Origin: an uncultured Rubritalea sp.
GTDB lineage: Bacteria; Verrucomicrobiota; Verrucomicrobiia; Verrucomicrobiales; Akkermansiaceae
Assembly: GCA_937981665.1 (NCBI GenBank)
Contig: CALJOJ010000019.1
Span: forward strand, 1 to 54,906
Direction of reading: 5' to 3'
DNA: 54,906 nt
Under the pieces are notes generated by a model. That model was not told where the DNA came from. It was given only the letters and a program-made list of their open reading frames with translations, and ran no database searches. The position numbers were made by a program, and so were the translations under genes. Below, in pieces: positions 1 to 54,906 of the stretch (its first letter is position 1; each line of letters begins with the position of its first letter).

Positions 1-2
1 TT

Positions 3-50
3 CGTTTTTGGCTACTTGCAAAAGGGAAAATAATTTGGTTACAATCTGTC
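3..50 (+). pseudogene. Possible upstream fragment of the sensor kinase
   Basis: In the frame starting at base 3 the sequence is open through base 50 and reads approximately RFWLLAKGKIIWLQSV before a stop at 66-68. Joined directly to the ORF at 134 it would give IIWLQSV followed by MGAILVDRREVGDLI. That resembles the region before the second membrane segment of related sensor kinases, where an aromatic/hydrophobic strand precedes a segment like GxxLDxxxLxxLI. The fragment is short and the gene begins outside the window, so this is an inference from 16 residues. Confidence 0.35.
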
Positions 51-52
51 AT

Positions 53-114
53 GCTCGTTAGTGGTTAGTTTTTTTGCGAAAATCCTTTAGCAATAAAGGT
101 TCCAACTAACGAGC
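53..114. repeat. Small palindromic element with imperfect terminal inverted repeats
   Basis: The 9-mer gctcgttag at 53-61 is exactly repeated in inverted orientation at 106-114 (ctaacgagc). Allowing one inserted base, the arms extend to about 12-13 bp (gctcgttagtgg versus gctcgttagttgg). A second, smaller hairpin (cctttagcaataaagg) lies inside. The size and terminal repeats suggest a MITE-like or REP-like insertion. No second copy was seen in this window. Confidence 0.45.
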
Positions 115-133
115 GTATTTTTTAAGATGAAAT

Positions 134-1168
134 ATGGGGGCTATTCTGGTGGATAGGAGAGAGGTCGGAGACTTAATCAATCATACTTTAAAAGAGTGGA
201 TGAGCGCGGCGATGGCTGATCTAGCTGTTGCTGGAATTTCATTTGAGGTGGTTCATTCTTCTTCGGAAGTACTTTATGAACATGATAAGGGTGAAGGTGA
301 GGCTGATGTAGTGATACCATTATACTCTAGTATGGATGAATGGACCCTGAATACTTGGAGGTCTAAAAAGAAAATTGTTTATTATGATATTACTACATTA
401 TTACTAGCTATGTTATTAGTTGGATTCTTAGTTATCTTCGTAATTAAACTCTATATTCAGCAGTCTCTCACATTGAAAATAGCTCAACAGAGAGTTTCAT
501 TTGTAAATCAGGTTTCACATGAGCTGGGGGCTCCGCTTACTAATGTTGCGTTAAATTTAGATTTAGCTAACGAACTAGTGGCTAGTGATAATACGAAAGC
601 TAAGTACCGTCTTGGGTTAATCGCTCAAGAGATAGAGCGTCTCAATAGTTTAGTAGCAAATGTGCTCACGTTTTCACATCATGAGCGAGGGACTTTAGCA
701 TTTGCAAGTGGATCGTGTGTCCCTAATGAAATAATAGAAAAACTACTAGAATCGTATCAACCAGCATTAGAAAGAAAAGAAATAGAGGTCAGCTTTGTTC
801 CTGGTGAGGCTGTAACTGTGAGTGCCGACTCGGATGCAGTAGTCCAGATCGTAACTAATTTACTTTCTAACGTGGAGAAATATGCATTCTCGGGTCATTA
901 CTTATCTATTAAAACATTTATAAGAGATGACTGTTCTGTGATCTCTGTAGAGGATAGAGGGCCAGGGATACCTAGATATGCGATTGATAAAGTATTTAAA
1001 TCGTTCGAACGTGTTGAGAGTAGAGTCAATGAAGGATCTAGTGGTGCTGGGCTGGGCTTGTGTATTGCGAAGTCTCTGGCTACTGAAATTGGTGGAGATT
1101 TGCAATTAGTGAGTTACGAAAATGGATGCACTTTCGAGCTGAGTCTACTTAAACATCGAACAGAATAA
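134..1168 (+). CDS. Sensor histidine kinase, probably 5'-truncated
   Basis: C-terminal two-thirds of a membrane-bound sensor histidine kinase. Residues about 1-80 look like the end of an extracytoplasmic sensor region and residues 86-105 form one transmembrane segment. The dimerisation/phosphoacceptor box follows with His129 in VSHELGAPLTN. The ATPase domain has an N box near NLLSNVEKYA, a G1 box DRGPGIP and a G2 box GAGLGLCIAKSL. It should phosphorylate the response regulator encoded 4 bases downstream. An in-frame TGA lies at 128-130, just before the ATG at 134, and no ribosome binding site is visible. Related kinases have a longer N-terminal sensor, so this ORF is probably the distal part of a gene split by the palindromic element just upstream. 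Whether the remainder is translated is unknown. Confidence 0.8.
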   Translation: MGAILVDRREVGDLINHTLKEWMSAAMADLAVAGISFEVVHSSSEVLYEHDKGEGEADVVIPLYSSMDEWTLNTWRSKKKIVYYDITTLLLAMLLVGFLVIFVIKLYIQQSLTLKIAQQRVSFVNQVSHELGAPLTNVALNLDLANELVASDNTKAKYRLGLIAQEIERLNSLVANVLTFSHHERGTLAFASGSCVPNEIIEKLLESYQPALERKEIEVSFVPGEAVTVSADSDAVVQIVTNLLSNVEKYAFSGHYLSIKTFIRDDCSVISVEDRGPGIPRYAIDKVFKSFERVESRVNEGSSGAGLGLCIAKSLATEIGGDLQLVSYENGCTFELSLLKHRTE

Positions 1169-1172
1169 TATA

Positions 1173-1847
1173 ATGAAACTACTTATCGCAGAAGATGACC
1201 CACTAACGCTAGATGCACTTGCTACTTGCATGGAAAATGATGGTTTCGAAGTGGTGAGTGCTAAGGACGGATTAGAGGCTATTGAGCTTTGGCAAAAATC
1301 CAAACCAGATCTTATTTGCTTAGACATCATGATGCCACTTTGTGACGGCTATAGTGTCTGTAAACAAATACGCAGAATGGATAAAGTAGTTCCCATCCTT
1401 TTTATTTCAGCAAAGAACGAAGAACAAGATCTCATCACTGGTCTGGATCTAGGTGCTGATGACTTTATCCGTAAGCCATTCACCCGTGGTGAGGTAATGG
1501 CTCGTGTGAGGGCTGCTATAAGACGGATTAAACCTGACGAACTAGAAGAGAAACTGGTGATGCAGCATCTAATACTGATGCCGCAAAGGCTAACAGCTAT
1601 ATGCAAAAATGGTGAGATAGATCTTACTCCTCGTGAAGTTTCTATGCTCAGAATTTTATTAGAAAATGAAGGGAAGCCTGTCTCTAGAGATCAGTTTCTT
1701 GATAGATGTTGGGGTGTGGATTACTTTCCTGATTCACGGACATTAGATCAGCATATTCTTACATTACGGAAGAAAATAGAAAAGGATTCATCAGAGCCGA
1801 GAATTATACAAACAGTGCGAGGCATAGGATATCGCTTTAATGAGTAA
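1173..1847 (+). CDS. OmpR-family DNA-binding response regulator
   Basis: A 224-residue response regulator. The N-terminal receiver domain (about 1-115) has the acidic pair Asp8/Asp9, the phosphoacceptor Asp51 in CLDIMMP, the switch Ser79 and the conserved Lys101 in RKPF. The C-terminal winged-helix domain (about 130-224) contains LTPREVSMLRILLEN and ends with RTVRGIGYRF-type sequence, typical of OmpR/PhoB regulators. It begins 4 bases after the kinase stop, so the two are one transcription unit and presumably a cognate pair. Target genes cannot be read from the sequence. Confidence 0.95.
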   Translation: MKLLIAEDDPLTLDALATCMENDGFEVVSAKDGLEAIELWQKSKPDLICLDIMMPLCDGYSVCKQIRRMDKVVPILFISAKNEEQDLITGLDLGADDFIRKPFTRGEVMARVRAAIRRIKPDELEEKLVMQHLILMPQRLTAICKNGEIDLTPREVSMLRILLENEGKPVSRDQFLDRCWGVDYFPDSRTLDQHILTLRKKIEKDSSEPRIIQTVRGIGYRFNE

Positions 1848-1970
1848 GTGAAAAGTTAAGCATCTATTGGTGCAATTGATTTAGAACTGAAGCTTTATAT
1901 ATCGAGTTAATTTTCCATCTATTAAGAATTACTGTTTCACCTTCCCAGTGCTTGTGTTATTTTCAACTTC

Positions 1971-3101
1971 ATGAGTAGAGATGAGAAAAGCCTACAGGGT
2001 GCGATTCAAGCCATCAGTGATGAATTTGCTATTGCTGGTGATTTTATAGAAGGATCTGAGATCGATAGTGGGCATATAAATACTACGTATGTGGCCGTTT
2101 ATGAACAGACGTGTGGAACTCGCTCTCGGTATATTTTACAGCGTATTAACGAATACGTTTTTAAAGATCCACTGCAGGTGATGCGTAATGTGGAGTCAGT
2201 CACGCGTCATATTAACTGGAAGGTACTTCGTATGAAGCAAGATCTCGGTGGTCAGACACTGAACATCTATCCAGCTCGCGGCGGGAGATCCTTTGCGTAT
2301 GGTGAAGGTGGTGGTGTTTGGCGTTGTTATAATTTTATCGAGAATTGTCACACATACGATGTGGTGGAGAATACGCGTCAGGCGTATCAGGCAGCTAAGG
2401 CATTTGGCTCATTTCAAGATCTGGTGAGCGATATGCCACTCGATGCCGTCATTGAAACTATTCCAGACTTTCACCACACGCCAAAGCGCTATGCGCGTCT
2501 AATGGAAGTGGTGCAGGCAGATCCGAAGGGTAGGCTAGCAAGTGTGGAAGCTGAGGTGACCTTCATCAAAGAGCGTGAGGAACTTTGTGATCTGTTAGTC
2601 GATCTTGCCGATAAGGGTGAGCTTCCTGTGAGGGTCACACATAATGACACTAAGCTGAATAATGTGATGATGGATGCAGATACTGATGAGGCGGTCTGCG
2701 TGATAGATCTGGATACTGTGATGCCTGGGCTTTCCTTATATGACTTTGGCGATCTGGTGCGAACCGCGACTTCGCCAGCGGAGGAAGATGAAAAAGATCT
2801 CAGTAAGATAGAAATGCGTATGCCTATGTTTGAGGCGCTCGCTGAAGGCTATCTTGATGGATGTGATTGTCTCACTCCGTTAGAGATCGAGCATCTCGTT
2901 ACTGGTGGTAAATTAATGACTCTCGAAGTTGGAATTCGTTTCTTAACAGATTATTTAGAGGGTGATCATTATTTCAAAACCGAATACGATGATCATAATC
3001 TGGTGCGTGCTCGTAGTCAGTTTAGGCTTCTAGAGTGTATTGAAGAAAAGGAAGAGGAGATGAAAAAATTTATTAATAGGGTGGCAAAGTCCAAGCATTA
3101 G
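1971..3101 (+). CDS. APH-family phosphotransferase, N-acetylhexosamine kinase-like
   Basis: A 376-residue kinase of the aminoglycoside/choline kinase fold. The N-lobe contains DSGHINTTY (about 32-40), the glycine-containing nucleotide loop typical of NahK/LnpB-like sugar kinases. The catalytic Brenner motif is HNDTKLNN at 224-231 and the metal-binding motif is VIDLDT at 244-249, followed by YDFGDLVR. Such proteins phosphorylate N-acetylhexosamines or related amino sugars on the anomeric carbon. The exact substrate is not readable from the sequence. It stands alone, between the two-component system and the tRNA gene, with a 123-base gap upstream that shows no recognised feature. Confidence 0.8.
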   Translation: MSRDEKSLQGAIQAISDEFAIAGDFIEGSEIDSGHINTTYVAVYEQTCGTRSRYILQRINEYVFKDPLQVMRNVESVTRHINWKVLRMKQDLGGQTLNIYPARGGRSFAYGEGGGVWRCYNFIENCHTYDVVENTRQAYQAAKAFGSFQDLVSDMPLDAVIETIPDFHHTPKRYARLMEVVQADPKGRLASVEAEVTFIKEREELCDLLVDLADKGELPVRVTHNDTKLNNVMMDADTDEAVCVIDLDTVMPGLSLYDFGDLVRTATSPAEEDEKDLSKIEMRMPMFEALAEGYLDGCDCLTPLEIEHLVTGGKLMTLEVGIRFLTDYLEGDHYFKTEYDDHNLVRARSQFRLLECIEEKEEEMKKFINRVAKSKH

Positions 3102-3145
3102 TGTATTAGTATCCGCGTCTCAATGACATCTATTTAAAATATTAT

Positions 3146-3220
3146 GGGTTCATAGTTCAATGGATAGAATATCGGCTTCCGAAGCCGAGGATCTAGGTTC
3201 GATCCCTAGTGGGCCTACCA
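3146..3220 (+). tRNA. tRNA-Arg (anticodon CCG)
   Basis: A full cloverleaf can be drawn: a seven-pair acceptor stem with several G-U pairs, D stem GTTC/GAAT with loop AATGGATA, anticodon stem TCGGC/GCCGA with loop TTCCGAA (anticodon CCG, decoding CGG arginine codons), and T stem CTAGG/CCTAG around loop TTCGATC. The 3' CCA is encoded at 3218-3220. The gene is 11 bases upstream of the proA start codon, so both are probably on one transcript. Confidence 0.93.
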
Positions 3221-3231
3221 TTTTTCATCAA

Positions 3232-4518
3232 ATGACTTCAGAAGAAATTCAACAAAAAATCTACCAGATGGGGCAGCAGGCACGTGGTGCAGCGCTCGCT
3301 TTATCACTTCTTAGCGCGGATGAGAAATCTGACATTCTCCGTGCCATGGCTACCTCTCTTAGGGCGAGTCGTGTGGAGATACTAGCAGCTAATGCGAAAG
3401 ATATCTCCTCTGCGGATGAGCGCGGGATCACGGGCTCGCTGAGAGATAGGCTTATTCTTGACGATGCACGCATTGAAGCTATTGCAGGTGGCATCGAGCA
3501 GGTGGCAGATCTGCCAGACCCTGTAGGTGAAAAGCTTGGAACGATTAATCGCCCAAATGGAATTAAGATTGATAAGATCCGTGTGCCGATTGGTGTGATT
3601 GGAATTATCTTTGAATCTAGACCGAATGTGACTTCAGACGCAGCAGTGCTGTGCTTGAAGTCTGGTAACGCAACGATTTTACGAGGTGGCTCGGAAGCGA
3701 TCCACTCTAACAAAGCTTTAGCGAAAGCTCTGCAAGAAGGAGGCGAGCAGAAGGGGCTTCCTGTCGGAGCGATTCAGTTGATTCCTTTTACGGATAGAGA
3801 GTCTGTGAAGGTGCTTGCTGGTATGGATAAGTATTTAGACCTCATCATCCCTCGTGGTGGTAAGGGGCTTATCGAGACGGTTGTTTCTATGGCGCGGATG
3901 CCAGTGATCAAGCATTACGATGGAATCTGCCATGCATATGTAGAGGCTGCCGCTGATCAAGATCTTGCTGTGGCGATCATAGATGATGGAAAAACTCAAA
4001 AGCCGTCTGTCTGTAACGCACTTGAAACTGTTCTTGTTGACGCTTCTCTCGCAGAAGAGTTTTTACCAAAACTGAAGCAGAGAATGGATGTTCGCAACGT
4101 CGAGATCCGAGCTTGTGAAAAGACGCAAGCGATACTTAGCGGTGTGACTCCTGCTAAGGAAGAGGACTGGGGGATGGAGTATCTTGATCTCATTATTTCA
4201 GTCAAAGTCGTCGAAGATCTACAGGCTGCGGTAGCGCATATCAATGAGTATAGTTCTCAGCATAGCGAGGTGATCATCACTAAGGATGAGGCTCAGGCAG
4301 AGCTTTTCCTTAGCTCGGTAGACTCAGCTTGTCTGTACCACAATGTTTCGACTAGATTCTCTGATGGAGAAGAGTACGGCTTTGGTGCGGAGATAGGGAT
4401 CTCTACAGATAAGTTACATGCGCGTGGGCCAATGGGGCTCGTTGAGCTTTGTTCTTATCAGTACCGTGTTACTGGCGATGGCCAGGTCAAGGATATTGAG
4501 CGTCAGGCTGGACTCTAG
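3232..4518 (+). CDS. proA: Gamma-glutamyl phosphate reductase
   Basis: Second enzyme of proline biosynthesis: NADPH-dependent reduction of gamma-glutamyl phosphate to glutamate semialdehyde in the cytoplasm. The aldehyde dehydrogenase-like fold is recognisable throughout: PIGVIGIIFESRPNVTSDAA, LRGGSEA, the catalytic cysteine at about residue 261 in KPSVCNALET, and the C-terminal GFGAEIGISTDKLHARGP motif. The open frame extends upstream into the tRNA gene, but the ATG at 3232 gives the usual family length (428 residues) and begins after the tRNA CCA, so it is chosen here. No Shine-Dalgarno motif is present in the 11-base gap (tttttcatcaa). ProB is not encoded nearby. Confidence 0.95.
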   Translation: MTSEEIQQKIYQMGQQARGAALALSLLSADEKSDILRAMATSLRASRVEILAANAKDISSADERGITGSLRDRLILDDARIEAIAGGIEQVADLPDPVGEKLGTINRPNGIKIDKIRVPIGVIGIIFESRPNVTSDAAVLCLKSGNATILRGGSEAIHSNKALAKALQEGGEQKGLPVGAIQLIPFTDRESVKVLAGMDKYLDLIIPRGGKGLIETVVSMARMPVIKHYDGICHAYVEAAADQDLAVAIIDDGKTQKPSVCNALETVLVDASLAEEFLPKLKQRMDVRNVEIRACEKTQAILSGVTPAKEEDWGMEYLDLIISVKVVEDLQAAVAHINEYSSQHSEVIITKDEAQAELFLSSVDSACLYHNVSTRFSDGEEYGFGAEIGISTDKLHARGPMGLVELCSYQYRVTGDGQVKDIERQAGL

Positions 4519-4557
4519 TTTAGCTGGTTAGAATTCGATCCGCCCTTTGCCGCCGAA

Positions 4558-6180
4558 ATGGTGGACAATGGCTGTGCTAGCCTGTATATATCACATGTGA
4601 ATGATTCATACATAGCGCAGCAAGTGATAGAGCAATGTCTTGCTAAGGGAATAAAGGAATTTATCGTCTGTTCAGGGGCTAGAAATTTACCACTCATCAG
4701 TGCTCTGGTAAGCTGTGAAGATGTGGTGGTGTGGTCACACTTCGAAGAGCGTGCAGCAGGGTTTTATGCATTGGGTAGGATGATGGATACACGCGAACCG
4801 TGTGCTGTTATCACGACTTCTGGTACTGCAGTAGCGGAGCTTTTACCATCAGTAGTAGAGTCTTATTATCAAGGTCGTCCATTGTTAGTGATCAGTGCAG
4901 ATAGACCATCTAGCTTCCGGGGAAGTGGTGCGCCACAAGCGATAGAGCAGCTGGGTATGTTTGGAAATTATGTGGGAGGGTGTATCGATATTGAGGGTGA
5001 TGTGGGTGCTCTCTTTGAGGGGTGGACGGGGAGAATCCCTTGGCATCTTAATGTCTGCCTTGGTGAGGGAGAAACTACCGAATCTGTGGTGAAACCATTA
5101 GAGATAGGTGAATGGAAGCTGGAGCGCGAGAAGCTTAATGTAGCAAGTCTAGTCGCATTTTTTGAAGATACCTGGAAGGGTGTTGTGGTCTGCCTTGGAG
5201 GTTTAGAGCCTGAGGATAGAGCTGTCGTATTTGATTTCTTAAAAACACTTAAAATCCCTGTAGTCGTAGATCCTACTTCGGGATTTCGTGAGTTGTTAGA
5301 CGGGCTTTGCATTATAGATCCTGATCGCACCATGAAGAGTGCGATGATAGGCAAGGTGCTCCGTATTGGAGACGTGCCGGTAGGTAGGTTCTGGAGAGAT
5401 TTAGAAAATATGCCACAGGTCGATGTATTGAATCTGTCACGTACAGGTTTCAGTGGATTAGCTCGTAAGAGTGAAACCATCAAGGGAGACATTAGCCGTA
5501 TTATTAAGGGTATAGGTGAGGTAGAAGAGGTTGGTGACGTTTCTGATATAATGCGTGATAATAGTAGGCATGGAGCACAGGTCGATGAGCTGTTAGAGAG
5601 ATTTCCTGATAGTGAGCCATCGTTTGTTAGAATGACTTCTATCTATGCGACGATGGCTGAGAGCGTATACTTGGGTAATAGCTTGCCGATCCGTGAGTGG
5701 GGATTATTTGCCCAGCGTGATAAGGAGCTCCCCTTTGAGATGGTGCGTGCGAACCGTGGTGCCAACGGCATTGATGGCCAGCTCGCGACCTGGGCAGGCT
5801 GGACGCATGGTATCAATGATGCGTGGATTATGTTAGGTGATCTCACTGCTCTTTATGATCTCTCAGCTCCGAGCTTATTACATGATTGTGATGCTGATGG
5901 GCGAGTAATAGTGGTGATGAATAATGGTGGAGGCAGGATCTTTGACCGTTTACCGAGAGTTCAGAAAATGGATGGTGCACAGCGTGGTATTATCGCTAAT
6001 GAGCATACATTTAGCTTTGAATCTTGGGCGATGATGTGGGGATGGGATTACCAGCGTGTGGATACTATTGATGATTTAGAAATAGAGCCTACTAGCGCAC
6101 CATTAGTCGTAGAGCTAGTACCGTGTGAAAAGCAGACAGCCCAGTTCTGGGAAGCTTACGAGAAGCTGGAGGGTAAATAA
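4558..6180 (+). CDS. menD: SEPHCHC synthase (menaquinone biosynthesis)
   Basis: Thiamine-diphosphate enzyme that joins 2-oxoglutarate to isochorismate, an early step of menaquinone synthesis. The N-terminal pyrimidine-binding domain shows IVCSGARNLPL, HFEERAAGFYALG with the catalytic glutamate, and TTSGTAVAELLPSVVESYYQ. The C-terminal domain shows NRGANGIDGQLATW, the metal-binding region LGDLTALYDL, and VVMNNGGGRIFDRLP. It is 540 residues long if started at ATG 4558. A GTG at 4597 (VNDSYIAQQ) aligns better with the family N-terminus and is an alternative start. A quinone made by this route would be the electron acceptor of the NADH dehydrogenase in this window, which is an inference. Confidence 0.9.
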   Translation: MVDNGCASLYISHVNDSYIAQQVIEQCLAKGIKEFIVCSGARNLPLISALVSCEDVVVWSHFEERAAGFYALGRMMDTREPCAVITTSGTAVAELLPSVVESYYQGRPLLVISADRPSSFRGSGAPQAIEQLGMFGNYVGGCIDIEGDVGALFEGWTGRIPWHLNVCLGEGETTESVVKPLEIGEWKLEREKLNVASLVAFFEDTWKGVVVCLGGLEPEDRAVVFDFLKTLKIPVVVDPTSGFRELLDGLCIIDPDRTMKSAMIGKVLRIGDVPVGRFWRDLENMPQVDVLNLSRTGFSGLARKSETIKGDISRIIKGIGEVEEVGDVSDIMRDNSRHGAQVDELLERFPDSEPSFVRMTSIYATMAESVYLGNSLPIREWGLFAQRDKELPFEMVRANRGANGIDGQLATWAGWTHGINDAWIMLGDLTALYDLSAPSLLHDCDADGRVIVVMNNGGGRIFDRLPRVQKMDGAQRGIIANEHTFSFESWAMMWGWDYQRVDTIDDLEIEPTSAPLVVELVPCEKQTAQFWEAYEKLEGK

Positions 6181-6208
6181 TGCGGGACGATTAATCCAAA
6201 AAAAGAAG

Positions 6209-6469
6209 ATGAAGAGAGAGAGTTATTTTTCACGCTGTAGATCGCTAGCGAAAGGTATTTTAGATGACCGTGTCCAACGGCGTAGTATGGTCACTCAGTT
6301 GTTAATCATAGTGCTTATCTTAGTGGCGCTCGGTAACTGGGTGATCACTGATTGGCTCAGTGATGGGGTGATAAGATTTGTAGTCTTCTGGGGCTTGGTT
6401 ACTTTGTTGGTTTTATTTATACTGCTTATGGCTGTTTACGATTTACTAAAAGTGATGCGTGACGAGTGA
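6209..6469 (+). CDS. Small hypothetical membrane protein
   Basis: An 86-residue protein with a basic N-terminus and two predicted membrane helices (about residues 28-45 and 53-78). The open frame extends upstream inside menD, but the ATG at 6209 lies 28 bases after the menD stop and gives a sensible start (MKRESYFSRCRSLAKG). No family is recognised. It is co-directional with menD and is followed by the convergent mobA-moaD gene. Confidence 0.6.
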   Translation: MKRESYFSRCRSLAKGILDDRVQRRSMVTQLLIIVLILVALGNWVITDWLSDGVIRFVVFWGLVTLLVLFILLMAVYDLLKVMRDE

Positions 6470-6482
6470 CTAAGTATTTCAT

Positions 6483-7292
6483 CTATCCGCCGGCTACTGG
6501 TGGGATGAAGACTACTTCGTCACCATCTTGGAGGATGTGATCCCAGCCTGAGAACTCTTCATTGATGGCGATCATAAGTTGCTTTTGCTTGTGGGGGAAT
6601 TGATAACGTTGTTTCATTTCTTCAAAGAGGCCGGCAGGTGTACAAGATTCTGTCTGGATGCTTTCTTCGTCTTTTTGAGTTATTTCTTTGAGCTGAGCGA
6701 AGTACTTGAGTTGGATCGTTTTCATGGTTCTAGTCTGCTTGAGTATGGATAGGACTTCAATTTTTTCGGCAGGTGAATTTGCATTCATTAACGCTTGTGG
6801 GTTAGTGAGGAGCAGTTTTTTTGTAGAGTTGTCTTCTAACAGGTGTCGTGGGCAGTACTTGTTGTTTGAAATTGCGTCTTTGATAACAGGGAAGATAGCG
6901 GGTTCATATATTGCGCAGAGTGGTTCAGGTCGATGATCAATATTACTCAGGTAGCAAGTCGCTAAAGCTGAAGTATCACGCTCTGAGATAAGGAGTTCTA
7001 GATCAGCGGATGCTAGAAGAGGGGTATCGCAAGCGAGTACCAGGAGGCCAGTGTTAGGAAATCTATCAGCAGCTGCAGCGATGGCCGCAAGAGGTCCATC
7101 AGCGGGATCAGTGATACCGGGCTGCTCAAAGCTTTGGTCTGCACGGTGGCAGAGGTAGGTTTCGTCGGTGAGATTCTCTAGAATGTCGAACAGTCGTTCG
7201 CGTTCAGTTTGCTCAGCATGGTAAACGAGCTCGGATTTATCCTCGCCCATACGGCTGGATTTACCTCCAATGAGTAAAATACCTATCAGCAT
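6483..7292 (-). CDS. mobA: MobA-MoaD fusion: molybdenum cofactor guanylyltransferase plus molybdopterin synthase small subunit
   Basis: Two molybdenum-cofactor proteins in one reading frame. Residues about 1-185 form a MobA nucleotidyltransferase with LIGGKSSRMGEDKS near the start, DPADGPLAAIAAA and the metal-binding LVLACDTPLL; MobA attaches GMP to molybdopterin. The last 80 residues, starting at an internal methionine (bases 6725-6723), are a complete ubiquitin-like MoaD that ends in the required Gly-Gly (PPVAGG), the thiocarboxylate-bearing tail of molybdopterin synthase. No stop codon separates the two. The open frame reaches 7331, but the ATG at 7292 puts the start right before LIGILLIGG and leaves a 13-base gap after moaC instead of an overlap. 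MoaE and MoeB are not in the window. Confidence 0.88.
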   Translation of the reverse strand: MLIGILLIGGKSSRMGEDKSELVYHAEQTERERLFDILENLTDETYLCHRADQSFEQPGITDPADGPLAAIAAAADRFPNTGLLVLACDTPLLASADLELLISERDTSALATCYLSNIDHRPEPLCAIYEPAIFPVIKDAISNNKYCPRHLLEDNSTKKLLLTNPQALMNANSPAEKIEVLSILKQTRTMKTIQLKYFAQLKEITQKDEESIQTESCTPAGLFEEMKQRYQFPHKQKQLMIAINEEFSGWDHILQDGDEVVFIPPVAGG

Positions 7293-7305
7293 ATTGTGAG
7301 TGTTT

Positions 7306-7779
7306 CTATTGGTTAAAATCTGACTTTCCACCAGTCTTTGAGATTAGTTTTATCTCAGAGATGATGATGGCTTTGTTTACCGCTTTACACATATCGTAGA
7401 TAGTGAGAGCTGCGACATTGGCTCCTGTTAGAGCTTCCATTTCCACTCCTGTGCGTGCATTCGTGAGGCAAGTACATCGTACTCTAACAGCCGTGTTGGA
7501 AATAGGCTCGATCTTAAACTTACATTTCTCTAGCGGTAGAGGGTGGCAGAAGGGAATCAGGTCAGATGTTTTCTTGGCTCCCATTGTTCCTGCTATGATA
7601 GCAGTCTGGAACACCGGTCCTTTCTTAGCAGAGATGTCATTAGAATCTAGCTTCTGCATCAATTCTATCCCGAGCTCCACAATGCACTCTGCCACGGCCT
7701 CACGTTGGGTCATGTTCTTGTTAGATACGTCAACCATTCCAGGTTGATTCTCCCCATCAATATGTGTGAAATTTGACAT
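7306..7779 (-). CDS. moaC: Cyclic pyranopterin monophosphate synthase
   Basis: Converts the MoaA product to cyclic pyranopterin monophosphate in molybdenum cofactor synthesis. The 157 residues cover the whole family: HIDGENQPGMVDVSNK near the start, KKGPVFQTAIIAGTMGAKKTSDLIPFCHPLP with the conserved Lys/His positions, and TGVEMEALTGANVAALTIYDMCKA with the active-site region. It is the first gene of a leftward two-gene unit with mobA-moaD, which fits the shared pathway. No Shine-Dalgarno motif is visible upstream. Confidence 0.95.
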   Translation of the reverse strand: MSNFTHIDGENQPGMVDVSNKNMTQREAVAECIVELGIELMQKLDSNDISAKKGPVFQTAIIAGTMGAKKTSDLIPFCHPLPLEKCKFKIEPISNTAVRVRCTCLTNARTGVEMEALTGANVAALTIYDMCKAVNKAIIISEIKLISKTGGKSDFNQ

Positions 7780-8098
7780 ATCTATTGTGTATAGTAAGAG
7801 AGGAAAATATCCAGAAATTAACCTGTTTTTCCGGAGGTTTATTTCACCTGATAAGAAAGAGATTTTGTTTCACTTTGGATCTAAGATCTTAGTGATGATT
7901 TAGAAGCTACTAGTGATTGGTAAAGTTGACTGAGAATTTACTTTAATTAGGCACATTCAAGCCTTGCCAAAACAGTGATTTAGTGTATAAAATGGCACCT
8001 ACTTGATCGTAATTGACCTTTCAAGGTAATCCTAAATATTTCGCATTTAATCGCGAGATTTTGATCCTACTAGATATTTAAATAATAATCATTTTCTG
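7780..8098. other. Divergent intergenic region between moaC and the SNF2 gene
   Basis: A 319-base gap between divergent genes. It must hold both promoters. One good candidate for the rightward gene is listed separately. No ORF, tRNA or recognised riboswitch was found in it. Confidence 0.6.
7964..7991 (+). promoter_or_regulatory. Candidate sigma-70 promoter for the SNF2 gene
   Basis: TTGCCA at 7964-7969 and TATAAA at 7986-7991 are separated by 16 bases, close to the sigma-70 consensus. Transcription would start near 7998, giving a leader of about 100 bases before the ATG at 8099. Confidence 0.5.
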
Positions 8099-11000
8099 AT
8101 GAATCCAGATAGAGCAACACTAAATTTCCTTAATAGCTTTGCCGAAGAAGCTAGAAACCGCGGTGATGACCTTCAAAAAGAAGGCGCAGTAACGCAAATT
8201 TTCGGAAACCACTTATTTATTCAAGGCCGAGTGGAGGATAAGACCGGTACTTACAGGACAAGCTTGAGGCTTCAAGGTAACCGATGGTTTGGTAGCTGTA
8301 CATCTGAGGATGAGACTATCGCAGGGGCATGTATGTATGCCACGATGATGGAGCGTATGCACCGTGGTGAGGACTTGCCTGAGTCTCCGAACGAATTTGA
8401 CGATACTCCGGTGATTGACCTTATCGAGGAGAAGTTAGAGCGTGAGCTTGATGACGAAGAGGCTGACTTCGTGACTAAGGTGGAGAAGCGTTACCGCCGT
8501 TATGTGATAGAAGGAGAAATCCACGATCACGACATGGTGCGCCTTAATCCACGTTGGGAGATAGTTAGTTATGAGCCGCTTGAGCTGTGGCCAATGCCTC
8601 CTGGAGATATTATTGAATTCTGGAACTACCTTGCGTATGCATTTTATAAAAAGAGACTCCCATATGCGGAGTTTATGAATGCGATTACTGATCTCAAGTC
8701 TGTACAAAAGAAAATGCAAGACTGGGAGAAAGAGCGTGAAGTAGCTGAGTGGTATGATCGTATTGAGGATGTAAATGATAGACCACCTCAAGGTAAACCT
8801 TTGCAGATGGCGTTCCGTATCGTTTCTACGATCAATGAAGCTAAAATAGAAGTTCAAGAGGAAGATTACGAGTGGATGCCACTTCGTGAGAAAAATGACA
8901 TCGAGAGGTTGATTGATCTTTTCGAGAATGGTGCGCTCCGTATGGATGCTCAGAGCCAAGTGATCTGGGAGCATTTCCTTGCTCACTATAGTAAAGAAAC
9001 TGTACCGACACTGGATCTTGACTCAGAGGATGCATGTCGCTTCATGAATAGAATTTTCCGACAGAAGGCACTTAAAGGATATGTGGTCAACTTAGATGAA
9101 AAGGAATACAAGGTCTCGGATAAGAAAATCAGCTGGATCTGTGAGGATGATCCTTATTACACTGACTCATTTGCGCTTCAGCTAATTACAGCTGAAGGGG
9201 AGAATGTTTCTCACTCTGTTCGTCTACTTCCAGGAAGAGAGGAACTGTATCAGTCAGATGAGACTGTTTTCTCAGGTCCTCCAAGATGGTTAAACACCAC
9301 GGAAGTAATGCCACGCTATATGATCCCTAAAGAGGTGATTGATAGTCTCGAAGGTATCGAGTTTCTTCGTAAGATCGGAGCTAAACTTCCTGAGTCTATG
9401 AAGAAGCGAGTGGTAGATCTTGATCTATATCCACGTTTCCAGATGCGTATTGAACAGGGGCTTACGGCTGCTGAGACTGAGCACTTGGTGATCGATGTGA
9501 AGGCGCTTGAGAAGAAGGAGCGGCGTACTGAGAAGCTTATCAAAGAAGGTTGGGAGCTTGTGGAGCAGAAGCCTGTTAAAGGTAAGCAACTCTTACGTTT
9601 CGCTCGTGAAGATCTTTACCCAGTACCTGAAATACTTCAAGAAATGGGACTCACCTATGATGAGAAGTTAGATGAATTTAAGACCCGTGTCACCAAGCTG
9701 TTTCCTGAGAAGTTTGCAGAATGGGCGCAGGAAATGCCTGAATCAGTAGAGGTGGAAATGGACTTCAAGTTGAAGACACTTCTTGCTGATCCGGTAACTG
9801 CAGCGATCCGCTTCGAAGTGGTGAACCAAGACATTGACTGGTTCGATCTTCGTATTGTGATCGATGTTGAAGGTGTGAATCTCTCTAAGACTCAAATCCG
9901 TCAGCTAGTAGCGGCTCGTGGCGGATACGTCCGTATGGAAGATGGCGGTTGGATGAGACTAGAAATTAAACTCGATGACGATCAACGTGATGCAGTAACA
10001 CGTCTCGGACTTGACCCGTTTGACCTCTCTGGTGAGACTCATCGTATGCATGCACTCCAGCTTGCAGACCCGAAAGCGGCTGAGGTCTTCGACCCTAAAG
10101 CGTGGAAGCGTATTAAAGATACAGCGAAAGACATCGTCGTCGATGTTGATGTGGAAGTTCCAAAAGGCCTGAATGCGACATTACGTCCATACCAGGTTGA
10201 TGGATTTAAATTCCTAGCTTATCTCGCTACTAACAGATTCGGTGGAATTCTTGCAGATGACATGGGTCTAGGTAAAACGATTCAGTCACTTACCTACGTA
10301 CTCTGGCTACGTGAAGAGAATGAGAAGGATAAGGCTACAAACCATAAACCGGCATTGATTGTTTGTCCTAAGTCAGTTCTCGACGTTTGGGCTACTGAGG
10401 CAGAGAAATTTGCTCCAGAGCTTAGAGTGAAAGTTCTCCGTACTAAAGATGATCTTATCGTTGATGAAGCTCAGAACGATCTAGACATGGTCGTGCTAAA
10501 CTACGCTCAGCTGCGTGTTTGCGGTGAAGAGCTTAATACTATCAAGTGGCTTACAGTTATTCTCGATGAGGGTCAGCAGATCAAGAACCCTGACTCTAAG
10601 GCTGCTAAGGCCGCAAGAGAGCTTAACGCGGCAAATCGCCTCGTTCTAACAGGTACTCCGATTGAGAACAGGCTCATGGATATGTGGTCACTCATGGCAT
10701 TTGCAATGCCGGGTGTTCTCGGTACAAAGGCGTACTTCAAGAAACGCTTCGATAAGCGTAAGGACCCAACATCTCAGAACAGACTAGCTTCAAGATTACG
10801 CCCATTCCTGATTCGTAGAACTAAGCTTCAGGTAGCAAAAGATCTCCCGCCTAGAACGGAAGAAGAAGTTTTTGCTGAAATGGAAGGCGTTCAGGCTGAT
10901 TTATACAAGGCTGAACTTAAGCGGATTCAGAAAGCTCTTCTCGGGCTGGACTCTGATGAAGCGGTGAAGAAGAATTCATTCGCTATTCTTCAGGGACTCA

Positions 11001-11680
11001 TGCGCCTCCGCCAGATATGTTGTCACCCTGGCTTGATCGATCCAAAGTTCCTTAAGGAAGAGAGTGCGAAAATGACTGCGCTCTTCTACCTGCTCGACCA
11101 GCTTCGTGAGGAAGGTCATAAGGTGCTCGTCTTCTCACAGTTTGTATCCATGCTTGATATTATCAAGGCACGTCTCGAAACTGAGAGTCGTAGTTATAAC
11201 TACCTCACTGGTCAGACGAAAGACCGTAAGGGAGAGATCGAGAAGTTCCAGACGACGAAGGATCCATCAGTATTCATGCTATCACTTAAAGCGGGTGGAG
11301 CAGGTCTTAACCTTACATCTGCATCTTACGTAATTCTTTACGACCCATGGTGGAACCCAGCGGTTGAAAACCAGGCGATCGATAGAACACACCGTATTGG
11401 TCAGAAAAATAAGGTGATCGCGTATCGTCTGCTTACTAGAAATACTGTTGAGGAGAAAATCCGGGTACTTCAGCATCAGAAGACAGCTCTCGTGACCAAC
11501 GTTCTTGGTGATGAAGGTTTTGCAAGTAGCCTCGATATGGAAGATCTGCAGTTCATCCTTACTCATGGAGCTAACGAAGAAGCTAATGAGGAAGAGTTAA
11601 CTCCAAATCCAACGATTCCTGTGAAGAAGGCAGCTAAAAAAGCAGCCAAGAAGGCTGCTAAGAAAGCCCCTAAAAAATAG
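8099..11680 (+). CDS. SNF2-family DNA translocase/helicase with lysine-rich tail
   Basis: A 1193-residue Swi2/Snf2 ATPase. The first 690 residues or so are a bacterial N-terminal region without a recognised catalytic motif, possibly including a degenerate SWIM-like segment near residues 60-80. The ATPase core has PYQVDGFKFL, Walker A DMGLGKT at about 720, Walker B ILDEGQ (DEGQ rather than the usual DEAQ/DEAH) at about 822, LTGTPIENRL, and C-terminal helicase motifs LKAGGAGLNLT and DRTHRIGQ at about 1095. The last 20 residues are Lys/Ala repeats like eukaryotic histone H1 tails and probably bind DNA. Family members remodel or translocate on DNA-protein or RNA polymerase complexes; the specific role here is unknown. 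It is monocistronic, with its own promoter candidate and terminator. Confidence 0.92.
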   Translation: MNPDRATLNFLNSFAEEARNRGDDLQKEGAVTQIFGNHLFIQGRVEDKTGTYRTSLRLQGNRWFGSCTSEDETIAGACMYATMMERMHRGEDLPESPNEFDDTPVIDLIEEKLERELDDEEADFVTKVEKRYRRYVIEGEIHDHDMVRLNPRWEIVSYEPLELWPMPPGDIIEFWNYLAYAFYKKRLPYAEFMNAITDLKSVQKKMQDWEKEREVAEWYDRIEDVNDRPPQGKPLQMAFRIVSTINEAKIEVQEEDYEWMPLREKNDIERLIDLFENGALRMDAQSQVIWEHFLAHYSKETVPTLDLDSEDACRFMNRIFRQKALKGYVVNLDEKEYKVSDKKISWICEDDPYYTDSFALQLITAEGENVSHSVRLLPGREELYQSDETVFSGPPRWLNTTEVMPRYMIPKEVIDSLEGIEFLRKIGAKLPESMKKRVVDLDLYPRFQMRIEQGLTAAETEHLVIDVKALEKKERRTEKLIKEGWELVEQKPVKGKQLLRFAREDLYPVPEILQEMGLTYDEKLDEFKTRVTKLFPEKFAEWAQEMPESVEVEMDFKLKTLLADPVTAAIRFEVVNQDIDWFDLRIVIDVEGVNLSKTQIRQLVAARGGYVRMEDGGWMRLEIKLDDDQRDAVTRLGLDPFDLSGETHRMHALQLADPKAAEVFDPKAWKRIKDTAKDIVVDVDVEVPKGLNATLRPYQVDGFKFLAYLATNRFGGILADDMGLGKTIQSLTYVLWLREENEKDKATNHKPALIVCPKSVLDVWATEAEKFAPELRVKVLRTKDDLIVDEAQNDLDMVVLNYAQLRVCGEELNTIKWLTVILDEGQQIKNPDSKAAKAARELNAANRLVLTGTPIENRLMDMWSLMAFAMPGVLGTKAYFKKRFDKRKDPTSQNRLASRLRPFLIRRTKLQVAKDLPPRTEEEVFAEMEGVQADLYKAELKRIQKALLGLDSDEAVKKNSFAILQGLMRLRQICCHPGLIDPKFLKEESAKMTALFYLLDQLREEGHKVLVFSQFVSMLDIIKARLETESRSYNYLTGQTKDRKGEIEKFQTTKDPSVFMLSLKAGGAGLNLTSASYVILYDPWWNPAVENQAIDRTHRIGQKNKVIAYRLLTRNTVEEKIRVLQHQKTALVTNVLGDEGFASSLDMEDLQFILTHGANEEANEEELTPNPTIPVKKAAKKAAKKAAKKAPKK

Positions 11681-11707
11681 GATCTCTCATATACCATTAT
11701 TTCAAAA

Positions 11708-11740
11708 CCTCTTGCCTATTATGGTAAGAGGCTTTTTTTT
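11708..11740 (+). terminator. Rho-independent terminator of the SNF2 gene
   Basis: A 9-bp stem (cctcttgcc / ggtaagagg, one G-T pair) with a 6-base loop is followed immediately by eight T residues. It starts 28 bases after the SNF2 stop codon. Confidence 0.85.
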
Positions 11741-11969
11741 GAGTGGGAGTAGCTAAGATAACCCAGATTCAAGAAGCTAATGGAACTTTCTGCTCTTTGT
11801 TTAGCTGTTGATGTTTTGTATAAGGTGAGTGATAATGGTGCCGTCTGCGAGGGAGGCACTTCATCATTTCTAGTGGTTGAGGAGAAAGAGAGTAGAGTGA
11901 AAAACAAATGACGAATCAATCTATTTATGTGTATATTAAATGTTCCTTAATATTGAGTTTTAACAAATC

Positions 11970-12488
11970 ATGAAAAAAAAGCCAGTTATCCTTTCTTCCG
12001 TCGCTATCGCTCTGATTGTTATTATTACCTTTACGATCATGCCTGGAAGCGTTGATAGATCCGATTATGTTCGTGAATCGCTAGAGAAGGCTGATTCGTT
12101 ATTTATTTATGAAGGTTTACCTCATCAGATGGATGTGGGGAATTTTGAGAGTGAGAAAAAGCGTGATGACTTAGTAAAGGTAGCTTCCTATTTGTTCTAT
12201 GATCCGGTAGTTCGCGTTGGTAAAGATGTTTCTATATCTCTGAAGCGGATAGCGGCTAACGGAAATAATTATAGAAGATTTTCAGGCGAGAAAAAATGTG
12301 GCGGGTTTCATCCTGACTATGCTTTGTCTTGGAAAGACAGAGGGGAAGAGTATTTCATTTTGTTTTGTTATGGATGTGGTGAAGCGAAGATAATTCATGC
12401 AAAGAAAATCTACCGATACGATCTAGAAGATATTACGGAATTAGAAGAAGTTTTACAGACGTTTCAATTGAAACGACCAAGGAGCTGA
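11970..12488 (+). CDS. Exported or membrane-anchored hypothetical protein
   Basis: A 172-residue protein with a Lys-rich start and one hydrophobic segment (about residues 6-25), so it is exported or anchored by a signal-anchor. The body contains a recognisable but unnamed pattern: KKCGGFHPDYALSW at about 110, followed by FILFCYGCGEAKI, giving three closely spaced cysteines (C-G-G ... C-Y-G-C). The pattern resembles uncharacterised proteins of Verrucomicrobia and Planctomycetes. Metal binding through the cysteines is possible but unproven. It has no operon partner. Confidence 0.7.
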   Translation: MKKKPVILSSVAIALIVIITFTIMPGSVDRSDYVRESLEKADSLFIYEGLPHQMDVGNFESEKKRDDLVKVASYLFYDPVVRVGKDVSISLKRIAANGNNYRRFSGEKKCGGFHPDYALSWKDRGEEYFILFCYGCGEAKIIHAKKIYRYDLEDITELEEVLQTFQLKRPRS

Positions 12489-12508
12489 TAATCTAGGAAA
12501 GGTAACCT

Positions 12509-12990
12509 CTAAGATTCCTTGCTAAGCTTTTCTATGAGCTTTATGGTATCTTCTGGTTTGATGTTAAAAGAGTTATATTTAACCTTTCCATCTTTACCAA
12601 TGATAATAGTCCATGGAGCACCTCTGGTTTTCTCCTTTGTTGAAGGCGAGTCATGACTAGAGTATAGATATTTAAACGAATCACCAACAGTAGGAAGAGA
12701 AGGGGAACATGGCTATCACAACACTACCCTCGGTAACGGCCTCCTTAGCACGTGGTAATTGCGCGCGCTCTGCTGCTGTTAATATATTTTCTCTTCTTCA
12801 GTAAATCCAGCTTCCGCCACAGCATCATCGTAACTAGTCCCGCTATCATTTGCAGCACTGAGAAAGCGTTGTTAATCATAGAGGGTATCAAATCCGTTCT
12901 CATCTATCATTGGCGTACCTGTACTCTCTATCGTTGTCTTGAGTGGCTTCCATTTCCTTAGGTGTTTTTTGTTGAATATAAGAGTCTGTC
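12509..12990 (-). pseudogene. Decayed thioredoxin-fold (TlpA-like) gene
   Basis: Read on the minus strand, the last roughly 60 codons before a TAG at 12511-12509 encode a clear thioredoxin-fold C-terminus: RGAPWTIIIGKDGKVKYN followed by a final amphipathic helix. Upstream the similarity continues in other frames: VTEGSVVIAMFP, then DDAVAEAGFTEEEK, then STGTPMIDENGFDTLYD. In-frame stops and at least two frame changes lie between them. No intact CxxC motif is visible. The best reading is a secreted thiol-disulfide or redox protein gene inactivated by several mutations. The 5' boundary is uncertain. Confidence 0.7.
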
Positions 12991-13276
12991 GGACATAGAT
13001 TCTGTCATAAAATCTATTTCTGCAGCCCTTTCTTACCTCACGGCATAATTTGAGCTGAATTTGGTCACTGAGAACTTGTTCTCTTTAAATCTAATTGGTT
13101 TGGTTGCTTTGCTCAGTCGTTACCATGAGTGAAAGAGCTTCTCGGAGTGAAAATTCATCTAAAAAAAGTTGAAAACATATAAAAATATGATCCATTAAGA
13201 CAATCACTGACATCACAAGTAATCTTACTAACAAAGCTAACAATTTTTTAATCAACGAATTAACTATTTTTATAAA
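12991..13276. other. AT-rich leader upstream of the HtrA-like protease
   Basis: About 285 AT-rich bases without a recognisable gene. They presumably contain the promoter of the protease and Bat genes, but I see no convincing -35/-10 pair. The poly-A-rich stretch near 13160-13190 includes TATGAT without a good -35. Confidence 0.4.
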
Positions 13277-14446
13277 ATGAATATCATAAAGATAATGAAG
13301 ATCAGAATTAAGGTGGTGAGCCGATGGATGTTTGGACTATGCTTTATTGGTTTGACTAGTTTCGCTTGTTCAGGGTGGGCGAGTGGTGCTGAGGGCTTGA
13401 ACTTGCGTATCGACGATCAATCTATAGATCGCTCTAATGGTGCGAGTTATGCTGGTATGTTAGAGCAGGCTCAGAAATCTGTGGTTTCTGTCTATACTGC
13501 GGAGCTGGTGCAGTATCTACGTTATAGTGGCTCTTCTAGGGATGATCTACTCCGAGATTATTTAGGTCTTCCTCCTACTGGTAGAAGAGGATCAAATTTA
13601 GAAACGCATAAAGTTCCTCAGGGAGTAGGCTCCGGGGTGATCCTGAATACGAATGGTTATATAGTGACTAATAACCACGTGATCTCTAATAAACAGGGAG
13701 AAGTGGCTGATGAGATATTGGTAAGGCTGACTAATGGCAAGGAGTATAAGGCTCGTGTAGTGGGGCGTGATCCTCAGACAGATATTGCTGTTCTTAAGGT
13801 AGATGCAACTGGTCTGCCTTCTGCGAAGATAGCGAATAGTAAGCAGACGAAAGTGGGAGATATCGTGTTCGCCATCGGTAATCCAATGGGGGTGGGGCTC
13901 ACGGTCACTACCGGGATTATCTCTGCTAAAAATAGAAATATTGGGATTTATGGTGTAGATGGGTATGAAAACTTTATTCAAACAGATGCTTCTATCAATC
14001 CTGGTAACTCAGGAGGTGCTCTCGTTGATATAAAAGGTCGCTTGATCGGAATTAATTCGGCCATCGTCTCGCGCTCAGGTGGTAATGTAGGTATAGGCTT
14101 CGCAATTCCATCTAACCTTGCTGTAGATGTCAGTACTCAGCTTACTAAGACAGGTAAAGTACAGCGTAGAACAATAGGTGTCTATATCGCGCCTATTACA
14201 GAAGCTGAGGCTGAACATTTCGGACTTAGTAATAAATCTGTGGTGATAAAGAATGTAATAGCTGAGACAGCGGCAGCGAAAGCAGGGTTGTTATCTGGAG
14301 ACATTATTACCCATATTAATGATAAAGCGATAGGTGGTTCGGGGCATCTTCGGTCGTCTATTGCTCACTTAAAAAAGGGTGATACTGTGAAAATGAAAAT
14401 TTGGCGACAGTCTAAAACTCACAGTGTGTCAATGCTCATTGAATAG
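13277..14446 (+). CDS. HtrA/DegP-family periplasmic serine protease, one PDZ domain
   Basis: A 389-residue trypsin-like protease of the envelope stress family. An N-terminal hydrophobic segment (about 17-35) acts as signal peptide or anchor. The catalytic triad is visible: His134 in VTNNHVIS, Asp169 in QTDIAVLKV, and Ser245 in NPGNSGGALV. One PDZ domain occupies about residues 290-389 (KAGLLSGDIITHINDKAI), as in DegS-like members; DegP has two. A later ATG at 13295 is also possible. It lies 56 bases before the Bat operon and is likely co-transcribed with it, joining protein quality control to the envelope functions of that cluster. Confidence 0.92.
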   Translation: MNIIKIMKIRIKVVSRWMFGLCFIGLTSFACSGWASGAEGLNLRIDDQSIDRSNGASYAGMLEQAQKSVVSVYTAELVQYLRYSGSSRDDLLRDYLGLPPTGRRGSNLETHKVPQGVGSGVILNTNGYIVTNNHVISNKQGEVADEILVRLTNGKEYKARVVGRDPQTDIAVLKVDATGLPSAKIANSKQTKVGDIVFAIGNPMGVGLTVTTGIISAKNRNIGIYGVDGYENFIQTDASINPGNSGGALVDIKGRLIGINSAIVSRSGGNVGIGFAIPSNLAVDVSTQLTKTGKVQRRTIGVYIAPITEAEAEHFGLSNKSVVIKNVIAETAAAKAGLLSGDIITHINDKAIGGSGHLRSSIAHLKKGDTVKMKIWRQSKTHSVSMLIE

Positions 14447-14502
14447 TTTGGTATGAGTGGATTAGAAGACTTTACGGAGAAAATAGATTGAAATTGATAG
14501 CG

Positions 14503-16356
14503 ATGAACGAAATTAGCTTTGCTGAACCAATATGGCTTTATGTTGGTTTGGTTGTTACTATTGGACTGGTTGTTTGGTTTCTCTTTATTGAAAAAAGGAA
14601 GAAGCACGCAATGGAGCAGTTTATTACCGAAAAGCTATTAGTGAAATTACGTTCGAGTATTTCAAGCCCGAAGCGTTTTCTTAAAAAAGCTAGCTTAGTG
14701 CTGTGCACATTGCTTTTATTCGTGACGGTAGCTCGCCCTCAGTTAGGTCATGAGTGGAAAGAAGTGAAGAGAAAGGGAATCGATATTCTCTTTGCTATTG
14801 ATGCATCGCGGTCCATGCTCGCTGAGGATATTCAGCCGAATAGATTAGAAAGAGTGAAGTTGGGAGTGATGGATTTTGTTCATAAGCTGGAGGGTGATCG
14901 TGTAGGGTTGCTTCCTTTCTCGGGAAGTTCCTTTTTACTTTGCCCGTTCACTTTGGATTATCATGCTTTTGAGCAGTCTTTGAATGCTATCGATACTGAG
15001 ATTATACCGAAAAAGGGAACTGACTTAGCGAGTGCGATTAATCAAGCTGTGAATATTTTTGAGAAAAAGGGAAATAATTATCGGATTCTGGTGATTGTGA
15101 CTGATGGAGAAGACCTGCAAGGTGAGGCACTGGAATCAGCTAAGCGTGCTGCGGAACAAAATGTGGTCATCTACTCATTAGGAGTAGGATCCGCTGATGG
15201 GGAGTTGATTCCGATTTCACATTCGCAATATGGGACGACTTATCTTAAAGATTCAGCAGGTCAATTAGTCCGGACGAAACTAGATGAAGAGGGATTAAAG
15301 AAACTAGCTGAAATAACAGGTGGTATCTATGCGCCGTTTGGGAAAGGTGGAGAGGGATTAAGAAATATTTACCAAGAGAAATTGAGCCTAGTCCCGAAGG
15401 AGGAACTAAATCAGCGGATGCAGAAGGTAGCGATAGAGAGATATCAATGGCCACTCGGTGGAGCGATTGTATTATTAGTTTTAGCAATGGTGATAGGAGA
15501 TCGCCGTAGAGACTCCAAAAGAAATAATAGTCAACAGATAGTAGCGGTGGTGGTCGGGCTGTTTGTTTTTCTCAGTGGTATAGAAGGAGTGGATGCTAAG
15601 ACAGGGGAAGAATTGTATAATGCAGCGATTGAAAAATATAGGTCGGGTGATGTGTCTGATGCTGAGAAGTTATTTCAGCAGACGATTGAGGAGAGTGATG
15701 ACCTTAGTCTGCAGTCCAAAGCCTATTATAATAAAGGAAATGTTCTCTTTAAGGAGGGGGCTGTTCAGCTGAGTAAAGGTAAGCCAGAGGAGGTGATTAA
15801 ACTGTGGGAGGAAAGCCTAAAATCCTATGAGGGAGCTATCTCTCTCAATAAGACAGATGAAGATGCTAAGCAAAACCGAGAGTATGTGCAGCAAAAAATT
15901 GAAGAGTTAAAGAACCAGCAAAAAGATAAGCAAGAGGAGGATAAAGAGGAGGATAAAGAGGAGGATAAAGAGGAGGATAAAGAGGAGGATAAAGAGGAGC
16001 AAGGTAAGGACGAGCAAGGTAAGGACGAGCAAGGTAAGGACGAGCAAGGTAAGGACGAGCAAGGTAAGGACGAGCAAGGTAAGGACGAGCAAGGTAAGGA
16101 CGAGCAAGGTAAAGACGAGCAAGGTTCAGAAGCAAACAAACCTAGTGATGGAGAGGCTTCAGAAGGAGCTGACTCAGATAAGAAAGATGCAGCTACTCCT
16201 AGTGATGAACGCCGAGAAGTTGGGAAGATGACAAAAGAGGAGGCGCTCCAATTACTCAAATCTCTAGAGGGAGACGAGGAACGTGTGCTTATAGTTCCAG
16301 CTGGTGAAGGTAAGCCAGGTGATTCTAGTAACACGACAAAAGGTAAAGATTGGTAA
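14503..16356 (+). CDS. batB: BatB-BatC fusion: VWA domain membrane protein with TPRs and acidic repeat tail
   Basis: A 617-residue protein. Two N-terminal membrane helices (about 10-30 and 60-77) precede a von Willebrand A domain with the MIDAS motif DASRS near residue 100 and TDGED near 200, typical of BatA/BatB. A further pair of hydrophobic segments (about 315-360) is followed by TPR-like repeats with AYYNKGNVLFKEGA, which is the BatC part. Then comes a very acidic low-complexity stretch of EEDK and EQGKD repeats, and a C-terminal segment containing TKEEALQLLKSLEGDE. The frame can start at TTG 14488, but ATG 14503 fits family N-termini. First gene of the Bat operon. Confidence 0.88.
   Translation: MNEISFAEPIWLYVGLVVTIGLVVWFLFIEKRKKHAMEQFITEKLLVKLRSSISSPKRFLKKASLVLCTLLLFVTVARPQLGHEWKEVKRKGIDILFAIDASRSMLAEDIQPNRLERVKLGVMDFVHKLEGDRVGLLPFSGSSFLLCPFTLDYHAFEQSLNAIDTEIIPKKGTDLASAINQAVNIFEKKGNNYRILVIVTDGEDLQGEALESAKRAAEQNVVIYSLGVGSADGELIPISHSQYGTTYLKDSAGQLVRTKLDEEGLKKLAEITGGIYAPFGKGGEGLRNIYQEKLSLVPKEELNQRMQKVAIERYQWPLGGAIVLLVLAMVIGDRRRDSKRNNSQQIVAVVVGLFVFLSGIEGVDAKTGEELYNAAIEKYRSGDVSDAEKLFQQTIEESDDLSLQSKAYYNKGNVLFKEGAVQLSKGKPEEVIKLWEESLKSYEGAISLNKTDEDAKQNREYVQQKIEELKNQQKDKQEEDKEEDKEEDKEEDKEEDKEEQGKDEQGKDEQGKDEQGKDEQGKDEQGKDEQGKDEQGKDEQGSEANKPSDGEASEGADSDKKDAATPSDERREVGKMTKEEALQLLKSLEGDEERVLIVPAGEGKPGDSSNTTKGKDW
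15934..15993 (+). repeat. Coding tandem repeat, 12 bp x 5
   Basis: Five perfect copies of gaggaggataaa, in frame, encoding EEDK repeats within the BatB-BatC fusion. The copies are identical at nucleotide level, which points to recent expansion. Confidence 0.95.
15997..16131 (+). repeat. Coding tandem repeat, 15 bp x 8 plus one variant
   Basis: Eight copies of gagcaaggtaaggac encode EQGKD. The eighth carries one synonymous change (aaa for aag), and a ninth degenerate unit encodes EQGSE. It starts 3 bases after the 12-bp repeat array. Unit lengths divisible by three keep the frame whatever the copy number. Confidence 0.95.
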
Positions 16357-16395
16357 CAATTATAATCAAGTGAACGCATAAATTTTAATGTAATA

Positions 16396-18267
16396 ATGAA
16401 CGCAAAATATCTCATTTTTTTCACATTTTTTTCTATATTCGGTTTACTCACCAGTGCGATTGCGGCACCTACGGTTTCGATCACATTGGAGCCTGAAACC
16501 GTGCCTTTGAATGAGGCTAGCTGGCTCACAGTGAATATTAAAAATGGGGAGCGAGGCGCCGGACCTAATCTGAAAACTGTAGATGGTCTTGTGTTTACAC
16601 CAGCCGGTCAGTCTAGTCATATTAGTATTGTGAATGGCAGTATGACTTCTGTTCATAGCTATAAGTACCGGGTGACTGCCAGTAAGGATGGGGAGTTTCA
16701 GATCCCAGCTGTGACGGTAGATTCAGGAGGTCAGGATATTACGAGTAACTCAATTACGCTCAAGGTCACTGCGGCAAAAAAGAATATAGCTCAGCCGCAT
16801 CCCCAGCAGGGAGAGCCATTAAGTGATGAGGAGAAGAAGCAAATAGCCTTCATGACGATAAACCATGCAGATAACAAAGGGCGAGAGCATCTGTATGTAG
16901 GGGAATCTACTCCAGTGATGATTAAAGCCTATTTTCGTTCAGGACTTCGTGTTAGTAATATAAATAAACCATCGTTATCTAGTGATGCATTCACTCTTTC
17001 TGCATTGAGCAGAGAACCTGAGCAGAACATGGAAGTATTCGAAGGAAGTCGCTATCATGTCTTAAGTTGGTATGGTAATCTATCAGGAATAAAGGCGGGT
17101 GATCATGATTTAACCACTCAGCTGAAGGCGACAGTGAATATACCAAAGAAGCGCTCACCAACTAGGCGACGAGGTAGCGATCCTTTTAGTGATCCATTTT
17201 TCGATGATTTCTTTACGCAGTATGAAAGTAAGGAAGTGGTTCTCACTAGTGAAATGAAGAAAACCAAAGTGATAAGCCCTCCTCAAGAAGGTCGTCCAGA
17301 TTCATTCACAGGTGCTGTGGGCCAATATCAGATCAAGGCTAATGCGCTTCCAGCGGCAATGGCAACAGGTGAAGCGGTGACTCTAGAGGTATACGTAGAA
17401 GGTAAAGGGAACTTTGACCGAGTGGACAAACCAAGCTTAATGCCAGCGAAGAGTTGGAAGACTTACAAGGCGAAGACTGAGTTAAAACGCGGCGACATCG
17501 TTGATTTTCATGCAAGAAAGCACTTTAGCATCCCGGCGGTAGTTACAGAGCCTGGAGAGCTCGAGACCTTTTTTCAGTTTAGCTACTTTGATCCAGATAC
17601 GGAGAAATACAATACGATAGAAACAGCAAAACATAAGATCAAGGTGACGGGCTCAGCCGTTTCCATGACGTATCCTGATACTTCTAAATATACTCCAGTA
17701 GTAGAGAAAGGAAATCTACCCATCATGAAAGAGCATATAGGAGCTCTGCCTAGTTCTCATTCCGAGCTCTATCAAAGACCTCTGTTTAGAGTGATTATTG
17801 GACTGTTAGGATTCGTCATCCTAGGTTCTGGAGTGTTAAGCATGTTTAAAGGATATAAAAATAAATACCCTGAAGCGTCTAATCGTCGCAAGTATAGTAG
17901 AGAGATTCAGCGTCAGTTCACACTTCTAGAAACATTTATAGAAAAGGGAGAGATTCTTACATTTTTCAAACAATGTCGCATGGTTATTCAAAATCAGATA
18001 GCCTTAGAGAAGGGAGGGCAAGCGGATACGATCACGATCAACGACGTGATAGATAAATTTTCAACGAGTAAGACTGCCATAGATGTATTTCAGAAAGCAG
18101 ATGAAGTAGAATTTGCAGCTCAAGATGAGTCTGAGGAAAGTATGAAGGGGTGGCTAAATAAGACGCAGATAGCATTAGAGGAAATCAAATCACCACCAGT
18201 ATCAAAATCAATGTCTGAACTGAAACAAACCCAATCACCTTGGGGGCAAGTCAGCTCTGAAACATAA
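16396..18267 (+). CDS. batD: BatD-like exported protein
   Basis: A 623-residue Bat-operon protein. It has a signal peptide ending near AIA at residue 23, then a large extracytoplasmic region with repeated beta-sandwich-like segments (TVSITLEPETVPLNEASWLTV; AMATGEAVTLEVYVEGKGNFD), as in the BatD/oxygen tolerance family. One transmembrane helix follows at about residue 475-495 (VIIGLLGFVILGSGVL), then a cytoplasmic tail of about 120 residues. Function in the family is linked to envelope integrity and aerotolerance but is not biochemically defined. It lies 39 bases after the BatB-BatC gene, and its start has no Shine-Dalgarno motif. Confidence 0.88.
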   Translation: MNAKYLIFFTFFSIFGLLTSAIAAPTVSITLEPETVPLNEASWLTVNIKNGERGAGPNLKTVDGLVFTPAGQSSHISIVNGSMTSVHSYKYRVTASKDGEFQIPAVTVDSGGQDITSNSITLKVTAAKKNIAQPHPQQGEPLSDEEKKQIAFMTINHADNKGREHLYVGESTPVMIKAYFRSGLRVSNINKPSLSSDAFTLSALSREPEQNMEVFEGSRYHVLSWYGNLSGIKAGDHDLTTQLKATVNIPKKRSPTRRRGSDPFSDPFFDDFFTQYESKEVVLTSEMKKTKVISPPQEGRPDSFTGAVGQYQIKANALPAAMATGEAVTLEVYVEGKGNFDRVDKPSLMPAKSWKTYKAKTELKRGDIVDFHARKHFSIPAVVTEPGELETFFQFSYFDPDTEKYNTIETAKHKIKVTGSAVSMTYPDTSKYTPVVEKGNLPIMKEHIGALPSSHSELYQRPLFRVIIGLLGFVILGSGVLSMFKGYKNKYPEASNRRKYSREIQRQFTLLETFIEKGEILTFFKQCRMVIQNQIALEKGGQADTITINDVIDKFSTSKTAIDVFQKADEVEFAAQDESEESMKGWLNKTQIALEEIKSPPVSKSMSELKQTQSPWGQVSSET

Positions 18268-18287
18268 TCAATCAATTCCCTGTTAAA

Positions 18288-19097
18288 ATGAATCTTCGGA
18301 AGTATATCGTAGCTGTTACAGTAGTTGCCATTCTGATTGTTATCGGATGGATCTTCAGTGCTAGTATGGGAAATGAACCTGATGCTGAGCAGGAGAAGAC
18401 CTATCAGCAAGCTAACCAATTCTATCAAGCTGAAAAATATTCAGAAGCGATCAATGAATACCGTAAACTTCTGGATCAAGGTATTCATACAGCGGCTATT
18501 CATAATAATCTAGCTAGTGCTTATCAGCGTGTAGGAGACATGGGTAAAAGTATACTACACTATGAAAAAGCCATTCAACTAGACCATTATGATGATGAGA
18601 TTCTTAGTAACCTAAATAGAGCACGTGAGCAGATCGCTAGTTATGATAATACGGAGCAAACTAGTTGGCAAAGAATAGCCTCGTCGCTATCCACTTCTCA
18701 TTGGGTAATACTGGCTAGTTTAGCTTTGTTGATCTTGGCGGTGGTAATGCTTTTAAAGCTGATGGGCTACATTCGGCTCTCTGTTATGCAGCAAACCATG
18801 ATTATCATTGTGGTCATTGGAGTCATGATATTTTCTATCTATGCGATCAAGGATCAGCGAAATAGATCTCTGGGTAAGGGTGTTGTTCTAGTCAAAAACA
18901 GCTCTCTGAGAATCTCTCCATTTTTAGGTGCTGATGAAGTGGCAGTTCTGCAACCTGGGAAATTAATTACAATCATTTCTAACAAAACACATGAGGACTA
19001 TATACAAGTCAAGCTTGATACAGGTGAATTAGGCTGGCTGATAAGCTCTAACATTGAACCTGTTAAGATGTCTTTGAATAAAAAAACTACTAAATAA
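18288..19097 (+). CDS. batE: BatE-like TPR and SH3 domain membrane protein
   Basis: A 269-residue protein. It has an N-terminal membrane segment (about 6-25), TPR repeats (about 35-110: YQQANQFYQAEKYSEAINEYRKLL and NLASAYQRVGDMGKSILHYEKAI), two further membrane helices (about 133-155 and 160-180), and a C-terminal SH3-like domain (about 195-255, LRISPFLGADEVAVLQPG ... GWLISSNIEPV). This domain order is that of BatE. It follows batD by 20 bases and its stop codon directly abuts the moxR start. Confidence 0.88.
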   Translation: MNLRKYIVAVTVVAILIVIGWIFSASMGNEPDAEQEKTYQQANQFYQAEKYSEAINEYRKLLDQGIHTAAIHNNLASAYQRVGDMGKSILHYEKAIQLDHYDDEILSNLNRAREQIASYDNTEQTSWQRIASSLSTSHWVILASLALLILAVVMLLKLMGYIRLSVMQQTMIIIVVIGVMIFSIYAIKDQRNRSLGKGVVLVKNSSLRISPFLGADEVAVLQPGKLITIISNKTHEDYIQVKLDTGELGWLISSNIEPVKMSLNKKTTK

Positions 19098-20141
19098 ATG
19101 AAGAATATGACAACTACTAATCAGCTACAAAGCAACCAGAACAATGAGTCTGGTCAGCATAATATTCAAGAACTCACTCAGATGGTGACTGAACAATCTC
19201 GATGGATCAGCCCACTAAAATCTGAGCTAGCTAGAGTCGTGGTGGGCCAACAAGGTCTGGTTGATCGTCTGCTTGCGGCGCTTCTAGTCAATGGTCACGT
19301 TTTACTAGAAGGTGTGCCAGGATTAGCGAAGACCTTGGCTCTAAAATCACTTTCAACACTGATAGATGGTGCATTTCAGCGAATTCAATTCACTCCTGAT
19401 ATGCTTCCTGCTGACATCGTAGGAACGGAAATGTTTAACCCTCAGACAGCTACGTTTGAAACTAAAAAGGGCGTTGTCTTTGCTAACTTTGTACTAGCAG
19501 ATGAGATAAATAGAGCTCCTGCAAAGGTTCAGAGTGCTCTGTTAGAGGCAATGCAAGAGCGTCAAGTGACGATCGGAGATGATAGCTATCTCTTGCCTGA
19601 ACCGTTTTTAGTGATGGCTACGCAGAACCCTATCGAGCAAGAGGGAACTTATCCTCTTCCTGAGGCTCAGGTGGATCGTTTCATGATGAAGGTGGTGGTG
19701 GACTACCCATCGATAGAGGAAGAGAGGCTTATCCTTGACACTGCAGCGACTACTGAACCACTACCTAAACTCGCTCCTGTAGTCAGCCTCGATCAGATAG
19801 TGAATGCACGTCGCTTAGTGAATAGCCTCTATATGGATGATAAGGTCCGAGACTACATCGTGGCTCTTGTCTATGCGACCCGTGACCCAGAACGCTATGG
19901 GCTAAATCTAAAGCCTTACATTCGGAATGGAGTCTCTCCGCGTGCGACCATAGCGCTGACATTAGCGAGCAAGGCGAATGCATTTCTCAATGGTAGAGGT
20001 TACGTGACTCCACAAGATGTGAAGACCATCGCGAAAGAAGTGATGTGTCACCGTGTGGGGATAACCTATGAAGCGGACGCTGAGGGTGTCACTAGCGAGC
20101 AGATTATCACTACTATTCTCAATGAGGTTCCTGTGCCTTAA
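19098..20141 (+). CDS. moxR: MoxR-family AAA+ ATPase
   Basis: A 347-residue MoxR chaperone-like ATPase. Walker A is EGVPGLAKT at about 71-79, Walker B is VLADEINRAP with Asp135/Glu136, sensor 1 is the ATQNPIEQEGTYPLPEAQ region, and the C-terminal lid domain contains GVSPRATIAL. MoxR proteins act with VWA-domain partners to assemble or activate complexes; here BatA and BatB are the obvious partners (inference). It starts directly after the batE stop. A methionine at codon 4 is an alternative start. Confidence 0.95.
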   Translation: MKNMTTTNQLQSNQNNESGQHNIQELTQMVTEQSRWISPLKSELARVVVGQQGLVDRLLAALLVNGHVLLEGVPGLAKTLALKSLSTLIDGAFQRIQFTPDMLPADIVGTEMFNPQTATFETKKGVVFANFVLADEINRAPAKVQSALLEAMQERQVTIGDDSYLLPEPFLVMATQNPIEQEGTYPLPEAQVDRFMMKVVVDYPSIEEERLILDTAATTEPLPKLAPVVSLDQIVNARRLVNSLYMDDKVRDYIVALVYATRDPERYGLNLKPYIRNGVSPRATIALTLASKANAFLNGRGYVTPQDVKTIAKEVMCHRVGITYEADAEGVTSEQIITTILNEVPVP

Positions 20142-20176
20142 GTTAGATCCAGCAGTCTAATCACATTCATAACGGT

Positions 20177-21097
20177 ATGAAAGAAGAACAAAAAACTAAG
20201 GATATTCTTTCCAAGGTAAGAGAGATCGAGATACGCGCACGCCGGCTGGTAGAGGAAAGTCTAGCAGGCCAATACCACTCGGTATTTAAGGGCAGAGGTA
20301 TGGATTTTGACCGAGCTAGGGAGTATGTGAGGGGGGATGAGGTGCGAACGATTGATTGGAATGTCACAGCACGCACTGGAACTCCACACATTAAGTTATT
20401 CACTGAGGAGCGGGAGATGACGATACTCATCATTATTGATGTGAGTGCTTCATTGGACTTCGGTTCAAACCCTCAGACGAAGAGAGAACTAGCCGCTGAG
20501 ATAGCGTGTGTGATGGCTTTTTCCGCTCTGCGTAATAACGATAAAGCAGGACTAATTCTCTGCACTGATGAGGTAGAATACTATTTACCACCAGCAAGTG
20601 GGCGTAGACATGTGTTACGGCTAATTCGCGATATTCTTTATTTTGAACCCAAGGGGAAAGGGACGAATTTGGTTGCTGCAATTGATTATGCTAACCGAGT
20701 GCAGCCACGTAAGTCACTCATGCTAATGATGTCTGACTTCACTTTCCCTGGTTCACAAGCTGAAGCTCTAGAAGTCTTCCGGCCAAAGATTAACACTACC
20801 TCGAAACGACATGATTTAGTGACACTAGCTATCAATGATCAAAGGGAAACGGAGTTACCTAACATCGGTAAGATTCGTATCGAAGATTCTGAAGTTGGTG
20901 AGGTAGTCATGCTTAATACAGGGAGTAAAAAAGTCCGCGAAACATTTAAAGCAACAGCTATAAACCAGCGCGATGAGATGAGACGGTTATTTACTCAGTT
21001 TGGAATAGACTTTTTAGAACTTAAGACAGGAGAAGCCTATCATCCGATCTTGAAGCAGTTTTTTTCTAACCGCGAACGTAGAGCCAACAGACCATGA
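20177..21097 (+). CDS. DUF58 domain protein (VWA-like)
   Basis: A 306-residue cytoplasmic protein of the DUF58 family that accompanies MoxR in almost all Bat-type operons. The signature FKGRGMDFDRAREYVRGDEVRTIDWNVTARTG spans about residues 36-68. A VWA-like segment IIIDVSASLDFG retains a DxSxS metal-site motif, and a second motif near MMSDFTFPG completes it. It overlaps the next gene by four bases (ATGA), which indicates translational coupling. Confidence 0.92.
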   Translation: MKEEQKTKDILSKVREIEIRARRLVEESLAGQYHSVFKGRGMDFDRAREYVRGDEVRTIDWNVTARTGTPHIKLFTEEREMTILIIIDVSASLDFGSNPQTKRELAAEIACVMAFSALRNNDKAGLILCTDEVEYYLPPASGRRHVLRLIRDILYFEPKGKGTNLVAAIDYANRVQPRKSLMLMMSDFTFPGSQAEALEVFRPKINTTSKRHDLVTLAINDQRETELPNIGKIRIEDSEVGEVVMLNTGSKKVRETFKATAINQRDEMRRLFTQFGIDFLELKTGEAYHPILKQFFSNRERRANRP

Positions 21098-21666
21098 TTT
21101 CCTTAGCTCAAATACAAAGTGCCAACCCGTCAGCTCAGTCGGTTCCTTCAGCTCCGACTGAGGAGCAATTGATGTCAGGATTACGTCCTCTTAAGCCTGC
21201 TATTGAAATCCCAGTTGAGCCTGAGCCGACTCCCCATGGTCTAATAGTAGGCAGCATTGTCGGCGTCGTTTTTCTCGCGCTGATGTCATGGCTAATCTGG
21301 AAAGGGACACGACAGAAGAGCAAGATGACTGCTGAAGAAATAGCTCTAAAGTCTCTAGATGATTTGACTGGGGAAGAATGGCAAAATGATGATTTCATCA
21401 TGAATGTATCTCATATTGTTAAGGCCTATTTAGAGGAAAAAGAGCTCTTCAGTGCCGCACCTCAGACAACGGAGGAATTTCTAATTTCTTTGAAAAATAG
21501 TGATAAAATAGGCAATCAGCGTGAAACACTTCAGGCGTTTTTTGAACAATGTGATTTGGTGAAATTCGCAGGTGGACATCTAGCAGACGAACAACGTAAA
21601 GAACTAGTCGAGACCACTCGCTCACTTGTTGAGGGCATAGCTCAATCTGAATCAAATCAAACCTAA
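21094..21666 (+). CDS. Bat-operon single-pass membrane protein
   Basis: A 190-residue protein with a proline-rich N-terminal segment, one transmembrane helix at about residues 50-70 (GLIVGSIVGVVFLALMSWLIW) and a predominantly helical cytoplasmic domain ending in SLVEGIAQ. Proteins of this type sit between DUF58 and BatA genes in many Bat operons and have no assigned biochemical role. The start codon overlaps the DUF58 stop, and batA follows after 12 bases. Confidence 0.8.
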   Translation: MISLAQIQSANPSAQSVPSAPTEEQLMSGLRPLKPAIEIPVEPEPTPHGLIVGSIVGVVFLALMSWLIWKGTRQKSKMTAEEIALKSLDDLTGEEWQNDDFIMNVSHIVKAYLEEKELFSAAPQTTEEFLISLKNSDKIGNQRETLQAFFEQCDLVKFAGGHLADEQRKELVETTRSLVEGIAQSESNQT

Positions 21667-21678
21667 CCCTATTGAATA

Positions 21679-22677
21679 ATGTATTTTTTTGCTCAACCAC
21701 ATTTTCTCTGGTTACTCTTCCTTCTTCCTCTCATAGCTTGGCTAAAAGGAAGGAAAGGGCAAGCTGCAGCAGTAAGTTATCCCAATACAAATATTGCCAA
21801 GATGGTGGGGGCTGTAACTAAGTCTAGACTGGGAAATCTTCTCCTGACATTAAGCCTGCTAGCACTTGGCTTATTAATCATCGCGATGGCGCGTCCACAG
21901 CTAGGAAAGGGGCATACAGAAGTCGAGGCTAGTGGAATAGACATCATGTTGACGATCGATGTTTCTAGCTCGATGGAAGCTCTAGATTTCAAAGTGAATG
22001 AAGACAGGGTGAACCGACTTGAAGCGGTTAAGGACACTGTGGCGAAGTTTATTAAAGGGCGTCCGAATGATAGGATAGGACTCGTTGCATTTGCTGGTCG
22101 TCCGTATCTAGTGAGCCCTCTGACATATGATCATACTTGGTTAGAAACGCGTCTAGAATCTATCGATATAGGTCAAGTTGAAGACGGAACAGCTATAGGA
22201 TCAGCTATCGCCTCATCGAGTAATCATTTGACTGGTTCAGATGCAAAATCTCGTATTTGCATTATTCTCACGGATGGTAATAATAACTCGGGCAAAGTAT
22301 CGCCTATGACAGCCGCAGAAGCATCGCAGACTCTAGGGATAAAGGTGTATACTATAGGAGCAGGAACTAGAGGAGAGGCACCTTTTCCTGTAACAGATAT
22401 GTTTGGTCGGAAGAGATTACAAATGGTGAAAGTGAATATCGATGAGAAGACTCTTAAAGAAGTAGCTAGCCTCACAGGAGGGCTCTACTTCCGAGCTACA
22501 GATACTACGTCACTAGAAAATATTTATCAAGAGATCGATAAACTCGAGACAACGCCTCGCAAACTCAAGAAATATGAAGAGGTCGATGACCTCTTTGCAT
22601 ATGCTGCTATTCCAGGCACCATGATTTTATTGCTCAGTCTAGTTCTAAGTAATACCATTTATCGGGAGCTCCCTTAA
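21679..22677 (+). CDS. batA: BatA-like VWA domain membrane protein
   Basis: A 332-residue protein. Two N-terminal membrane helices (about 8-22 and 52-70) flank the conserved MARPQLG junction. The VWA domain follows with intact MIDAS residues DVSSS at about 94-98, the DGTAIGSAIA threonine segment and the LTDGNNNSG loop. A C-terminal membrane helix lies at about 308-327. BatA and BatB form a membrane complex in Bacteroides; the presence of BatD, BatE and MoxR here supports the same system. It is last in this operon, whereas in Bacteroides it precedes batB. Confidence 0.92.
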   Translation: MYFFAQPHFLWLLFLLPLIAWLKGRKGQAAAVSYPNTNIAKMVGAVTKSRLGNLLLTLSLLALGLLIIAMARPQLGKGHTEVEASGIDIMLTIDVSSSMEALDFKVNEDRVNRLEAVKDTVAKFIKGRPNDRIGLVAFAGRPYLVSPLTYDHTWLETRLESIDIGQVEDGTAIGSAIASSSNHLTGSDAKSRICIILTDGNNNSGKVSPMTAAEASQTLGIKVYTIGAGTRGEAPFPVTDMFGRKRLQMVKVNIDEKTLKEVASLTGGLYFRATDTTSLENIYQEIDKLETTPRKLKKYEEVDDLFAYAAIPGTMILLLSLVLSNTIYRELP

Positions 22678-22982
22678 GAAGTTTTTCCTGCATGGATAAC
22701 GACTTAAGAGTACTTATTCTGAAATCAGAATAGGCCTTGCGGTCTATGATTAATTTATCTTCATCTGCATTAAAAACCCGAGTCATCCTTCCGCCAGTCG
22801 ATATGCGTAAAAGCTTCAATGGCCTCACCGGCGTACAGGAAGCACCCCCGTGCTGAATCCTCAAGCCAATTGCCCAGCCTCAAACGTTTAGAGTCTAAAT
22901 TAGCTCTAGAGTAGCTGTTGGCCCTTACTCATATTCATTCAGCGATGATACTAAGTACCAGTCTTATAGAATATAATCTTGG
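22678..22982. other. Intergenic region with insertion sequence relic
   Basis: 305 bases between batA and a convergent membrane protein gene. They hold a perfect 7-bp inverted repeat attctga-aa-tcagaat at 22716-22731 without a T tract, and the IS66 TnpB relic listed separately. The remainder (22857-22982) shows nothing I recognise. Confidence 0.6.
22746..22856 (+). mobile_element. Relic of an IS66-family TnpB (Orf2) gene
   Basis: A 36-codon ORF encodes a segment with TRVILPPVDMRKSFNGL. This closely matches the hallmark N-terminus of IS66 TnpB proteins, in which a short hydrophobic strand is followed by TDMRKSFDGL. The frame stops at 22854, about 20 residues after the motif, so only the N-terminal third remains. 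TnpA and TnpC are absent. It is a dead fragment of an old insertion. Confidence 0.65.
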
Positions 22983-23600
22983 CTAGTTCCAGAAGATAAT
23001 AGAACAGAGCAGAATGACGACACCGTATCCAAGACCAGCGATACTCACCATCTTAAAGCGACTATCGCTGGCGCTAGCCCAGCTGATGAGGTCACGTGTA
23101 ACGTATGGCATGCCTACCATGATTAGACCTTTGATGATCATGGCATAAGCGTAGAGAGGTATAAGGTTTTTTAGTGTGTGTGGCTCCTGCCAAGCTGCTG
23201 CTAATAGGGGAGCCGCAGCCATGAGCAAGCAGAGACCAAGACCTCTTAACGCAAGAAACTCTGTGCATTCTGTGACTACGAGGTATCCCGCGAGAGGAAC
23301 CACGAATACCATGATAATCTTCAGTGAGTTGAAGTCCTGTAAGTCCATTGCTAACGGGCTTGAAAAAATGTTAGCTGGCACAATAAGCAACCAAAACCAA
23401 AATAGACCTACAGCCATAAAAATTCTACCCAGCTTAATATTACGTGGAAAATCTTTGAAGAATGCTTTTGCTGTTGCTGGCTTGCGGACCATCCAAAGAT
23501 GAGAGGCAATGAGAGCGATAGCGAGAACGTAACCGGCAAGGTTAAGTGGTATTTTTTCGTAAGCGTGCATAGATGAGCGTTGTAATGCTTCAGTGGGCAT
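22983..23600 (-). CDS. Hypothetical polytopic membrane protein
   Basis: A 205-residue protein with about six predicted membrane helices, including AGYVLAIALIASHLWMV, IFMAVGLFWFWLLIVP, IIMVFVVPLAGYLVV, LGLCLLMAAAPLLAAAW and GLGYGVVILLCSIIF. No enzyme motif is seen. The first loop contains AFFKDFPRNIKLGRI, which looks conserved in character (charged, with FPRN). An internal ATG at residue 12 (MHAYEKIPLN) is an equally plausible start. It is convergent with batA and stands alone. Confidence 0.65.
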   Translation of the reverse strand: MPTEALQRSSMHAYEKIPLNLAGYVLAIALIASHLWMVRKPATAKAFFKDFPRNIKLGRIFMAVGLFWFWLLIVPANIFSSPLAMDLQDFNSLKIIMVFVVPLAGYLVVTECTEFLALRGLGLCLLMAAAPLLAAAWQEPHTLKNLIPLYAYAMIIKGLIMVGMPYVTRDLISWASASDSRFKMVSIAGLGYGVVILLCSIIFWN

Positions 23601-23667
23601 CCACTGAGGTGTTAATTATTTAAACTATAGAAATGTGTGGGTAAAGGATGATTATTAGATTCTCCAA

Positions 23668-24525
23668 TTACAGTGGTCGTGAATATGTGTCACAGCGGTT
23701 GAACCAACCAGCTTGCCAGCGTGATTCTCCTCGTGAGGGGTTAGAATTTTGTATTCTTCGACCTAGCATACGCTTGGCGCTAGATGAGAATTCTTTAGCT
23801 GCTGCTTGGCCACTACCAACAGCGCGCATGTTAGCGAGTACTTGCATGAGTCCCCAGCCTTGGCCTTTGTAACGCTCTGTTAGATTGATACCTTCACCTT
23901 TGAAATTTACGTAATCAATGAGAGCATAGGCTCCATTAGATGTAGTGGCTACTTTTGCGTAATTCTGACGGATCATTTCACGCTGGTTTGCAGGAGCTGC
24001 AGCTAGGATTTTACCGAGGGCCGCTTGACTTTTTGCAAGGATGAAGTCCGTTTGAAGCGGGACATTGTTGGCTAGGAAGGTTCTGAGGCTTGCAAGCTGA
24101 GCTCCATTCTTAGCTGCATTGAATGCGCTGCGCGAAGACCATGGGCAGTGTGGTGACTGAACTACCCATACTGGGATATTAGCATTTCTTGCTTGAGCGT
24201 AGCGTACGAAAGCTGGGAATGACTCAGTATATGGACCTTTGAAGTTCTTAGGATACCAGATGAAATGACCAATCCCCATGGATGGGAATTCCTCGCCGAC
24301 GTTCCAAGCTGTTAGGCCGCTGACTTTTCCTGCTGACTCGTTCTGCCAGATCTTATTGCCGATCTTTTTCTTATCGGATGCACTAAGTACAGGGAAAGCA
24401 GATTTAGCGGCTGTAGTAGTTGCGACAGGTGCTGATAGACCACCAGTTGCCGTGGGTGTGACGGTGCAGGCAGTGACTGGAATGAATGAAGTGCTAAGAA
24501 GGGCAAGGAGATGACTTGTTTTCAT
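23668..24525 (-). CDS. Putative lipoprotein with lysozyme-like motifs
   Basis: A 285-residue protein with a signal sequence ending in a lipobox-like IPVTAC (Cys20), followed by a Thr/Ala-rich linker. The folded domain starts near residue 52: KIWQNESAGKVSGLTAWNVGEEFPSMGIGHFIWYP, then AFVRYAQARN, PHCPWSSRSAF, and near the end RYKGQGWGLMQVLANM. The arrangement of a Glu, then GLTAWN, GE and GIGH resembles the active-site region of phage-type lysozymes (E ... GxGH). A muramidase-like fold is therefore possible but unproven. It belongs to a conserved but unnamed family. No operon partner. Confidence 0.65.
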   Translation of the reverse strand: MKTSHLLALLSTSFIPVTACTVTPTATGGLSAPVATTTAAKSAFPVLSASDKKKIGNKIWQNESAGKVSGLTAWNVGEEFPSMGIGHFIWYPKNFKGPYTESFPAFVRYAQARNANIPVWVVQSPHCPWSSRSAFNAAKNGAQLASLRTFLANNVPLQTDFILAKSQAALGKILAAAPANQREMIRQNYAKVATTSNGAYALIDYVNFKGEGINLTERYKGQGWGLMQVLANMRAVGSGQAAAKEFSSSAKRMLGRRIQNSNPSRGESRWQAGWFNRCDTYSRPL

Positions 24526-24609
24526 AAAGAGATTGAGTAAGTTAGTAGAAGATTGACTGCTTAAAATTAGCCGATCCTCACTAATAACACAAAGATAAAC
24601 TCACCATCT

Positions 24610-24969
24610 ATGCCCATTTATATTAAATACATCATTACTGCCGCGCTAGTGGTACTCACTGCTGAAATAGCGAGCAGGAATGCAAAACTTGGTGCTCTGA
24701 TAGGAGCATTACCAGTAATGACGATTATCGTGATTCTCTGGATGTTTGTAGAAGATAAGTCGTCAGACGGAATGGGCAAGATAGCAAGCTATTCGTACTT
24801 CACGTTCTGGTATGTGCTGCCTACCTTACCGATGTTTTTGGTCATGGATAAGATGCTCAAGAAGGGTAACAGTTTTTGGCTTAGCTTGGGAGTTTATGTG
24901 GTAGGGACGATCGCATTGTTTTTTATACTAAACCTCGTTTTAAAGAGATTCAGTATAAACTTGATGTAA
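24610..24969 (+). CDS. DUF3147 family membrane protein
   Basis: A 119-residue protein with four predicted membrane helices and the family pattern SRNAKLGALIGALPVMTIIVILWMF near the N-terminus. Function unknown. It is convergent with the nuo operon, with only 11 bases between its stop and the nuoN stop. A short hairpin gctag-aga-ctagc at 24973-24985 lies across that gap but has no T tract. Confidence 0.8.
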   Translation: MPIYIKYIITAALVVLTAEIASRNAKLGALIGALPVMTIIVILWMFVEDKSSDGMGKIASYSYFTFWYVLPTLPMFLVMDKMLKKGNSFWLSLGVYVVGTIALFFILNLVLKRFSINLM

Positions 24970-24980
24970 GCGGCTAGAGA

Positions 24981-26435
24981 CTAGCGGATAATACACTCGA
25001 TTACTTTCGGGTAAATACCGATCACGATAATAGCGATGGTGAGTGCTGTGATAATGATCTTGGAGAAGAAAGGTACAACGAGAGCTTCTTCTTTGGCTGG
25101 CTTGTGCCAGTAGATCGCGCGGATGATCTTGAAATAGTAGTAAAAGCCTGAAGCTGCAGCGAGAAAAACAACTGCTAAGATAGGCCATGAAAGCGAACTT
25201 TCGATAACTGCCTTGATCACGAAAAACTTCCCCATGAAGCCAGCGGTGAGTGGAACACCTGCCATCGCTGCCATCGCAATAGTTAGGGCAATTGCTAGTC
25301 TAGGATTTCTCTTACTAAGTCCATCAAAGGCATCGATCTCGTCACTGCCGTCTTGCACTCTTATGAGGTTAAGAATGAAGAAGCCTGCGAAGTTCATCAC
25401 TAGATAGGTAGCGAGGTAAAATTTCACTGTATGGTAATCACTCACAGCGAGAGCGAGAAGTAGGAAGCCTGCGTGCGCGATGGATGAATAAGCGAGGAGT
25501 CGTTTGAAGTTGGTCTGAGCCAGTGCTGAAAGGTTACCGTAGATCAGGGTGGCTACTGCCATCACTGTTAGGATGAGAGCCACATTAGAACTAGCTATTT
25601 CTGTGGAAAGAAATGGGTGAAGGATCACGATGGCGACACCAAATCCAGCAGCCTTTGAGGCGATGGAAAGATACGCTGTGATTGGGTTCGGAGCACCTTG
25701 GTATACATCTGGTATCCAGAGTTGCATAGGGACAGCACCGACCTTGAATCCAAGAGCAAGAATGATCAGAGCTAGGCCGAACAGAAGAGTGTATTGATGA
25801 ACTACGTAATCACCAGTACCGGAATTATTCATGATCATCGCCATTTTACTAAGATCAGTCGTACCCACAGCACCATACAGCCAGGCTATTCCGTAGACTA
25901 GGAAACCAGTAGAGAGCGCACCAAGAATAAGATATTTAACACCCGCTTCTAGTGAACCTACGTTACGTCGCATGTAAGCGACCATCACGTAGAATGTGAT
26001 AGTTACTAGCTCGAGAGAGACGAAGATGGATACGAGATCCGTCGCAGATGCCATCCACATGAGACCAGCACAGGCGAAGACAGGGAGCGTAAAGAACTCT
26101 CCAGTGTGAATGTCCGAATTGTTGTTACTTGTGAATTTATTCAGAATGCTGCGGAAGTCGTAAGACATCAGAAGCACTAGGATGGAGCTAACTAAAGCGA
26201 AGCCTTTGAAGAAGATAGCATGGCCATTAGTGGTGTAGAATCTAGACATCCAGCTAGGCACTTCTTTACATGCTGGGCAGTAACTACCAGCAATCAGTAA
26301 TCCGAGGATGATAGTGAGACCCGCAGCACCTATGAGCGCAAGCGCTGATTTATTCTTAGGCGATGCAAAGGCTTCCCAGAGCAACATAATGACGCCGAGT
26401 CCGACGACGTAGAATTCAAGTAGATAAGTGTTCAT
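24981..26435 (-). CDS. nuoN: NADH-quinone oxidoreductase subunit N
   Basis: A 484-residue antiporter-like membrane subunit of complex I with about 14 helices. The proton_antipo_M core is evident: the helix VSLELVTITFYVMVAY with the conserved glutamate, KYLILGALSTGFLVYG with the conserved lysine, GFKVGAVPMQLWIPDVYQGAPNP, and LLAYSSIAHAGFLLLAL. It takes part in proton translocation in the cytoplasmic membrane. Last gene of the leftward nuo operon, 6 bases after nuoM. Confidence 0.95.
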   Translation of the reverse strand: MNTYLLEFYVVGLGVIMLLWEAFASPKNKSALALIGAAGLTIILGLLIAGSYCPACKEVPSWMSRFYTTNGHAIFFKGFALVSSILVLLMSYDFRSILNKFTSNNNSDIHTGEFFTLPVFACAGLMWMASATDLVSIFVSLELVTITFYVMVAYMRRNVGSLEAGVKYLILGALSTGFLVYGIAWLYGAVGTTDLSKMAMIMNNSGTGDYVVHQYTLLFGLALIILALGFKVGAVPMQLWIPDVYQGAPNPITAYLSIASKAAGFGVAIVILHPFLSTEIASSNVALILTVMAVATLIYGNLSALAQTNFKRLLAYSSIAHAGFLLLALAVSDYHTVKFYLATYLVMNFAGFFILNLIRVQDGSDEIDAFDGLSKRNPRLAIALTIAMAAMAGVPLTAGFMGKFFVIKAVIESSLSWPILAVVFLAAASGFYYYFKIIRAIYWHKPAKEEALVVPFFSKIIITALTIAIIVIGIYPKVIECIIR

Positions 26436-26441
26436 TATTGA

Positions 26442-27863
26442 TTAGTTGAAAAAGTGGAGAATAGTGTTCGGGTAAATTCCGACAACGAGGAGAACGAGAC
26501 CGAGAATGATGGCTGGGATCTTCTCATTAAAACTGAGTGGTGTGACCTCTTCTGTGCGTCTAACAGTTTCACCTTGGAAGATGTTTCTGAATGCGCGTAA
26601 CATGTAGACAGCTGAGATGACTACACCCCAGATAGCGATCATTGTAGCGATCTGGAGCGGACCGAATCCGTCAGCATGTGACCAGTCTTCAAAGCCAGAG
26701 AAGAATACCATTATTTCACCAGCGAAGTTTGCTAGTCCAGGTAGACCGATAGATGCCATACCTACTAATCCGAAGAGGAAAGCGAGGCTAGGCGTATTCT
26801 TAGCGAGTCCACCAAGTTGGTTTATCTCAAGTGTGCCAGTCTTTGATTCTATTCTATCCGCTAGGCAGAATGACATCGCAATCGAGATGCCGTGGGCGAA
26901 CATGAGGAGCACTGCTGCCTGCATAGCAAAGCTGCTGCCGTTATCTACAAGTGCTGCTATCGCTAGGAAAATATAACCCATGTGCATCACAGATGAATTA
27001 CCTAACATGGTGTCGAGTCGTCTTTGATTGATCGTGACTAGACCTACCCAGATGATGTTGAAGAGTAATAGAATGAGGAGTAGTGGAAGCCAGTGAGCCA
27101 TTCCGTCTGGTGCCACTTTATAAGCAACGACGATCAATCCGTAGATTCCGAATTTCTTAAGAACACCAGCGTGGAGCATAGAAACAGGAGCTGGAGCAGA
27201 AGCATAGGCAGGAGCTGCCCAGCTATGGAACGGGAAGAGGGAAACCAATGTACCAAAGCCGATGATAAGTAGTAGCGCCACTTCATTCTGATAGAGGGCA
27301 AGTGGCTTGAGCTCAGTCATATCAAACGTGCCTAGCTGAGTTGCAATCATGAGGATACCTGCGAGAAGGATGATAGAACCAAATGCTAGGTAGATCGTAA
27401 TTTTCCAAGCGACTTCCTTTCGCTCGCCGCGACCCAGCATTCCGATCATGAGGAAGGTAGGAATGAGAGCGAGTTCGTGGAATGCGAAGAAGAAGAACAG
27501 GTCTTTAGCGATAAAGGCACCAATCGCACCAGCAGAGATCATCATGATACTCCCGTACCATAGACCTTCATGGCCCTTGGGGCAGGTTCCACTGAGGACA
27601 GCGGCAAGAGTAACGATGACTGAAAGGATCAGTAAAATGACGCTAATGCCACCATTCGCATGGAGGTCGAGAGCGAGGTTCATATTCGGGTTCTCAAGTA
27701 CATTGAGAGTAAATCCAGAACAAGAGGTAGAGATTGCTGCTACGGCTATAGCAATATTTGCGACAGCTGCACCTATGGCGATCTTTCGAGCACCAGCGGA
27801 ACCCAGCACAAAAATGGCTGCGGCGGCTAATAATGGAATCAAGATGAGTGCTAATGTAAGCAT
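26442..27863 (-). CDS. nuoM: NADH-quinone oxidoreductase subunit M
   Basis: A 473-residue antiporter-like subunit of complex I. Diagnostic segments are FFFFAFHELALIPTFLMIG with the key glutamate, KITIYLAFGSIILLAG with the key lysine, FHSWAAPAYASAPAPVSMLHAGVLKKFGIYGL, and TMLGNSSVMHMGYIFLAI. Length and helix pattern are normal for the subunit. It lies between nuoL (36 bases) and nuoN (6 bases). Confidence 0.95.
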   Translation of the reverse strand: MLTLALILIPLLAAAAIFVLGSAGARKIAIGAAVANIAIAVAAISTSCSGFTLNVLENPNMNLALDLHANGGISVILLILSVIVTLAAVLSGTCPKGHEGLWYGSIMMISAGAIGAFIAKDLFFFFAFHELALIPTFLMIGMLGRGERKEVAWKITIYLAFGSIILLAGILMIATQLGTFDMTELKPLALYQNEVALLLIIGFGTLVSLFPFHSWAAPAYASAPAPVSMLHAGVLKKFGIYGLIVVAYKVAPDGMAHWLPLLLILLLFNIIWVGLVTINQRRLDTMLGNSSVMHMGYIFLAIAALVDNGSSFAMQAAVLLMFAHGISIAMSFCLADRIESKTGTLEINQLGGLAKNTPSLAFLFGLVGMASIGLPGLANFAGEIMVFFSGFEDWSHADGFGPLQIATMIAIWGVVISAVYMLRAFRNIFQGETVRRTEEVTPLSFNEKIPAIILGLVLLVVGIYPNTILHFFN

Positions 27864-27899
27864 GGATGATTGATGTTAGAAGTGGTTAGAGAAAAGTGG

Positions 27900-29696
27900 T
27901 TATGAAAAGATTGTGAAGTAGATGGCGATAAGGATACCGACACCACTGAGTAATGCGTAGTGCTGGAGGTTTCCTGACTGGCAATTTCTTCTGAAGAGAT
28001 TACCTGTGCCTTGAGCGCATCGAGTGAGGCCACCTACGAGTAAGCCGTTGATAATGAACTCATCAAGAAAGTGCACAATAGCTGCAAGGATGTCCTGGAA
28101 CCATTTCACAAGACCGGCATAGAATTCATCGATGTAGAATTTGTTACGGAAAAGTGGTATGTTGATTGGGTCGGAGCTTCTTCCTCTATAGATGACGAAG
28201 GCTGCGGCGAAACCGATCAGGAAAACGATCATAGAAGCGATCGTCACTTCATTCCAGTGGAATGCTGTATCAGGTGTAAAATCGTTAGCTGGAATGAGTT
28301 TTCCTAAGAAAGGAGAAGCAATCGCCATTACTGCGAGGATGACTAGTGGGGCGAACATTCTGAACTCTACTTCCTTCGCGTGTTCTGCATGCTCATCCTT
28401 AGCTTTGCCAAAGAAGGCAACGAAGATGAGGCGGAACATATAAAATGTTGTTAGAGCTGCAACTCCGAGAGCGATCCAGTAGAATGGTGTGCCGTGAGCA
28501 GCGTGAAGAATACCTTCTTTAGAGAAGAAACCTGAGGTGAATGGAACTGCAGTGAGTGCGCATGTTCCTATGACGAAGGTGAAACCTGTAATCGGCATCT
28601 TCTTAAACAGCCCACCCATTTTCCAGATGTTCTGCTCGTGATGACAAGCGTAGATGACTGCTCCTGATCCGAGGAAGAGAAGCGCCTTGAACCATGCGTG
28701 TGTGTAGAGGTGGAACATTCCAGCGTCTGGCTCTAATAAGCCAACTGCCATTACCATATAACCAAGCTGTGAGAGGGTAGAATATGCGAGGATCTTTTTG
28801 ATGTCATCTTGCTGAGTAGCCATGAGAGCAGCTACGAGTGAAGTAATAGCACCAATCCAGGCAATGACCTCAATAGCTGGAACCTGTGCACGTGCCTCAA
28901 GGCCGACACTTCCGAAGAAGCGCGCCATCATATAGACGCCAGCTGCAACCATGGTTGCGGCGTGGATAAGAGCAGATACCGGAGTAGGACCTTCCATCGC
29001 ATCTGGGAGCCAGACGTGGAGTGGAAGCTGAGCAGATTTACCAATAGCTCCACAGAAGACGAACAGAACAGCAGCTCCAGCCATCCATGATCCGCTTCCA
29101 ATGAATGCAGTACCGTCCATATCAGAGAATACGATAGAGCCGGCTAGCATCCAGGTCATGAGAATACCAATAAGGAAGCCAAAGTCACCAATCCTATTAG
29201 ATAGGAATGCTTTTTTAGCCGCGTCAGCCGCTGTGTCTTTCTTATACCAATGACCGATGAGGAGGTATGAGGATAGACCTACAAGCTCCCAGAAGATGAA
29301 CATCATAACGAAATTCTCTGCGAGAACGATGCCTGTCATGGAGAACATGAAGAGTGAGAGGTTACCAAAGTAACGCGCCTTCGCACCGTCTTTATCCATG
29401 TAAGCGAGTGAGAAAACGTGGACTAGAAAACCAATGCCACAGACAACGATCATCATGCCCTTAGCAAGCTGATCATCAGCTAAGCCAATGCTTGCATTAA
29501 AACTACCAACGCTGATCCAAGACCAGGAATCGGGAGTGCTGAATGAACCATTAGTCCACATAATAGCAATCACCAAGGTGGCTAGTGTAGAAACCGTGCC
29601 GATCAGTGACGCCAGATTAGATAGTTTTTGTTTTAGCACGAAATGAATCAGTGCTGCACTAACTAGTGGCAGAAGAAATAGTAACCAAAGTATCAT
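27900..29696 (-). CDS. nuoL: NADH-quinone oxidoreductase subunit L
   Basis: A 598-residue distal antiporter-like subunit with the long C-terminal lateral helix region. Diagnostic segments are FIFWELVGLSSYLLIGHWY, FLSNRIGDFGFLIG, SAQLPLHVWLPDAMEGPTPVSALIHAATMVAAGVYM and AYSTLSQLGYMVMAVG. Near the C-terminus RNKFYIDEFYAGLVKWFQDILAAI matches the usual end of NuoL. The final 45 residues contain a cysteine-bearing segment (LTRCAQGTGNLFRRNCQSGN) and a last helix. Confidence 0.95.
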   Translation of the reverse strand: MILWLLFLLPLVSAALIHFVLKQKLSNLASLIGTVSTLATLVIAIMWTNGSFSTPDSWSWISVGSFNASIGLADDQLAKGMMIVVCGIGFLVHVFSLAYMDKDGAKARYFGNLSLFMFSMTGIVLAENFVMMFIFWELVGLSSYLLIGHWYKKDTAADAAKKAFLSNRIGDFGFLIGILMTWMLAGSIVFSDMDGTAFIGSGSWMAGAAVLFVFCGAIGKSAQLPLHVWLPDAMEGPTPVSALIHAATMVAAGVYMMARFFGSVGLEARAQVPAIEVIAWIGAITSLVAALMATQQDDIKKILAYSTLSQLGYMVMAVGLLEPDAGMFHLYTHAWFKALLFLGSGAVIYACHHEQNIWKMGGLFKKMPITGFTFVIGTCALTAVPFTSGFFSKEGILHAAHGTPFYWIALGVAALTTFYMFRLIFVAFFGKAKDEHAEHAKEVEFRMFAPLVILAVMAIASPFLGKLIPANDFTPDTAFHWNEVTIASMIVFLIGFAAAFVIYRGRSSDPINIPLFRNKFYIDEFYAGLVKWFQDILAAIVHFLDEFIINGLLVGGLTRCAQGTGNLFRRNCQSGNLQHYALLSGVGILIAIYFTIFS

Positions 29697-29718
29697 GAGT
29701 ATTAGGATGAAGTGAAAA

Positions 29719-30042
29719 TTAGTTTTTGAGTGATGTTAGATCGTCAGTACTGATCGTCTTGCGGGCTCGATAGAGTGCCACAATGATAGCCAGTCCTACA
29801 GCGACCTCAGCAGCTGCAACGGTGATAATGAAGAAGACGAGCATCTGGCCGTCATAGTCAGGCAGACCGTTCACAAGATTCGCGCGACTGAATGCCACGA
29901 GCGTGAGTGAGGCAGCTGCGAGCATGAGTTCCAAGCACATGAATATCACAATGATATTACGACGGATGATGACTCCAGATAGGCCGATAGCGAATAGTAG
30001 GCCGGAGAAGAATAAGTATTCTGTGAGTGATGCGGTAGGCAT
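29719..30042 (-). CDS. nuoK: NADH-quinone oxidoreductase subunit K
   Basis: A 107-residue three-helix subunit. [42 protein letters not shown] carries the conserved glutamate of the K-channel, and [18 protein letters not shown] carries the second. Normal length. It sits 23 bases after nuoJ and 22 bases before nuoL. Confidence 0.96.
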
Positions 30043-30065
30043 GGTGTTAGATTACGGAATGAAAT

Positions 30066-31229
30066 TTATTTGTTAGCGTGAAGTTCAGTTGCTTGAGTAA
30101 GCCAATCATCTCTGTCGATACGCCCTTTAAATGAAAGTAGACCGTCGAATTCGGAAACGACTTCAGGTGACCATTGAGAGATTTGTTTGAAGGTATAAAC
30201 CCCAAAGCCATTGAGCTTACCAACGATTACTGGACCTACTCCTTTGATCTCGGTTAGATCGTCAGCATCATCAGGACGCTCGGTGTAAATGAGACCTAGC
30301 TTTTCATCAGTCGTTGCATGTTCTGGAAGATCAGTATCATCGGCAGATGTGGTTGACTTTGCAGAGACAGTTTTAGATTTCTTATCAGATTCGAGGGTCA
30401 ATTCTGACTGCTTTGCTTTCTTACCTTTGCTAGATTCAGCGACAGATTCAGGTTTTACAACTTCTTCTTCAGTAGTTGGAGATTCTTCAGTAGGCTCTTC
30501 GATCTCTTCTACAGAGTCAGCGGCATTACCTACTTCAGTATTCTCGGAGTGCTCTGTGTCTGGGCCATTCAGAGTAGCCACTTTAGGAATGTCCTTTGAC
30601 TTAGCGATAGTCTTTGCCATGCGTCCGTCATCATCAGCGTCTGCTGGCGCTTCATCTCCGTGCAGCTTCTTAGAAAGTGTTACACAACCAATGGTAGCAA
30701 CGAGAAGAAGTACTCCAACTACCTGTAATGGGAAGTTGTATACGGTAAAAGTTTTCTGACCGATGAGGTTCACATCAGGGATTTCACCCTCTCTGAGCTT
30801 GGGGCGAATAAGGCTGTCTTTAGGTACTTCAGATTCTGGCAGGCTAGCCTCAGCAGCCGTAAGTGCTTTTTTATCTAGTATTTCGAAATCCTTATCAACA
30901 CTGATAAATACAGGACAGATGATCATGACAAGAAGTAGGGGAATAATCACTCCAGCTGCTACATTTATTACATGAAATTCCTTCTTAGACTCTTTTTTTA
31001 AGTCTAACAACATGATGATGAAAATAAACAACACCATGATAGCTCCGGCATACACGAGGATCATTAGAGTCCCGATAAAGTAGGCATTAAGACCGATGAA
31101 AAGTGCAGCAAGCGCGATGAAAGATCCGATCATGCCCATTGCTGAGGAGACTGGATTTTTCAGAGCTACTACACAGATACCGCCTGTTATCATCAGGATA
31201 GCGAAAATGTAAAATAGAATGGATGGCAT
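30066..31229 (-). CDS. nuoJ: NADH-quinone oxidoreductase subunit J with C-terminal helix-hairpin-helix-like extension
   Basis: A 387-residue protein, about twice the usual NuoJ length. Residues 1-190 are a normal five-helix NuoJ (AMGMIGSFIALAALFIGLNAYFIGTLMILVYAGAIMVLFIFIIML). A charged, Glu/Ser/Lys-rich linker of about 130 residues follows. The last roughly 65 residues (DDADDLTEIKGVGPVIVGKLNGFGVYTFKQISQWS ... FKGRIDRDDWLTQATELH) form the small helical domain that is usually fused to NuoE or ribosomal protein L21 in other bacteria, with its GxGP helix-hairpin-helix signature. The extension is in frame and unbroken. Confidence 0.93.
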   Translation of the reverse strand: MPSILFYIFAILMITGGICVVALKNPVSSAMGMIGSFIALAALFIGLNAYFIGTLMILVYAGAIMVLFIFIIMLLDLKKESKKEFHVINVAAGVIIPLLLVMIICPVFISVDKDFEILDKKALTAAEASLPESEVPKDSLIRPKLREGEIPDVNLIGQKTFTVYNFPLQVVGVLLLVATIGCVTLSKKLHGDEAPADADDDGRMAKTIAKSKDIPKVATLNGPDTEHSENTEVGNAADSVEEIEEPTEESPTTEEEVVKPESVAESSKGKKAKQSELTLESDKKSKTVSAKSTTSADDTDLPEHATTDEKLGLIYTERPDDADDLTEIKGVGPVIVGKLNGFGVYTFKQISQWSPEVVSEFDGLLSFKGRIDRDDWLTQATELHANK

Positions 31230-31278
31230 AAAATAGACGTTGTGAATAGTTAGATAGTTGAGTCGTTATTATTGGGAG

Positions 31279-31848
31279 CTATTTTAACTCATTCCACTTA
31301 TTAACGAGACCGACGCGCTTACCGCCGATTTCATAAAGCTTTTCTTTGTTGTGAACCATTTCTGCACGGCTAGTTCCGGTGATGGAGTAGTCCTTACGCA
31401 GGTAGATAGCTTGCTCTGGGCAGACTTCTTCGCAGAGTCCACAGTAGATACAGCGGATCATATCGATCTCAAATTCCTGTGGGCGCTTCTCGACTTTTGC
31501 CCAAGTGTCTCCCTCAGGGATCTCACCTGGGATGATCTTGATCGCTTTTGGTGGGCAGATAAATTCACATAACTGGCAAGAAACACATCGCTCACGATCT
31601 TGCTCATCAGTAACGAGAGCTGGTGCGCCACGATAGTACTCAGGTAGTTCGTCATCCCATTTTTCTTCTGGGTACTGCATCGTGATTCCTAGGCCTGATG
31701 ACTTGAGTCCATCAGCACCACGAGATTTCCCAAAGACAGACTGGTAAGCGTGCTTTAGAGTCACGAGCGTGCCTTTGAAAATACCGATCAGGTAGATCTC
31801 ATCAGATTTAGTTAGCGTTGGGCGAGATAGTTTAGTAACTTTAGCCAT
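31279..31848 (-). CDS. nuoI: NADH-quinone oxidoreductase subunit I
   Basis: A 189-residue ferredoxin-like subunit holding the two [4Fe-4S] clusters N6a and N6b. Two complete motifs are visible: CVSCQLCEFICPPKAI and CIYCGLCEEVCPEQAI. It bridges the peripheral arm to the quinone site, on the cytoplasmic face. Normal length; between nuoH and nuoJ. Confidence 0.96.
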   Translation of the reverse strand: MAKVTKLSRPTLTKSDEIYLIGIFKGTLVTLKHAYQSVFGKSRGADGLKSSGLGITMQYPEEKWDDELPEYYRGAPALVTDEQDRERCVSCQLCEFICPPKAIKIIPGEIPEGDTWAKVEKRPQEFEIDMIRCIYCGLCEEVCPEQAIYLRKDYSITGTSRAEMVHNKEKLYEIGGKRVGLVNKWNELK

Positions 31849-31880
31849 GGTGTTAGCAATGAGTGGTTAGCGGTATGATA

Positions 31881-33131
31881 TTAGTTAGCGGAGTCTGCTG
31901 CTTTTTCAGAATCTGAAGCGAGCATACGTTCGAGAGATTTAGCGATGTAGAACATCAGTGCGGAGAAGATAATAACACCTGTGAGTGCTGCCCAGAATGG
32001 AAACCCTACAAGGTGATCATTCACTCTAGCCATTATTACAGCAGTGAAAAGAATGTTGATGAGAGCTGCTTCGAAGAAGACGACCCAGCCAAGCTTCATG
32101 AGCTGGTCATATCTGAAACGTGGAACTGTCCAGCGGATAAGAATGAAGAAGAGGATGAAGGCAATCAGCTTCACAAGGAAAGCACCGAGGTGGATCAATC
32201 CAGCCCAGTTTCCACAGGTTTCAAAAACCCAAGCGTCAAGCCCGAACCCTACAGACCAGCCTCCGAGGAAAAGTGTCACGATGAGGGCAGACCCCACGAT
32301 CATAGCGGCGTATTCACCGAGGAAGAAGAGGGCGAATTTCATGGAAGAGTATTCCGTGTGATATCCACCTACGAGTTCAGTCTCACATTCAGGAAGGTCA
32401 AACGGCATGCGGTTTGTCTCTGCAAAAATAGAAATGGTGAAGATGAAGAAGGAGATGATCATTGGTATCCAGAGAAGCATACGTTCTAGTGAAAGACCTT
32501 CGCCCCATAGTGGTAAGATAAGCCAGCCGTTCTTCGCTTGCTCTTCTACGATGTTCATCAGGTTAAGATCACCGAAGTGCATCAGCACAGGGATGACAGA
32601 AAGGCCGAGTGCTATCTCGTATGAGATCATCTGAGCACAAGAACGGACACCTCCGAAGAATGAGTATTTATTGTTAGAAGCCCATCCCGCTAAGGTGATT
32701 CCGTAAACTGATAGTGAAGCAACAGCAAAGATAAGTAGAGGGCCGACCGATACATCAGCGATCACGAGAGCCTCACGAAAAAGGTAAGAACCAAAGGGGA
32801 TCACCGAGAGTGTCACCAAGGCTGGCACCATAGTGAGAACTGGTGCTAACCAGAAGAAGAACTTGTTCACGTGAGACGGGACGAAGTCTTCCTTAAGGAT
32901 AAATTTTAATCCATCAGCAAGTGGCTGGAGTAGACCGAAGAAACTGATATCCTTCTTAAATCCGAAGAGAGTGAGCGGGATTCCTGTTCTGTTAGGGCCG
33001 ACACGGTCTTGGATTACCGCAGCGAATCTACGCTCAGCATAAACTGAATACGCAATGAGCGGCAGAGTGATGACAAAGGTAATGCCAATGATTTTGGCTA
33101 GCATTACGATGATGAGGATGATGGCTTCCAT
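31881..33131 (-). CDS. nuoH: NADH-quinone oxidoreductase subunit H
   Basis: A 416-residue membrane subunit that forms the quinone-binding chamber. Characteristic sequences are ERRFAAVIQDRVGPNRTG, QPLADGLKFILKEDFVP, GVRSCAQMISYEIALGLS, ETNRMPFDLPECETELVGGYHTEYSSMKFALFFLGEY and RWTVPRFRYDQLMKLGW. All are intact. It lies 31 bases after nuoG. Confidence 0.96.
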   Translation of the reverse strand: MEAIILIIVMLAKIIGITFVITLPLIAYSVYAERRFAAVIQDRVGPNRTGIPLTLFGFKKDISFFGLLQPLADGLKFILKEDFVPSHVNKFFFWLAPVLTMVPALVTLSVIPFGSYLFREALVIADVSVGPLLIFAVASLSVYGITLAGWASNNKYSFFGGVRSCAQMISYEIALGLSVIPVLMHFGDLNLMNIVEEQAKNGWLILPLWGEGLSLERMLLWIPMIISFFIFTISIFAETNRMPFDLPECETELVGGYHTEYSSMKFALFFLGEYAAMIVGSALIVTLFLGGWSVGFGLDAWVFETCGNWAGLIHLGAFLVKLIAFILFFILIRWTVPRFRYDQLMKLGWVVFFEAALINILFTAVIMARVNDHLVGFPFWAALTGVIIFSALMFYIAKSLERMLASDSEKAADSAN

Positions 33132-33162
33132 AGTGAAAAGTTGATCAGTGATTAGTTGTGAT

Positions 33163-34908
33163 TTATCCTACGATGATGCCTGCGCTGGCTCGTTCGCGTT
33201 CCTTGGTGAGTAGTGGTATTTCCACTCCAGTCTCGATGAGCTTGATGCCTTGTTCGCCAATCTTAGAGAACGTCATACCTTCAAAGGCAGGAATGTTTTC
33301 CGCGATGACTTTCACAACTTCCTCGATCATGTAGAGGTCGTTAGGTTCACCAGTGAGGGCTAAAATGAGGTCACGGATGATCTCCCAGTCTTCTCTTGCA
33401 TTACCTGCTGGCTGAAGTGCCTGATTGAGCCTCTGGAGTCTACCGAGAACATTTACCATGCTACCACGTTTCTCAGCGAAGCTTGCACCAGGCAAGACGA
33501 TGTCACTTACTTTTGCCGTAGCATTAGCGATGATGTGTGAGGAAACTACTAGCTCAGCATTCGCAAGATCATCATGCGAGAAGCCAGCGGCTTCGAAGAT
33601 ATCTTCGCTAAGCACGATGAGAGCTTTGACGCTGCCATCATTGAGTCCAGCCTTGATAGAATCTAGTTTCTTAGTAGTCTCACCAAGAATAAGCTTTGCT
33701 CCATTGGTGTTAGGGTTTCTATCAGCAGAGATTAGCTTGCCATCAGCTTCGCCGATACGTTCTACGGTAGCAATATTCTCAGCCCCTAATGTCGAGGCGA
33801 GAGTATGTGTTAGGAATAGCTCTTCATTGGTCTGACGCGCGGAAGCAATGATTGCGATCTCGCTAGGTTCAAATTGTTTCAGAGCATCTGCTACCGCAGT
33901 ATTTGCGGTATGCCAGTCAGTGATCTCGTGCTTGTCGTCGACTTTGATCATTGGATCAGTTAGGCGGTTGTCACCCTGCACTTCGTGGAAGGCGAGACGG
34001 TGTGAGTCTGGCATCCACTCAGAGTTTACCTCGTCATTTCTGCGTGGAGTCACACGGTAGATCTGACTGCCACGAGTCCAGATCAAGGTATTGCAGCCAG
34101 TGCCACAGTTCACGTCGATTGATTTGGTTTCCTTGAGGAACCAGACACGCATCTGGAACCGGAAATCTTTAGATGTAAGAGCACCTACTGGGCAGAGATC
34201 GATGGTGTTCATTCCGTAGTTAGAGTCTAACTTGCGGTCTGGGTGACACGTCACAGTGGTGTGAGTACCACGTTCAGAGAATCCTAGCACAGCGTCTTCT
34301 GCTACTTCATCCATAAAGCGGATACAGCGTGAGCACATGATACATCGTTCGTCGTCGAGATTGACTCTTGGTCCGATGTCGACGTTCTTTGGCTTCTTGA
34401 CCTTGTCTTCTACGAAACGTGATTGTCCACGTCCGTGCTCGACGGAAAATTCTTGGAGTGAGCACTCCCCAGCTTGGTCACAGATAGGACAGTCGAGTGG
34501 GTGGTTGATGAGGAGAAACTCCATCACACCTTCGCGGGTCTTTTCTACGAGGTCACCAGTAGTTCTTATCCCCATGTTCTCAGCAACCGTATTCGCACAA
34601 GCGATCACAGGTCTAGGCATCCAGCCAATTTCTTGAAATCCATCATCACCAAACACTGGATCAGCACCAGGCGCAGGGCGTGGTGGCATTCCCATCTGCA
34701 CAAGACACATGCGGCAGTTACCCGGTGAGGTAAGCTTTGGGTGATAGCAGTAATGGGGCACTTCCTTTTCAGCTATCTTACAGGCCTCGATCATACGAGT
34801 CCCTTTAGGAACTTGGATCCAGTTGCCATCGATATGCACGTTAACGAGCCCCTTTGCAGCGGCCTCGTCTTTTGGAAGTAGTTTGGTGGTAGTTTCTTGG
34901 TCTGACAT
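33163..34908 (-). CDS. nuoG: NADH-quinone oxidoreductase subunit G
   Basis: A 581-residue iron-sulfur subunit of the peripheral arm. The N-terminal [2Fe-2S] ligands are Cys54, Cys65, Cys68 and Cys104. The His-Cys cluster is at HPLDCPICDQAGEC (His136, Cys140, Cys143, Cys149), and a [4Fe-4S] motif at CIMCSRC begins at Cys189, with a later Cys in TIDLCPVGALT. The molybdopterin-oxidoreductase-like C-terminal part is short relative to longer NuoG forms. It is upstream of nuoH. Upstream of its own start lies the four-helix-bundle cassette rather than nuoF directly. Confidence 0.95.
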   Translation of the reverse strand: MSDQETTTKLLPKDEAAAKGLVNVHIDGNWIQVPKGTRMIEACKIAEKEVPHYCYHPKLTSPGNCRMCLVQMGMPPRPAPGADPVFGDDGFQEIGWMPRPVIACANTVAENMGIRTTGDLVEKTREGVMEFLLINHPLDCPICDQAGECSLQEFSVEHGRGQSRFVEDKVKKPKNVDIGPRVNLDDERCIMCSRCIRFMDEVAEDAVLGFSERGTHTTVTCHPDRKLDSNYGMNTIDLCPVGALTSKDFRFQMRVWFLKETKSIDVNCGTGCNTLIWTRGSQIYRVTPRRNDEVNSEWMPDSHRLAFHEVQGDNRLTDPMIKVDDKHEITDWHTANTAVADALKQFEPSEIAIIASARQTNEELFLTHTLASTLGAENIATVERIGEADGKLISADRNPNTNGAKLILGETTKKLDSIKAGLNDGSVKALIVLSEDIFEAAGFSHDDLANAELVVSSHIIANATAKVSDIVLPGASFAEKRGSMVNVLGRLQRLNQALQPAGNAREDWEIIRDLILALTGEPNDLYMIEEVVKVIAENIPAFEGMTFSKIGEQGIKLIETGVEIPLLTKERERASAGIIVG

Positions 34909-34927
34909 GTCTTAAGTTGTTCGGTAG

Positions 34928-34941
34928 TGTAGCAGGTAGCG
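34928..34941. repeat. Left arm of a 14-bp perfect inverted repeat flanking the four-helix-bundle gene
   Basis: tgtagcaggtagcg is the exact reverse complement of bases 35439-35452. The adjoining sequence to 34971 contains further gtagc-type units (ggtagcgggtagca) overlapping the 3' end of the gene. Confidence 0.85.
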
Positions 34942-34971
34942 TTCGCCTGCGGCGGTAGCGGGTAGCACTCG

Positions 34972-35325
34972 CTATGCTCGTATTGAGTTTATTAACCGTG
35001 CTAGGCTTGGTTTGATCGTTTGGGCTATACTTAATGCGTGAGCAGGATCTCCGTATTTAAGTTCACCAGATAGGAATAATTGATAATCAGCTTCTGCTAG
35101 TGATGCTTCTGCAATGTTATAAAATTTGATTTTGTCTAGGTTTCCCCATCTTGAAAAGCCTTCGGCTATATTTGATGGTATACTAACAGCGGATCTTTTT
35201 AACTGAGAAGTTAATCCGAACCTTTCATCGTCTGGGAAAAACTTAGCAATACGATAAACTTCCATAACGAATTCGTGTAAAAGTTGCCAGACTTTAAGGT
35301 CTTTGTATGTTCTTGCTTTATCCAT
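34972..35325 (-). CDS. Four-helix-bundle protein (23S rRNA intervening-sequence type)
   Basis: A 117-residue protein of the four-helix-bundle/S23 family: YKDLKVWQLLHEFVMEVYRIAKFFPDDERFGLTSQLKRSAVSIPSNIAEGFSR is the family signature. Such proteins are encoded in intervening sequences of 23S rRNA genes in Leptospira and Coxiella and also as stand-alone genes; the fold is shared with the avd protein of diversity-generating retroelements. Their function is not established. Here the gene interrupts the nuoF-nuoG spacing of the operon and is bounded by inverted GCTAC-type repeats. Its stop codon lies within the left repeat zone. No reverse transcriptase is nearby. Confidence 0.9.
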   Translation of the reverse strand: MDKARTYKDLKVWQLLHEFVMEVYRIAKFFPDDERFGLTSQLKRSAVSIPSNIAEGFSRWGNLDKIKFYNIAEASLAEADYQLFLSGELKYGDPAHALSIAQTIKPSLARLINSIRA

Positions 35326-35438
35326 ATTGTGGTTTTCCTTAGTTCGATAGCGTCGAGTAGCAAAATGATTCTAGTATTTTGGTTGAGTTGCTCTTAAGTC
35401 TTTAGTTAGTTTAAATGGTGTTCTCGGTTAATTTTTTT

Positions 35439-35465
35439 CGCTACCTGCTACAAGCTACTTGCTAC
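35439..35465. repeat. Right arm of the inverted repeat and GCTACNN heptamer array
   Basis: cgctacctgctaca at 35439-35452 is the perfect inverted partner of 34928-34941. It continues as a heptamer array: gctacct, gctacaa, gctactt, gctac. The array lies 20 bases from the nuoF stop. Confidence 0.85.
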
Positions 35466-35484
35466 GGATTGAGTGGCTCTCTTT

Positions 35485-36879
35485 CTATTTACCTAAGAAC
35501 ATCTCACGCTGAAGTTGCTCCTTTGAAAGACGTTCGTTTTTCTCATCTGTATCAGCGGTTAGTTCATCGCGGAATTTCGAGATGATCGCTTCTACTGGCC
35601 ATGATGATGCTTCACCGAAGGCACAGACTGTCTTACCATCGATCTGGTAGGCAACTTCTTCGAGAGTAGTGATGTCCTCTGGAGTAGCCTTACCTTCTAC
35701 GATGCGGTCGGAAATTTTCTTCATCCATGTAGAACCTTCTCGGCATGGGGTGCACTGACCACATGACTCGTGAGCGTAGAAGTGGTTGATGTTGTTCAGC
35801 ACCCAAGACATCTTACGTGAGTCATCGAGTACGATCACTCCACCGGAACCTGCCATAGAACCACAGGCAGCGAGTGTGTCGAAGTCTAACTGGATATCCC
35901 AGAAGTCTAGATCCTTAGCGTCTTCACCACGGCCTATCTTGAAAGTCTCATCACAGCGGAGGATCTTTGAGGATGACCCACCAGGAATGACGGCTTTAAA
36001 TTCTTTGCCTTCCTTTGGTCCACCGCAGACATCATAGAGAAGCTCACGCATGGTCATTTTACCGACTTGGATTTCAAAGTAACCTGGATTCTTGACGTCA
36101 CCGGAGACACATAGGATACGTGTGCCGGTATTTCTATCTACTCCAAGCTTGGCGTACTCTTCACCGCCCATCTCAAGGATGTGCTTCACGTGGCAGAGTG
36201 ACTCCACATTATTCACGATGGTCGGTGCCATGTAGATCCCAAGAGCAGCAGGGAAGTAAGGCGGCTTAATACGTGGATATGGACGTTTACCTTCGAGTGA
36301 TTCTATCAATCCAGTTTCCTCACCACAGATGTATGCTGCAGCTCCACGGTGAACCCAGATTTCTAAGTCGAAGTCTGAGCCTAAAATATTCTTACCAACA
36401 AAGCCCTTGGCGCGAGCATCCTCGATCGCTTTCTCCATAATGATGGCAGCTTCCGGGAATTCCTCACGCATGTAGATAAAGGCAGTGTGTGCGCCTACAG
36501 CGAAGGCGGAAATGACCATACCTTCGATAAGCTGGTGTGGGTCCTGATGGACGATGTATCTGTCCTTAAATGTTCCTGGCTCAGACTCATCACAGTTACA
36601 GATGAGGTAAACCGGCTTGGTATTCCCCGGTGGGATAAATCCCCACTTCACACCAGTGGGGAAGCCTGCACCACCGCGACCACGAAGACCAGATTTCTTC
36701 ACTTCACCAGTGATGTCAGCTGGCTCCATATTGATTGCTTTTTTTAACTGATCATAGCCACCATCACGCATGTAGCAGTCGATCGATGGATCCCATCCTT
36801 CACGATCTATATTTTTAAAAATGAGGCGGTGCTCACGCTCGTGTGGTTCTTTACCGGGAAGATACTTGATGTCGCTCAT
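35485..36879 (-). CDS. nuoF: NADH-quinone oxidoreductase subunit F
   Basis: A 464-residue NADH- and FMN-binding subunit. GLRGRGGAGFPTGVKWGF (about 66-84) is the NADH-binding region, with YLICNCDESEPGTFKDR and the FMN-binding GAAAYICGEETGLIESLEG. The N3 cluster motif ESCGQCTPCREGSTW is near residue 355, with a fourth cysteine near VCAFGEAS. Complete and of normal length. nuoE lies 20 bases upstream. Confidence 0.96.
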   Translation of the reverse strand: MSDIKYLPGKEPHEREHRLIFKNIDREGWDPSIDCYMRDGGYDQLKKAINMEPADITGEVKKSGLRGRGGAGFPTGVKWGFIPPGNTKPVYLICNCDESEPGTFKDRYIVHQDPHQLIEGMVISAFAVGAHTAFIYMREEFPEAAIIMEKAIEDARAKGFVGKNILGSDFDLEIWVHRGAAAYICGEETGLIESLEGKRPYPRIKPPYFPAALGIYMAPTIVNNVESLCHVKHILEMGGEEYAKLGVDRNTGTRILCVSGDVKNPGYFEIQVGKMTMRELLYDVCGGPKEGKEFKAVIPGGSSSKILRCDETFKIGRGEDAKDLDFWDIQLDFDTLAACGSMAGSGGVIVLDDSRKMSWVLNNINHFYAHESCGQCTPCREGSTWMKKISDRIVEGKATPEDITTLEEVAYQIDGKTVCAFGEASSWPVEAIISKFRDELTADTDEKNERLSKEQLQREMFLGK

Positions 36880-36898
36880 AGCTAGGTTCTAGGAAAAG

Positions 36899-37465
36899 TT
36901 ATGCTTTGTATTGGTTAATAAGATCCTGAGCGTTTTCAGGCTTTATATTCTCATGGAAATCATCATTCACGAGGCAGACTGGGCCAGTTCCGCATGATGC
37001 TAGACACTCGGCGAACTCTACTGAGTACACTCCACATGGAGAAACTACGATTGGGTGATGATGGGAAAGTTTAGACCGGTCTATACCAGTGATCTCACAG
37101 ATCTGATCCATTAGCTCATAGGAGCCAGCCATTGCGCAAGAAAGTGTGCGGCACACTCTGTAATGGAATTTCCCAGGAGCTGACTGACGGAAACCAGGGT
37201 AGAAAGTAACGACAGATACAACCTTCATTGGCTCAATCTCTAGCTTTTCCGCTATCCAAGTGATCGCTTCTTTAGAAACAAACCCATGCTTGTGCTGCAC
37301 AATATGGATCAATGGCAATACTGCAGAAAGCTTACTTTCTGGGTAATGAGAGATTCGGTCATCCGCGAGTGCAATGATGTCATCAGTCACAGCGAATACT
37401 GGGAAATGCTTTTCACCTGGTGTTGGCTCGGAAGCCACGTTGTTTTCTAAAATTTCTTGGGACAT
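36899..37465 (-). CDS. nuoE: NADH-quinone oxidoreductase subunit E
   Basis: A 188-residue thioredoxin-like [2Fe-2S] subunit (cluster N1a). The ligands are Cys-x4-Cys in CRTLSCAM and Cys-x3-Cys in ECLASCGTGP. It ends soon after the thioredoxin fold and therefore lacks the C-terminal helical extension that NuoE has in some bacteria; in this genome that domain is found on NuoJ. An N-terminal stretch of about 25 residues is family-variable. Confidence 0.95.
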   Translation of the reverse strand: MSQEILENNVASEPTPGEKHFPVFAVTDDIIALADDRISHYPESKLSAVLPLIHIVQHKHGFVSKEAITWIAEKLEIEPMKVVSVVTFYPGFRQSAPGKFHYRVCRTLSCAMAGSYELMDQICEITGIDRSKLSHHHPIVVSPCGVYSVEFAECLASCGTGPVCLVNDDFHENIKPENAQDLINQYKA

Positions 37466-37499
37466 TGGAATCTATATTGATGAGGGATCTATCTGTTGG

Positions 37500-38237
37500 C
37501 TATTCTGCAGCTATTAGTTTCTTAAGGTCAGGGAATATGGACTCCGCGACGTCAGACTTGACGATTTTTCCTTCGAGGTCAGTAACGACAAGGGCGGGGA
37601 ATCTAGAAACACCTTGCGGATTGCTCTGCATGAATTGCTTTACTTTACTATGCATGAGCTGAGGCCAAGGCATTTTATTAGATACTGCGTAGCTAGTCAT
37701 TGCATTTTCACTATTATCAAGAGAAATGAGGATGACCTCAAAGTTGTCGGTCTTTTCTTTATTATAGAATTTCACAAGTGTAGGAGTGAATTCCTTGCAC
37801 TTTGGGCACGTGGAAGCAGCGTAATAGAAAACGTAGAAATTAACAGGTGTCTGAAAGTCACTGGCAGCGACAAGTTTTTTGTCATCCAGTTCTACTAGGT
37901 CTTCACTAAATAACGGGGAGAATTTATCTTTAGAAGCACTGGAATCAGAGCTAACCATAGCTGGTTTCCCTTCAATAATCTCTTTTGACACCCAAGCCTT
38001 GAGTTTAGCCACAGATTCAGCTGATAGCGTCTCTTCTCTTACTGCAGCTTTCTTATTTTTTGAGGTATAAAAAATACCGACCAACTTAGATTCAACGGTT
38101 TTCACCTCGATAAGGTCAAGAAGAATAGTCTTACCTTCCTTGTTGGTCCAATTTTCTAGCTTAGCAGAGCTCACATTCCCAAACATGGTTAGAGAAAGAA
38201 TTGTTAGAGTAATGATAAGTGAGATATTAAGTTTCAT
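37500..38237 (-). CDS. Exported thioredoxin-like protein with N-terminal SHD1-like segment
   Basis: A 245-residue protein encoded between nuoD and nuoE. A signal peptide occupies residues 1-25. Residues about 27-90 (LENWTNKEGKTILLDLIEVK ... LSAESVAKLKAWV) resemble the SLA1-homology-1-like beta domain common in planctomycete and verrucomicrobial secreted proteins. The C-terminal part is a TlpA/nucleoredoxin-like thioredoxin fold with a CPKC active site in AASTCPKCKEFTPTLVKFYN and the cis-proline region VSRFPALVVTD. It may act as a periplasmic thiol oxidoreductase. Its place inside the complex I operon is unusual, and whether it serves complex I assembly is unknown. Confidence 0.85.
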   Translation of the reverse strand: MKLNISLIITLTILSLTMFGNVSSAKLENWTNKEGKTILLDLIEVKTVESKLVGIFYTSKNKKAAVREETLSAESVAKLKAWVSKEIIEGKPAMVSSDSSASKDKFSPLFSEDLVELDDKKLVAASDFQTPVNFYVFYYAASTCPKCKEFTPTLVKFYNKEKTDNFEVILISLDNSENAMTSYAVSNKMPWPQLMHSKVKQFMQSNPQGVSRFPALVVTDLEGKIVKSDVAESIFPDLKKLIAAE

Positions 38238-38270
38238 AAGATGAAGTGAATTAATTAAAAGATGAATCGG

Positions 38271-39527
38271 CTAGCGATCGCACTCGCCCATGACGAAGTC
38301 TAGAGAACCTAGGATAGCGGGTACATCTGAGACCATCGTCCCTTTAAGCAGCTCTGAGCAGATGGATAGGTTCACAAAGGACGGACTACGGATCTTGAGA
38401 CGATGTGGTACACCGCCACCTTTAGAGTGAATGTAAAAGCCGAGTTCACCTTTCGGGTTCTCATGGCCAAAGTAAACTTCGCCTTTCGGAGCATCAATGC
38501 CCTGAGTCGCAACGATAAAGTGGTGAATGAGCTCTTCCATAGACATCAAGACGCGATCCTTATCAGGAAGCGTGCTCTTAGGATCCACTATGTTTACTGG
38601 ACCTTCTGGAAGCGTGTCTAAGACTTGCTCAATGATACGGATAGACTGTCGCATCTCTTCCATACGGATCTGATAACGAGCGTAACAGTCACCTTCTTCC
38701 GCTACAGGGACGTCGAAGTCATACTTCTCGTAACCAAGGTAAGGGGAGTCCTTTCTTAAGTCACGAGGGACACCAGATGCACGTAAGTTAGGACCAGTCA
38801 TGCCGTATGATATAGCATCTTCCTTGGTGATAGTTCCGACATCGCACATACGCTTCATGAAGATCTTATTCTTGTCGAGCAACGCAGCGATCTCATCGAT
38901 CTGTACGAGACATTCTTTAAGAAATTCTCTCACTCTGGCATCGAAGCCCTCAGGTAGGTCACGGATCTGGCCACCGATACGCGTATAAGATGTGGTGAAT
39001 CTTGCGCCGGTAAGCTGCTCACAGAGATTATAGATCTTCTCCCGTTCAGTGAAAGTATAGAGGAAAACGGTCATCGCTCCTACATCCATAGCGCAGACAC
39101 CGACTCCTAGCATGTGGGAGGAAATACGAGCCAGTTCACAAGCTAGTACACGGACTGCCTGCCCACGTGGTGGTAGTTCCCAGCCCATCAGCTTCTCAAC
39201 GGCACAAGCGTAAGCTACATTATTGGCCAATGGAGCAAGATAATCTAAACGATCCGTATAAGGGATGAACTGATTATAGTGCATGTTCTCCGCTATCTTC
39301 TCATCACCACGATGTAAGAAACCAACATCAGGGTCAGCCTTTGTGATCACTTCTCCATCAAGCTCAAGGATCAATCTCAATACTCCGTGAGTAGCTGGGT
39401 GAGATGGCCCCATATTCAGAACCATCTTATCTCCTATGAGATCAGTAGTTTCTGCCTGATAGTCATCTGCGTAGTCTGCTGCCTTCTGAGCATTGTCAGG
39501 GGCTTGATAATCGGTTCTCGTCTTCAT
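38271..39527 (-). CDS. nuoD: NADH-quinone oxidoreductase subunit D
   Basis: A 418-residue 49-kDa-type subunit that forms part of the quinone pocket. Key segments are MGPSHPATHGVLRLILELDGE, the GFLHRGDEKIAENMHYNQFIPYTDRLDYLAP region, RIGGQIRDLPEGF and the canonical C-terminus ILGSLDFVMGECDR. First nuo gene visible; nuoA, nuoB and nuoC are not upstream, where a divergent gene begins. No Shine-Dalgarno motif precedes the ATG. Confidence 0.96.
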   Translation of the reverse strand: MKTRTDYQAPDNAQKAADYADDYQAETTDLIGDKMVLNMGPSHPATHGVLRLILELDGEVITKADPDVGFLHRGDEKIAENMHYNQFIPYTDRLDYLAPLANNVAYACAVEKLMGWELPPRGQAVRVLACELARISSHMLGVGVCAMDVGAMTVFLYTFTEREKIYNLCEQLTGARFTTSYTRIGGQIRDLPEGFDARVREFLKECLVQIDEIAALLDKNKIFMKRMCDVGTITKEDAISYGMTGPNLRASGVPRDLRKDSPYLGYEKYDFDVPVAEEGDCYARYQIRMEEMRQSIRIIEQVLDTLPEGPVNIVDPKSTLPDKDRVLMSMEELIHHFIVATQGIDAPKGEVYFGHENPKGELGFYIHSKGGGVPHRLKIRSPSFVNLSICSELLKGTMVSDVPAILGSLDFVMGECDR

Positions 39528-39607
39528 ACAAAAAAGGTGAAGCAGTAAGATTAGTGCACGTCAAACTGCCTACAATGATCTACTAGCCAAATTTCGGTCG
39601 ATAGGTC

Positions 39608-39639
39608 AAGATGCTTGTGAAATTTTTCACAAGCATCTT
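39608..39639. promoter_or_regulatory. Perfect 15-bp inverted repeat between divergent nuoD and the next gene
   Basis: aagatgcttgtgaaa at 39608-39622 and tttcacaagcatctt at 39625-39639 are exact inverted copies with a 2-base centre. On the plus strand four T residues end the structure, but no plus-strand gene lies upstream of it. A minus-strand TTGACC at 39609-39604, a possible -35 element for nuoD, overlaps its left base, so an operator role is possible. A terminator of a small rightward or leftward RNA is the alternative. Confidence 0.6.
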
Positions 39640-39755
39640 TTATTGCATTAAATTCTCAATAGGCATAAGTGCCTACATGTGATAAATATTTCCGCTGATC
39701 CAGTTAAATGAGATGTTGCCGAGTGGCCAAATTTATGTATTCTCGACTAAGTAAT

Positions 39756-41201
39756 ATGAGTAATAAACCTTCAGATAATCAATCCTTAGACCTGAGTAGT
39801 CTGGATTTTGGACCAGTATGGGCACGTAAAGGTGCGCCGGGTGACAAACCTGCGAAAAAATATAAAGAATACAAAGGCGAAAGACCGCAGCGCAATGATC
39901 GCAATGATCGCGGAGCTAGGTCGGCTGGTGGACATAAGCCTCGTCAAGGCGGAGCAAAGCGTGATTTCCGCTCAGCGCCAAAGCCACGTCGTGTATTCAC
40001 GCCAGCTACAGAAGGTGTCACTTCTAGCATCATGCCTATCGAAGAAGGTGTGGATAATCTTGTGAAAGAAATTTCCGCATCAGGAAGAACATACTCAGTA
40101 TTTGATCTCGCACGCGTTATTTTGAGCGCGAGAGACCGGTTCCAGATCGTCTTCAAAAGCGAAAAGAAGGAACTCGAATTATTTCAATCCAAGTTAGATG
40201 GAGCAGTATTCCTCACGAAAGAAGAATGCATCGCCCACGCTGGTAGTAAAGATAGCCCCCAGTGGCTTAGCGAAATTTATGTCACTGAAGAAGTGGAGTC
40301 TGAAGCTCCTTCAGGTAGTTATCAAAACGTTGCCAAATGTGGACTCAGCAGCGAGCTACTAGGACCTACTAACTTCCACGGTTATCAGGACAAGGTGTTA
40401 GAAATGCACCGCACTCGTTTCAGTCACCTTAGCCTCGATGAGTATAAAAAGCGCATCGTGAGCGAGAGCGGTGAGGAAGTAGTAGCTCAATGGAAGGAGA
40501 CCATGACCAAGCGCACTATCTTTAAGCTTAAGAGCGATGAGACAGTGACATTTGATAACCAGACCGCAATGCTCCAGCACTTCGCTACAGAGTCATTTGA
40601 TCAAGTATTCCATAAGACTCAGAAAGCACAGGTTTCATCTGAGATCGAAGCTAAGAAGCTTTCTCCAGGTTTACTTTCATCACTTAAAGAGGCGATCCAA
40701 GACCAGCGCCGCTACCCAGGTGATCTCTCATCATTCTTATGTCGTCAGCTTTCTGGACGTCAGCTCGCTGTCTTCAAGTGGCAGGGCAAGCTACACTGTG
40801 GTCCATCAAGACCACACCAGATCCCTGAAGATCAAGTCATTGCAGACAGACCTAAGGCCATTCACGACTGGATCGGTAAGAACATAGGCGGTGGGGTTGA
40901 CACTCTCTGGAAAGAAGTTTGTCCAGAGAACATCGAAGAGAAAGAGAAGCAGCAGTGGTTTCATGATCTCCACTGGCTCATCAATGAAGGCTATGTAATC
41001 TTCATGAACAACGGCCTTCTTTTCCCATCATCAGCATCTAAAAAGCCTGCTACTAAACAAGCTAAGAAAGACGCATCTAAAGCTGTGGTGAAGTCTCCGG
41101 CTAAAGAAGCTGCAAGTAAAAAAGAAGAAGTGAAAGCGGTGGCTAAAGAAAAACCTAAGAAAGAAGCTGCACCTGACTCTAAGGATTCTCAAGAATCTTA
41201 A
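39756..41201 (+). CDS. Conserved hypothetical protein with basic, lysine-rich ends
   Basis: A 481-residue protein. The N-terminal 90 residues are disordered and rich in Lys/Arg/Gly/Asp (for example ERPQRNDRNDRGARSAGGHK). The centre (about 95-420) is predicted to be folded, with HRTRFSHLSLDEYKKRIVSESGEE, LKEAIQDQRRYPGDLSSFLCRQLSGRQLAVFK and a C-terminal helix pair ending QWFHDLHWLINEGYVIFMNNG. The last 55 residues are Lys/Ala/Glu low complexity, like histone H1. Composition suggests nucleic acid binding. Verrucomicrobial proteins of this type have no assigned function. The frame extends to 39708, but ATG 39756 fits better because the preceding 16 residues have atypical composition. Confidence 0.75.
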   Translation: MSNKPSDNQSLDLSSLDFGPVWARKGAPGDKPAKKYKEYKGERPQRNDRNDRGARSAGGHKPRQGGAKRDFRSAPKPRRVFTPATEGVTSSIMPIEEGVDNLVKEISASGRTYSVFDLARVILSARDRFQIVFKSEKKELELFQSKLDGAVFLTKEECIAHAGSKDSPQWLSEIYVTEEVESEAPSGSYQNVAKCGLSSELLGPTNFHGYQDKVLEMHRTRFSHLSLDEYKKRIVSESGEEVVAQWKETMTKRTIFKLKSDETVTFDNQTAMLQHFATESFDQVFHKTQKAQVSSEIEAKKLSPGLLSSLKEAIQDQRRYPGDLSSFLCRQLSGRQLAVFKWQGKLHCGPSRPHQIPEDQVIADRPKAIHDWIGKNIGGGVDTLWKEVCPENIEEKEKQQWFHDLHWLINEGYVIFMNNGLLFPSSASKKPATKQAKKDASKAVVKSPAKEAASKKEEVKAVAKEKPKKEAAPDSKDSQES

Positions 41202-41210
41202 CTCACTCCT

Positions 41211-41537
41211 ATGGAAATCATCCTTGGATTCATCCTGCTAATCCTTCTCATTGGCTTTATCGCCTCTGGGAAATTTAGTAGACTCGCTGAATCAAAAGGT
41301 TATCCATCTAAGAAGGCGAAGACATACCCTTGGTTCATCGCGGGTTCGGCTATTTTTCTAACACTACTTGGCCAGACTCTCATGAGTTTTGCGGGACGTG
41401 ACATGATGGCTATTTTATTTACTGGCTGGGGCTGCGTCGTCTTTTTGGCGATGCTCGTCATCCTCAAAAAAGCATTCAACAATATGCAGGCTGCACCAGA
41501 TGCCGCGCGTAACAAGAAATCTAACATCCCTAACTAA
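41211..41537 (+). CDS. Small hypothetical membrane protein
   Basis: A 108-residue protein with a hydrophobic N-terminus (residues 3-20) and two further membrane helices (about 42-60 and 67-87), with a basic C-terminal tail. No family is recognised. It lies 9 bases after the preceding gene and 6 bases before ruvA, so it is translated from the same transcript. Confidence 0.7.
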   Translation: MEIILGFILLILLIGFIASGKFSRLAESKGYPSKKAKTYPWFIAGSAIFLTLLGQTLMSFAGRDMMAILFTGWGCVVFLAMLVILKKAFNNMQAAPDAARNKKSNIPN

Positions 41538-41543
41538 AACATC

Positions 41544-42140
41544 ATGATTGCGAGACTCAGAGGAAACATTTTAGAATCACTGCCAAACCGTTTAGTCATT
41601 GATGTGAATGGCGTAGGATATCTCGTCAACGTCCCACTCTCAACCTACGATAAGCTCAATCCGCAAGTTGGTGATAAGGTGGATATTCATACTCATCTGG
41701 TCGTGCGTGAGACAGCTCACACACTTTATGGATTTGCGACTCCTGAAGAAAAAGAACTCTTTCTACTTCTGATAGATCGCGTCAGCGGCATTGGTCCAGC
41801 TATTGCCATGGCAGTACTTAGCGGTATGCCAGTGGATCACTTTAAAGCCCTTGTTGTGAATAACGAAGTAGCTGCCTTATCTAAAATAAAAGGTCTTGGT
41901 AAAAAAGGTGTAGAAAGAATCATCCTAGAGCTCAAAGACAAGATCGGTGTCACCGAGTCCTGGAAGAATGCAAGCGCTGAGGGAGTATCATCCGCTGTCA
42001 GCGACACAGAACTAGCCCTCATCAGCCTGGGTTACAAACAAGTCGAAGCACGTAAAGCTGTCAAAGCAGCAGCCGAATCAGACAAAGAGGCTGGCTCAGA
42101 CGATCTGCTTAGATCTGCACTACGTATATTGAACTCATAG
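41544..42140 (+). CDS. ruvA: Holliday junction branch migration protein RuvA
   Basis: A 198-residue DNA-binding subunit of the RuvAB branch-migration complex. The N-terminal OB fold starts MIARLRGNILESLPNRLVIDVNGVGYLVNVP. Two helix-hairpin-helix motifs follow: LIDRVSGIGPAIAMAVLSG and LSKIKGLGKKGVERIILELKDK. The C-terminal domain (ELALISLGYKQVEARKAVKAA) binds RuvB. Complete. ruvB is not in the window. Confidence 0.97.
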   Translation: MIARLRGNILESLPNRLVIDVNGVGYLVNVPLSTYDKLNPQVGDKVDIHTHLVVRETAHTLYGFATPEEKELFLLLIDRVSGIGPAIAMAVLSGMPVDHFKALVVNNEVAALSKIKGLGKKGVERIILELKDKIGVTESWKNASAEGVSSAVSDTELALISLGYKQVEARKAVKAAAESDKEAGSDDLLRSALRILNS

Positions 42141-42148
42141 TAACAAGA

Positions 42149-42274
42149 ATGCTAGATAAGCTAATCAAGTTTATACAGATCTTCATTTTTTTCGCCTTAG
42201 CCTATTTCTTACTGTCGTTGGCAATAGGACTCTCAGGCACAGATACATCAGAGCCTAGAGTGTTACTGGTATAA
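42149..42274 (+). CDS. Possible 41-residue single-pass membrane protein
   Basis: An ATG 8 bases after the ruvA stop opens a 41-codon frame with one strongly hydrophobic helix (FIQIFIFFALAYFLLSLAIGL) and a short polar tail. The close spacing to ruvA and the charge pattern (Asp, Lys, Lys before the helix) support translation. No homolog is recognised. Confidence 0.45.
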   Translation: MLDKLIKFIQIFIFFALAYFLLSLAIGLSGTDTSEPRVLLV

Positions 42275-42279
42275 TCTGC

Positions 42280-42299
42280 CTAACATGCGGCATTGTTAG
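42280..42299. terminator. Hairpin between convergent ruvA and oppC units
   Basis: ctaac/gttag arms enclose atgcggcatt, which can form an additional stem with one bulged base. It lies between the two convergent transcription units. The T tract is poor, so termination is only suggested. Confidence 0.35.
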
Positions 42300-42329
42300 C
42301 TTAATTAAAGACCTTAAACTAGCTAGCTC

Positions 42330-43307
42330 CTAATCTTTAGAAGCTTTCGGGTCTAACGCATCTCTGAGTCCGTCACCAAGGAAGTTTAGTGCTAACAGTG
42401 TGAGCGCGAATACTACTGATGGAATGACTAGTAACCGTGGTTGTGTTTCCATGAAGTTGGCCCCTTCAGAAAGTAGGATACCCCATGAGCTGTTAGGAGC
42501 TTGAACTCCGAGACCAAGGAATGAAAGTGATGATTCTGTGAGGATGAAGCCAGGGATAGTCAGTGTAGTGTAAACAATGATTGGTCCGAGAAGGTTTGGC
42601 AAAATCTGCTTAAAGAGTAGGTTTGGGTGAGATAGACCTAGAGAGCGGGCAGCTTCGACGTACTCTAATTTTTTAGAAGAAAGTACCTGAGAACGAACCA
42701 CACGTGCCATGGTGTACCATCCTAGAATGCCGATAGCACAGCAGAGGGGGAGGATGTTTACAGTGATGTTTATTAAAGCCTCTGACCAGCCCCACACTTC
42801 AAGTTTTGATTGGCCTTCCTTGGCCCATTTAGAAATCAGCACAGAAAGTAGGATGACAATGACAAGAAAAGGTAGTCCATAAAGGAGATCCACAATACGC
42901 ATCATGACAGCATCCCATTTCTTACCAAGGTAACCAGCAATAGCACCATAACTAATACCTAACACCATACTGATGATAGTAGCCACTAAACCAACAAGTA
43001 ATGAGATTTGGCCACCAAAAAGAAGACGACTAAAGAGGTCTCTGCCTAGCTGATCTGTGCCTAGAAAATGTTGGGTTGATGGCGCTGCAAACTTATTAAC
43101 CAAGGATGTGGCATTTGGATCTTTAAACCAATAATTAGTAGCTCGCTCAACTCTATCTTCAGGAGCAAAGATACCACCAACAATAGGGATAACAAAGCAG
43201 GCAAAAATAATAAGCACAATTAACCAGAGGCTGAAATATGCCATGCGATTCTTCTTGAGGCGAATCCATGCGTCTGACCAGAGAGAGTTTCCTTGTTCAA
43301 TGTTCAT
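42330..43307 (-). CDS. oppC: Peptide ABC transporter permease, OppC type
   Basis: A 325-residue inner-membrane permease. It has an N-terminal OppC_N segment (SDAWIRLKKNRMAYFSLWLIVLIIFACFVIP), the periplasmic motif FLGTDQLGRDLFSRLLFG, and the BPD_transp_1 core with the EAA loop VEAARSLGLSHPNLLFKQILPNLLGPIIV, which docks to the ATPase. It ends GDGLRDALDPK. Third gene of the leftward oppA-B-C unit. No ATPase gene follows it. Confidence 0.93.
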   Translation of the reverse strand: MNIEQGNSLWSDAWIRLKKNRMAYFSLWLIVLIIFACFVIPIVGGIFAPEDRVERATNYWFKDPNATSLVNKFAAPSTQHFLGTDQLGRDLFSRLLFGGQISLLVGLVATIISMVLGISYGAIAGYLGKKWDAVMMRIVDLLYGLPFLVIVILLSVLISKWAKEGQSKLEVWGWSEALINITVNILPLCCAIGILGWYTMARVVRSQVLSSKKLEYVEAARSLGLSHPNLLFKQILPNLLGPIIVYTTLTIPGFILTESSLSFLGLGVQAPNSSWGILLSEGANFMETQPRLLVIPSVVFALTLLALNFLGDGLRDALDPKASKD

Positions 43308-43334
43308 GATGATAAAGTAATTAGGTAAAAGGGG

Positions 43335-44243
43335 TTATCTTAGACGAGGATTAAGTGCAACAAGGAGGATGTCCGCTAGGAGGTTAACAAGGACGATCAA
43401 GCAACCGAAGAATAGCACAATGCCCTGTAAGAGGAAAATGTCGCCATTTTTAGTAGCATTAATAAAGTGTTTTCCCATGCCTGGACATTGGAAAATAGAT
43501 TCGACAATAAAGGAACCGGTAATCAGCATAGCGAAGGCAGGACCGATGTAAGCAATGGAAGGAATGAGTCCACCTTTGAGCGCATGTTTAATGATGATGT
43601 TCTGTTCAGACACGCCCTTTGCCTTGGCGGTACGAATGTAATCCTGAGAGAGGATGTCTAACATCCCTGCACGGGTGATACGAGCTAGGTAAGCCGCAGT
43701 TGCAAGACCAAGAGTGATGGATGGTAAGACCCAGTCAAACGAACCTCCCCAACCAGCTACCTTAAGGAACGACACATTTGCCCCTAATCCCTTAGCCAAT
43801 AGAGGTCCTAATACGAATGCGGGGACACTGATTCCTACTAATGCTATGAGCATGGTACTATAGTCAATCATTGAGTTCTTCCTTAATGCAGCAATGATAC
43901 CTGCGGGAATACCAATGATAATAGCGATCAGCATTCCTGCCGAACCCAAGACAAATGAAACGGGGAAAGAATGAGCTATAATTTTAGAAACGGGTTGTTT
44001 CATCATTCCTGAATCTCGCAAGTCTCCTTGAAAGAGTTTATTGATGGAGATCTTATACTGCTCCCAGTATGTCTTATCGAGATCGAACTCAGCCTTCTTA
44101 ACTTGGAGAGCCTGAGCATCTAGGCTCTTATCACTCGTGAACATATCAAAGGGCATCCACCGAGCTAGAAAGAAGGTTACCGTATAAAGGAAGATGAGTA
44201 CTAGGAGTCCCTGAGCGAGACGACTGAGAATTATTTTAAACAT
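43335..44243 (-). CDS. oppB: Peptide ABC transporter permease, OppB type
   Basis: A 302-residue permease with six membrane helices. The N-terminal helix leads into a family-typical periplasmic loop. The core has PVSFVLGSAGMLIAIIIGIPAGIIAAL and the EAA loop DYIRTAKAKGVSEQNIIIKHALKGGLIPS, and the C-terminus LADILLVALNPRLR is canonical. Partner of OppC, 27 bases upstream of it. Confidence 0.94.
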   Translation of the reverse strand: MFKIILSRLAQGLLVLIFLYTVTFFLARWMPFDMFTSDKSLDAQALQVKKAEFDLDKTYWEQYKISINKLFQGDLRDSGMMKQPVSKIIAHSFPVSFVLGSAGMLIAIIIGIPAGIIAALRKNSMIDYSTMLIALVGISVPAFVLGPLLAKGLGANVSFLKVAGWGGSFDWVLPSITLGLATAAYLARITRAGMLDILSQDYIRTAKAKGVSEQNIIIKHALKGGLIPSIAYIGPAFAMLITGSFIVESIFQCPGMGKHFINATKNGDIFLLQGIVLFFGCLIVLVNLLADILLVALNPRLR

Positions 44244-44264
44244 AATATATGAAAACGTGAGGCT

Positions 44265-46163
44265 TTAATTTTCGAGCGACATGTACTTGTAAGGCTGACT
44301 CTTCATGATGTGAGTATTCCAGCCTTTAACGGACTCGTGGTGGAGATAATTGGAGGTGTACCAGTAGATAGGAATAATAGGGTAATCAGCAAGAAACATG
44401 GCTTCAGCTTCTTGTAGTATTTTCATCCGAGCAGCTGGGTCTGAGGTCATTTCAGCCTTCGCTAACAACGCTTCATATTCAGCACTTTCCCATCCTGTGC
44501 GGTTACTTCCAGCTCCAGCTTTCCACATATCAAGGAAGGTAGTGGGGTCAGGGTAATCACCAATCCAGCCACCCGTGGCCACTCCATAGTCGAGCTTACT
44601 AACCTTAACCAAGTATGACTTCCAATCACTCTGGGAAATCTCAACATTAATCCCAAGGTGATTCTTCCACATGTCTTGGACCGTTTCAGCTAGTACCTTT
44701 GCGGTCTCTTTATCGGTCGTCACCATGACTAATTTTAGAGATTTCGGATCGTCAGCGAACTTAGTTTTAGCGAAATATTCTTTAGCTAGCTCAGGGTCAA
44801 ATCTATATTGGGTTGATGGTTGGTAGGCTCCCATAGGAGGCACGATTCCTGTCGCGGCTTGTTGACCTCCTTTTAAAACATGATCAATGATGGATTGAGA
44901 ATCCACAGAGTAGGCAAGAGCCTTGCGCAGATTATGGTCTTCAAATTCTGGTAGTTTATTGTTCAAGCGAAGGAAGTTAGTACCAAGATAGGTTTCCTGT
45001 CTGACCATTTTTTTATTTTTCTCAATAGAGTAATCAATAAGCTCTGGAGCTAGAGTGTATGTGCTATGAAGTTGATTATCAAAAAACATGCGAGCTTCAG
45101 TGTAAGCATTGCCGATTGGTAAAAACTTAATACCGTTCAGCTTCACGTTATCTGTATCCCAATAATTTGAGTTCGTCTCTAATTCTATATAATCGTTAAA
45201 TTTCCATTCTTTAAGTTGAAACGGACCGTTACTCACTAGATTTCCAGGCTCTGTCCAAGTATGATCTTCTTTGAATGGATTCTTGAGTTTTGTAATAATA
45301 TGCTTTGGCACTGGGTACCAAGTGTAATGCTTAGTAATGTCTGGTATATATGGAGTAGGGGCCTTGAGAGAGATGTGCAGGGTGTAGTCGTCTACTGCTT
45401 TAACACCGACATTAGCCATCGACCAGAGATCTTTCCCGCTATGTTTGATATAGGTATCTATAATCTGTGTTTGATCACCTGTACTGATTCCTTCTGACCA
45501 AGTAAATAGTGAAGGATTTTCTTTAATTGCCTTTAATTGCTCTAGCGTGAGTTTATTCAGACCTTTGGCATCATTATCATAGCGCTTTTCTTCATCACTT
45601 AGTTTAGAAAAAAAGGATCGTAAATGCTTCGCTGAGTCTAAATCTGAATCTCCACTATAGTTTTCATCTTTAATTTGATCCCAAATACTAAGATGTTCTA
45701 ACAAAAACTTATGCTTTTTGTTTCTATTATAGTCCTCAGCACCTTCAATAAAGTAGAGCATCCATGCATATTTCGCTCCAAATTCAGGGCTTAAAATACG
45801 ATTGTACGCAAAAACAAAGTCATGACTAGTGAGAGGTACTCCATCTGACCATTTACCATCTTGGTGAAGCTTGAATGTCCATTCTGTAGAATTAGCATTA
45901 GATGACCAAGATGCTGCTGCACCGGGACTATGTTGATTTGGGTCAGTAGGATGGTCCATACATAGTCCCTCGAAGAGTCCTCGAATAACATTACTTTCTA
46001 TCACACCTTCAACCATCTGTGGATCTAATCCTGCTGGCTCAGCACCATTCCCTAAGACAAGTATCTTCTCTTCAGTCTTCTGGGTGATTGAGTCCTTGCT
46101 TTCACAGCTATTGAAGACAATAAGTGAGGCAATACATGTAAGTATGTTACGGGTGAGTTTCAT
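44265..46163 (-). CDS. oppA: Peptide-binding lipoprotein, SBP family 5 (OppA type)
   Basis: A 632-residue substrate-binding lipoprotein. The signal peptide ends in lipobox VFNSC (Cys20). The mature part follows OppA: LVLGNGAEPAGLDPQMVEG, SPGAAASWSSNANSTEWTFKLHQDGKWSDGVPLTSHDFVFAYNRIL, and GGWIGDYPDPTTFLDMW near the C-terminus. About 80 residues (roughly 135-215) between the first conserved block and the next are an enlarged loop relative to E. coli OppA. First gene of the leftward importer unit. Confidence 0.93.
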   Translation of the reverse strand: MKLTRNILTCIASLIVFNSCESKDSITQKTEEKILVLGNGAEPAGLDPQMVEGVIESNVIRGLFEGLCMDHPTDPNQHSPGAAASWSSNANSTEWTFKLHQDGKWSDGVPLTSHDFVFAYNRILSPEFGAKYAWMLYFIEGAEDYNRNKKHKFLLEHLSIWDQIKDENYSGDSDLDSAKHLRSFFSKLSDEEKRYDNDAKGLNKLTLEQLKAIKENPSLFTWSEGISTGDQTQIIDTYIKHSGKDLWSMANVGVKAVDDYTLHISLKAPTPYIPDITKHYTWYPVPKHIITKLKNPFKEDHTWTEPGNLVSNGPFQLKEWKFNDYIELETNSNYWDTDNVKLNGIKFLPIGNAYTEARMFFDNQLHSTYTLAPELIDYSIEKNKKMVRQETYLGTNFLRLNNKLPEFEDHNLRKALAYSVDSQSIIDHVLKGGQQAATGIVPPMGAYQPSTQYRFDPELAKEYFAKTKFADDPKSLKLVMVTTDKETAKVLAETVQDMWKNHLGINVEISQSDWKSYLVKVSKLDYGVATGGWIGDYPDPTTFLDMWKAGAGSNRTGWESAEYEALLAKAEMTSDPAARMKILQEAEAMFLADYPIIPIYWYTSNYLHHESVKGWNTHIMKSQPYKYMSLEN

Positions 46164-46295
46164 GTTGGTGAGAAATTGAAGTATTTTCGCTGAGCATGCA
46201 CACCTTTTTTTAGCTAATTTTATTTTTCTACTAGTTTATGAAACAGTTTCTTGATCTCTGTACGCTATATCCCTAGTTAATGACTAATGTATTTT

Positions 46296-46304
46296 TGCTA
46301 TGAT
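46296..46304 (+). promoter_or_regulatory. Candidate extended -10 promoter for the rightward peptide transporter operon
   Basis: TGCTATGAT (extended -10, TGnTATGAT) lies in the divergent gap; the -35 region is weak. Transcription would start near 46311, about 19 bases before the ATG at 46330. Confidence 0.45.
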
Positions 46305-46329
46305 TCCCTCATGGCGAACTTCCACGCCT

Positions 46330-47673
46330 ATGAAAGCTTATTTTATACGACGCCTACTTTTACTGCCGATCACTTTGTTCGGCATCACGATGATTGTCTT
46401 CATGATCACGCGGCTTGCTCCTGGTGGGCCTATGGATCAGTTGTTGATGCAAAGTGCAGCCCAAGAAGGTAAAAAGTCTAATAGCAACAATAATGCAGGC
46501 GGCCTAAGTGACGAGGAAATAGAAGCACAAGAGGAAGAGTATGGTGTGGATAAGAGCGCGCCTCATGCCTATTTTCAATGGCTTGGAGTACTCCCCAGAG
46601 AGGATTATATTTCTAAAGCAGAGTTTAAGAGTTCAAATGGTGTTGAGAAGTTAGACGATGGAAAAGAGAAGGTGACTCTCGTTGTAAAAGGGGAGGATCG
46701 GATTGTAGAAGTTATCCGTGATGGAGATAATATAGATAAAGCCATCTACCAAGATAATGGCGAAAGCATCCAAGACCAGGGCTGGGAAGTAAAGTTAGAG
46801 ACTCCTGCTGAGCGCAAAGAAAGAAAAGAGAAGCGCCTCAATGGAGAGACCAAGGATTCCTTTGTGCATCGTGCTGTGATTTATCGTCCCACTCGCTCTG
46901 GCATCCTCCAGGGTGACTTCCGTAACAGTAGGAAATATCAAGATCCTGTGATGTCTATGATTGGAGATAAGGTTCCCATTTCACTCTACTTTGGCATTCT
47001 TTCATCGATCATTATTTATGGTGTTTGTATTCCTTTAGGCATCGTCAAAGCAATCAAACACAAGACATTTATTGATAATAGTTCATCGATTCTTATTTTC
47101 TTAGGGTACTCGATCCCAGGATTCGCTCTTGGAGCTATCATGTTGAGTTACTTGGGAGTAGAGAAACAGATTTTCCCATTGTTTGGACTGATTAGTCCTG
47201 AGTTCGAATCACTCAGCTTTTGGGAAAGAATTTCTAGCTGGGAGGTGGTAAAGGACGTCTTTATGCACACGGTGTTGCCATTGATTTGCTATGTTATTGG
47301 CGGTTTTGCTTTTACTACCATGATGATGAAGAATAACCTGATGGATAACCTCGCTGCTGACTATGTAAGAACTGCGATGGCGAAAGGGGTGCCGTTTAAG
47401 AAAGCTGTTTTTGGCCACGCATTCAGAAATTCTTTCATCCCTATTGCTACTGGGCTAGGAGGCTTAATTTCTATCTTTGTGGGGGGATCAATGCTCATTG
47501 AAAAGGTCTTTGACATCGATGGCTTTGGTCTCTTGCAGTACAATGCTGTGCTGGAGAAAGACTTCCCAGTCATTATGGGTAGCCTCACTATTTCCGCCTT
47601 CCTGATGCTATTAGGAAACATCATCTCGGACATCATCGTAGCGATGATTGACCCTCGTATTAAATTCAACTAA
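46330..47673 (+). CDS. yejB: Peptide ABC transporter permease, YejB-like, with periplasmic insertion
   Basis: A 447-residue permease. The N-terminus MKAYFIRRLLLLPITLFGITMIVFMITRLAPGGPMDQLL and the core (IKHKTFIDNSSSILIFLGYSIPGFALG, FPLFGLISPEFESLSFWERI, EAA loop DYVRTAMAKGVPFKKAVFGHAFRNS, end IVAMIDPRIKFN) match YejB, which has the same long loop after helix 1. About 100 residues (roughly 85-190, charged, starting near PREDYISKAEF) are additional to that loop and would lie in the periplasm. The frame can start at 46300, but ATG 46330 gives the canonical N-terminus. Confidence 0.9.
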   Translation: MKAYFIRRLLLLPITLFGITMIVFMITRLAPGGPMDQLLMQSAAQEGKKSNSNNNAGGLSDEEIEAQEEEYGVDKSAPHAYFQWLGVLPREDYISKAEFKSSNGVEKLDDGKEKVTLVVKGEDRIVEVIRDGDNIDKAIYQDNGESIQDQGWEVKLETPAERKERKEKRLNGETKDSFVHRAVIYRPTRSGILQGDFRNSRKYQDPVMSMIGDKVPISLYFGILSSIIIYGVCIPLGIVKAIKHKTFIDNSSSILIFLGYSIPGFALGAIMLSYLGVEKQIFPLFGLISPEFESLSFWERISSWEVVKDVFMHTVLPLICYVIGGFAFTTMMMKNNLMDNLAADYVRTAMAKGVPFKKAVFGHAFRNSFIPIATGLGGLISIFVGGSMLIEKVFDIDGFGLLQYNAVLEKDFPVIMGSLTISAFLMLLGNIISDIIVAMIDPRIKFN

Positions 47674-47685
47674 CCAGATATTCTA

Positions 47686-49215
47686 GTGAGAAAATTAGCC
47701 ATCTTTTTTATCCTGTCTGGAATCATTGCCATCGTTGGTTGGTACAATGGGCTGGACCTACCGACCTTGAGTTGGTTCTTTGAGTCCTCAGAAAAATTCG
47801 GATATATCTGTGGTGCTTTAGCTATCACACTCGGAATATCCATGCTGTTCTCAGGCAAAAAATCTTTCGATTTCAAACCCATTACGGTCCGACGTTGGCG
47901 AAGATTTAAATCGATCCGCCGAGGCTACTGGTCGTTTCTTATTTTGATAGGACTTGTCGTCTTCGCGTCACTAGATCAGCTAGTAGTGGGTAAGCGTGCG
48001 CTTATTGTAAAGCATGACGGAGAGCTGCATTTTCCTGCGTTCATGCAGAAATCCTATAAGAATAGCGAATTTGGAATTGGTGGGGATGTGGCGGACTCGA
48101 ATGTGAACTATCGAGACCTCAAAAAGAGGTTTTCTAAAGAAGGCAGTGACTGGGTGCTGATGCCACCCATCCCATATGATCCTACCTATGATACTATTTC
48201 TGCTATTTCTAAGGACGTGAAGATTGAGAATAATGTCGTTTACAGCTCACTATCAGGAAAGAAATACAATGGACTAGCCGCAAAACTTTACTTTGAAGAT
48301 GATCCGAAATCGATTCATATTCGTTACAAATACAGAAATGGAATCCGTACGGGTGAAGCGATCGGTAAAAACAAGAAACGGCAGACAGTCTACATTGCCA
48401 CCTATAAGGAAGGCGAGTTGGTCAAAGATAGTTATACAGGTGATGGCAGCAAAGAAGAATTTCTGTCTCTAGCGTCTTCGCCGTTAAGAAGAATTTTCTA
48501 CAATCCGAGTCCTAGCAGCTGGAAAGACAGGCATTTGTTAGGCACGGACTCTAGCGGGAATGACATCTTCGCCTACCTTTATGGAGGTCTTCAGGTGAAC
48601 TTCAAAGCCGCGATACTCTATATTCCATGTGTCTACCTTATCGGCATCACTATTGGATTACTTATGGGGTATTATGGCGGGACATTTGACATCATTGTAC
48701 AGCGGTTGATTGAGATTCTATCTAATATCCCATTCTTGTTTGTGATCTTAATTCTCAGTGGACTGGTTCCTGAGCAATATCGCGGATTAGGAATGATCCT
48801 GATCATCCTCTCCGTGTTTGGCTGGATGGGAATGACTTACCTGATGCGTACAGCTGCTCTGAAGGAAAAGGCGAGAGACTATGTAGCTGCTGCGCGTGTC
48901 ATGGGGGCATCTACACCTAGAATCCTTTTTAAACATATCTTACCCAACTCTGTGGCGATCATTGTCACCTTGGTTCCGTTCAGTATTTCCTCCGTAGTTC
49001 TAGCTCTTACCTCGCTAGATTATCTGGGCTTTGGACTACCACCTGAGTATGCAGCTTGGGGGAAATTATTACAGAACGGCCTAGCGAATCTCTCTGCTCC
49101 GTGGATTGTGTCCTCAGCATTCTTTATGCTGGTGCTCGTTCTTGTTCTGGTCACCTTCATTGGCGAGGCTGTTAGAGAGGCCTTTGATCCTAAAAAATTC
49201 ACCACGTATCGATAA
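47686..49215 (+). CDS. yejE: Peptide ABC transporter permease, YejE-like, with two extra domains
   Basis: A 509-residue permease starting at GTG 47686. Residues 1-60 contain two extra hydrophobic segments (LAIFFILSGIIAIVGWYNGL and YICGALAITLGISMLF). Then comes the usual YejE start RRWRRFKSIRRGYWSFLILIGLVVFASLDQLVV and the loop LIVKHDGELHFPAFMQKSYKNSEFG. A periplasmic insertion of about 100 residues (roughly 180-280), with repeats resembling MORN units (YRNGIRTGEAIGKN), precedes DRHLLGTDSSGNDIFAYLYGG. The EAA loop is DYVAAARVMGASTPRILFKHILPNS. It follows yejB by 12 bases and is probably its heterodimer partner. Confidence 0.9.
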   Translation: MRKLAIFFILSGIIAIVGWYNGLDLPTLSWFFESSEKFGYICGALAITLGISMLFSGKKSFDFKPITVRRWRRFKSIRRGYWSFLILIGLVVFASLDQLVVGKRALIVKHDGELHFPAFMQKSYKNSEFGIGGDVADSNVNYRDLKKRFSKEGSDWVLMPPIPYDPTYDTISAISKDVKIENNVVYSSLSGKKYNGLAAKLYFEDDPKSIHIRYKYRNGIRTGEAIGKNKKRQTVYIATYKEGELVKDSYTGDGSKEEFLSLASSPLRRIFYNPSPSSWKDRHLLGTDSSGNDIFAYLYGGLQVNFKAAILYIPCVYLIGITIGLLMGYYGGTFDIIVQRLIEILSNIPFLFVILILSGLVPEQYRGLGMILIILSVFGWMGMTYLMRTAALKEKARDYVAAARVMGASTPRILFKHILPNSVAIIVTLVPFSISSVVLALTSLDYLGFGLPPEYAAWGKLLQNGLANLSAPWIVSSAFFMLVLVLVLVTFIGEAVREAFDPKKFTTYR

Positions 49216-49235
49216 GTCATCACCTATAAAACACC

Positions 49236-51356
49236 ATGAGACTTTTAAAATTCATTCTAACATTTATCCTCAGCGCATTGAGTATTTGCCTTCTGACTCA
49301 ATGTAGATCAGATGAATTTAAATCTAACGTAAAGCTCTATGATATGGATTCTTTCATTGAGAGGCATAATGTCAGGACGAACCGATGGTTGGATGAGCAG
49401 ATAAAAGAATCCACAGAAAATGGAGCGAAGCTCAAGAGTGAGCTAGCCATACTTAGCGCAAAAAAAGAACTCAGTGAGGAAGACCAAAAACAACAACGCA
49501 AAATTGAGCGTGATATAGCTGCCAATCAACGTGAGTTAGAGAAATATGAATTTCGTAAAAGCCTAGGGGCTTACTTTTCCTTCAAGTCACCAGACGAGGT
49601 ACCTACGGGTTTAGTCTGGCAAACAGGCATGGATGAACCTGAGATAGGGGATTCTAGAGCCACTAAAGGCGGTGTTTACAATACCTTCATTAATGAATTC
49701 CCCGCCACACTTAGACCATTTGGCCCAGAGTCAAATCATAGCTTTAGAAGTGAAATCTATGATAATATAGACCTTGGACTAACCTCCACGCACCCCGTGA
49801 CTCAGCAGCCCATCCCTAGTTTAGCTAATCAATGGGCACTCAGCAAAGACCAGCGCACAGTCTATTACAAGTTGGATCCCAAAGCTACTTATTCTAATGG
49901 CGAGTCAGTAAAGGCAAAAGACTTCATGACGAGCATTTACGTACGCTCTTCTCAGAATGTACACAACCCATATTCGAAACAATACTATAGAGAACAGTAT
50001 GCCAATATAACGGTTTATGATGAGATGACGCTATCCGTGACCCTCCCCGAACCTAAGCCAGACATGTATCGCTCATCAAATCTTTCACCATCTTCTCCTA
50101 CTTTCTATGCTGAGTATGGCCCAGATTATAAGGAGCGCTACCAGTGGCGTGTCCCGCCCACTACTGGAGCCTATCAGGTCAATCCTGAGGGTATAAAAAA
50201 GGGTAGATCTATTACTCTAACACGCGTCAAAAATTGGTGGGCAAAAGACCGCAAATATTATCAATACAAATTTAATGTAGATCAGATTCGTTTTCTTGTC
50301 ATCAGAGACATTTCAAAATGCTTTGAGCTGTTCAAGATTGGAGAGATTGATGTGTTTGGAATCGGTCAGCCAGAATACTGGTATGAGAAAACCGAGATTG
50401 AGCCAGTGTTCCACGGTTACATTGAAAAGAAGAAATTTTTCAGAAATTGGCCTAATATCCCATGGGGTATTTATCTAAATGTGGATGAAGGAATCCTCAA
50501 GAATAAGGATGTCAGGATTGGTCTAAATCACGCGATGAACTTTCAACGCGTGAATGATCAAGTCTTCCGAGGTGACTATGTTCGCATCAATCAGTTTAGT
50601 GATGGCTTCGGTAAGTTCACCAATCAGTCGATCAAAGCAAGAGAGTATAATCCTAAATTAGCGCGAGAATACTTTGCTAAGGCTGGTTTTACCGAAGAAG
50701 GTGATGATGGGATTTTGATAAACAAAAATGGTGAGAGGCTGTCATTTAGCTGCACTATCCGTCAGGATCCTCAGCGCATTGAAATGCTGACTATCCTGAA
50801 AACTGAAGCTCTGAACTGCGGAGTGGAGATGACTCTGGATGTAGCGGAGGCTTCTGTTAGCTTCGCTAAGACATCACAAAAGCGACATGAGTCAACCTTT
50901 GGTGGCTGGGGAGTAGGACCACCCACACCATCGTATCGTCAATTCTTTCACTCAGAAGCAGCGTTTGATGAAACTGGTGCTCGGAACTCAAGCTCAAACA
51001 ATCAGAACGTGTATGCTAACGAGAGAATGGATGTATTAGCGGATCAGGTACGTAATGCACGGTCATATGGTGAGTTAGAAAAGGCTGCTCATGAAGCGCA
51101 ACAGATCATCCACGATGAAGGGATGTTTATTCCTGGAGTGGATCGAGATTTTACTGCAATCGGGTACTGGCGATGGATGAAATGGCCAGATAGTGAGACG
51201 ACTAAATTTAGCTATCCTATCATATATGATCCGATGGATACCTATCTATACTGGATAGACACAGATCTGAAGGCCGAGACCTTAAAGGCGAGAAGAGAAG
51301 AACGGACGTTCCCTGAAGTAGAGCAAGTGATAGATAAATACCGCAAGACTAAATAG
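49236..51356 (+). CDS. YejA-like peptide-binding lipoprotein with N-terminal coiled coil
   Basis: A 706-residue binding lipoprotein. The signal peptide ends at lipobox LLTQC (Cys23). Residues about 45-105 are a heptad-rich charged coiled coil (RWLDEQIKESTENGAKLKSELAILSAKKELSEEDQKQQRKIERDIA), not part of the usual fold. The SBP family 5 domain then starts near ATKGGVYNTFINEFPATLRPFGP and includes the YejA-like FKIGEIDVFGIGQPEYWYEKTE. Third gene of the rightward operon, 20 bases after yejE. Confidence 0.9.
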   Translation: MRLLKFILTFILSALSICLLTQCRSDEFKSNVKLYDMDSFIERHNVRTNRWLDEQIKESTENGAKLKSELAILSAKKELSEEDQKQQRKIERDIAANQRELEKYEFRKSLGAYFSFKSPDEVPTGLVWQTGMDEPEIGDSRATKGGVYNTFINEFPATLRPFGPESNHSFRSEIYDNIDLGLTSTHPVTQQPIPSLANQWALSKDQRTVYYKLDPKATYSNGESVKAKDFMTSIYVRSSQNVHNPYSKQYYREQYANITVYDEMTLSVTLPEPKPDMYRSSNLSPSSPTFYAEYGPDYKERYQWRVPPTTGAYQVNPEGIKKGRSITLTRVKNWWAKDRKYYQYKFNVDQIRFLVIRDISKCFELFKIGEIDVFGIGQPEYWYEKTEIEPVFHGYIEKKKFFRNWPNIPWGIYLNVDEGILKNKDVRIGLNHAMNFQRVNDQVFRGDYVRINQFSDGFGKFTNQSIKAREYNPKLAREYFAKAGFTEEGDDGILINKNGERLSFSCTIRQDPQRIEMLTILKTEALNCGVEMTLDVAEASVSFAKTSQKRHESTFGGWGVGPPTPSYRQFFHSEAAFDETGARNSSSNNQNVYANERMDVLADQVRNARSYGELEKAAHEAQQIIHDEGMFIPGVDRDFTAIGYWRWMKWPDSETTKFSYPIIYDPMDTYLYWIDTDLKAETLKARREERTFPEVEQVIDKYRKTK

Positions 51357-51358
51357 CC

Positions 51359-52339
51359 ATGAATGAAGATGTACTAGTAATAGAAAATTTGCAGACTGCG
51401 TTCGATACCGAGCAGGGGAGACTTACTGCGGTGGATGGTGTTTCATTCACAGTTCCTGCGGGTAAGACTGTGGGGATAGTAGGTGAGTCAGGATGCGGTA
51501 AGTCGGTGACGGCTATGTCTATCGTTCAGCTCCTTCCTCAGCCGGCTGGAGTGATCACTGGAGGTAAGGTTATTTTTAAAGGTAAGGATTTAATAGGAGT
51601 AGATGATGAGACGCTCTATGGTATTCGCGGAAATGAAATCGGTGTCATTTTCCAGGAGCCTATGACCGCTCTAAATCCAGTCCAGCGAATCGGTAAACAA
51701 CTTAGCGAATCGCTCATCCTCCATAAGGGCATGTCTAAAAAAGATGCTTGGGCTGAGTCCGTGAATCTGCTCGATATGGTAGGCATTCCATCACCTGAGA
51801 TCCGTGTGGGTGAGTACCCTCACCAGCTCTCTGGCGGGATGAGGCAGCGTGTGGTCATAGCCATCGCTATAGTTTGTAAGCCAGATCTAATCATAGCAGA
51901 TGAACCCACCACTGCACTGGATGTTACCGTCCAAGCTCAGATTCTTGATCTACTAAAGAAACTTCAAAAAGAGAATGGGAGCAGCGTTATTTTGATCACA
52001 CACGACCTCGGAGTCATTGCTGAAACCTGTGATGAGGTAGTGGTGATGTATGGTGGCCGAGTGGTGGAACAGGCACCTGTAGAGAATATTTTCAAGAACC
52101 CGCAGCATGCTTACACGAAAGGATTGTTAGATTCTATTCCTAGACTAGAAACTCCGCGCAAGAGCTTACTGAAGACAATCCCTAACATGGTGGCTGGCCT
52201 CGCTGAATTTGTCGACGGTTGTCGTTTCTGCCAGAGGATGGAGCGCGAGGGCGATTCACTAAACACTAGACCCGAACTTAAAGAAGTAGCCACTGATCAC
52301 TGGGTGGAAGCCTGCCCGCAGTGCACTACACACGCATAG
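51359..52339 (+). CDS. oppD: Peptide ABC transporter ATP-binding protein (OppD/DppD type)
   Basis: A 326-residue ATPase: Walker [10 protein letters not shown] at about 41-49, Q loop [12 protein letters not shown], signature LSGGMRQR at about 158, Walker B and D-loop [14 protein letters not shown], and H-loop ITHDLG. The C-terminal oligopeptide transporter extension has the cysteine cluster CRFCQRM ... CPQC. It starts 2 bases after the preceding stop. Because the leftward OppABC has no ATPase, this and OppF may serve both importers (inference). Confidence 0.94.
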
Positions 52340-52352
52340 CCCACTATCGCAT

Positions 52353-53360
52353 ATGAATTTATTAGATGTAAAAGACCTTAAAATGCACTTCCCAGTTCAT
52401 GGTGGAGTGTTCTCGCGCGTGGTCGGCTCAGTCAAGGCTGTGGACGGAATTTCACTCAGTATTAAGAAGGGTCAAACGCTTGGAATCGTGGGGGAATCAG
52501 GTTGTGGTAAGTCAACATTGGGCAAGACTATTGTTAGACTCAACAAACCAACAGCGGGATCTATCCATGTGAATGGTGCTGATATCACTAAAATGTCACA
52601 AAGCGAACTGCGCCCACACCGGAAGCAGTTCCAAATGATGTTTCAAGATCCTGCTGAATCACTTAACCCGCGTATGAGTATCGGTGAGATCATTACTGAG
52701 CCATTACTTATTCAGAAAATAGGGAATCGCCACACACGTCGCGAGCGAGCTATTCAGCTGTTAGAGCGAGTCGGGATACCTGGCTCAGCTGTGGATCGAT
52801 TCTCCTTTGAGTTCTCTGGTGGTCAGCGGCAGCGGATCGGTGTGGCGCGCGCTATTGCGCTTCAGCCTGAGTTATTAGTGCTCGATGAGCCAGTTTCAGC
52901 GCTAGATGTTTCTGTCCAGTCTCAGGTTTTGAATCTATTGTTAGAGTTGCAGGAGGAAATGGGAATTAGCTATATGTTCATTGCTCATGATCTCGCAGTG
53001 GTGAAGCATATTTCAGACTATGTAGCCGTGATGTACCTGGGGGAAATTGTGGAACTAGCGGATGCAGATATCATTTACAAAAACCCGAAACATGCGTACA
53101 CAAAAGCGCTGATAGCAGCTATCCCAGTGCCTGATCCAACTGTTAAGAAAGAGCGAATTATACTAGAAGGTGAAATACCTTCTCCTATCAATCCACCGAA
53201 AGGCTCAGCCTTTGGGCATCGGATTAATCATCCACAGTATGCTGAGACAGAAGGTTTAGACATGCCGCTGGTAGAGATAGAACCAGATCACTGGGTGGCA
53301 GCAGATCCGTGCTGTCTCTCTGTCGAAGATTACATCAACGCAAGATCTCTAGTTAAATAA
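52353..53360 (+). CDS. oppF: Peptide ABC transporter ATP-binding protein (OppF/DppF type)
   Basis: A 335-residue ATPase: Walker [11 protein letters not shown] at about 46-55, Q loop MFQDPAESLNPRMSIGE, signature FSGGQRQRIGVARA, Walker B LLVLDEPVSALDVS and H-loop IAHDLAV. The C-terminal EGEIPSPINPPKGSAFGHR motif is the OppF-type extension. It forms the second nucleotide-binding half with OppD, 13 bases upstream. Confidence 0.95.
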   Translation: MNLLDVKDLKMHFPVHGGVFSRVVGSVKAVDGISLSIKKGQTLGIVGESGCGKSTLGKTIVRLNKPTAGSIHVNGADITKMSQSELRPHRKQFQMMFQDPAESLNPRMSIGEIITEPLLIQKIGNRHTRRERAIQLLERVGIPGSAVDRFSFEFSGGQRQRIGVARAIALQPELLVLDEPVSALDVSVQSQVLNLLLELQEEMGISYMFIAHDLAVVKHISDYVAVMYLGEIVELADADIIYKNPKHAYTKALIAAIPVPDPTVKKERIILEGEIPSPINPPKGSAFGHRINHPQYAETEGLDMPLVEIEPDHWVAADPCCLSVEDYINARSLVK

Positions 53361-53369
53361 ACACACTCA

Positions 53370-54713
53370 ATGAGCGATCCCAAAATCATCTCCGTCACCC
53401 GTCTCGTGAGACGTATGCGCAATCTGTTAGAGATTGAGCTTGGTGAATTATGGGTGGAAGGTGAAATCTCTAACATGCGCAAGCAGGCTAGCGGGCATAT
53501 GTATTTCACGCTAAAAGATGCAGGAGCTCAGATTAGCTGTGTGTTGTTTAAAGGTAATGTCCGCCACGCCAAGGTGCAGCCTGATAACGGCATGAAGGTG
53601 AGACTATTCGGTGAAGTCAGCGTTTATGAAGTTCGTGGTTCTGTGCAGCTGATTGTTAAAAAGGTAGAAGCTGCCGGAGAAGGGGAGCTTCAGGCAAAAT
53701 TTGATCGTTTAAAGAAACAGCTCGATGGTGAAGGCCTCTTTGATGATGAACACAAGGTGCCAATCCCTAAGTTCCCTAAGAAAGTAGGATTGATCACTTC
53801 AGGCACAGGTGCCGCACTTCAAGACATGCTAAATGTTCTTAGCCGGAGAGCTCCATGGATACAGCCTGTTTTATACCCAGTTCAAGTTCAGGGTAGTGGC
53901 GCAGAGCGCGGAATTGCTAATGCCATTAAACAATGGTCTGAGTGGCAGAGTCATGATTTACCAGAAGTCGATGTACTTATCATAGGCCGTGGTGGTGGCT
54001 CGCTTGAGGATCTTTGGAACTTCAACGAAGAGATCGTGGCACGCGCGATTCATGCCTGTTCGATACCAATTGTTTCCGCTGTGGGTCACGAGATAGACTT
54101 TACTATTTCCGATTTTGTCTCAGATATGCGTGCACCGACTCCAAGTGCTGCTGCGGAGCTTGTCGCTCCTGATGGCGAAGCTTTAGCGCATCGATTAGGC
54201 AGAATAGAGCAGGTGATGAGCCGCGCTGTCTCAACGAGCCTAGAGAAGCATTCAGCGCTACTGAAGGGCTTTAGTCGTGGTGCGCTCTCAAGATCACCTG
54301 AGCGGGTTCTTAAAGATCCACTGCAGCGTCTTATTCTTGCTAGACGGGATCTCGATGATGCAGTGATACAATCTGTTCTTAATCAGGGCAGCATGCTTAA
54401 CGCTCTCAATTTCAGACTCTCTACACATCTTCCAGAAGCTGTCTTAGATAGACGCTTCGATAAGCTAAAGAACTTATCACAAAAGCTAGACTCAGTAGTA
54501 GTAGATAAGGTGAATCATCATACTCATCATATTTCAGAACTATCATCTGTTCTCCGTACACTTGGACCAGAGAGTGTCTTTGCGCGTGGCTTTTCAGTCA
54601 CTCAGGATGCGGATGGAAATATTATTAAAGATGCCACTGACCTTAAGACTGGTGACGAGATCACTACTCGATTTTTAGAAGGCAAGGTAAGAAGTAAAGT
54701 GAGCTCTAAGTAA
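53370..54713 (+). CDS. xseA: Exodeoxyribonuclease VII large subunit
   Basis: A 447-residue nuclease subunit that degrades single-stranded DNA with XseB. The N-terminal OB fold has LWVEGEISNMRKQASGHMYFTLKDAGAQISCVLFKGN. The catalytic domain shows VGLITSGTGAALQDMLNVLSRR, VDVLIIGRGGGSLEDLWNFNEE and VSAVGHEIDFTISDFVSDMRAPTPSAAAEL. A long coiled-coil region and the C-terminal GYSVT-like block ESVFARGFSVTQDADGN complete it. xseB, which often follows, does not appear in the remaining bases. Confidence 0.95.
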   Translation: MSDPKIISVTRLVRRMRNLLEIELGELWVEGEISNMRKQASGHMYFTLKDAGAQISCVLFKGNVRHAKVQPDNGMKVRLFGEVSVYEVRGSVQLIVKKVEAAGEGELQAKFDRLKKQLDGEGLFDDEHKVPIPKFPKKVGLITSGTGAALQDMLNVLSRRAPWIQPVLYPVQVQGSGAERGIANAIKQWSEWQSHDLPEVDVLIIGRGGGSLEDLWNFNEEIVARAIHACSIPIVSAVGHEIDFTISDFVSDMRAPTPSAAAELVAPDGEALAHRLGRIEQVMSRAVSTSLEKHSALLKGFSRGALSRSPERVLKDPLQRLILARRDLDDAVIQSVLNQGSMLNALNFRLSTHLPEAVLDRRFDKLKNLSQKLDSVVVDKVNHHTHHISELSSVLRTLGPESVFARGFSVTQDADGNIIKDATDLKTGDEITTRFLEGKVRSKVSSK

Positions 54714-54768
54714 ATCAAGTTTCACCTAATAAGGACACTAGCTTGTTCATACAGCCCAGTAATATGAT

Positions 54769-54906
54769 ATCGAGTAGGGAGTGAGGTCACCCTCACTTCC
54801 CTCTCACACCACCTGCCATACGGTTCCGTAGCAAGGCGGTTCACAGCAGAGCTAGCTGTTCAGCGTATCTTGTCTCATTTTGCAGATTTAGTAACATTTT
54901 ATGATC
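54769..54906 (-). mobile_element. 3' end of a group II intron (domains V and VI), body beyond the window
   Basis: On the minus strand, bases 54842-54806 form a domain V-like hairpin: ACCGCC pairs with GGTGGT, followed by TGC/GCA, a 2-base TG bulge on the 3' strand and a TACG/CGTA tip. Bases about 54804-54769 form domain VI: outer stem GAGAGG pairing with CCT-A-CTC, leaving an unpaired A (54775) seven bases from the end in the branch-point position, and an inner GTGAGG/CCTCAC hairpin with GTGA loop. The element ends in CGAT at 54769. The reverse transcriptase would lie to the right, outside the window. One extra T in domain V (after ACCGCC) may mark an inactive copy. Confidence 0.7.

What the first reader, a model, noticed from the sequence alone, without database searches (positions are those of the whole stretch)
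34928..35452. Four-helix-bundle cassette bounded by perfect inverted repeats inside the nuo operon
The gene lies exactly between 14-bp perfect inverted repeats, with GCTACNN heptamer arrays beside them. Removing the cassette leaves a nuoG-nuoF gap of about 40 bases, similar to the other nuo spacings. This is what a mobile unit inserted without damage would look like. Such proteins are known in rRNA intervening sequences, but a repeat-bounded DNA cassette would be a less described form and needs an unknown mobilising factor.
Basis: partly seen in the sequence, partly recalled or inferred. Interest (0 to 1): 0.75.

Follow-up and report, generated by a model that had tools for sequence, protein, structure and literature searches.

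The report
Mobile gene cassette between operon genes
A half-kilobase unit holding one small gene between mirror-image arrays of seven-letter repeats sits between two genes of a respiratory operon, and the same kind of unit, which moves between sites, is found in many bacterial phyla and looks like a little-noticed class of mobile element.

Summary
A PF05635 four-helix-bundle (FHB) gene (34972-35325, -) lies between inverted GCTACNN heptamer arrays in the nuoF-nuoG spacer. Without the cassette about 39 bases remain; two congeners have an empty 37-base spacer. The feature is general. In the window's order, 57 of 92 FHB genes have complementary flanks, against 5 of 243 control ORFs (3 GxxExxY genes, 1 Y1 transposase, 1 other), with a specific 7-nt period. 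The heptamer differs between elements. 41 of 75 loci from other lineages agree. The upstream gene is co-directional in 86 of 90, and the cassette starts a median 3.5 nt from its stop codon. Cyanobacterial plasmids show occupied and empty versions of five sites and one cassette at three unrelated sites, with homology ending at the arrays. At one site the cassette is 99% identical while its flanks are 90-93%. Purifying selection on the gene is strong in the pairs that could be dated. I read it as a minimal mobile cassette landing at stop-start junctions, with 23S rRNA intervening sequences as a related form. The mobilising enzyme is unknown; a G.U test gives no support for selection on an RNA stem. 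Another gene family, GxxExxY, sits in similar cassettes.

The parts
34972..35325 (-). FHB gene (PF05635 / TIGR02436), 117 aa, the only gene of the cassette
35440..35465 (+). heptamer array on the 5' side of the gene (in gene direction), four GCTAC units
34929..34966 (-). heptamer array on the 3' side of the gene, two pairs of GCTAC units with a short gap
34928..34941 (.). one arm of the perfect 14-bp inverted repeat
35439..35452 (.). other arm of the perfect 14-bp inverted repeat
34909..34928 (.). remaining host spacer on the nuoG side (20 nt)
   Evidence: compared with empty spacers
35466..35484 (.). remaining host spacer on the nuoF side (19 nt)
   Evidence: compared with empty spacers
35485..36879 (-). 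nuoF, upstream neighbour in the operon
33163..34908 (-). nuoG, downstream neighbour in the operon

Best explanation
It is one copy of a minimal mobile cassette, about 400-650 bp, made of one PF05635 four-helix-bundle gene between inverted arrays of a short tandem repeat of 7 (sometimes 8) nt. SHOWN (by comparison of sequences): the unit is discrete (arrays plus gene); it is present or absent at otherwise intact sites; the same cassette occurs at unrelated sites; it lies close behind stop codons and before start codons, mostly co-directional inside operons; the gene is under strong purifying selection in the pairs that could be dated; elements have different heptamers, each carried in both arms. 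INFERRED: the FHB protein (a pentamer in a solved relative, and reported to resemble the DGR accessory protein Avd) recognises its own arrays and brings the two ends together; a nuclease, transposase or host pathway acting in trans then moves or copies the unit into stop-start junctions, without a constant target duplication. Operon spacers are tolerated because little is broken and the gene is transcribed from the host's promoter. 23S rRNA intervening sequences with an S23p gene would be the same or a sister kind of element, in a place where RNA cleavage is tolerated.
For: Complementary flanks in 57 of 92 FHB loci against 5 of 243 control ORFs, 4 of these 5 being GxxExxY or Y1 genes; period 7 specific; the same in 41 of 75 loci from other lineages. 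Clean empty spacers of 37 nt in two congeners. Five plasmid sites in both states. One cassette at three unrelated sites, 78-82% identical, homology ending at the arrays. Cassette 99.0% identical with flanks of 92.5% and 90.4%. The same sites reached by unrelated FHB lineages, and related FHBs with the same 30-nt array at different sites. Left arm a median 3.5 nt from the stop codon; upstream gene co-directional in 86 of 90. dN/dS 0.04-0.15 in the pairs with usable dS and more than a few changes. Coxiella rRNA IVS has tandem heptamers before its S23p gene (passage). FHB counts go with Y1 counts.
Against: 35 of 92 and 34 of 75 loci do not reach the complementarity threshold, and 25 of 92 show neither signal. 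No movement has been seen in a living strain. No enzyme is in the cassette, and binding of the arrays by FHB is untested. Two of five plasmid sites are not clean: the end of cas10 differs at site 1, and the upstream ORF is cut at site 3. The link between protein and array similarity across sites is weak over all pairs (rho 0.12; 7 of 500 permutations as high). The second Trichormus-type pair shows no cassette-flank difference (98.6% against 98.9% and 98.0%), and flank identity on these plasmids is patchy, so gene conversion or recombination could explain part of the 99%. nrdAB and nuoFG FHBs are single clades, as in vertical descent. 4 of 90 upstream and 13 of 93 downstream neighbours run the other way, and one plasmid cassette is antisense to both neighbours.
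Confidence: 0.7

Rival explanations
1. An RNA-level intervening sequence: the arrays pair in the mRNA, RNase III cuts the stem, and selection keeps the arms as an RNA structure, as in rRNA IVSs. The DNA arms are then a consequence of the RNA's needs.
For: rRNA IVSs with the same gene family have terminal stems cut by RNase III and heptamers (passages). The window cassette folds better than all of 100 shuffles, z -2.94. Cassettes are mostly co-directional with the host genes.
Against: No excess of G.U over A.C between arms: 70 against 94 in 65 FHB cassettes (p 0.07, opposite direction) and 34 against 33 in 23 GxxExxY cassettes. An antisense cassette in a Nostoc plasmid. Any inverted repeat folds well.
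Confidence: 0.25
2. A non-autonomous element moved in trans by a Y1 (HUH) transposase of the IS200/IS605 or RAYT kind; FHB is an accessory or passenger.
For: Y1 genes occur in 42 of 43 FHB-bearing genomes; partial correlation of counts after genome size 0.52, p 3e-5. No constant target duplication, as expected (recalled) of Y1 elements.
Against: G037 has an FHB gene and no Y1 match. Kinship and general load of mobile elements are not corrected for. The ends are inverted tandem arrays, and a Y1-type hairpin was not looked for.
Confidence: 0.2
3. A retroelement: FHB, an Avd relative, recruits a reverse transcriptase in trans, and the arrays are rebuilt by templated synthesis at the ends, somewhat like telomeres. 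This would explain the concerted change of units in both arms.
For: PF05635 is reported to resemble Avd (passages of PMC10053308). Units change together in both arms within the nrdAB clade (by eye). FHB counts go with RVT_1 counts, partial r 0.34.
Against: 17 of 43 FHB-bearing genomes have no RVT_1 match, among them G040 (one contig), G017 and G055. No RT lies in the cassette.
Confidence: 0.12
4. A resident host gene passed on vertically, with repeat arrays serving as local regulators or binding sites, and lost in some lineages.
For: nrdAB and nuoFG FHBs are single clades; dN/dS is low.
Against: metK-ahcY and nuoIJ FHBs each need three changes that well-supported branches force (three changes may be one gain and two losses). 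The same cassette sits beside unrelated genes in plasmids. Presence is patchy within the genus.
Confidence: 0.04

Closest known systems
23S rRNA intervening sequence (IVS) with S23p gene, e.g. Coxiella (PMC4990558, passages and Discussion)
   Same: PF05635 gene; size (428 nt there); terminal inverted repeats; tandem heptamers by the gene
   Different: Lies between protein genes, not in rRNA; excision by RNase III not shown; arrays on both sides; occurs in many operons and phyla
Heptameric repeats of Xanthomonas and Nostoc (PMC4692102), Beggiatoaceae (PMC4679880), Geobacter (PMC2700814)
   Same: 7-nt tandem repeats between genes, often as inverted pairs in Xanthomonas and paired elements in Geobacter
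   Different: The passages and section I saw do not link them to FHB genes; explained there as quadruplexes or regulator sites
Avd of diversity-generating retroelements (PMC10053308, passages)
   Same: Reported resemblance of PF05635 to Avd, 2GSC and 4DWL
   Different: No RT, template or variable repeat in the cassette; arrays instead
IS200/IS605 and RAYT/REP elements (recalled)
   Same: Short; insertion without a constant duplication; Y1 genes common in these genomes
   Different: No transposase in the cassette; ends are inverted tandem arrays

Membership tests
PF05635 / TIGR02436 protein family | Score over the curated cut-off | tested here: met
   110.2 bits against 33.8; 98.7 against 24
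23S rRNA IVS | Location inside an rRNA gene | tested here: not met
   Between nuoF and nuoG; no Rfam match at E<=1 in 33000-37500
23S rRNA IVS | S23p gene between terminal inverted repeats that can form a stem | tested here: met
23S rRNA IVS | Excision from the transcript by RNase III | not testable with these tools
   Needs RNA; the G.U test gives no support for a selected stem
Diversity-generating retroelement | Reverse transcriptase beside the Avd-like gene | tested here: not met
   RVT_1 matches of this genome lie on contigs C3 and C86, not on C19 that holds the window
Classical transposon (insertion sequence) | Transposase gene between the ends | tested here: not met
   The only gene is PF05635
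Classical transposon (insertion sequence) | Target duplication of constant length | tested here: not met
   Five plasmid sites: GTAA repeated at one, TTCT nearly so at one, none clear at three; not testable at the window's own site
IS200/IS605 or RAYT/REP | Y1 transposase in the element | tested here: not met
   Y1 genes of this genome lie on other contigs
IS200/IS605 or RAYT/REP | End hairpin with guide sequence | not tested
   Not looked for
Group I or II intron | Catalytic RNA core | tested here: not met
   No Rfam match at E<=1
Anti-phage defence system | Match to a PADLOC model | tested here: not met
   None at E<=1

The most novel reading that the evidence does not exclude
PF05635 four-helix-bundle genes, annotated in the plasmid records seen here as 'S23 ribosomal' or 'four helix bundle' proteins, are the sole genes of an undescribed class of mobile element, spread over many phyla, that lands at stop-start junctions of operons. 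The protein reads its own private heptamer array. Part of the unexplained bacterial excess of heptameric repeats is the ends and fossils of these cassettes. rRNA intervening sequences are their best-known outpost. A second family (GxxExxY) uses the same architecture, with a repeat of about 9 nt where a period can be seen.
Probability: 0.55. Interest if true: 0.92.

Novelty: new variant of a known kind. Interest (0 to 1): 0.82.

Why it matters
rRNA intervening sequences have been known for over 25 years, and the paper whose Discussion I read calls their function and origin unclear. Linking their protein to cassettes with matched inverted heptamer arrays, empty sites and repeated landing between stop and start codons makes both questions testable in harmless laboratory strains. 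It also proposes a cause for part of the heptameric repeats reported in several groups. An element whose only gene codes for a small protein of a family with no known enzyme activity, and which still moves, would widen what is thought necessary for mobility.

Tried and rejected
RNA-stem selection: the wobble test gave 70 G.U against 94 A.C (FHB) and 34 against 33 (GxxExxY), so it was not adopted as the main reading. RVT_1 or Y1 as a needed partner in each genome: RVT_1 is missing from 17 of 43 and Y1 from 1 of 43 genomes with FHB genes; kept as rivals. Phage carriage: no match in 50,697 phage records; 33 of 72,556 plasmid records match, of which 15 were listed and 7 opened. Defence: no PADLOC model at E<=1. 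A constant target duplication: none. Structure prediction: machine busy; the job taken was not finished, so no model is used. The broad genome-contig query failed for want of conserved columns; the narrower alignment used instead searched with one peptide pattern, [VIL]S[IV]PSNIAE, which favours FHBs of that type.

Rows dropped or chosen: 1 of 93 FHB loci had a short flank. 5 of 93 FHB genes with in-frame stops were left out of the tree. 4 of 79 loci had short flanks; L207 was left out of that set because it appears to be the same locus as L068. L182 (GxxExxY with an in-frame stop) was left out of the 30 loci fetched, leaving 29. L267 was left out of A4. The FHB genes read were those at the top of the listing plus others in the same stretches, not every hit. 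Of 30 nuoF loci, 17 had nuoG within reach. One search prints 'score>=22' but the code used >=20. One search used a milder mismatch cost, hence 65 cassettes over 14 there against 57 of 92.

Full report
WHAT IS THERE. The window carries a nuo (complex I) operon on the minus strand. Between nuoF (35485-36879) and nuoG (33163-34908) lies a 576-nt spacer with one ORF, 34972-35325, 117 aa. It matches PF05635 (23S rRNA-intervening sequence protein, 110.2 bits, cut-off 33.8) and TIGR02436 (four helix bundle protein). It is bounded by inverted arrays of GCTACNN heptamers, 35440-35465 and 34929-34966. A perfect 14-bp inverted repeat (34928-34941 and 35439-35452) is part of them. GCTACNNGCTAC occurs five times in the window, all here; 100 shuffles gave mean 0.07 and maximum 1. 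In the genome (2.71 Mb in 107 contigs) it occurs 12 times, five of them here, against 8 for the reversed control pattern. No Rfam family matches 33000-37500 at E<=1.

EMPTY SITES AT HOME. Thirty nuoF loci of the genome and its relatives were read (one search found nuoF in 53 of 58 genomes); 17 of the 30 had nuoG within reach. Six of these 17 have short spacers without FHB gene: congeners G009 (nuoF 94% identical) and G005 with 37 nt each, G022 25, G040 57, G024 81, G030 with overlapping genes. Three hold an FHB gene: G000 (this one, 576), G011 (619) and G007 (458). Eight have other material of 193-610 nt without a match to the window's FHB, among them the congeners G004, G006, G008 and G010; in G043 it is a GxxExxY gene. 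G002 has an FHB gene behind the end of nuoF on another contig. Taking 34929-35465 out of the window leaves about 39 nt.

EVERY FHB GENE FOUND IN THIS GENOME HAS ITS OWN ARRAYS. The genome (93% complete) has three PF05635 matches. The one on C14 lies between AATTAGG repeats and their complement; all 16 matches of AATTCCNAATTCCNAATTCC with up to one mismatch in the genome lie at that gene. The one on C80, between nrdA and nrdB as I read them, lies between GATCAGT-like arrays. The heptamer differs; the arrangement is the same.

THE ARRANGEMENT IS GENERAL. 43 of 58 genomes (own and relatives) have a PF05635 match. I read 93 of these genes with flanks. Of 92 with usable flanks, 57 have arm complementarity >=14, against 1.1% of mismatched upstream/downstream pairs (Mann-Whitney p 3e-35). 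Among 243 other ORFs of the same stretches, with their own flanks, 5 reach it: three are GxxExxY genes, one lies at a Y1 transposase match, and one is a large gene of another kind. A 7-nt period (>=20 of 28 positions) is seen in 30% of upstream and 25% of downstream flanks, against 2% and 2% of control flanks; period 8 in 7% and 3%, the harmonic 14 in 14% and 11%, other periods in 0-2%. Either signal (complementarity, or period 7 or 8) is present in 67 of 92 FHB loci and 16 of 243 controls; 25 of 92 show neither. In the other direction, 710,626 bp around these genes gave 36 strong inverted pairs with more than 200 nt between the arms, and 30 of them enclose an FHB gene.

IT HOLDS ACROSS PHYLA. 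Of 79 other than L207, 75 were usable, and 41 reach the complementarity threshold against 1.8% of mismatched pairs (p 1e-29). Period 7 is found in 39% and 31%, period 8 in 20% and 11% of upstream and downstream flanks. By their record titles, loci over the threshold come from Planctomycetota, Acidobacteria, Bacteroidetes, Clostridia and Selenomonadales, Gemmatimonadetes, Proteobacteria, Omnitrophica and Gracilibacteria, among others. 34 of 75 do not reach the threshold, among them the one Anaerolineae and the one Roizmanbacteria locus.

WHERE THE CASSETTES SIT. The upstream neighbour is co-directional in 86 of 90 and the downstream one in 80 of 93. In cassettes with recognised arms, the outer end of the left arm lies a median of 3.5 nt from the upstream stop codon (IQR -2 to 10, n=60), and the right arm ends a median of 8 nt before the next start (IQR 2 to 36.5, n=56). 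Cassettes measure a median of 482 nt, range 403-653. Hosts, as I read them from ORF clusters and sequence ends, include nuo genes, nrdA-nrdB, metK-ahcY, sucC-sucD, dnaK-groEL and parE-gyrA. The left arm is strand-biased: GC skew is positive in 58 of 63.

INDEPENDENT ARRIVALS. In a tree of 88 FHB proteins, the metK-ahcY FHBs need three changes that well-supported branches force, and so do the nuoIJ FHBs (three changes may be one gain and two losses), whereas nrdAB (11 rows) and nuoFG (3 rows) are single groups. FHBs from metK-ahcY in G040 and G043 fall next to the nrdAB clade; G040 carries the same 30-nt array as the nrdAB FHBs of G023 and G017, which belong to another family. Across different sites, arms of FHBs with at least 60% protein identity resemble each other (0.37, 25 pairs) more than those under 45% (0.16-0.18). 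Over all different-site pairs the link is weak (rho 0.12; 7 of 500 permutations as high). Within the nrdAB clade the unit changes from TGTTCAG to TGATCAG in many repeats of both arms, a concerted change (by eye).

PLASMIDS GIVE NEAR-IDENTICAL EMPTY SITES. tblastn finds relatives in 33 of 72,556 plasmid records, mostly cyanobacterial, and in no phage record. Seven hits were opened and five of their flanks searched; 14 further records were fetched. Five sites were read in both states. (1) cas10|cmr3: Picosynechococcus PCC 7003 occupied, PCC 7002 empty with 12 nt; the end of cas10 also differs. (2) Trichormus variabilis plasmid C and Scytonema occupied; Nostoc linckia and Aulosira plasmid 3 empty with 13 nt; the insertion is directly behind the stop codon; Nostoc C052 plasmid E has a remnant. 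(3) Aulosira plasmid 2 occupied, three plasmids without it; here the cassette cuts the end of the upstream ORF and supplies a stop codon. (4) A Nostoc gene pair occupied in three plasmids, empty in the four others read, with 3 nt between the genes. (5) The next junction of the same cluster occupied in one plasmid by another FHB with another heptamer, empty in the six others read with 0-3 nt. There is no constant target duplication: GTAA is repeated at site 2, TTCT nearly so at site 4, nothing clear at the others. A search with flanks of the antisense Nostoc edaphicum cassette found no empty site.

THE UNIT THAT MOVES. The cassettes of sites 2, 3 and 4 are 78-82% identical over 416-419 bp, and the homology begins and ends at the arrays. 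At site 4 the cassettes of two Nostoc plasmids are 99.0% identical while their flanks are 92.5% and 90.4%; a third gives 98.3% against 90-94%. At site 2 the occupied pair shows no such difference (98.6% against 98.9% and 98.0%), and flank identity among these plasmids is patchy. So either the cassette moved more recently than its surroundings diverged, or it was spread by local recombination. One Nostoc plasmid has a cassette in antisense between nrdB and nrdA.

THE PROTEIN MATTERS. dN/dS is 0.043 for the window's gene and G011, and 0.07-0.15 for the other pairs with a usable dS; dS values near or above 1 are rough. Three pairs were saturated at synonymous sites; two near-identical pairs (0 and 0.86, on very few changes) say little. 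Five of 93 genes have in-frame stops. Solved relatives are 2gsc (Xanthomonas XCC0516) and 2rld. The Xanthomonas protein is reported as a pentamer of four-helix bundles (passage of PMC4990558), and PF05635 is reported to resemble DGR Avd (passages of PMC10053308). My own structure prediction did not finish.

RNA OR DNA. The window cassette folds better than 100 shuffles (z -2.94), as any inverted repeat would. If selection kept an RNA stem, G.U pairs should exceed A.C mismatches between arms. They do not: 70 against 94 in 65 FHB cassettes (p 0.07, the other way) and 34 against 33 in 23 GxxExxY cassettes. I therefore put DNA-level recognition of the ends ahead of RNA-level excision, without excluding the latter.

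PARTNERS. 17 of 43 genomes with FHB genes have no RVT_1 match, and 1 of 43 has no Y1 match. FHB counts correlate with Y1 counts after genome size (partial r 0.52, p 3e-5), more than with RVT_1 (0.34) or PF13366 (0.26). Kinship and general load of mobile elements are not corrected for.

A SECOND CARGO. GxxExxY genes (PF13366, PDDEXK_3; the name GxxExxY is recalled) are matched in 41 of 58 of these genomes. In 29 loci read, 20 have complementary arms, against 3.4% of 174 mismatched pairs (p 2e-11). Only 2 of 29 flanks on each side pass the period threshold at 9 nt, and 2 of 29 upstream flanks at 10 nt, so the repeat is less regular. Several lie in nuo operons.

WHAT IS KNOWN. rRNA IVSs with S23p genes, their stems and RNase III cleavage are known; the Coxiella IVS has tandem heptamers in front of its S23p gene, and transposition has been suggested as an origin (PMC4990558: passages; Discussion read). 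PF05635 genes in CPR rRNA insertions are known (one passage of PMC11270868). Heptameric repeats and their inverted pairs are known in Xanthomonas (PMC4692102: passages; section 10 read), as are TAACTGA repeats (PMC4679880: abstract, outline and passages; passages of PMC4853749) and heptanucleotide elements in Geobacter (passages of PMC2700814). In eight searches of the open-access library I found no paper that links FHB genes outside rRNA with inverted heptamer arrays. The library lacks most subscription papers and bioRxiv, and I saw mostly listings and passages, so this is not proof of absence.

VERDICT. That it is a mobile unit is well supported by comparison; how it moves is open.

Noticed in passing
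L177-L206, e.g. L190 and L189 in nuo operons: GxxExxY (PF13366) genes also sit between inverted short-repeat arms, 20 of 29 loci read.
   Followed up: partly
L294 (Nostoc edaphicum plasmid pNe_5), 1989-2357: An FHB cassette lies between nrdB and nrdA in antisense to both; nrdA-nrdB is also a recurrent site in the window's order.
   Followed up: partly
L291 (Picosynechococcus PCC 7003 plasmid), 1995-2351: An FHB cassette sits inside a type III-B CRISPR operon between cas10 and cmr3; PCC 7002 lacks it.
   Followed up: yes
L307 (Nostoc N6 plasmid), 978-1579: A cassette that appears to be interrupted by a further array-bounded stretch without an FHB gene.
   Followed up: no
L135 about 7220-7956; L131 about 26-859: ORFs with Y1 transposase features lie between 54-55-nt inverted repeats.
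   Followed up: no
window 37500-38237 (-): A thioredoxin-like gene (Thioredoxin_8) lies between what I read as nuoE and nuoD.
   Followed up: no
window 30066-31229 (-): The nuoJ-like protein (Oxidored_q3 at 17-185) has a C-terminal extension of about 200 aa without a Pfam match.
   Followed up: no
window 39708-41201 (+): A 497-aa ORF without a Pfam match.
   Followed up: no
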